Below, one piece after another: positions 1-23,179 of a stretch of 23,179 nucleotides of DNA; within the stretch, counting starts at the first letter, position 1, and each line of letters opens with the position of its first letter. This DNA is from a virus: positions 1 to 23,179 of the IMG/VR virus record IMGVR_UViG_3300031784_000203. One strand, 5' to 3'. The notes beneath the pieces were generated by a model that saw only the letters and a program-made list of their open reading frames with translations, had not been told where the DNA came from and ran no database searches. Position numbers and translations under genes: made by a program.

Positions 1-123
1 ATGTCTCATAATAATCAACATCATCCTATGGAACCCTGGATTATCTGGGCAGGAGTAGGTATGATGGGTTTCACAATCATTGTGTTTGTCGCCTTCACTC
101 TTTCGGTAATTTATTGGGGATGA
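1..123 (+). CDS. Tiny single-span membrane protein, 40 aa
   Basis: The reading frame opens with ATG at the first base of the window and ends in TGA. It encodes a His/Asn-rich hydrophilic start of about 12 residues, then one hydrophobic stretch (about residues 13-38, WIIWAGVGMM... to ...LSVIYW) long enough to span a membrane. Only two residues would follow the span. I do not recognise a family. Because the frame is open to the window edge, a longer protein starting upstream cannot be excluded, although the polar N-terminus plus one span is what a complete mini-membrane protein looks like. It is followed by an AT-rich gap and the terminator at 189-214. Confidence 0.6.
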   Translation: MSHNNQHHPMEPWIIWAGVGMMGFTIIVFVAFTLSVIYWG

Positions 124-188
124 GTAAAAACACTCATTGACCTTTTTTGTGAAGTAATGCACTCTGAAAAAACAAATATAAAACTCTG

Positions 189-214
189 AGATCCCTTGCA
201 TGGGATCTTTTTTT
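189..214 (+). terminator. Intrinsic terminator (loop holds a -35 box)
   Basis: A perfect 7-bp stem (agatccc at 189-195, gggatct at 202-208) encloses the 6-base loop TTGCAT and runs into a 7-T tract (208-214). This is a standard Rho-independent layout and would end transcripts from the small gene at 1-123. The loop is exactly the -35 hexamer of the promoter at 196-224. Confidence 0.8.
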
Positions 215-224
215 GTGCTATAAT
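196..224 (+). promoter_or_regulatory. Sigma70-type promoter overlapping the terminator
   Basis: TTGCAT (196-201), a 17-bp spacer and TATAAT (219-224), with an extended -10 (TGTGCTATAAT at 214-224). The spacer consists of the hairpin's 3' arm plus its T-tract. Predicted start near 231, 16 bases before the ATG at 247. The same arrangement recurs at 12340-12374. Confidence 0.75.
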
Positions 225-246
225 AGGTTTTTAGAATCTTATTAAA

Positions 247-990
247 ATGAAAATGCCAAAAAAGCCCAAGATGCCTAAGATTCCAAAACTGCCAGATCCA
301 ATTGACATTATTGATGATGTTGTTGATGTAGTAGTAGACCCAATTACCGATGTTGTTAATGATACTGTAAATTTTGCTGAAAGTCTGGTAAAAGATACCA
401 GTAAAGCAGTAGCACACACCACACAAATATGTGCATCACAGGCAGTAGAATATTCCAATCAAGGTTTTGATGTAGCATCAGACACTTGGAAACAAGGCAC
501 AGAAGCTACTATTGCTGCCGTAAGCAATGGTGTTGAGATTGTGGAATACGCTTCTATGGAAGCATATAAGTGGTTAGATGCTAATGCTTGTTATCTTGGA
601 TTGAATTTTGCTCTTACGACAGGATGTGTGGCATACTTCACACCAAAACCAAGTCCAGCAGATCCTGGAACTGTTACTTCTGCAGCAATTAGTACTACCT
701 ATTTGAGTTATATTGCCGTACAGGGATCAAATCTTGCAATGTCTATTGCAATTGCTAAGATCATTACTGAAGGTATTATTTTGATTCCTGGAGTGAAAGG
801 TAATGTTGATGAGAAAATGTTATATAATGTTATCTGCAACACAATTGCTACTTGCAATCCAGTTGTGTTAAGTTTGAGTCTAGCTACTCCAGCAGGTGTC
901 GGTATTTTTATTGGATCTGTAATTTCTCCTATTGTTGCTCAATTAGTATGTGAAAAGATTGCTCCTAAGGGATTTAAAGAAGCACTCTAA
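247..990 (+). CDS. Unrecognised 247-aa protein with hydrophobic C-terminal half
   Basis: I do not recognise the family. Residues 1-16 form a Lys/Pro repeat (KMPKKPKMPKIPKLP), residues 17-40 are rich in Asp and Val, and residues 41-115 look helical and amphipathic. From about residue 117 the protein is hydrophobic and Ala/Ile/Val-rich, with a possible hinge PKPSPADPG near 134-142 and two or three segments (about 145-180 and 200-235) that could enter a membrane. There is no signal peptide. The first of two neighbouring ATGs (247, 253) is used; neither has a Shine-Dalgarno site, but the promoter at 196-224 points straight at it. A membrane-active or lysis-related role is only a guess. It stands alone between two terminators, as accessory genes often do. 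Confidence 0.75.
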   Translation: MKMPKKPKMPKIPKLPDPIDIIDDVVDVVVDPITDVVNDTVNFAESLVKDTSKAVAHTTQICASQAVEYSNQGFDVASDTWKQGTEATIAAVSNGVEIVEYASMEAYKWLDANACYLGLNFALTTGCVAYFTPKPSPADPGTVTSAAISTTYLSYIAVQGSNLAMSIAIAKIITEGIILIPGVKGNVDEKMLYNVICNTIATCNPVVLSLSLATPAGVGIFIGSVISPIVAQLVCEKIAPKGFKEAL

Positions 991-1000
991 AATAAATAAG

Positions 1001-1025
1001 AGGAGTTCCCAAAACTCCTTTTTTT
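1001..1025 (+). terminator. Intrinsic terminator after the 247-aa gene
   Basis: Stem aggagtt (1001-1007) and aactcct (1013-1019), 5-base loop cccaa, then a T-run through 1025. It lies 10 bases past the stop at 988-990. A late-like AATAAATA (991-998) sits between stop and stem. Confidence 0.75.
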
Positions 1026-1106
1026 ATGCTTCTTATTCTCATACTATTCCAACTCTTTGGAATCTTTATGTTTCTAATCTCACTCACAGACCACTACCAC
1101 TACTAA
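1026..1106 (+). CDS. Possible 26-aa hydrophobic peptide
   Basis: ATG directly after the terminator T-tract opens a short frame that reads MLLILILFQLFGIFMFLISL and then a polar tail TDHYHY before TAA. It would be a single membrane span. There is no clear ribosome binding site, and the only upstream promoter candidate (AATAAATA at 991-998) would have to read through the terminator hairpin. Hydrophobic short frames arise easily in AT-rich DNA, so this is a low-confidence call. No longer gene explains 1026-1150. Confidence 0.25.
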   Translation: MLLILILFQLFGIFMFLISLTDHYHY

Positions 1107-1123
1107 AACTGGCACAAGATCTC

Positions 1124-1152
1124 AAGACATAAGACCAATCATCCATTATAAT
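1124..1152 (+). promoter_or_regulatory. Sigma70-type promoter for the secreted protein
   Basis: AAGACA (1124-1129, four of six consensus bases), 17-bp spacer, perfect TATAAT (1147-1152). The predicted start near 1159 lies 15 bases before the ATG at 1174. Confidence 0.5.
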
Positions 1153-1173
1153 ACCTACATCATCATCTTGATT

Positions 1174-1584
1174 ATGAAAAAAGCACTCATCGCACTGACA
1201 CTGATTCTCTCTCCTCTTACTGCGAACGCACAACAGAAGACCTACAAGTACATTGAAATGTGTTGGTATCTTGGTCAACGCAATCATCCATATATTGACC
1301 AAGCAACCTGCACAATCACAGATATTCGTAATAAAGAAGGGTTTCTTGATAAGCGAATGATTGAAGCAAAAGTAAAAAACTCCAACATCACTTATGTTGT
1401 TAAGTCTTGGTTTGGTAGTCAAGGATTTATGACTTGGGATAGTGACCGACAATCGGCATATAAGAATCAATATAAAGTTGCTTCTCCTACTGCTGGAGTG
1501 ATTCGCCAAGCAAATCTTCCCGCAGGTTATGGCATTACAGAAGTAACTAAAGACCTCTGGGTTCGTCAAATTTCTTGGGATTGA
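1174..1584 (+). CDS. Secreted/periplasmic protein of unknown function, 136 aa
   Basis: The first 20 residues are a textbook Sec signal peptide: MKKA, a hydrophobic core LIALTLILSPLT and an A-N-A cleavage site before QQK. The mature part of about 116 residues is soluble, with Cys31 and Cys45 (counting from the ATG), several Trp and Tyr residues and a C-terminal QISWD. I do not recognise the family. The ATG at 1174 is preferred over an in-frame TTG at 1168 because it starts the signal peptide cleanly and follows the promoter at 1124-1152. It could act in the host envelope, for example in exclusion of other phages or lysis timing, but nothing in the sequence shows that. Confidence 0.75.
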   Translation: MKKALIALTLILSPLTANAQQKTYKYIEMCWYLGQRNHPYIDQATCTITDIRNKEGFLDKRMIEAKVKNSNITYVVKSWFGSQGFMTWDSDRQSAYKNQYKVASPTAGVIRQANLPAGYGITEVTKDLWVRQISWD

Positions 1585-1623
1585 ATCATAACCAATCCTA
1601 CATAAAACAGTTACTTCTTACTA

Positions 1624-1785
1624 ATGAAAGACTTATCACTTTCCGAAGATCAAATTAAACTTCTTGCGGATGCATTATGGATGAGACAAAGATGTTTCAT
1701 TGCTGGAGACAGAAGATTTAAAGAATACGGAGCAATGTTAGATACACTTTTAGAAGGAATGGAATATACTCCAAAAAGACTTTGA
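1624..1785 (+). CDS. Small soluble protein, 53 aa
   Basis: ATG to TGA, encoding MKDLSLSEDQIKLLADALWM and then an Arg-rich stretch RQRCFIAGDRRFKEYGAM and LDTLLEGMEYTPKRL. Predicted to be helical, with the look of small phage regulatory or host-interaction proteins and no recognisable domain. It sits 39 bases after the secreted protein and before the talC terminator/promoter, so it is probably the last gene of that transcript. Codon use and amino-acid composition look like real coding sequence rather than noise. Confidence 0.6.
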   Translation: MKDLSLSEDQIKLLADALWMRQRCFIAGDRRFKEYGAMLDTLLEGMEYTPKRL

Positions 1786-1808
1786 TTATCTTCAATTCAT
1801 AACAAAAT

Positions 1809-1837
1809 CTAACACCTTAATAAGAACTCATTATAAT
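1809..1837 (+). promoter_or_regulatory. Candidate talC promoter inside a hairpin
   Basis: CTAACA (1809-1814, a weak match to TTGACA), 17-bp spacer, perfect TATAAT (1832-1837). The TATAAT falls entirely within the 11-base loop of the hairpin at 1821-1853. The predicted start near 1844 would make the ATG at 1861 the first usable talC start. Confidence 0.45.
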
Positions 1838-1858
1838 TAGAGATGAGTTCTTATTTTT
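1821..1858 (+). terminator. Strong hairpin terminator upstream of talC
   Basis: Perfect 11-bp inverted repeat (taagaactcat at 1821-1831, atgagttctta at 1843-1853), 11-base loop, then five T (1854-1858). It should end transcripts from the upstream small genes. The loop carries the talC -10 element. An in-frame ATG at 1843 lies in the 3' arm and is probably not the real talC start. Confidence 0.75.
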
Positions 1859-1860
1859 AT

Positions 1861-2520
1861 ATGAAGATCTTTTTAGATACCGCAGATGTTTCATTAATTA
1901 AACCAGCACATGAGACTGGATTATTGGATGGAGTCACTACAAACCCATCTTTAATTTTCAAAAGTGGAAGACAACTTCAAGAAGTTATTGAAGAAATTTC
2001 CACCACATTTTCAAATTTGGAAAGCATTTCTGCTGAAGTTGTTGCAGATACTGCCGAAGAAATGCTCTCACAAGCACAAGATTATTATACAATTGCACCT
2101 GCAGTTACAATTAAAGTTCCCTGTACTGTAGAAGGACTTAAGGTATGTAAAACACTTTCCGATAAAGGAATTAAAGTTAATGTAACTTTGGTGTTCTCAG
2201 TTGCTCAGGCAATTCTTGCATCTAAAGCAGGGGCAACATTCATCTCACCATTCGTTGGTCGTTGGATGGACAATTCAATTGATGGCATTGAATTGATCAA
2301 GAACATTCGCAAGGCATTTGATTATTCGGGAACATCTACACAAATCCTTGCCGCATCTCTTCGTGATGTAAGACAGGTAGAACAATCTTTCCTCAATGGT
2401 GCAGATGTGGTTACAATCCCACCTATCGTATTTTGGGCAATGTATAAGAATATTATGACTGATAAAGGATTAGAATTGTTCCAAAAAGATTGGGAAAAAG
2501 TGATTAATGATGCAAAATGA
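1861..2520 (+). CDS. talC: Transaldolase, TalC/FSA-type
   Basis: Transfers a three-carbon dihydroxyacetone unit between sugar phosphates in the non-oxidative pentose phosphate pathway. The 219-residue length matches the short TalC/fructose-6-phosphate-aldolase-like subfamily. Visible motifs are the N-terminal FLDTAD (4-9), TTNPSL (26-31), the Schiff-base lysine in IKVPCT at position 85 (the same position as in E. coli FSA), NVTLVFS and the C-terminal half of a TIM barrel. The start at 1861 is chosen because earlier in-frame ATG 1843 lies inside the terminator stem and upstream of the predicted transcription start. Cyanophage TalC proteins are known host-derived metabolic genes thought to help shift host carbon from the Calvin cycle to the pentose phosphate pathway. 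It is followed by a 4-base-overlapping small gene and then gnd. Confidence 0.95.
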   Translation: MKIFLDTADVSLIKPAHETGLLDGVTTNPSLIFKSGRQLQEVIEEISTTFSNLESISAEVVADTAEEMLSQAQDYYTIAPAVTIKVPCTVEGLKVCKTLSDKGIKVNVTLVFSVAQAILASKAGATFISPFVGRWMDNSIDGIELIKNIRKAFDYSGTSTQILAASLRDVRQVEQSFLNGADVVTIPPIVFWAMYKNIMTDKGLELFQKDWEKVINDAK

Positions 2521-2723
2521 AACAAGAGCACCAGTGCTGGTATTTTGTAATGTCTTCTTTTGCAAGAATATATGGCGTCAATAAAGCAAAAAGCGATGAA
2601 AAAATACATGCATTTGCATTAGAATGGTGCGATGATCACAATTATACTTGTGACATTCATCTTGATGATTTAAAAAAAGTTGATGTTTATTTTAGACAAC
2701 AGTACGAATCTTGGGAGTATTAA
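2517..2723 (+). CDS. Small protein between talC and gnd, 68 aa
   Basis: Begins in an ATGA overlap with the talC stop and ends at TAA immediately before the gnd ATG, so the three genes appear translationally coupled. The protein is soluble, with aromatic and acidic residues (ARIYGVNKAK, EWCDDHNYTC, VYFRQQYESWEY). I do not recognise it. The invariant spacing argues that it is a real gene. Confidence 0.7.
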   Translation: MKQEHQCWYFVMSSFARIYGVNKAKSDEKIHAFALEWCDDHNYTCDIHLDDLKKVDVYFRQQYESWEY

Positions 2724-3758
2724 ATGAAAGTAGGATTAATTGGTCTTGGGAGAATGGGCGAAGGTATGTCTCGCCGTATGATGAAAGCTGGTATTGAAGT
2801 GTGGGGTTATCGTAGGAATTACGATAAAGCACAAGAAGCATACGAAAGTGGGTATGTTAGTGGCGTTACAACTACTATTGAAAATCTTGTTAAAGTAGTT
2901 AAACAAAATAAAAATGGTGGAACGCAACCAGGAATCTTTCAAATGGTTGTGCCTGCAGAAACTGTAGAGGAGACAATCAATGAGTTACTACGATATTGTG
3001 GTGAAGGAGATATTATTATTGATCATGGCAATAGCAATTTTAAAGACAGTCGGAAGAGAGCAGAGCGTCTGGCAAAAGTTGGCATCCAATATATTGATTG
3101 CGGCACTAGCGGTGGTGTTTATGGTCTGGATCGTGGATACTGTCTTATGGTTGGAGGTGGAGATACTGCGGTCGCCACTTGTTCAAAGATATTCTCCGCC
3201 CTCTCCCCAGATATTCACTCCTGCCATAGAACGGATCCAACATCTGATGTGACTTCTGCTGAATATGGTTGGTTGCATTGTGGTGGTCCTGGAGCAGGAC
3301 ACTTTGTGAAGATGGTGCATAATGGCATTGAGTATGGTATTATGCAGGCATATGCTGAAGGATTCAATATTATTAAAAATGCAAATGCAGGTGCTCAATA
3401 TGTCCGAGAAGGAGACGCAGAGGTTGCCCCAATGGCAGACCCAGAATCTTATTGCTATGATATTGATGTTGCTGAGGTGGCTGAGTTATGGCGTCGCGGT
3501 AGTGTGGTTGGCAGTTGGTTACTCGATCTTACTGCTGATGTGCTACGCAGGGATGGTAGCCTTAAACAGTTCTCTGGAGGCGTATCCGACAGCGGTGAGG
3601 GTCGTTGGACTGTTTCTGCCGCTGTGGACTTGGGGGTTCCCGCTCCTGTTATTACTACAGCATTATTTGAAAGATTTAACTCACGCAATCTCGGATCATT
3701 CGGAGCAAAGATCCTAAACGGAATGCGTTATATGTTTGGCGGACATCGTGTTAGATGA
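2724..3758 (+). CDS. gnd: 6-phosphogluconate dehydrogenase (decarboxylating)
   Basis: Oxidises and decarboxylates 6-phosphogluconate to ribulose 5-phosphate, producing NADPH in the oxidative pentose phosphate pathway. The N-terminal Rossmann motif is GLIGLGRMGEGM (4-15). Further family motifs are IIDHGNSNFKD (98-108), SGGVYGL (129-135), and GPGAGHFVKMVHNGIEYG (188-205), which carries the catalytic Lys196 and substrate-binding Asn200 and Glu203. At 344 residues it is the short form of the family, lacking the long C-terminal tail of the 470-residue enzymes. It directly abuts the preceding small gene. Cyanophages often carry gnd with talC or zwf, giving nucleotide precursors and reducing power during infection. 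Its stop overlaps the next small gene by ATGA. Confidence 0.95.
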   Translation: MKVGLIGLGRMGEGMSRRMMKAGIEVWGYRRNYDKAQEAYESGYVSGVTTTIENLVKVVKQNKNGGTQPGIFQMVVPAETVEETINELLRYCGEGDIIIDHGNSNFKDSRKRAERLAKVGIQYIDCGTSGGVYGLDRGYCLMVGGGDTAVATCSKIFSALSPDIHSCHRTDPTSDVTSAEYGWLHCGGPGAGHFVKMVHNGIEYGIMQAYAEGFNIIKNANAGAQYVREGDAEVAPMADPESYCYDIDVAEVAELWRRGSVVGSWLLDLTADVLRRDGSLKQFSGGVSDSGEGRWTVSAAVDLGVPAPVITTALFERFNSRNLGSFGAKILNGMRYMFGGHRVR

Positions 3759-3895
3759 TTAGTTCGGAAACGCCTTATAAACTGGCTGAGATCATTCGTG
3801 ATACTTGGCCTGGACTTTACACAATATCAAAATTGAGCTATAATGAAAAAAATACTTCAGACAATGAACGAATACTGGATAGTGAAAGATCGTAG
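3755..3895 (+). CDS. Small protein overlapping gnd end, 46 aa
   Basis: ATGA overlap with the gnd stop, then 46 codons (MISSETPYKLAEIIRDTWPG... ending ILDSERS). The N-terminal part reads like a helix, but no family is recognised. It overlaps the next gene's start by about 32 bases and contains the promoter at 3816-3844 within its coding sequence. The overlap start supports it as translated; function unknown. Confidence 0.5.
   Translation: MISSETPYKLAEIIRDTWPGLYTISKLSYNEKNTSDNERILDSERS
3816..3844 (+). promoter_or_regulatory. Sigma70-type promoter inside the 46-aa gene
   Basis: TTTACA (3816-3821, five of six), 17-bp spacer, perfect TATAAT (3839-3844). Predicted start near 3851, so the following gene should start at the ATG at 3864 rather than the ATG that the -10 box itself creates at 3843. 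Confidence 0.65.
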
Positions 3896-4136
3896 GAACG
3901 GTAATGTCATATGCCATTGTGCCGATGTTAATGATGCGATAATGATGGTAAATTTTAATCCTCATCATCGCTCTTATAGTCGTCATCGTTTTATTATGGA
4001 TCAGGTAATTGATATTACTCCAACAACTGACAAACAACTTCCAGGGCAGATTGGACTTCCTTCTAGACAAATTCCCTTATTAAATTCACATAAGAAAAAG
4101 CTCCCAGAAGGACAACAAAAACCAGTGATTATATGA
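3864..4136 (+). CDS. Unknown protein, 90 aa
   Basis: MNEYWIVKDRRNGNVICHCA and then a segment rich in Asp, His and Arg (HHRSYSRHRF), followed by a Pro/Gln/Lys-rich tail. Begins like a small beta-sheet domain (EYWIVKD-NGNVICHC). Start chosen from the promoter position; an in-frame ATG at 3843 gives 97 residues. It ends in an ATGA overlap with the next gene. No family recognised. Confidence 0.65.
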   Translation: MNEYWIVKDRRNGNVICHCADVNDAIMMVNFNPHHRSYSRHRFIMDQVIDITPTTDKQLPGQIGLPSRQIPLLNSHKKKLPEGQQKPVII

Positions 4137-4336
4137 ATCACAGAAAAAGAAAACAAGCAGAAAATCAAAAAAAGAAAGTGTACACCCCAGAAGGATACAT
4201 TTCAGACCCACTAGATGCTGTTTGTCCTCATTGTGGAGAAAAACAAAAATCTTGTTCTTATGTAAATAGTTTAAGTCGTGCTTGGGCAAGGAGTGCTTGT
4301 GCTAAAAAACATTCTACAAAGTCTTCAGAGAGATAA
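4133..4336 (+). CDS. Small Cys-containing basic protein, 67 aa
   Basis: ATGA-coupled to the preceding gene. Residues 1-16 are very basic (NHRKRKQAENQKKK). The centre has a zinc-ribbon-like half-site, CPHCGEKQKSC, with a further Cys about 15 residues later, so a small zinc-binding fold is possible, with Arg/Lys/Ser-rich ends suited to nucleic-acid contact. The family is unknown and the zinc idea is inference from four cysteines. The 83 bases after it (4337-4419) hold no gene I can support. Confidence 0.6.
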   Translation: MNHRKRKQAENQKKKVYTPEGYISDPLDAVCPHCGEKQKSCSYVNSLSRAWARSACAKKHSTKSSER

Positions 4337-4419
4337 AGACATTTCTTATCATATAGAATTCATCTACATCTATATTACGATAAAAGAATTACTAGATATT
4401 ACAAGTTCTCATTTAAAGA

Positions 4420-4788
4420 ATGCAACTTTACAATTCATCAGAAGATTACCTTTACAATTTAGAAACATCATCTCCACAAGAAGCAAGAAGATTGTGGAGA
4501 AAATCAATCCGAGAAAAGTGGGAACATAAATGCGCTTATTGCGGAAGTGAAGAAAATTTAACATTAGATCATGTGATCCCACAAGCAGAAGGAGGTACCG
4601 ATCACATCACTAATGTCATATGTGCATGTGAATCTTGCAATAGGTCAAAGGCACATACCGCTTTTTATGAATGGTACCCAAAGCAACAATTTTATACTGA
4701 GGAAAGATTTAATCAAATTGAAGAGTGGAGAACTCAAATGGTAAAACAAGAATTGAAAGTTTATAGACCACGAAAAAATATAACATGA
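4420..4788 (+). CDS. Free-standing HNH endonuclease, 122 aa
   Basis: A McrA-type HNH nuclease. Residues 38-41 (CAYC) and 70-73 (CESC) form the structural zinc site. LDHVIP (49-54) supplies the catalytic His51, followed by the conserved GGTD (58-61), Asn65 and the C-terminal NRSK. Positions 1-30 are a short helical extension and the tail after 80 is basic. Such small HNH proteins in T4-like phages are either mobile (homing) nucleases or DNA-processing enzymes. No intron or split gene is seen next to it, so if it homes it does so as a free-standing gene. The ATG at 4420 is preceded by an A-rich stretch without a clear Shine-Dalgarno site. It ends with ATGA overlap into the next gene. Confidence 0.85.
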   Translation: MQLYNSSEDYLYNLETSSPQEARRLWRKSIREKWEHKCAYCGSEENLTLDHVIPQAEGGTDHITNVICACESCNRSKAHTAFYEWYPKQQFYTEERFNQIEEWRTQMVKQELKVYRPRKNIT

Positions 4789-5012
4789 AAAAAGGATTTA
4801 TCACGCAAGATCATTATGCTGCAATTCCTTATGGGAAAAAGCAGCTAATGGTCATTTTTAATAATCAGCAATTAGAAATCGTAAATACGGAACTACAGGC
4901 AAAAAAGTTCATTGAAAATCACAGAGCCACTCCTGGAATTGGCACAATATTTGTTGAATCCGAATCTTCTCGTGTTAAAGTAAAACACACTAGAAAAAAA
5001 TCCATCGAATAA
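4785..5012 (+). CDS. Unknown protein, 75 aa
   Basis: ATGA overlap with the HNH gene. Soluble, with a beta-rich first half (DHYAAIPYGKKQLMVIFNNQ) and a basic end (RVKVKHTRKKSIE). No domain recognised. Its stop TAA forms part of a late-like AATAAATA box (5008-5015) that would drive the next gene. Confidence 0.6.
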   Translation: MKKGFITQDHYAAIPYGKKQLMVIFNNQQLEIVNTELQAKKFIENHRATPGIGTIFVESESSRVKVKHTRKKSIE

Positions 5013-5015
5013 ATA
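5008..5015 (+). promoter_or_regulatory. T4-late-like promoter box AATAAATA
   Basis: One mismatch from the T4 late element TATAAATA. Located 21 bases before the ATG at 5036, overlapping the upstream stop codon. T4 late promoters need only this -10-like element plus gp55, gp33 and the clamp; gp33 is encoded in this window. Confidence 0.5.
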
Positions 5016-5035
5016 TTTTTTAATCGGAGAATATT

Positions 5036-5347
5036 ATGCTCTCAACTCAAATTAGACTTAAATTGGAAAATATTGCAAGAAAAATTGAGAGAGGAGAAGA
5101 AGTCAGTCTAGAAGATATGATATTTGCTGAAAAATGGTCAAAGGCAAATCGATCAGCTGCTGAAATTATAAGAAAAGCAAGGAGAATTGCCGTACAGGGT
5201 AGGGGAAAAGAAGGAAGCCTAGACGAATTTATGCAGATTATGGACATAGGTAATCCAGATCCATCCACCCATTTAGATTCTTCTATGTCGGTTGATGACC
5301 TTTATAATTTCTTCAGAAATGATGACGATTCAATGCGAAGAGATTAA
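5036..5347 (+). CDS. Conserved-looking helical protein, 103 aa
   Basis: Has a good ribosome site (GGAGA at 5026-5030, five bases before the ATG). Mostly helical and charged: RLKLENIARKIERGEEVSLE, AEKWSKANRSAAEIIRKARR, then an acidic, unstructured C-terminus (NPDPSTHLDSSM..NDDDSMRRD). It resembles a small uncharacterised protein that I believe is common in T4-like cyanophages, but no function is known to me. Leads the long run of tiny genes that extends to 9533. Confidence 0.7.
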   Translation: MLSTQIRLKLENIARKIERGEEVSLEDMIFAEKWSKANRSAAEIIRKARRIAVQGRGKEGSLDEFMQIMDIGNPDPSTHLDSSMSVDDLYNFFRNDDDSMRRD

Positions 5348-5371
5348 ATAGAAATAGAATTAGGAAAAAAC

Positions 5372-5539
5372 ATGGTTGTGTTGTTATCGGCAACCATAAT
5401 AAGTTGCCCTCAGGTACTACAAATTATTGACAGGCTACAAAAAATAGTTGGACTCACACCAATACAAAAAAGTGAAATCTTAGTAGAAATCAAAAAAGTC
5501 ATTCCAAGTTGCCCAGTTATAGTCAAAACAAAAAAATGA
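5372..5539 (+). CDS. Small protein with hydrophobic start, 55 aa
   Basis: MVVLLSATIISCPQVLQIID, then a helical, basic rest ending VIPSCPVIVKTKK. The first 12 residues are hydrophobic and end in IISC, which resembles a lipobox but lacks the usual positive charge and is very short, so export is uncertain. Two SCP motifs (11-13, 46-48) could form a disulphide. Its TGA overlaps the next ATG as ATGA, which supports translation. Family unknown. Confidence 0.6.
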   Translation: MVVLLSATIISCPQVLQIIDRLQKIVGLTPIQKSEILVEIKKVIPSCPVIVKTKK

Positions 5540-5724
5540 AAACACAAAGTAAACAACTCGAAGCAATTGATCTTTTTATTGAAGACATTCAAACTCCTCA
5601 CAGTGAAATCCGAATGCGGGCAAAAAAACTTCAATGTGATCAAGAGCTCACAGTTTGGCAAGATTTTGTGTTGGAATATCTCCAAAATATCAGACACACA
5701 TTAGACGGCAATTCGAAACTTTAA
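5536..5724 (+). CDS. Unknown acidic protein, 62 aa
   Basis: Start set at the ATGA overlap (5536); an in-frame alternative start at 5509 lies inside the previous gene. Soluble and helical (KQLEAIDLFIEDIQTPHSEI, WQDFVLEYLQNIRHTLDG). No family recognised. Confidence 0.55.
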   Translation: MKTQSKQLEAIDLFIEDIQTPHSEIRMRAKKLQCDQELTVWQDFVLEYLQNIRHTLDGNSKL

Positions 5725-5727
5725 CAA

Positions 5728-6003
5728 ATGCAAATTTATTATTCTACTCTTTTAGTTTTCTTTGGAATAATTGTTTATATGATGATAGTAGACAAAAATG
5801 TTTCTGATGCTATCAATCTGATCTTCAAATTATTTTTAATTAGAATTGAAAGACTATATTGGATGGTTCGTTTTCATCCAAAAAATCCAATTACAAACTT
5901 AATTATGAAGTGGAAATATGATAGGTTGGCGTTGGAGCTCCATAAGGAGTTGACAGATCGGACAATCCATGTTAATGTAGAATCTGAAAATAAAGACCAA
6001 TGA
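5728..6003 (+). CDS. Small membrane-anchored protein, 91 aa
   Basis: Residues 4-22 (YYSTLLVFFGIIVYMMIVD) form a likely transmembrane helix. A second amphipathic or membrane-associated segment follows (INLIFKLFLIRIERLYWMV), then a charged cytoplasmic-looking tail ending VNVESENKDQ. Three bases separate it from the previous stop and ATGA couples it to the next gene. Unknown function; probably sits at the inner or thylakoid membrane. Confidence 0.6.
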   Translation: MQIYYSTLLVFFGIIVYMMIVDKNVSDAINLIFKLFLIRIERLYWMVRFHPKNPITNLIMKWKYDRLALELHKELTDRTIHVNVESENKDQ

Positions 6004-6605
6004 GCACTGAGTCCAATTCAATTGACCTAAAATCTCTTCAATCTCGTATCAACGAGATCAAAAAGGAAGGAGAAGAAATTACTGATTTTACTTATGATTT
6101 TATTCAATGTCTCATGCATCGTCATGATCTCAAAGAATGTATTCCACCTGATTTTGAATTAGAAGAAATTCCAGAGTACATTTTCGATTCTTTGCGGAAT
6201 GGAATTGTTCCAACTAAAGACCAATTAATCGTGATTTCTCCAGATGATCAAAATTTTATGTGTTTTGAATTGATTTGGGTTTGTGGTATGGGAGCTATTG
6301 CTTCTTATGGTGCGGATGAAGATGGAGATGAAGAACAGGGAATTCCCAGTACATTTGATGCAATTCTTGCAATGCGAGATGTGAGCCCAGCACACAATAT
6401 CGCATCGTATTTAATTGCTGTGCTTTCTCTTCTTATGTCACAACTTCCCAGTGAAGAGATGATTGAAAATATTACAAATAATTTTGATGAAAGTCAAGAG
6501 CAACTTCAAAATAATATGGATAATTTTGTCGAATTTGCTTCTGCTATTATTACTCGTTACCGTGAGGACATGATGTATTATGGAACAACAAAAGAATTGG
6601 ATTGA
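6000..6605 (+). CDS. Unknown acidic protein, 201 aa
   Basis: ATGA overlap at the start. Strongly acidic, with a helical N-terminus (LKSLQSRINEIKKEGEEI), a central motif FELIWVCGMGAIASYGADED followed by an acidic loop, and a helical C-terminus rich in Asn, Gln and Glu. The hydrophobic stretch SYLIAVLSLLMSQL (about 136-150) is probably a buried helix. It looks like a conserved but uncharacterised cyanophage protein; no catalytic motif is visible. The largest gene of the small-gene array. Confidence 0.7.
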   Translation: MSTESNSIDLKSLQSRINEIKKEGEEITDFTYDFIQCLMHRHDLKECIPPDFELEEIPEYIFDSLRNGIVPTKDQLIVISPDDQNFMCFELIWVCGMGAIASYGADEDGDEEQGIPSTFDAILAMRDVSPAHNIASYLIAVLSLLMSQLPSEEMIENITNNFDESQEQLQNNMDNFVEFASAIITRYREDMMYYGTTKELD

Positions 6606-6795
6606 TGATCGTGCCTTTTACATCGAAAAGGCACGATGGGGAACATGGAAAAGTTATGACAAAGAAGGAAAAGGATTAATTACAAGCCTCACCGAAGAAA
6701 ATTGTATTCATGCAACTCGATTTTACCTAAAAGGACTGCAGGAAGGTTGGGAAGAAATGTCTACTTATGGTGGAGAAATAGATTATAAATTATGA
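6580..6795 (+). CDS. Unknown protein, 71 aa
   Basis: Overlaps the preceding gene by 26 bases in another frame; MEQQKNWIDD is the natural start because no later ATG keeps the N-terminus. Compact sequence with DRAFYIEKARWGTWKSYDKE and ATRFYLKGLQEGW, rich in Trp and aromatic residues, probably a small globular domain. I recall similar proteins in cyanophages but know no function. ATGA leads into the next gene. Confidence 0.65.
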   Translation: MEQQKNWIDDRAFYIEKARWGTWKSYDKEGKGLITSLTEENCIHATRFYLKGLQEGWEEMSTYGGEIDYKL

Positions 6796-6944
6796 ATGAT
6801 ACGGATCCCACCTCACCTTGGTTTGAATTTGTTTCTTATATTAGATGTTGTGAATCATTAGGAGTGGTTCCTAGTATGAATCGTTTTCTTGCTTACAATC
6901 GTTATTATCAATCCGTTTTAAATGAAAAACAAAAAACCAGTTAA
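6792..6944 (+). CDS. Unknown protein, 50 aa
   Basis: ATGA overlap start. Reads MNDTDPTSPWFEFVSYIRCC, then ESLGVVPSMNRFLAYNRYYQ. A helical core with paired Cys (19-20). Overlaps the next gene by 23 bases. Too short for family assignment. Confidence 0.55.
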   Translation: MNDTDPTSPWFEFVSYIRCCESLGVVPSMNRFLAYNRYYQSVLNEKQKTS

Positions 6945-7182
6945 AGTAAAACCTCAAAGTAAAAGAGAAAAACCAAAAGAAGAAATAGTTTTGGACACTT
7001 TGCCTTTTCATGAAACCTTTCCTTTGACACTTGTACATAAAGATAGAAAAGAAGAAAAAACTTGCTTTTTTGTTTGCCAAGAACATTTGGACAAATATAT
7101 TTCTAGGTATATGTTAAATAAAAAAGATTGTAGAATATCGAAAACAGAACCAAGGGTAAAAGGAGATAATACTAATGTATGA
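6922..7182 (+). CDS. Basic protein with CxxxC-H motif, 86 aa
   Basis: N-terminal 22 residues are an Lys/Pro-rich basic arm (KNKKPVKVKPQSKREKPKEE). The middle has TLPFHETFPLTLVHKDRK, then CFFVCQEHLDKYISRYML, a Cys-Cys-His arrangement like a small metal-binding finger. A basic C-terminus follows. It looks like a nucleic-acid-binding or adaptor protein, but that is inference. Overlaps neighbours at both ends. Confidence 0.65.
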   Translation: MKNKKPVKVKPQSKREKPKEEIVLDTLPFHETFPLTLVHKDRKEEKTCFFVCQEHLDKYISRYMLNKKDCRISKTEPRVKGDNTNV

Positions 7183-7342
7183 TGATTTTGATGATTGGTT
7201 TTACGAAATAGAAAGTTTTTCTAGTAGATCCGAAAGATTTTTTGGTGATATCCAATGTCCAGATCCGTTTATGAAACAAAAAATTATGATTGATTGGTTG
7301 AAAACTGCTTGGGAATTAGGTAAAAATTCTAATAAAAAATGA
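7175..7342 (+). CDS. Unknown acidic protein, 55 aa
   Basis: AGGAGA at 7161-7166 lies eight bases before this ATG and decides the start, despite overlap with the upstream gene's end. The product begins MYDDFDDWFYEIESFSSRSE and is acidic and aromatic, with a helical C-terminus (KIMIDWLKTAWELGKNSNKK). Stop TGA overlaps the next ATG (ATGA). Unknown function. Confidence 0.6.
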   Translation: MYDDFDDWFYEIESFSSRSERFFGDIQCPDPFMKQKIMIDWLKTAWELGKNSNKK

Positions 7343-7548
7343 AAAAACCAAAAACTATTTTTAGGTGGTGGGCAAAGTCTCTTGGAGAAAAGTCATCAAA
7401 ATGTGATCGAGAGTCTGATATTATCGCAGTAATACGAACTGTAATTTTTTTGACTTACTTGATTACAAATTGTTTCATTGTTGCTGGAGTGATTCGTCAT
7501 TGGAATGATGTAGAGTATACTAGACCAGGTATCATTCAATCTCAATGA
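7339..7548 (+). CDS. Single-span membrane protein, 69 aa
   Basis: ATGA-coupled. Basic Trp-rich N-terminus (KKPKTIFRWWAKSLGEKSSK), then one long hydrophobic helix (about 31-51, VIRTVIFLTYLITNCFIVAG), then a short polar tail starting VIRHWND. By the positive-inside rule the N-terminus should face the cytoplasm. I believe similar mini-membrane proteins occur across T4-like cyanophages; no function is known to me. Confidence 0.7.
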   Translation: MKKPKTIFRWWAKSLGEKSSKCDRESDIIAVIRTVIFLTYLITNCFIVAGVIRHWNDVEYTRPGIIQSQ

Positions 7549-7754
7549 AATATCGAATAGTAGAAAAATCAGATTTAAGTGGGGAAATTTGTTTTTTCCC
7601 ACAATATAAAAAACTGTTTTTTTGGTTTAATTTTATGGAGATGGAATTATTCCCAAAGGTAATTAAATTTTATTCATTAGAATCTGCGACCAAATTCATT
7701 AAAAAACAACTCAACAACCCTGAGAAAAAAATTTATTATGTTGGAAATGATTGA
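7545..7754 (+). CDS. Unknown protein, 69 aa
   Basis: ATGA overlap start. Begins MKYRIVEKSDLSGEICFFPQ, then YKKLFFWFNF and a C-terminal half FYSLESATKFIKKQL. Alternating beta and helix, basic, aromatic. No family recognised. Overlaps the next gene by 17 bases. Confidence 0.6.
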   Translation: MKYRIVEKSDLSGEICFFPQYKKLFFWFNFMEMELFPKVIKFYSLESATKFIKKQLNNPEKKIYYVGND

Positions 7755-8025
7755 TTTTTTAGTAGAAAATCCTACTGAAAACAATAAAAATAGTTTCTTG
7801 TTTTCTCTCATGCAGTTAGAATATTCTACGCTCGAAGAGGCAGAAACATATCCAAAAAAATCCAAAGAATACTTCCAAACCAGAACAGAAGCATTTTCAA
7901 TTCGCTCAGAATATGCTAGGATGTTATTGAGTAAATGGATATCAAAGTACGGTTCAACTGAAGGTTGTCCACTAAAATACGAAGATACTCTTAACATTCC
8001 ATTTCGTCAAATTAAAAAGCCATGA
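7738..8025 (+). CDS. Unknown protein, 95 aa
   Basis: Helical, soluble protein: MLEMIDFLVENPTENNKN, a charged central region (STLEEAETYPKKSKEYFQTR) and ARMLLSKWISKYGSTEG. Alternative start at 7747 (MIDFLVEN). ATGA at its end couples it to the next gene. Not recognised. Confidence 0.6.
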   Translation: MLEMIDFLVENPTENNKNSFLFSLMQLEYSTLEEAETYPKKSKEYFQTRTEAFSIRSEYARMLLSKWISKYGSTEGCPLKYEDTLNIPFRQIKKP

Positions 8026-8246
8026 ATTTTCTGAAAGATTATGGAAACATATATGCAAAAATTACAGATGAAGTTACTGGTGTGGAGTACTCTTTGATGG
8101 ATACGATCGTTAATCTCATAAAAAGAATTGAAGTTTTAGAGAAAGAATCAGTGGAAACTTCCAATGTTATCTATGAACTCCAAAATAAAATTGATTTGTT
8201 ACAAGAACAAAACACTACAATGATTAATTTTGAATTGGATACTTGA
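8022..8246 (+). CDS. Small coiled-coil protein, 74 aa
   Basis: ATGA overlap start. After a 25-residue head it forms a heptad-like coiled coil (VNLIKRIEVLEKESVETSNV, IYELQNKIDLLQEQNTTM). Probably an oligomer. Unknown function. Confidence 0.6.
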   Translation: MNFLKDYGNIYAKITDEVTGVEYSLMDTIVNLIKRIEVLEKESVETSNVIYELQNKIDLLQEQNTTMINFELDT

Positions 8247-8248
8247 TC

Positions 8249-8770
8249 ATGAAAACTACCACCGAAGTCTTTTACAATAATTTTGGGGACATATTCCTTG
8301 ATGCACTTGATAGTGATGTGCCCCCAGAAGAAATATACAAACAAATTAAAAAAGTAGTAGAAGAAAATTATTATTATCATAAACATCTTTGTAGTAGGGC
8401 ATATGAGTTCCTTGCTCTATTAAATGATAATGATAAAATAGATGCTGCACTTCAAGAAAGAGAGCATCATGACGGACCTAATAACGATTGGAATGATTTT
8501 TTTGGGGAAAATTATTATCCAGAAGAAAATAAAAAAACATATGACGAAATTGCTGCTGATGGGTGGACTATGACTGCAGATGGATTTTGGATTAAGGAAG
8601 ACAAACAAAGCACGAATAAGTGGATTCTTCCAGTGGAGCTCGATGGCCTCACAGGAGATTGTTTTATTAATCTTCCAGATGACCTTTTAGATAAAGCTGG
8701 TTGGAAAGAAAATGATCAGTTAGAATGGATTGATCGCGGTGATGGTTCGTTTGAACTTCGAAAGGTTTAG
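8249..8770 (+). CDS. Protein with AbrB/MazE-like C-terminus, 173 aa
   Basis: ATG at 8249 is preferred over an in-frame TTG at 8243. The first 60 residues are helical and acidic; the middle is Asn/Glu/His-rich and probably a linker, followed by YDEIAADGWTMTADGFWIKE. The last 45 residues carry FINLPDDLLDKAGWKENDQL, then EWIDRGDGSFELRKV. The pattern of Pro-Asp-Leu, Ala-Gly-Trp, Gly/Asp-Gln and a closing beta strand matches the swapped-hairpin DNA-binding domain of AbrB, SpoVT and MazE proteins. It could be a transcription regulator, but the long acidic N-terminus is unusual and no toxin partner sits beside it. It ends the first operon of the array at a hairpin. Confidence 0.65.
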   Translation: MKTTTEVFYNNFGDIFLDALDSDVPPEEIYKQIKKVVEENYYYHKHLCSRAYEFLALLNDNDKIDAALQEREHHDGPNNDWNDFFGENYYPEENKKTYDEIAADGWTMTADGFWIKEDKQSTNKWILPVELDGLTGDCFINLPDDLLDKAGWKENDQLEWIDRGDGSFELRKV

Positions 8771-8786
8771 TGCGGAAATCCGCACT
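8769..8786 (+). terminator. Hairpin after the AbrB-like gene
   Basis: GC-rich perfect 7-bp stem (agtgcgg and ccgcact) with a 4-base loop aaat, overlapping the stop codon at 8768-8770. Followed by ttacttatttt rather than a solid T-tract, so termination may be partial. Confidence 0.55.
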
Positions 8787-8813
8787 TTACTTATTTTCAT
8801 AATGCGATAAAAT
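8786..8813 (+). promoter_or_regulatory. Candidate sigma70-type promoter after hairpin
   Basis: TTTACT (8786-8791) begins on the last base of the hairpin stem; 16-bp spacer; TAAAAT (8808-8813). Predicted start near 8820, just before the AAGGAG site of the next gene. Confidence 0.4.
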
Positions 8814-8838
8814 AGTAATGTAGTTAAGGAGAATTTTT

Positions 8839-9078
8839 GTGGCACTATCAAAAAATGTGAAAGAAAATCTAGAAGAAGCACAGAGTTATCTTCGTGCTGC
8901 TCTGGCAAATGCAGCACGATCAGAAAAGTCTACTATTAGTCATAGCATTTCCGAACTTTTAGTTGGAATTGATCGTATTGTAAAAATGGAAGAATTCTCT
9001 GATAAAATGGAAGAAATTACAGATAGAATCAAAAAAGAAGGTGGTGGAGGCTCCTCTTTTTTTGGAGGACTATTTTGA
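8839..9078 (+). CDS. Helical protein ending FGGLF, 79 aa
   Basis: Uses a GTG start, fixed by the strong ribosome site AAGGAG (8826-8831), seven bases upstream. The product is an alpha-helical, repeat-like protein (ALSKNVKENLEEAQSYLRAA, LANAARSEKSTISHSISELL, EEFSDKMEEITDRIKKE) with a flexible glycine-rich end GGGGSSFFGGLF. The terminal FGGLF could be a docking peptide, for example for a sliding clamp or membrane partner; this is inference. I recall this type of protein in cyanophages but not a function. Confidence 0.7.
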   Translation: MALSKNVKENLEEAQSYLRAALANAARSEKSTISHSISELLVGIDRIVKMEEFSDKMEEITDRIKKEGGGGSSFFGGLF

Positions 9079-9296
9079 CTCCAAAAAATTTTGATGGAAA
9101 AATAGTAATGAATCCAGGCAACAAGCCATGTGATGTCTGGTTTTTTCGTAGAGAGACAGAAAAATATACATTGGAAGAATTTTTAGATCACATTAAACCA
9201 GAAGATATTGCCTGGGACAAACCAACTAATCAACTTTATTACAAAGATTGTGATGGACAAATTTTCAAATTGAATTTTCAAAATTTAAAATCTTAA
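9075..9296 (+). CDS. Unknown protein with TTG start, 73 aa
   Basis: TTG at 9075 overlaps the previous stop as TTGA and is preceded by GGAGG (9064-9068) at six bases, so translation very probably begins there. The next ATG (9108) would lose the first 11 residues. The protein is a small alpha/beta domain (GNKPCDVWFFRRETEKYTLE, AWDKPTNQLYYKDCDGQIFK). Unknown function. Confidence 0.6.
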   Translation: MTPKNFDGKIVMNPGNKPCDVWFFRRETEKYTLEEFLDHIKPEDIAWDKPTNQLYYKDCDGQIFKLNFQNLKS

Positions 9297-9330
9297 GATA
9301 TGGTTAAGAACCTCATACATAATATGACTG

Positions 9331-9341
9331 TGTGCTATAAT
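9331..9341 (+). promoter_or_regulatory. Extended -10 promoter (TGTGCTATAAT)
   Basis: The 11-mer TGTGCTATAAT is identical to those at 214-224 and 16514-16524. No good -35 lies at 16-18 bp, which an extended -10 can compensate for. Predicted start near 9348; next ATG with a ribosome site is 9366. Confidence 0.5.
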
Positions 9342-9365
9342 GTAATGGATGACATAAAGGAAATC

Positions 9366-9533
9366 ATGCTTTCCCAGGAAGAATGGAACGAACTAAACAC
9401 TCTCAAAAATGCAATTAACCAACATCCAGCATCGGTTCACCCAGTTAAAATGGAAAGGTTCACTGAACTTTTTGTTAAAACCTTAGAAGGAAAAGGTGAT
9501 TTGATAAATCGAGAGGAGCCAACAAATTATTGA
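9366..9533 (+). CDS. Small conserved-looking protein, 55 aa
   Basis: AAAGGA just upstream places the start at 9366, giving MLSQEEWNELNTLKNAINQH. An in-frame ATG at 9300 precedes the promoter and is an unlikely start, as is the ATG at 9345 next to the -10 box. The rest reads HPVKMERFTELFVKTLEGKG and ends EEPTNY. Small, helical and soluble. I recall similar proteins in T4-like cyanophages, with no known function. Confidence 0.65.
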   Translation: MLSQEEWNELNTLKNAINQHPASVHPVKMERFTELFVKTLEGKGDLINREEPTNY

Positions 9534-9539
9534 TAAATA
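9532..9539 (+). promoter_or_regulatory. T4-late-like promoter box GATAAATA
   Basis: Two mismatches from TATAAATA, overlapping the stop of the upstream gene and 23 bases before the glutaredoxin ATG. Confidence 0.5.
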
Positions 9540-9561
9540 TTTTTTAAAAACACACACAAAT

Positions 9562-9798
9562 ATGAAATTCACTGTTTATTCCAAAGATGGCTGTCCATAT
9601 TGCGACAAAATCAAACAAGTTCTCAAGCTTTCAAATTTAGATCATGTGGTTTATAATTTGGGAGAACATTTTTCTAGAGAGGAATTTTATGCTGAATTTG
9701 GCACTGGGTCTACATTTCCTCAAGTCATTATGAATGATCACCATTTAGGTGGTTGTACGGATACTGTAAAATACTTAAAGGAAAACGGAATTGTATAA
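9562..9798 (+). CDS. Glutaredoxin, 78 aa
   Basis: Small thiol-disulphide oxidoreductase that would use glutathione to reduce disulphides, for example in ribonucleotide reductase (the role of NrdC in T4). Active site CPYC at 11-14 after the first beta strand (KFTVYSKDG). The cis-proline motif TFPQV (51-55) and GGCTD (63-67) bind glutathione. Length and order are those of classical monodomain glutaredoxins. It has its own late-like box upstream, and the next gene begins immediately after its stop. A nrdA/nrdB gene is not in this window. Confidence 0.92.
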   Translation: MKFTVYSKDGCPYCDKIKQVLKLSNLDHVVYNLGEHFSREEFYAEFGTGSTFPQVIMNDHHLGGCTDTVKYLKENGIV

Positions 9799-10152
9799 AT
9801 GCAAGAGTATTGTTTTGATGTAGAAAGGGCCATAGACTATGCTTTTTCTGAGCAAAAATTTGTTATGGATTTTTATCAGTACTTAAAGGGAAAAGAGGCA
9901 AAGCGTGTTGAGGCTAAACAGTTTTTGGAAAGCTCCACGGCCATTAATTTAAAATTTTTAGTTGAAGAATTGGATGTATATCTTGAGGGCGGTCAAGATG
10001 AAATACATAAACAACTAAGAGAAGCATATGGTTATTTGTCTAAACCATTTGCTCGAAAAATTCGTAACTATCTTGATTCTATTTTGACTGATACTGAAAA
10101 ATACTTGTATGACAAAAGACCGGGAAGAAGGAAGAAGGTTACGAATAAATAG
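9799..10152 (+). CDS. Unknown helical protein, 117 aa
   Basis: ATG follows the glutaredoxin TAA without a gap. Mostly helical and charged (EYCFDVERAIDYAFSEQKFV, EAKQFLESSTAINLKFLVEE, EAYGYLSKPFARKIRNYLDS), with a very basic tail RPGRRKKVTNK that could touch nucleic acid. Family not recognised. Its stop lies inside a late-like AATAAATA box. Confidence 0.65.
   Translation: MQEYCFDVERAIDYAFSEQKFVMDFYQYLKGKEAKRVEAKQFLESSTAINLKFLVEELDVYLEGGQDEIHKQLREAYGYLSKPFARKIRNYLDSILTDTEKYLYDKRPGRRKKVTNK
10144..10151 (+). promoter_or_regulatory. T4-late-like promoter box AATAAATA
   Basis: Overlaps the end of the 117-aa gene. A start near 10158 would lead into the small ORF at 10166 and the membrane protein at 10309. 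Confidence 0.4.
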
Positions 10153-10165
10153 AGGTATGGAGCTG

Positions 10166-10297
10166 ATGCTCCGAAACTATAAGATAAAAAAGGAGGAACC
10201 TAGTTTTTTCAGTTTTGTTTATGCGAAAATGGTTTCTCTTTTTAAAAAAGAATTTCATTTTCGCGTAGAATTACACATAAAGAAAAAAAATTCTTAG
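10166..10297 (+). CDS. Possible basic aromatic protein, 43 aa
   Basis: Reads MLRNYKIKKEEPSFFSFVYA, then KMVSLFKKEFHFRVELHIKK. Rich in Phe and Lys, possibly membrane-associated. AGAGG (10151-10155) lies ten bases upstream. Alternative starts are 10157 (46 aa) and 10109 (62 aa, overlapping the previous gene). The GGAGG at 10191-10195 inside it has no start codon at a suitable distance, so it probably only encodes residues. Low confidence. Confidence 0.4.
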   Translation: MLRNYKIKKEEPSFFSFVYAKMVSLFKKEFHFRVELHIKKKNS

Positions 10298-10308
10298 GAG
10301 AAAGAACA

Positions 10309-10548
10309 ATGGTCGCAGTAGCTATAACATTAAGCATCCTGGTTACAATTTTGTTCTTCCTTGTTGGTGGGCTTATAGTTTGGGTGGTGAGCCAACATAT
10401 TTCTGACAATAAATTGCCATACATGCACCCAGAATTTTTTGACAAAAATGGAAATTTGATTCCAGACGAAATACTTGCTTTACGCTTTGAAGGAGATTTT
10501 AATGACTATCACGAAGACGAAGAAGACAACGACGAAGACAACGACTGA
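10309..10548 (+). CDS. Single-span membrane protein with acidic tail, 79 aa
   Basis: TAGGAG (10295-10300) gives a good ribosome site. Residues 3-27 (AVAITLSILVTILFFLVGGL and on) are a transmembrane helix. A periplasmic or cytoplasmic domain follows with MHPEFFDKNGNLIPDEILAL, then an extremely acidic end HEDEEDNDEDND. The last 47 bases overlap the next gene in another frame. The Asp-Lys-Asn-Gly-Asn-Leu turn is typical of a small conserved cyanophage membrane protein I have seen, of unknown function. Confidence 0.7.
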   Translation: MVAVAITLSILVTILFFLVGGLIVWVVSQHISDNKLPYMHPEFFDKNGNLIPDEILALRFEGDFNDYHEDEEDNDEDND

Positions 10549-11071
10549 AACTGTACAATTACAGCCGAATCCATTTCAGCATGAGATTCTTGAACTAGTT
10601 TCTAAACAAAGAACAAATCAAAAGAAAATAGAAATACTTCAAGAGTATCGTAATGATGCTCTTGTTTCTATTTTAATTTGGAATTTTGATGAAAGTGTAA
10701 TTTCTATTTTACCAGAGGGTCCTGTTCCATATTCTAGTTCCCAAGAACAAACTTCTGGTAACGACACTTTATCTGGTAGCATCGAAAAACAATTGGATAA
10801 TCCAAGTAAATTGGATTCTCATATGGCAACTCAGAGGACATCTTTGAGGAAGGAAGTTAGTATTTTTTATAATTTTATCAAAGGTGGAAACGACTCTATA
10901 TCAAAAATTCGTAGAGAAACTATGTTTATCAATCTACTTGAGGGATTACATCCACTCGAAGCTGAAATTTTAATTCTCACAAAAGACAAACAGTTGGCGT
11001 CTAAATATAAAATAAGCCATCAAGTTATTATGGATGCGTATCCTGATATTCAATGGGGTGGAAGGTCTTGA
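10502..11071 (+). CDS. DUF6433-like conserved protein, 189 aa
   Basis: AAGGAGA (10490-10496) five bases before ATG 10502 fixes the start; an in-frame start at 10475 has no ribosome site. After a Thr/Lys-rich N-terminus the protein shows FQHEILELVSKQRTNQKKIE, SILIWNFDESVISILPEGPV, FYNFIKGGNDSISKIRRETM, INLLEGLHPLEAEILILTKD and a closing YPDIQWGGRS. This is the pattern of a protein found throughout T4-like cyanophages that I associate with DUF6433. No enzymatic motif is evident and its role is unknown. The N-terminal 15 codons share DNA with the acidic tail of the membrane protein upstream. Confidence 0.75.
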   Translation: MTITKTKKTTTKTTTETVQLQPNPFQHEILELVSKQRTNQKKIEILQEYRNDALVSILIWNFDESVISILPEGPVPYSSSQEQTSGNDTLSGSIEKQLDNPSKLDSHMATQRTSLRKEVSIFYNFIKGGNDSISKIRRETMFINLLEGLHPLEAEILILTKDKQLASKYKISHQVIMDAYPDIQWGGRS

Positions 11072-11094
11072 AAACTGTTTTGAAAGAAAAGAAA

Positions 11095-11403
11095 ATGACA
11101 GAATGGACAAAAGAAGAAAAAGAAAAAATAAATTCTGTTTATGGATGTGAATTAATTTATGAACATGCCACTATAGATCAAATAAAGGACACTTCTGTTC
11201 CCAATGACGCATATCTAATCTACTATGAAGTAGAAAGTAATTCATATGTGGATGTGTGTAGAGGAAGAAAAAAAGTAGATATTTTTGATTTATATTATGA
11301 TAAGTTTGGTCCAGGATCGATCAAAAAAATAGATTTTGGATATGGAAGAACTAACCCTAGACTTTGGGGCGATAAAAATAAAGATATTAAGAAAAAGAAA
11401 TGA
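11095..11403 (+). CDS. Conserved-looking unknown protein, 102 aa
   Basis: Start chosen at MTEWTKEEKE; an upstream in-frame ATG (11053) overlaps the DUF6433-like gene and has no ribosome site. Motifs: YEHATIDQIKDTSVPNDAYL, IYYEVESNSYVDVCRGRKKV, IFDLYYDKFGPGSIKKIDFG, YGRTNPRLWG, then a basic tail KNKDIKKKK. The mid-region with Asp-Leu-Tyr-Tyr-Asp-Lys-Phe-Gly-Pro-Gly looks like a conserved fold; I recall it in other cyanophages. No function known. ATGA joins it to the next gene. Confidence 0.65.
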   Translation: MTEWTKEEKEKINSVYGCELIYEHATIDQIKDTSVPNDAYLIYYEVESNSYVDVCRGRKKVDIFDLYYDKFGPGSIKKIDFGYGRTNPRLWGDKNKDIKKKK

Positions 11404-11588
11404 GCACAGGATTTGACAATAAAGAAAATGTAATCATCTATAAAGATGAGGTAAAAAATTTAATTAAGAAATACAAGAAAATAAAAAAGTATATGAAATC
11501 TCCTTTATTCCAAATTAAAACGATGGATGGTACGGAAAGTTTAGTTTCGGACCTTATAAAAGAATATGAGGAAGATCCAGTAGACTGA
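11400..11588 (+). CDS. Unknown charged protein, 62 aa
   Basis: ATGA overlap start. Helical, very charged (KDEVKNLIKKYKKIKKYMKS, then an acidic end KEYEEDPVD). Its stop shares a base with the speD ATG. No family recognised. Confidence 0.55.
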   Translation: MSTGFDNKENVIIYKDEVKNLIKKYKKIKKYMKSPLFQIKTMDGTESLVSDLIKEYEEDPVD

Positions 11589-11914
11589 TGGGAAAGCACT
11601 ATTTGTTAAATCTCTATGGTTGTACTTATGCACATCTAAATGATGTGCATTTTCTTGTTGATTTGTTGGAAAATGCTGCTATAATAAGTGGTGCAACAGT
11701 ATGTCAGACTATTTTTAAGCAGTTTGATCCACAAGGAGTTACTATTTTATGTCTACTTTCTGAAAGTCATATCTCCATTCATACATGGCCAGAAAGGGGA
11801 GATGCTGCCGTAGATATTTTTACATGTGGAGACTGCAATCCAAAAATCGGTTGCGATGTTATAGTCGAACAATTGAATCCAGAAAGATATAAACTAGAGT
11901 TTGTTAAAAGGTAA
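11588..11914 (+). CDS. speD: S-adenosylmethionine decarboxylase proenzyme
   Basis: Pyruvoyl-dependent enzyme that makes decarboxylated SAM, the aminopropyl donor for spermidine. The self-cleavage site is Glu59-Ser60 in SESHISIHTWPE; Ser60 becomes the pyruvoyl group. His65 and Cys80 (in FTCGDC) match the processing His and catalytic Cys. The 108-residue length is that of the small bacterial/archaeal SpeD type. A one-base overlap joins it to the gene before. speD is a known cyanophage auxiliary gene; spermidine could help package DNA or stabilise photosynthetic complexes, but that role is inferred. It ends the operon, followed by a non-coding region with new promoters. Confidence 0.93.
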   Translation: MGKHYLLNLYGCTYAHLNDVHFLVDLLENAAIISGATVCQTIFKQFDPQGVTILCLLSESHISIHTWPERGDAAVDIFTCGDCNPKIGCDVIVEQLNPERYKLEFVKR

Positions 11915-11935
11915 ATTGTTTGTAAATCTTAACAT

Positions 11936-11962
11936 CATTTTGTATATTCCTGATACAAAATG
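11936..11962 (+). repeat. Perfect 10-bp inverted repeat
   Basis: cattttgtat (11936-11945) and atacaaaatg (11953-11962) around a 7-base loop. No T-tract follows, so it is not a clear terminator. It lies between speD and the strong promoter and could be an operator, an RNA processing site or a weak transcript end. Confidence 0.6.
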
Positions 11963-11967
11963 GTATC

Positions 11968-11975
11968 AATAAATA
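11968..11975 (+). promoter_or_regulatory. Late-like box AATAAATA
   Basis: Six bases upstream of the sigma70 -35 hexamer. If active, it would give the downstream tiny genes a late as well as an early start. It may equally be chance in AT-rich DNA. Confidence 0.35.
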
Positions 11976-11980
11976 CACTC

Positions 11981-12009
11981 TTGACATACATAAAAATTAG
12001 GAGTATACT
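11981..12009 (+). promoter_or_regulatory. Strong sigma70-type promoter
   Basis: Perfect TTGACA (11981-11986), 17-bp spacer, TATACT (12004-12009, five of six). Among the best host-like promoters in the window. Predicted start near 12016, leaving an 80-base leader before the DUF4278-like gene. Confidence 0.8.
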
Positions 12010-12015
12010 ACTTCT

Positions 12016-12095
12016 ATCGTTGACTGGGATGTCCAGCGGAAGTATCCTTTAAGGAGAAGCAACGCAAATTTACATACAGTAAAGGAGCTAAGCTA
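12016..12095 (+). promoter_or_regulatory. 80-base leader with two ribosome sites
   Basis: The leader can fold: CTGG-gatgt-CCAG (12024-12036) is a small hairpin, and CGTTG (12018-12022) can pair with CAACG (near 12061). It has two AAGGAG-type sites, one near 12050-12055 with no start codon after it and one at 12083-12086 that serves the ATG at 12096. A 7-codon frame (12029-12052, MSSGSIL) ends at the first site. Any regulatory role is inference. Confidence 0.35.
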
Positions 12096-12230
12096 ATGTC
12101 TAAGGTTGTTTATAGAGGTGTCGAGTATGACACCGAAATGCGTCGTCAAGCGCAACAGCAACAACAGCAACAGCCTCAACAATACGATGAAGCATATCGT
12201 GGCGTTAAATTCGTAAAGGAGTCTAAGTAA
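12096..12230 (+). CDS. DUF4278-like mini-protein with poly-Gln, 44 aa
   Basis: Good ribosome site (AAAGGAG) before ATG. The N-terminus VVYRGVEYD and the C-terminal YRGVKFVKE both show the Y-R-G-V pattern of DUF4278, a small family common in cyanobacteria. Between them is a Gln-rich stretch (QAQQQQQQQPQQ). The protein was too short for the usual gene-length cut-off, yet it stands behind one of the strongest promoters here with good translation signals, so it is probably abundant. Function unknown in host and phage. Confidence 0.8.
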   Translation: MSKVVYRGVEYDTEMRRQAQQQQQQQPQQYDEAYRGVKFVKESK

Positions 12231-12231
12231 A

Positions 12232-12333
12232 ATGAATACTTACTTTGTTCGTTATCTTAAGAAAAAAGCAAAGAAAGAAAAACTTCTATTAGCCGCACAA
12301 TTGAATATGGCAAAACGGCCACAAATTGCATAA
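12232..12333 (+). CDS. Basic mini-protein, 33 aa
   Basis: AAAGGAG (12215-12221) lies ten bases before the ATG, one base after the upstream stop. Sequence is MNTYFVRYLKKKAKKEKLLL, then AAQLNMAKRPQIA. A single basic amphipathic helix, likely co-translated with the DUF4278-like gene. I believe that pairing recurs in cyanophages. Function unknown. Confidence 0.7.
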   Translation: MNTYFVRYLKKKAKKEKLLLAAQLNMAKRPQIA

Positions 12334-12339
12334 GACTCT

Positions 12340-12365
12340 GGAGGATTGACAGTCCTCCTTTTTTT
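12340..12365 (+). terminator. Intrinsic terminator (loop holds TTGACA)
   Basis: GGAGGA (12340-12345) pairs with TCCTCC (12353-12358); the 7-base loop is TTGACAG; seven T follow (12359-12365). Ends the DUF4278 operon seven bases after its stop. Confidence 0.8.
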
Positions 12366-12374
12366 GTGTATAAT
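12346..12374 (+). promoter_or_regulatory. Consensus sigma70 promoter in terminator
   Basis: Perfect TTGACA (12346-12351) in the terminator loop, 17-bp spacer formed by the 3' stem and T-tract, perfect TATAAT (12369-12374). Predicted start near 12381, 15 bases before ATG 12396. Confidence 0.8.
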
Positions 12375-12395
12375 AGATGGGCACGAAACGAGTTC

Positions 12396-12584
12396 ATGAA
12401 TCCAGAAAAAATAAACCTAATCATCAAGAACATGGAGCTTTTAATTGAGTCACTTAAGCTCGAAATTAAAGAAGAAAAAGAAGAAGAAAATAAGTATACT
12501 ATAAAATTGGAAGAGCTTTTTTCGGCAGAAAAAAAAGAAGATCTTATAGATACTTATGAACCTGATTATTATGAGGAACGATAA
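12396..12584 (+). CDS. Coiled-coil acidic protein, 62 aa
   Basis: Start at 12396 follows the predicted transcript start; an in-frame GTG at 12366 overlaps the promoter and is unlikely. Long charged helix (IKNMELLIESLKLEIKEEKE) and an acidic aromatic end DTYEPDYYEER. Unknown function. Shares one base with the next gene (TAATG). Confidence 0.6.
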   Translation: MNPEKINLIIKNMELLIESLKLEIKEEKEEENKYTIKLEELFSAEKKEDLIDTYEPDYYEER

Positions 12585-12772
12585 TGTACGAAGAATTGAC
12601 TGCATTTGAAAGAGCACTTGCAAGATTTGGAGATAAAGTTCAATATGTCGTTGGTTTGGAGATTAGTGATAAAATTTCTCCGGAAACTGCATATCAAGAA
12701 ATTAAAGAAATGATAAAGGAATTAAAAAAACTTCGTAAAATTGAAAAGGACACCTGGGAGAATAATGAATGA
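12584..12772 (+). CDS. Unknown helical protein, 62 aa
   Basis: Reads MYEELTAFERALARFGDKVQ, then YVVGLEISDKISPETAYQEI and a Lys/Glu-rich helix. I believe this small protein precedes thyX in several cyanophages. The ATGA overlap with thyX suggests translational coupling. No known function. Confidence 0.65.
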   Translation: MYEELTAFERALARFGDKVQYVVGLEISDKISPETAYQEIKEMIKELKKLRKIEKDTWENNE

Positions 12773-13521
12773 AACCCATTAAAGCAAAAGATTTACTTGA
12801 ACTCGATAAGAACCTACAAGTAGTAGTTCTTCAATGTTATCCTGAACCAGAAAAAGTCATTTATCAAGCAGGTAAAGCCGACTATTCGGAAACTCCAATT
12901 CACTCCCAACAAATTCCATCTTCACATGAGTGTGGTGTATGGGTTGTGGATCGTCTCTTGAGTAATGAGAAAGGTCACTGGGGACCACTAGAACACCCTG
13001 CAATCACCTTCTCAGTGTCTGGATATGTCCACAATGTTGCGATGCAAGCAAGGACCCATAGAGTGGGCGTAAGCTTTGATGTTCAATCCCAACGATATAC
13101 TGGAAAGAGAGTCATTAAAGTTGCAAGTGGGGAACTCAAACCAGAAGATGTATTCTTTGTTCGTCCTCCTGGTTTCTATACCAATCGTTATGGTAAGAAG
13201 TATGATTGGACTCAAGAAGATTACCAAGACGAACTTGATTGGATTCTAGAAGGCTGTAAGCGTTATGCCGCAAAATATGAAAAAGGAATGTGTGAAGAAC
13301 ACATTAGGGATTATCTTGCACAAGCAATTCGTCAGAACTTTGTGGTTTCTTTTAACCTACGCTCTGTTCTTCATATTATGGATCTGCGTGCAAAGATGGA
13401 CGCCCAACTAGAAATACAGGCACTATGTGAACAGTTTGTTCCACATCTTCAAGAATGGGCACCAAATGTTTGGCAATATTATGAAGAAAAGCGTCTACAT
13501 CGTGCTCGGTTGAGTCCATAA
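12769..13521 (+). CDS. thyX: Flavin-dependent thymidylate synthase ThyX
   Basis: Makes dTMP from dUMP using FAD, NADPH and methylene-tetrahydrofolate. Family landmarks: HWGPLEHPAITFSVSG (70-85), the signature THRVGVSFDVQSQRY (96-110), where classical ThyX has RHRX7S, the C-terminal NLRSVLHIMDLR and a tail containing Gln-Leu-Glu-Ile-Gln. At 250 residues it is of normal length. The signature has one extra residue between the Arg98 and the second Ser107 (X8 rather than X7), a form I believe occurs in marine cyanobacteria and their phages. ThyX supports phage DNA synthesis and is a common cyanophage gene. The gene lies in a cluster with its own promoter at 12346-12374. Confidence 0.94.
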   Translation: MKPIKAKDLLELDKNLQVVVLQCYPEPEKVIYQAGKADYSETPIHSQQIPSSHECGVWVVDRLLSNEKGHWGPLEHPAITFSVSGYVHNVAMQARTHRVGVSFDVQSQRYTGKRVIKVASGELKPEDVFFVRPPGFYTNRYGKKYDWTQEDYQDELDWILEGCKRYAAKYEKGMCEEHIRDYLAQAIRQNFVVSFNLRSVLHIMDLRAKMDAQLEIQALCEQFVPHLQEWAPNVWQYYEEKRLHRARLSP

Positions 13522-13527
13522 TAAATA
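13520..13527 (+). promoter_or_regulatory. T4-late-like promoter box AATAAATA
   Basis: Overlaps the thyX stop and lies 24 bases before ATG 13551, the distance seen at other late-like boxes here. Confidence 0.45.
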
Positions 13528-13550
13528 ATATATCTTGAAATTTATAATTC

Positions 13551-13796
13551 ATGGCAATATATCCGATTGTTAATAAAGAAACGGGCGAGAAAAAAGTTGT
13601 TGAAATGAGTGTCCATGACATCACTCAATGGTACAAAGACAATCCAGAATGGCAAAGAGATTGGTCAGAGGGATGTGCAAGTCCAGGAGAAGTGGGGGAA
13701 TGGAAAGATCGCCTTGTGAATAAAAATCCAGGGTGGGGAGAAATCCTAAAAAAAGCCAATAAAGCTGGCGGAAGTAAATCACAAATGCAAATCTGA
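13551..13796 (+). CDS. Conserved small protein before phoH, 81 aa
   Basis: Begins MAIYPIVNKETGEKKVVEMS and has the aromatic segment WYKDNPEWQRDWSEGCA, then GEVGEWKDRLVNKNPGWGEI. The layout resembles small FmdB-like/zinc-ribbon-related phage proteins (short beta hairpin, NP-W motif, Pro-Gly-Trp near the end) but lacks the Cys pairs of a true FmdB ribbon. Conserved among T4-like cyanophages as far as I recall, next to phoH. Function unknown. Confidence 0.65.
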   Translation: MAIYPIVNKETGEKKVVEMSVHDITQWYKDNPEWQRDWSEGCASPGEVGEWKDRLVNKNPGWGEILKKANKAGGSKSQMQI

Positions 13797-13799
13797 TAT

Positions 13800-14561
13800 A
13801 TGGCAAGAAGGAAAAAGACTACAAATGACTATCAGCCTATTGGAGTTGGTATGACATCCAAGCAAATGAAAAGAAGGAAACCAATTAATTCCGAACTTCT
13901 TTTAGATATTGAACCTTTGACAGAAAATCAAAAAAGATTATTTGATTTTTATGATGAAGGTAAGCATCTAGTTGCATATGGAGCTGCTGGAACTGGAAAA
14001 ACATTTGTTCTTTTGTATAAAGCACTCCAAGAAGTGTTAAATGAAAAAAGTGCTTATGAAAAAATTTATATTATTCGTTCTTTAGTTCAAACTCGTGAGA
14101 TTGGATTTCTTCCTGGAGGACACGAAGATAAAAGTGCCTTATTTGAAATTCCATATAAGAACATGGTAAAATATATGTTCCAACTTCCTTCTGATGATGA
14201 TTTTGAGATGTTATATGGAAATCTTAAAGCACAAGAAACAATAAAGTTTTGGTCATCTAGTTTTCTAAGAGGAACTACTTTTGATAATTGTATTATCATA
14301 GTAGATGAATTCCAAAACATGAACGGACACGAACACGATTCTATTATCACTAGGGTCGGAGAAAATTGCAAAATCATGTTTAGTGGTGATGCATCCCAAA
14401 GTGATTTAATTCGCCAGAATGAAAAGAATGGAATACATGATTTCATGAGAGTTTTAAGTATCATGCCTTCTTTTGAAACAGTCGAATTTGGCATAGATGA
14501 TGTCGTTAGATCTGGTTTAGTAAAAGAATACTTAATAGCCAAGCACTCACTTGGTCTTTGA
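13800..14561 (+). CDS. phoH: PhoH-like P-loop ATPase
   Basis: A RecA/helicase-type ATPase. Walker A is GAAGTGKT (61-68) and Walker B IIIVDE (165-170), followed by FQNM as in PhoH proteins. Other landmarks are IIRSLVQTREIGFLPG (91-106) and the sensor-like MFSGDASQSDL. At 253 residues it is the compact phage form. phoH is very common in marine phages and linked to phosphate stress by name, but its actual role is unclear; nucleic-acid handling is likely. Basic N-terminus (ARRKK). The gene after it has its own consensus promoter overlapping the phoH stop. Confidence 0.93.
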   Translation: MARRKKTTNDYQPIGVGMTSKQMKRRKPINSELLLDIEPLTENQKRLFDFYDEGKHLVAYGAAGTGKTFVLLYKALQEVLNEKSAYEKIYIIRSLVQTREIGFLPGGHEDKSALFEIPYKNMVKYMFQLPSDDDFEMLYGNLKAQETIKFWSSSFLRGTTFDNCIIIVDEFQNMNGHEHDSIITRVGENCKIMFSGDASQSDLIRQNEKNGIHDFMRVLSIMPSFETVEFGIDDVVRSGLVKEYLIAKHSLGL

Positions 14562-14586
14562 CAACGCCATAAGAACCTGCTATAAT
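14558..14586 (+). promoter_or_regulatory. Consensus sigma70 promoter for replication block
   Basis: Perfect TTGACA (14558-14563, overlapping the phoH stop), 17-bp spacer, perfect TATAAT (14581-14586) with TG at the extended -10. Predicted start near 14593, before ATG 14610. Likely drives the nuclease, gp33, gp59 and DUF1825 genes together. Confidence 0.85.
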
Positions 14587-14609
14587 GGATGAAAGTTTTC
14601 TAAAAATGA

Positions 14610-15338
14610 ATGAGTAATCCTTTAATTGATAAGTGGAATTCGATCAATCGAAAAAAATTTAATCATATTGACATTAATCTTCCAGCACTAGAAAGGGAAA
14701 CGATTGACGGAATTCGTTATTATAAGATTCCGAGCGAAAACGAGTTAAAAAAATTTGTTTCCGTTACTTCTGTAACATCACATTATAACAAAGAAAAATT
14801 TGCCAGTTGGCGGAAAAGGGTAGGGGAAGAAAAAGCAAATCAGATTACAAAAGCAGCAACAACTCGTGGTACTGCGATGCACTCTTTAATTGAGAGTTAC
14901 ATTTTAAATGAAGATTTACCATCCGCCGATCCTCTACCGAAGTTTCTTTTCGATATCGCAAAATCTGAATTAGACAAAATTGACAATATCATTGCAATTG
15001 AGCGTTCACTTTATAGTGACTATTTTAAAATTGCAGGCACAGTAGATACTATCGCCGATTATGATGGTAAACTGAGTATTATCGATTACAAATCATCTGA
15101 AAAACCAAAACCTAGAGAGTGGATTGAAAACTACTTTGTTCAGGCCGCAGCATATTGTTTTATGCTCAAAGAATTAACAGGAAAAGAAGTAGAACAACTT
15201 GTGATTATCATGTCATGTGAAAATGGAGAAGTCGTCACTTACATTGAAACTGACATCGAAAAATATATTAAACTTCTTGTAAAATATGTAAAAAAATTCA
15301 CCTACGATAAATTAAAAGAATATGAATCAATCAGATGA
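14610..15338 (+). CDS. PD-(D/E)XK exonuclease, RecB/Cas4-like fold
   Basis: Core motifs in order: TRGTAMHSLIESY (85-97), the supporting Glu131 in AIERSLYS, AGTVDTIADYDGKL with Asp146, IIDYKSS with Asp159 and Lys161, and QAAAY (178-182) of the RecB-type QxxxY box. This is the layout of RecB-family nucleases found in many T4-like cyanophages, probably acting on DNA ends in recombination or host-DNA degradation. Exact substrate unknown. It sits with helicase loader and ssDNA-binding genes, and its end overlaps gp33 by 17 bases. Confidence 0.85.
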   Translation: MSNPLIDKWNSINRKKFNHIDINLPALERETIDGIRYYKIPSENELKKFVSVTSVTSHYNKEKFASWRKRVGEEKANQITKAATTRGTAMHSLIESYILNEDLPSADPLPKFLFDIAKSELDKIDNIIAIERSLYSDYFKIAGTVDTIADYDGKLSIIDYKSSEKPKPREWIENYFVQAAAYCFMLKELTGKEVEQLVIIMSCENGEVVTYIETDIEKYIKLLVKYVKKFTYDKLKEYESIR

Positions 15339-15585
15339 GTTAAAAAAAGAGTTCCAAAAAAAGTTTCTGTGCCAAGATAAATTTGCCCAAGAAATAGAAT
15401 CTTTGGTAAAAGAAAATCCTGAGTATAATTATATCACTGCAATTGTCCAATATTGTGAAGCTAACAGTATTGATGTCGAATCGATTTCGAAACTAATTTC
15501 TAAGCCATTAAAAGAAAAACTTAAATGTGATGCAATCGAATTGAATTTTCTCAAGAAAACATCTAAAGCTAAACTTCCTTTATGA
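15322..15585 (+). CDS. 33: Late-transcription coactivator gp33
   Basis: T4 gp33 bridges host RNA polymerase and the sliding clamp so that gp55-bearing polymerase recognises late promoters. The homology shows in YNYITAIVQYCEANSIDVES and ISKLISKPLKEKLKCDAIEL, which parallel the T4 segment with its E-A-T, EENSI, F-I-P and EKIQSEA pattern. The C-terminus ends KAKLPL, comparable to the clamp-binding hydrophobic end of T4 gp33. Length 87 against about 112 in T4. The presence of gp33 fits the late-like boxes found across the window. Overlaps neighbours at both ends (17 and 4 bases). Confidence 0.85.
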   Translation: MNQSDELKKEFQKKFLCQDKFAQEIESLVKENPEYNYITAIVQYCEANSIDVESISKLISKPLKEKLKCDAIELNFLKKTSKAKLPL

Positions 15586-16181
15586 CCAAAGTGACTCCTC
15601 ACGAAACTTACAAACAGTATCTTGCTTTAAAACATCATTTTACTAGTGACACTTATGATTATTTTAAATACTGTGGAAAAATAAAGGCATCTATAGAGTC
15701 ATTTAATAAAAGAAAAGATCGGTTGTTCTTTGAAAAATTATCAAGACAGAAAAAAGATGAAGAAATTGTAGACTTTTTTGTTTCTAATTTTGTTTCTTCC
15801 ACTGATCCCACATCTCTTTGGATTGGCGATATCATTAAAAATGGAAACGATACTTATACTGAATGGAAGAAAAAAAGGCAATCTTTGGCATATGTATTTG
15901 AAGACGACTTGAAGAATACATTTCAAGAAGGCCATCTTTTGGAATATCTAGAAATTAAGAATAACAAGCATCCAAAAATTTTAAAGGCATATTTGTCCGG
16001 AAATTTATCGTTAGAGACAATGGTAGTGCTAGATCAAATGTTAAATTACAGGAAAAAATTTGATGACGGCCTTCTTGATCCGGTTTGGGAATTGATTTCT
16101 AAAAAAATCAAAAATTATTCGCCTTTTCTTTCCATTGATTTGGATAAATACAAGAACATTTTAAGAAAAGTATTGCTGTGA
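15582..16181 (+). CDS. 59: Helicase loader gp59
   Basis: In T4, gp59 loads the gp41 helicase onto gp32-covered forks. Similarity is clear along the N-terminal half: YKQYLALKHHF, YDYFKYCGKIKASIESFNKR, DRLFFEKLSRQ, VDFFVSNFVSS and LWIGDI match T4 gp59 segments in the same order. The C-terminus (SLETMVVLDQMLNY) also fits. 199 residues against 217 in T4. ATGA overlap with gp33. It lies two genes before its partner gp32, the standard T4 neighbourhood. Confidence 0.88.
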   Translation: MTKVTPHETYKQYLALKHHFTSDTYDYFKYCGKIKASIESFNKRKDRLFFEKLSRQKKDEEIVDFFVSNFVSSTDPTSLWIGDIIKNGNDTYTEWKKKRQSLAYVFEDDLKNTFQEGHLLEYLEIKNNKHPKILKAYLSGNLSLETMVVLDQMLNYRKKFDDGLLDPVWELISKKIKNYSPFLSIDLDKYKNILRKVLL

Positions 16182-16510
16182 CATTTTTTAGTTCAGATAT
16201 AGTAAGAACCGAATTAAAAGAAATTGGATTTTTACAAGAAAGAATATCATCTAGTATTCTTTCTTTTCAAGAAATGAATAAAGAAGAGAAGATAAATCAC
16301 ATAAAAATGTTGGAAGAGTTGCTTGAAAAGCAAAGAATATTGTATACTAGATTGAGTTTATCGGACGATCCAAATGCCATTGATATGAAACGCAAACTTG
16401 ACGATTCAATGAAGATATTTGGATTTTCTTCGGAGATGAAAATCAATGATGTATTTAAGAACATGATTGGTTTAATAGAGGAAGCCAAAAGCCAGTTGCA
16501 GGACGAGTGA
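16178..16510 (+). CDS. DUF1825-like protein, 110 aa
   Basis: Starts with GTG in a GTGA overlap with gp59. The sequence FFSSDIVRTELKEIGFLQER, MLEELLEKQRILYTRLSLSD, DPNAIDMKRKL and FGFSSEMK resembles DUF1825, a family present in most cyanobacteria and cyanophages (central pattern L-L-E-K-Q-R-x-L-Y-x-R-x-x-L-S). Helical, probably oligomeric. The function is unknown. Its fixed place between gp59 and gp32 suggests a replication or recombination role, but that is inference. The -35 of the gp32 promoter lies in its 3' end. Confidence 0.7.
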   Translation: MTFFSSDIVRTELKEIGFLQERISSSILSFQEMNKEEKINHIKMLEELLEKQRILYTRLSLSDDPNAIDMKRKLDDSMKIFGFSSEMKINDVFKNMIGLIEEAKSQLQDE

Positions 16511-16524
16511 CCCTGTGCTATAAT
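16496..16524 (+). promoter_or_regulatory. Promoter of gene 32
   Basis: TTGCAG (16496-16501), 17-bp spacer, TATAAT (16519-16524) with the extended -10 TGTGCTATAAT (16514-16524). Predicted start near 16531, exactly where the leader hairpin begins. Confidence 0.75.
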
Positions 16525-16531
16525 ATGGCCA

Positions 16532-16558
16532 TGGGCTTGGGAACCCCAAAGTCGCCCA
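16532..16558 (+). promoter_or_regulatory. Hairpin in gene 32 leader, candidate operator
   Basis: Two stacked helices: TGGGC (16532-16536) with GCCCA (16554-16558), and directly inside TTGGG (16537-16541) with CCCAA (16545-16549), loop of 3, and a 4-base bulge AGTC on the 3' side. It is placed at the very 5' end of the predicted mRNA, 23 bases before the ATG. T4 gene 32 is autoregulated through a 5' leader structure; a similar role here is inferred. Confidence 0.55.
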
Positions 16559-16581
16559 GTATCCATCGTATCAACCGCAAC

Positions 16582-17502
16582 ATGAATTTTAAAGATCTTA
16601 AGAAGCAATCTTCACTTGGTAGTCTAACCGAAAAGCTTCTCAAAGAAGCAGAAAAAATGGGATCCAACAATACTGGAGACAATCCCAACCTTTTCAAACT
16701 AGAAACGGATAAGGCAGGTAATGGTCGCGCAGTAATTCGTTTTCTTCCTGCTCCTCCCAATGAAGACCTTCCGTTCGTAAAACTATATAACCATGGTTTC
16801 CAAGTCAATGGACGCTGGTTTATCGACAACTGTCCAACCACTCTTGGCGAAGAATGCTGTGTATGTCGTTCTAATGGAGAGCTATGGAACTCTGGTCTAG
16901 ATTCTGACAAAGAAGTAGCACGAGCACGAAAGCGTAAACTTAGTTATTATGCCAATGTTTACATCGTAAGCAATCCAGCAGATCCTTCACTTGAAGGCCA
17001 AGTTAAAATCTTCCGCTTTGGCGCAAAAGTATTTGATAAAATCAAAGCCTCAATGAAGCCAGAATTCGAAGATGATCCAGCAATCGATCCCTTTGACCTT
17101 TGGGCTGGTGCTAACTTCCGTCTTCGTGTAAAGCAAGTGGCTGGTTATCCAAATTATGACGATAGCGTATTTGAATCTCCATCATCACTTCTCAATGGAG
17201 ACGACGAAAGGCTAGAAGAACTTTGGAAGAATGAGCACTCTCTCCAAGAACTCATTTCTAGGGAAAAGTTCAAAGCTCCAGAAGAGCTACAGAAGCGTCT
17301 TGATTATGTACTAGGAACTAATTCAGCTTCATCTAAATCTATTCGTGAGCAAGAAGATGAACTAGAATCTTTGGTACAGTCGGCAGAAACCGATATCATG
17401 AAAGAACTAGAAGAATCTTACTCTCGCAGTAAGTCGTCTCCTATCACAGAAGACGAAGATGAAGACGATGCACTATCATACTTCAGTAAACTAGCAGAAT
17501 GA
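16582..17502 (+). CDS. 32: Single-stranded DNA-binding protein gp32
   Basis: Coats ssDNA at replication forks and in recombination. The start MNFKDLKKQSSLGSLTEKL matches the basic N-terminal cooperativity segment; in-frame upstream starts (16507, 16531) lie at or before the predicted transcript start. The zinc site is His71-x12-Cys84-x7-Cys92-x2-Cys95, close to T4's H64, C77, C87, C90. The OB-fold core follows (YYANVYIVSNPADPSLEGQV, IFRFGAKVFDKI). The C-terminus is acidic (EDEDEDDALSYFSKLAE), as needed for partner contacts with gp59 and others. 306 residues, T4 has 301. No Shine-Dalgarno site before the ATG, which is odd for an abundant protein. Terminator follows. Confidence 0.95.
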   Translation: MNFKDLKKQSSLGSLTEKLLKEAEKMGSNNTGDNPNLFKLETDKAGNGRAVIRFLPAPPNEDLPFVKLYNHGFQVNGRWFIDNCPTTLGEECCVCRSNGELWNSGLDSDKEVARARKRKLSYYANVYIVSNPADPSLEGQVKIFRFGAKVFDKIKASMKPEFEDDPAIDPFDLWAGANFRLRVKQVAGYPNYDDSVFESPSSLLNGDDERLEELWKNEHSLQELISREKFKAPEELQKRLDYVLGTNSASSKSIREQEDELESLVQSAETDIMKELEESYSRSKSSPITEDEDEDDALSYFSKLAE

Positions 17503-17505
17503 ACT

Positions 17506-17530
17506 AAAGGAGCCCAATGGCTCCTTTTTT
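17506..17530. terminator. Bidirectional terminator between gp32 and gp53
   Basis: Perfect 9-bp stem aaaggagcc (17506-17514) and ggctccttt (17519-17527), loop caat, six T at 17525-17530. Strong for plus-strand transcripts. On the minus strand only three U would follow, so stopping gp53 transcripts may be weaker. Confidence 0.85.
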
Positions 17531-17531
17531 A

Positions 17532-18527
17532 TTACATTAATCTTATATTTTCTCCACGCTTCAATCTTTCATTGATGTATTGTTGTCCACCTTCTTTATA
17601 AGGATAATTTACTTCTACATCATTCAATATCACATTCAGATAATTCTGTTTTAGTACGAATATATTTCTTTTATCTTCTTCTATTTTAATTTCATACTCA
17701 TAATTAGTGACTGGACTTAATATCTGCGATACTGGAATATTTACTGTCGTTTTTGTGTCGGAGTCATAATACTGATAATAGTAAAGACTTCCTTGAGGAA
17801 CTTCCTTGTATGGAATGTATCCAACTTTTTCGTTTCCAGATAAGTCTGGTTGATTTTGAGTCTTTGTAGTAGAATTTCTGCATCTAAATGAATTCACTTG
17901 TCCATCTATATTTTCTATCAATTCTATGATTTCATACTCTCCATTGAAACTAGAATTTCCAACATTATAGATTTCTATTTCATCTCCAATTCTCAAATTG
18001 ACTATTGGTTCGTTTACTATAACATAAGTCAAATCTTCATCAAAGTAATGGAAAATGTAGTTGATTTTAATTTCAACTCCTGTTATAAAGTTTCCATTAT
18101 TGCTCCAGGAGTCGTCAAGTATCAATCCTTCTCTTAACAGAATTGCGCCTGAAGATGTTCTCAATTCTTTGGTTTCATAATGATGTATGCCATTGTAAAG
18201 ATTATCATAAGATCCATACCTTTCTAAAAGAATTTTATCAAATGTAGACTGTGCTAATGGCCATTCTGTTTGAATGTTTAAAATATTATTTGAAAGTAAT
18301 ATAACCCAGTCTAAAGTTTCATCGCCATATAGTTTATATGCAACATTATCTGGTCTCTCGTCACCAATGATTTTGTACTTCGTGAAGTACTGGAGACTCC
18401 CAAAGATATCCTCACGAAGTTTCCCACGCTTAAAAAGATTTTTTACTGGAATATAATCTGATATTTTTGCGTCTGGTAAACGACTTACATAATCGAAATC
18501 TGGTATTCCGCGAAAGTATGATGCCAT
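17532..18527 (-). CDS. 53: Baseplate wedge subunit gp53
   Basis: Structural protein of the tail baseplate wedge. The N-terminus shows the gp53 features MASYFRGIPDFDYVSRL, TKYKIIGDERPDNVAYKLYG and LDWVILLSNNI, parallel to T4 gp53's R-P-E-x-L-A, I-Y-G and Y-W-V-L-L. A middle beta-rich insertion (about 140-260) makes it longer (331 against 196 in T4). The C-terminal part returns to Tyr-rich strands with a final RLKRGENIRLM. It follows gp48 with a one-base gap on the same strand, so the two are co-transcribed. Convergent with gp32. Confidence 0.88.
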   Translation of the reverse strand: MASYFRGIPDFDYVSRLPDAKISDYIPVKNLFKRGKLREDIFGSLQYFTKYKIIGDERPDNVAYKLYGDETLDWVILLSNNILNIQTEWPLAQSTFDKILLERYGSYDNLYNGIHHYETKELRTSSGAILLREGLILDDSWSNNGNFITGVEIKINYIFHYFDEDLTYVIVNEPIVNLRIGDEIEIYNVGNSSFNGEYEIIELIENIDGQVNSFRCRNSTTKTQNQPDLSGNEKVGYIPYKEVPQGSLYYYQYYDSDTKTTVNIPVSQILSPVTNYEYEIKIEEDKRNIFVLKQNYLNVILNDVEVNYPYKEGGQQYINERLKRGENIRLM

Positions 18528-18528
18528 T

Positions 18529-19983
18529 TTAGTAACCTATTTGATCGACTGGTATTCCATTATAATCATCAGAATAGACGGGATCCAACTCAGTAAATGA
18601 CATTGTTAAATCATAAGAACTCATTGTTCCAGCTTTATCATTATATGTCGCATATGATCCAGCAGGAGTGTAATTCACACTAAAATTTTTAAGGGCACAT
18701 GTTTTAATTCTATTTAATGCTGGATGATCCAAATCTTTTTCTTTATTGAATCTATCTACTCCTCTGATGTACCTTATCTTAAATATGCATGGAGCTTCTA
18801 AAAATAAGTTGCCAGCACTTCTTTGTACTGCCATATATTGTTTAAAAACTCTTATTATTTTTCTTACTTCTGTTCCTTCACTTTGTGTTCTTGGTGTCAA
18901 TTTAAAATTAAAATTGAAGTTTCTCAATTCAGGTGAATTGAATAGTAGAGTTAAATTTGGATTTGTTACTGCTCCAGTCAACCTAGAAAGTAAATTGTTG
19001 TTTGAACTTACTGCCATTTTGGCTAGATATGTTTGGACTGCACTGACTATTTTGGGATCTATTTTGTTTTCTGAACTTGTGACGGTCTCTGCAAATTTTT
19101 TAGCCAATTCGGTTGCAGAATCTCCAGTCATTGCTCCCAAAGAAAGATTAGCACCTATCATTTCTAAAATTCCAAATTTATCCTCGCCCCAACTTACTGA
19201 ATTTGTATCCATGATAGTTGGTTGTATTGGTAAAAATATTCTTCCTAGTCCCTTTTCTTTTCCACTAAATGTATTTTTTTCATTATATGTTAAATTACTT
19301 TCTGATCGTTCTTGTGGCAAATATTCAAATACAGTAAATTGAATGTAGTCTTGTCCATTTGTATCTGATCCTATTGGGTATCTCAATTCTCCAAATTCTT
19401 TTGCTTCTACATCATTTATTCTTCCAAGATTTTCTGTTGCTTCTGAGAGATTTGCTTGTATTTCCTCATTATCTCTTCTTCTTTGTTCTGCTGCTGCTGT
19501 TTCTTGTTGTCGAACTGTATTTTGTTGCTTTGCTGATACTACTTGAGCAAGACCAGGTTGAGTTTTTGCTGCTGTATTAATAATTGCATTTTGGACTCCA
19601 GTATAAAATATACCACCAGGTGAGCTTAATGATTGTTGTGCAGTGGCACCTAAGATTGGATTTCCAACTTCTTGACCTAAAGGTATTTTTCCTGCATCTT
19701 TATCTTCTTGCGAATAATTATAATATTCATATGTTGCTCCTTTGTCTTTTGTTTTTGCTGCTAAACTCCATGCATTTTGATTGAAACCATATGAATCTTC
19801 GGTCCCCTGCTGCCACCGAGCATTTCCTATTCCAGTATAATATACATATGTCTCTGCACTTCCTTCAACTGCTTTACCATTTCCATCTACTTCATAGCTA
19901 GTTACTGTTCTAAGATAATAATCTTGATTACTTCCAGGAAGTTTACTTATTATTGGACTACTATACATATATTTACGATTCAT
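18529..19983 (-). CDS. 48: Baseplate tail-tube cap gp48
   Basis: In T4 gp48 caps the baseplate centre and starts the tail tube. Residues 2-30 and the long Gln/Ala/Thr-rich middle (QQSLSSPGGIFYTGVQNAII) are variable. From about residue 215 typical motifs appear: YIQFTVFEYLP, RIFLPIQPTIMD, LLFNSPELRNFNFNFKLTPR and a terminal SSYDLTMSFTELDPVYSDDY. That fits the tube-like beta domain shared by gp19, gp48 and gp54. 484 residues versus 364 in T4, as in other cyanophages. A GGGGAGG site lies seven bases before the ATG. The gene precedes gp53 on the same strand. Confidence 0.85.
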   Translation of the reverse strand: MNRKYMYSSPIISKLPGSNQDYYLRTVTSYEVDGNGKAVEGSAETYVYYTGIGNARWQQGTEDSYGFNQNAWSLAAKTKDKGATYEYYNYSQEDKDAGKIPLGQEVGNPILGATAQQSLSSPGGIFYTGVQNAIINTAAKTQPGLAQVVSAKQQNTVRQQETAAAEQRRRDNEEIQANLSEATENLGRINDVEAKEFGELRYPIGSDTNGQDYIQFTVFEYLPQERSESNLTYNEKNTFSGKEKGLGRIFLPIQPTIMDTNSVSWGEDKFGILEMIGANLSLGAMTGDSATELAKKFAETVTSSENKIDPKIVSAVQTYLAKMAVSSNNNLLSRLTGAVTNPNLTLLFNSPELRNFNFNFKLTPRTQSEGTEVRKIIRVFKQYMAVQRSAGNLFLEAPCIFKIRYIRGVDRFNKEKDLDHPALNRIKTCALKNFSVNYTPAGSYATYNDKAGTMSSYDLTMSFTELDPVYSDDYNGIPVDQIGY

Positions 19984-20045
19984 TAGAAGCCCTCCCCAAC
20001 TACAAGAGGATTATTCATCTCAATTTTTCGTAGAGTATGAGACAT
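19983..20045 (-). CDS. Possible 20-aa upstream peptide of gp48
   Basis: A short frame (MSHTLRKIEMNNPLVVGEGF) ends in TAATG overlap with the gp48 ATG. It could be a leader that couples translation into gp48, since gp48's GGGGAGG site lies inside its last codons. Its own ATG sits just after the late-like boxes at 20060-20071 with no ribosome site. Low confidence. Confidence 0.3.
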   Translation of the reverse strand: MSHTLRKIEMNNPLVVGEGF

Positions 20046-20059
20046 TTATATTAGTTTTA

Positions 20060-20071
20060 TATTTATTTATC
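20060..20071 (-). promoter_or_regulatory. Late-like promoter boxes for gp48/gp53
   Basis: On the minus strand GATAAATAAATA contains two overlapping late-like boxes (GATAAATA, AATAAATA). They overlap the last codons of the 202-aa gene and lie about 77 bases before gp48. Confidence 0.55.
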
Positions 20072-20675
20072 TCTTTGAAATAAACACAGGATAAAAAGAA
20101 GGAACTCTCAGCACATACTCCAATTCTTGTGGTTTAATTCTATAAAACATCGACTGGATTCTGGCATAATTATAAGTTCTGATAGGACTTTCAATATATT
20201 CTGGTCTTCTTTCCCAATGATAATTCACACCTTGATAGTATTCTTTCCCTTTTTTGACTATTAAACTTACTGGATGGACATCGTACCACTTCCCCTCAGT
20301 GATCGCAATATACTTAAATGTGTAAATTTTTCCGATCTCTACCGATTCTTCTGTTCTTCCCATTCTCGCAAGAATATCAACTAAAGCATCAAAGTAAAAA
20401 TTAGGAGATCTATTTTTTGGAAGATTGTCGATTAAATTTTTAAAGCTGTAAAACTCTTCTTTTTGTTGTTCTAATTGTTTTCTTTTTTTATCTAGTTCAC
20501 CGTAAACATAAACTCTTGCTCCTTCTTTTCTGAGCTTTCCTTCTTCAAAATTTAATTCTTCTTCTTGTCTTTGAAGTTTTCTTTCAGTGGATTTAGTTAA
20601 TTCTGAAAACCATTTTCTGACTGTTCCAAATATGGCCCAAAGTCTACGAGCTTGATTGTTTAATGGTTTGAACAT
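20067..20675 (-). CDS. Unknown structural-region protein, 202 aa
   Basis: Residues 1-85 are basic with a long coiled coil (STERKLQRQEEELNFEEGKL, GELDKKRKQLEQQKEEFYSF). The second half is beta-rich and aromatic (IGKIYTFKYIAITEGKWYDV, EYYQGVNYHWERRPEYIESP, ARIQSMFYRIKPQELEYVLR). Lies between gp4 and gp48 with three bases to gp4, so it should be expressed late with them. I believe similar genes occur at this place in cyanophages, perhaps virion or assembly proteins, but I cannot name one. Confidence 0.7.
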   Translation of the reverse strand: MFKPLNNQARRLWAIFGTVRKWFSELTKSTERKLQRQEEELNFEEGKLRKEGARVYVYGELDKKRKQLEQQKEEFYSFKNLIDNLPKNRSPNFYFDALVDILARMGRTEESVEIGKIYTFKYIAITEGKWYDVHPVSLIVKKGKEYYQGVNYHWERRPEYIESPIRTYNYARIQSMFYRIKPQELEYVLRVPSFYPVFISKR

Positions 20676-20678
20676 TTC

Positions 20679-21125
20679 TTAGATCCCAAGTTCTTTTTCT
20701 GTAATTATCTTGAATATAATTCCATTTTCTTGGCAGAATCTTTCTGCTGCTTCCCATTTTGCCTGATTTACTTGATATGTTTTCATCTCATTCAGCCAGG
20801 TTTTAGTTTTCTTTTTTGGAGTTGGGTTTGGTTGAATTGTTTGTCGTTTAGGTTTTATTTCTATCAGATACTTTTTGATCTCTCCATTTGACTCTTTAAT
20901 TTTAATAAAAAGATCTGGAAAATATCGATGTGTTTTTCCTGTGGCTGGATTTCTATATGGGATCCAGCCTTCTTCGGATCCCCAAGAAATAATGCTTTCA
21001 GATAAGTCACACCATTTGAATGCTCTTAATTCATAAGACGATCGATATACTATGTTTCTGGGATCTCCAGCATACTTTTCTGGATTTGATGGTGAATAGA
21101 ATCCTTGTATATAATTCTTTGCCAA
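20679..21125 (-). CDS. 4: Head completion protein gp4, PD-(D/E)XK fold
   Basis: In T4, gp4 (also called 50) finishes DNA-filled heads and allows tail joining. T4-like segments are visible in order: YIQGFYSPSNPEKYAGDPRN, IVYRSSYELRAFKWCD, IPYRNPATGKTHRYFPD, YLIEIKPKRQT, YQVNQAKWEAAERFC, and the closing ITEKELGI. The nuclease-type residues Glu32, Asp71, Glu89 and Lys91 (E-I-K) are all present, so the active site looks intact. 148 residues, close to T4's 150. First gene of the minus-strand late operon; its upstream region contains overlapping late-like boxes for both directions. Confidence 0.92.
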   Translation of the reverse strand: MAKNYIQGFYSPSNPEKYAGDPRNIVYRSSYELRAFKWCDLSESIISWGSEEGWIPYRNPATGKTHRYFPDLFIKIKESNGEIKKYLIEIKPKRQTIQPNPTPKKKTKTWLNEMKTYQVNQAKWEAAERFCQENGIIFKIITEKELGI

Positions 21126-21128
21126 CTT

Positions 21129-21136
21129 CTAAATAA
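21129..21136 (+). promoter_or_regulatory. Late-like box CTAAATAA for gp54
   Basis: Lies 24 bases before the gp54 ATG and three bases upstream of the gp4 start on the other strand. Part of a head-to-head pair with 21154-21160. Confidence 0.5.
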
Positions 21137-21153
21137 TATATAAAGGTTAAAAA

Positions 21154-21160
21154 TATTTAG
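21154..21160 (-). promoter_or_regulatory. Late-like box CTAAATA for gp4 operon
   Basis: Reads CTAAATA on the minus strand, 28 bases before the gp4 ATG and directly beside the gp54 ATG. Mirror image of the plus-strand box at 21129. Confidence 0.5.
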
Positions 21161-21940
21161 ATGGCAATCGTAGGACCAAGGCCATATAAACTAGACGATA
21201 TAAAGTCAAAGCTTTTACGCCCAGCTTTGACTTCGCATTTCCAATTTCAAGTAAATATTCCACCAAGTCTGTCAAAATGGTACTCAGATAAAAGAACAGC
21301 ATTCAGTCAAAGTCCGGATGCTACTTTTGATCAAGAGTTAATTAATTTGTCATGTTGTGATGCTACTCTCCCTGGGTCCACTTTATATACTCATGATGTA
21401 ACGGATTATACTGGAGTTACAGAAAAGATTCCGTATAGAAGAGTATATGACGATCGTGCAGATTTTACTTTTTATGTTGATAGCAATTATGAAGTAATCA
21501 AATTTTTTGAGTTTTGGATGCAATATATTGTTGATGAACAGTATGTAGATATCGACAATTTAGGATTAGAAAGTAAAAGATATTCTTATAGAATTAATTA
21601 TCCAGATGGAAATGGATCACAATATAGAACAAACATAAGTCTTACGAAATTCGAAAGAGATTATGGTGGGTTACAGGGACAACCAAATTCTATTAATAGA
21701 AGTAAAAATTTAAGTTATGTTTTCATTGATGCGTATCCCATGTCTATTATGTCCATGCCGGTTTCTTATGAGGCATCACAGGTATTGAAGTGTACTGTAT
21801 CATTTGCTTATACTCGTTATATTGTTAGTTCTAGTAAAATCGATCAAATTGTTGCGCCAAATCCAACACAACAAACGCCAAAATTTGGCCCAGCCTTTGG
21901 TACTGACCAAGAATTCTTCAATGGGTTAAACCGAAGGTAA
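21161..21940 (+). CDS. 54: Baseplate tail-tube initiator gp54
   Basis: T4 gp54 sits on gp48 and nucleates tail-tube polymerisation. Length 259 and features of the tube fold: LLRPALTSHFQFQVNIPPSL, LSCCDATLPGSTLY, DDRADFTFYVDSNYEVIKFF, EFWMQYIVDEQ, FERDYG, FIDAYPMSIMSMPVSYEASQ and VLKCTVSFAYTRYIV. The last motif (cys-thr-val-ser-phe) is typical of gp19/gp48/gp54 proteins. The name gp54 rather than another tube-fold protein is chosen from length and context before gp26 and gp51; a distant gp19-like assignment is possible. Divergent from gp4. Confidence 0.72.
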   Translation: MAIVGPRPYKLDDIKSKLLRPALTSHFQFQVNIPPSLSKWYSDKRTAFSQSPDATFDQELINLSCCDATLPGSTLYTHDVTDYTGVTEKIPYRRVYDDRADFTFYVDSNYEVIKFFEFWMQYIVDEQYVDIDNLGLESKRYSYRINYPDGNGSQYRTNISLTKFERDYGGLQGQPNSINRSKNLSYVFIDAYPMSIMSMPVSYEASQVLKCTVSFAYTRYIVSSSKIDQIVAPNPTQQTPKFGPAFGTDQEFFNGLNRR

Positions 21941-21947
21941 ATAAATA
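21940..21947 (+). promoter_or_regulatory. T4-late-like promoter box AATAAATA
   Basis: Overlaps the gp54 stop and lies 31 bases before the gp26 ATG. Confidence 0.5.
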
Positions 21948-21977
21948 ATCAAACGAATTTAATATTATTCATATAAT

Positions 21978-22697
21978 ATGCCTTTACCTAAGATTGTTGC
22001 ACCAGTTTTTGATCTGGATTTGCCATCAACCGGACAAACAATTAAATACAGACCATTTCTTGTAAAAGAAGAGAAACTTCTTTTACTTGCATTAGAATCA
22101 GAAGATACAAAACAAATTACTACAGCAATCAAAACTGTAATTAAAAATTGCATCGAGACAAAAGGTATTAAAGTAGAATCCCTTCCTACTTTTGATATTG
22201 AATATTTGTTCTTGAATATTCGTGCTAAATCAGTTGGCGAAGAAGTTGAGCTTTCCATCGTTTGTCCTGATGATGGGGAAACTACAGTTCCAGTAAAAAT
22301 CAATATTGATGATATCCAAGTCCAAAAAAATAAAGACCATACAAACAAAATTAAAGTTGATGATTCAATTATGATGGAAATGAAGTATCCATCTCTGGAG
22401 CAGTTCATCAAAAACAACTTTGATTTTTCCGATCAAAATGCAACAGAACAGTCGTTTGAGATGATTGCTGATTGCGTCGATAAAATTTATACGGAAGAAG
22501 AAGTCTGGACATCTTCTGATGTGACTAGAAAAGAAATTACAGAATTTTTGGATCAGATGAATTCTACACAATTCAAAGAAATCGAAAAATTCTTTGAGAC
22601 TATGCCGAAATTATCCCATACGGTAAAAGTAAAAAATCCAAATACAAAAGTCGAATCTGAAGTTGTTCTTGAAGGGTTATCAAGTTTTTTCTCATAG
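21978..22697 (+). CDS. 26: Baseplate hub subunit gp26
   Basis: A T4 gp26-type hub protein needed for assembling the central baseplate. Typical features: short N-terminus PKIVAPVFDLDLPSTGQTIK, YRPFLVKEEKLLLLALESED, IETKGIKVESLPTFDIEYLF, LNIRAKSVGEEVELSIVCPD, and helical C-terminal part with EFLDQMNSTQFKEIEKFFET and MPKLSHTVKVKNP. The Tyr-Arg-Pro-Phe-Leu-Val-Lys-Glu-Glu-Lys run is the family hallmark as I recall it. 239 residues (T4 208). Followed at once by gp51, its usual partner in cyanophages. Confidence 0.85.
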   Translation: MPLPKIVAPVFDLDLPSTGQTIKYRPFLVKEEKLLLLALESEDTKQITTAIKTVIKNCIETKGIKVESLPTFDIEYLFLNIRAKSVGEEVELSIVCPDDGETTVPVKINIDDIQVQKNKDHTNKIKVDDSIMMEMKYPSLEQFIKNNFDFSDQNATEQSFEMIADCVDKIYTEEEVWTSSDVTRKEITEFLDQMNSTQFKEIEKFFETMPKLSHTVKVKNPNTKVESEVVLEGLSSFFS

Positions 22698-22708
22698 GAA
22701 TGTCCCAT

Positions 22709-22876
22709 ATGGACCTTGAAAACTACTTCAAGTTAAATTTCTCGATGATGCAGTATCATAAATATTCTTTGACTGAGATTGAAAATTTAATGCCATGGGA
22801 AAGGGACATCTATGTGGCATTATTAAATCAACATTTAGAGGAAGAAGAGGCAAAATTAAAAAAGGCATCCCTATAA
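22709..22876 (+). CDS. 51: Baseplate hub assembly catalyst gp51
   Basis: Small protein (55 aa) MDLENYFKLNFSMMQYHKYS, then LTEIENLMPWERDIYVALLN. The hydrophobic-aromatic pattern with Met-Pro-Trp-Glu-Arg-Asp-Ile-Tyr is what I know of cyanophage gp51, a non-structural hub-assembly factor. ATG 22700 (58 aa) is an in-frame alternative; AGGA at 22696-22699 is too close for it and suits 22709. It follows gp26 directly. Confidence 0.7.
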   Translation: MDLENYFKLNFSMMQYHKYSLTEIENLMPWERDIYVALLNQHLEEEEAKLKKASL

Positions 22877-22881
22877 AGTAA

Positions 22882-23179
22882 ATGGCAAAGAAATGGTCTA
22901 TTGATACTATTAAATTTCCTAGAAATAGGTCAAAAAACTATGCCATAATTTTTGCCAAAAACTTAGGAATCAATGAGACTGCAGATCCTGAACTATATTA
23001 TTATGTTGTAAAATGGTATGTGGAAACAAATCCAGGAGATGAGTTTCCCATATCAGAAAATGAATATGACGAATTTGAAGAAGATTCTTTGGAAGGGGAC
23101 TTTGGTAAAGTCCATGATAAAGTATTAAAACAAGTAGAAGCATATCAAAAAGAACAGAAGAAAAATAAAAAACCAACAG
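22882..23179 (+). CDS. Unknown late protein, cut by window edge
   Basis: ATG five bases after gp51, open to the last base (99 complete codons). Starts MAKKWSIDTIKFPRNRSKNY, then AIIFAKNLGINETADPELYY, VVKWYVETNPGDEFPISENE and an acidic to basic charged helix (FGKVHDKVLKQVEAYQKEQK). N-terminal part only. By its place after gp26 and gp51 it may be a further baseplate or hub protein, but no motif shows this. Confidence 0.65.
   Translation, partial: MAKKWSIDTIKFPRNRSKNYAIIFAKNLGINETADPELYYYVVKWYVETNPGDEFPISENEYDEFEEDSLEGDFGKVHDKVLKQVEAYQKEQKKNKKPT

Follow-up and report, generated by a model that had tools for sequence, protein, structure and literature searches.

The window analyzed here (the whole stretch of 23,179 bases, an IMG/VR virus record, studied at the level of sequence) carries a hairpin fused to a promoter at positions 12340 to 12374. 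This element divides a glutamine-riboswitch unit from a thyX-phoH nucleotide-metabolism operon. The closest cultured relatives of the window are Synechococcus T4-like phages, the best being S-SRM01, from a freshwater reservoir, and a T4-like genome is supported by this nearest cultured relative (Kyanoviridae). Genes in the region include those for thymidylate synthase, PhoH, an exonuclease (also downstream of the element, after PhoH), gp33-type and gp59-type proteins, and SSB. The features, in window coordinates, were as follows.

188 to 224, plus strand: copy 1, hairpin GAGATCCC(TTGCAT)GGGATCTT, T tract, extended -10 TGC-TATAAT, weak -35 TTGCAT
11981 to 12009, plus strand: promoter-like TTGACA-17-TATACT before the riboswitch
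12016 to 12068, plus strand: glutamine riboswitch aptamer (RF01739, 45.7 bits), head of the upstream unit
12096 to 12230, plus strand: 44-aa ORF with sub-threshold DUF4278 similarity (E = 0.0055, below the Pfam cutoff)
12232 to 12333, plus strand: 33-aa ORF that closes the upstream unit, its stop codon 6 nt ahead of the hairpin; conserved in S-SRM01
12340 to 12358, plus strand: predicted terminator hairpin GGAGGATT(GAC)AGTCCTCC, 8 pairs, fold of -10.8 kcal/mol
12346 to 12351, plus strand: -35 box TTGACA in the hairpin tip
12359 to 12365, plus strand: seven-T tract, terminator U-tract and part of the promoter spacer
12369 to 12374, plus strand: -10 box TATAAT, 17 bp from the -35 box
12396 to 12584, plus strand: 62-aa ORF, first gene 3′ of the fused element; same family in 45 relatives
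12584 to 12772, plus strand: phrog_765/DUF7219 protein
12769 to 13521, plus strand: thymidylate synthase, ThyX-type (flavin-dependent in annotated relatives)
13551 to 13796: small phrog_385 transcription regulator, same operon as thyX
13800 to 14561, plus strand: PhoH-like protein, thyX operon

A scan of 20 related loci found a glutamine riboswitch in 11 as well. The phoH/exonuclease gap holds a second perfect promoter, TTGACA-17-TATAAT (14558 to 14586, plus strand), with TGC before its -10 box and no hairpin.

On the plus strand, 12340 to 12374 reads GGAGGATT(GAC)AGTCCTCC-TTTTTTT-GTG-TATAAT. In the fold of 12340 to 12358, only GAC is left strictly unpaired, with the TT before it ending the 5′ arm and the A after it beginning the 3′ arm; most of the promoter spacer is T tract. 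TTGACA-17-TATAAT (12346 to 12374) is a 12/12 match to a sigma-70-type promoter. Transcription, read from the position of the -10 box, would start at about 12381, giving a leader of ~15 nt before the downstream ORF. A first-pass annotation had placed here a hairpin, seven T residues, and TATAAT, with TTGACA and TATAAT in perfect consensus and 17 bp apart; both sequence and coordinates were confirmed. Its view that such fusions exceed chance also held, since the window contains two looser fusions (counted as a hairpin enclosing a TTG-type -35 box, with a -10 box at 16 to 18 nt) versus a mean of 0.023 and a maximum of 1 per shuffle in 1,000 dinucleotide shuffles of the window. The 12/12 promoter with a hairpin did not occur in any of these 1,000 shuffles. 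In its predicted parts, the element is a PeSL-like joining of an intrinsic-terminator stem-loop to a strong sigma-70-like promoter. PeSLs (promoter-early stem-loops), terminator-promoter composites in T4-like phages, were reportedly described by Arbiol in 2010 and Comeau in 2014.

Relatives of the locus were collected with a thyX-anchored search (80 contigs, of which 70 had 600 nt or more of upstream sequence and were used), and hairpins were picked 150 to 560 nt before thyX by position and hairpin score only. A terminator hairpin lay at the equivalent place in 67 of the 70 contigs with related thyX, a raw count that overstates independence because these are related sequences; no such element was found at the other 3 of 70 thyX loci (L358, L391, and L394). 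The apical ten bases contained TTGA in 45/45 distinct versions versus 1/69 other terminators from the same loci (Fisher, 4e-31). A usable -10 box accompanied 43 of the 45 distinct elements, with 17-nt spacing in 40 of the 43. The stems were far more varied, with 24 different six-base 5′ arms among the 45; pairing was 100% between arms of the same element and 68% between arms exchanged among elements. S-SRM01, after the same 33-aa ORF, has AAGGAGGG(TTGATT)CCCTCCTT plus TTTTTATGATAAAAT, with a -10 box of TAAAAT at 17 nt and a G-C pair in place of an A-T pair of the window stem. Independent loss of the hairpin and of TTGACA, named in the first-pass annotation as grounds for doubting a link between the two, was not seen at the thyX locus.

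The hairpin starts at most ~35 nt from the preceding stop codon in most relatives. The first downstream gene belonged to one family at 45/45 loci, while the genes just upstream belonged to many, and the element therefore travels with the downstream operon. This inheritance fits a promoter of that operon, as expected; the same pattern would also be the look of a PeSL-like module boundary.

Covariation was scored on exact sequences sharing one geometry, in which 7/7 stem pairs had changed on both sides. Double-changed cells numbered 28 versus 8.1 in shuffles (0/500 shuffles as high), and the covariation score, 1.05 in register, was no higher than 0.29 when the partner was slid by 1 to 3 columns. 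A second geometry, with a CTTGAC loop, gave 17 double changes versus 5.1 shuffled. Both sets were chosen beforehand as hairpin forming, so the percentage paired is expected and double changes alone count. Two near-identical pairs of contigs (L344 versus L345 and L363 versus L364) each differed by one compensatory A-T/G-C stem change with the loop untouched. Compensatory stem changes around a fixed loop motif, put forward in the first-pass annotation as a check, were thus found. As far as comparison of the letters goes, two separate constraints are shown to act on one sequence, namely, RNA pairing and DNA promoter letters.

TGn-TATAAT is the extended -10 of sigma-70 promoters. Among thyX-set elements, TGn preceded the -10 box in 0/32 with TTGAC at 16 to 17 nt and in 11/11 with TTGAT or 18-nt spacing. 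On the thyX tree, a weak -35 box and TGn changed together in 6/6 independent comparisons (sign test, p = 0.031), with the "weak" class defined after the data were seen and the tree test leaving six events. A separate draw compared deduplicated viral matches to T7GTGTATAAT (no TGn) and T7GTGNTATAAT (TGn). At hairpin-bearing sites, TTGAC stood at 17 nt in 24/69 without TGn versus 3/56 with TGn (p = 5e-5); the corresponding counts at hairpin-less sites were 4/27 and 10/48. The contrast weakened when spacings of 16 to 18 nt were counted (25/69 without TGn versus 10/56 with TGn; p = 0.03). The separate draw supports an apparent trade-off between the -35 box and the extended -10.

The element at 12340 to 12374 had first been taken for a second copy of a fusion at 188 to 224. 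That site is real as a hairpin with TATAAT, but its -35 box, TTGCAT, matches at 3/6 positions, too few for a second consensus promoter. The GTG ahead of the -10 box is relevant in that GTGN-TATAAT constitutes an extended -10, a motif present in copy 1 and missing from copy 2 (12340 to 12374). As for the motifs said to be shared, TTTTTTTGTG was found, on either strand, at the two elements only, but ACTCTG (12335 to 12340, taking in the first stem base) occurs 4 times on the plus strand of the window versus an estimated ~3.6 expected from base composition and so carries little weight as a flank. It was absent upstream of the element in the near relatives L322 and S-SRM01. Within this 23-kb fragment, the two copies have different stems and flanks. 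A counterpart of copy 1 upstream of relatives of its downstream gene was found in 1 of 28 cases, only in a contig whose gene is 100% identical. The duplicated-cassette reading was therefore rejected, given the lack of conservation of ACTCTG and of any counterpart to copy 1 at the relatives' loci. Of the original alternative, a duplicated or selected cassette, selection stands (compensatory stems and a fixed loop motif) and duplication falls (copy 1 unshared, with a poor -35 box). Just upstream of copy 1, TTGACC-TTTTTTGTG (137 to 151, plus strand) has no hairpin and is possibly a decayed promoter fragment.

Full genomes were scanned for terminators with an exact TATAAT 7 to 16 nt after the stem. 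This rule returned 5 in S-SRM01, 4 in ACG-2014f, 2 in S-PM2, 2 in S-RSM4, and 7 in P-SSM2 and none in the full genomes of Syn9, T4, RB49, or KVP40; genome scans of T4 likewise gave no similar terminator-promoter fusions. The pattern TTGAC...T6GTG...TATAAT was hairpin enclosed in 40/89 viral versus 7/116 cellular matches (p = 5e-11). Genome-wide, many cyanophage terminators are followed by a -10 box without a -35 box in the loop (TTCG or GCAA loops), and strict coupling of terminator and -35 box is therefore a property of some loci, including the thyX locus. Among 12 named genomes, the exact-spacer query TTTTTGTG-TATAAT matched S-SRM01 and ACG-2014f only; such matches are few because most copies vary in spacer letters, and hairpin-based scans were accordingly used. 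ACG-2014f (L248-L249) carries several near-identical terminator-promoter copies with the shared flanks GGCACA ... CTATACTATATTCATACC and GGCACA...ATTCATACC, which look like a repeated cassette, unlike the two copies in the window. A recurrent two-stem terminator, GGGAGGT-AACTGG-loop-CCAGTT-..-ACCTCCC followed by T7GTGCTATAAT, was seen in L107, L054, L109, L086, L081, and others, with TTGACA or TTGCAC where the two stems meet on the 3′ side.

The element is very probably one bifunctional boundary element of a T4-like cyanophage, a terminator as RNA and an early promoter as double-stranded DNA. As RNA, it would be an intrinsic terminator ending the upstream unit (promoter, glutamine riboswitch, and small ORFs). 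As double-stranded DNA, it would be an early promoter for host sigma (sigma-70 type), serving two small genes, thyX, the regulator, and phoH, with the hairpin tip supplying the -35 box and the U-tract the spacer. Early cyanophage genes are believed to be transcribed by the unmodified RNA polymerase of the host from sigma-70-like promoters (PMC2984593). Selection on termination would keep the stem pairing, and selection on initiation would separately keep TTGA, the 17-nt spacing, and the -10 box; stem letters would then drift by compensatory change while promoter letters stay, because pairing and promoter letters are selected separately. The element may also shield the thyX operon from its changing upstream neighbors. 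From these features we infer that the element terminates and initiates transcription during infection, where transcription starts, that it acts early, and that its benefit is to insulate the two units from each other.

An alternative that we consider unlikely is a mobile recombination cassette, a short homology block for gene shuffling (the PeSL role) in which the regulatory overlap is secondary. The element does mark the boundary at which the upstream gene is replaced and the downstream gene kept, the ACG-2014f copies have near-identical flanks, and PeSL-mediated gene shuffling has been reported for T4-like phages, as cited in PMC4503421. However, stems and flanks differ between the two window copies and among relatives, which leaves little homology to recombine, and Puxty et al. 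(2015) judged PeSLs in cyanophage S-PM2 too sparse to explain gene gain there (PMC4503421).

It is rather improbable that the overlap is itself the mechanism, with polymerase at the U-tract blocking, or being recycled onto, the promoter that it covers; if true, the glutamine-controlled upstream unit would set how often the thyX-phoH operon starts. The hand-over form, in which RNA polymerase would stop at the U-tract, stay on the DNA, and restart so that upstream transcription feeds the downstream operon, we regard as doubtful. Bacterial RNA polymerase is documented to stay on DNA after termination, diffuse, and sometimes reinitiate nearby (PMC6978380; PMC6978322), and the geometry here is the closest possible for such recycling; reinitiation after termination is usually antisense (PMC6978322). 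A polymerase stopped over the -35 to -10 region could equally block the promoter, and the documented cases are bacterial, with none for cyanobacterial or phage-infected systems in the literature consulted.

Operators are commonly laid out as inverted repeats spanning a -35 box, and the small phrog_385 regulator lies in the same operon, so the repeat could be the operator of a repressor or activator protein rather than a terminator. An operator would conserve letters, whereas stem letters here vary freely with pairing alone kept; the T run directly after the repeat and the nearness of the hairpin to the preceding stop codon in most relatives also argue against this reading, which is very unlikely. 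Compaction by chance, with T-rich terminators and AT-rich promoters overlapping in short intergenic space, draws on packed genes and on the frequency of -10 boxes directly after cyanophage terminators and is contradicted by the shuffles, the single TTGA tip among control terminators, and the few hairpins around the cellular pattern, so it is scarcely credible.

If the bifunctional reading is right, then viruses infecting freshwater cyanobacteria would carry part of the start signal of the next genes in the tip of the hairpin at which transcription of the preceding gene ends. The locus offers a clean natural case of a 35-bp stretch constrained in two separable ways (by RNA pairing and by DNA letters) in dozens of versions, and one at which an extended -10 repeatedly arises with a weak -35 box in orthologous position. 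Early promoters of uncultured cyanophages could be sought with a simple rule drawn from it (TTGA in a hairpin tip, then a U-tract, and a -10 box at 17 nt), and it provides an ideal natural substrate on which to ask if RNA polymerase that has terminated obstructs a neighboring promoter or supplies it.

Composite terminator-promoter elements of T4-like phages are known as PeSLs, as cited in PMC4503421 and PMC5931544. The window element resembles them in joining an intrinsic terminator hairpin to a strong sigma-70-like early promoter between T4-like gene modules and differs in that intercopy homology and recombination were not found for the two elements of the window. In RB49, TTGACA lies mostly 13 to 32 nt beyond the stem, in tandem, whereas here the -35 box is in the hairpin tip. 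The KVP40 series GGGTTGAC(loop)GTCAGCCC is alike in having the -35 box inside a terminator hairpin, TATTAT just past the T tract, and several copies; TTGAC there sits in a nearly fixed stem with an 18-nt spacer, so that the stem sequence is frozen, whereas cyanophage elements hold TTGA in the tip and have freely diverging stems. A KVP40-type stem-embedded -35 box was thus rejected for the window, whose stem (GGAGGATT/AGTCCTCC) is variable among relatives and whose spacer is 17 nt. As in extended -10 sigma-70 promoters, TGn is present where the -35 box is weaker; unlike such promoters generally, the trade-off here plays out within the hairpin of a terminator and across orthologs of a single locus. 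In the literature searched, no earlier description was found of a loop-embedded -35 box with a freely drifting stem and an extended -10 trade-off. On its predicted parts, this arrangement is a variant within the known PeSL-like composites.
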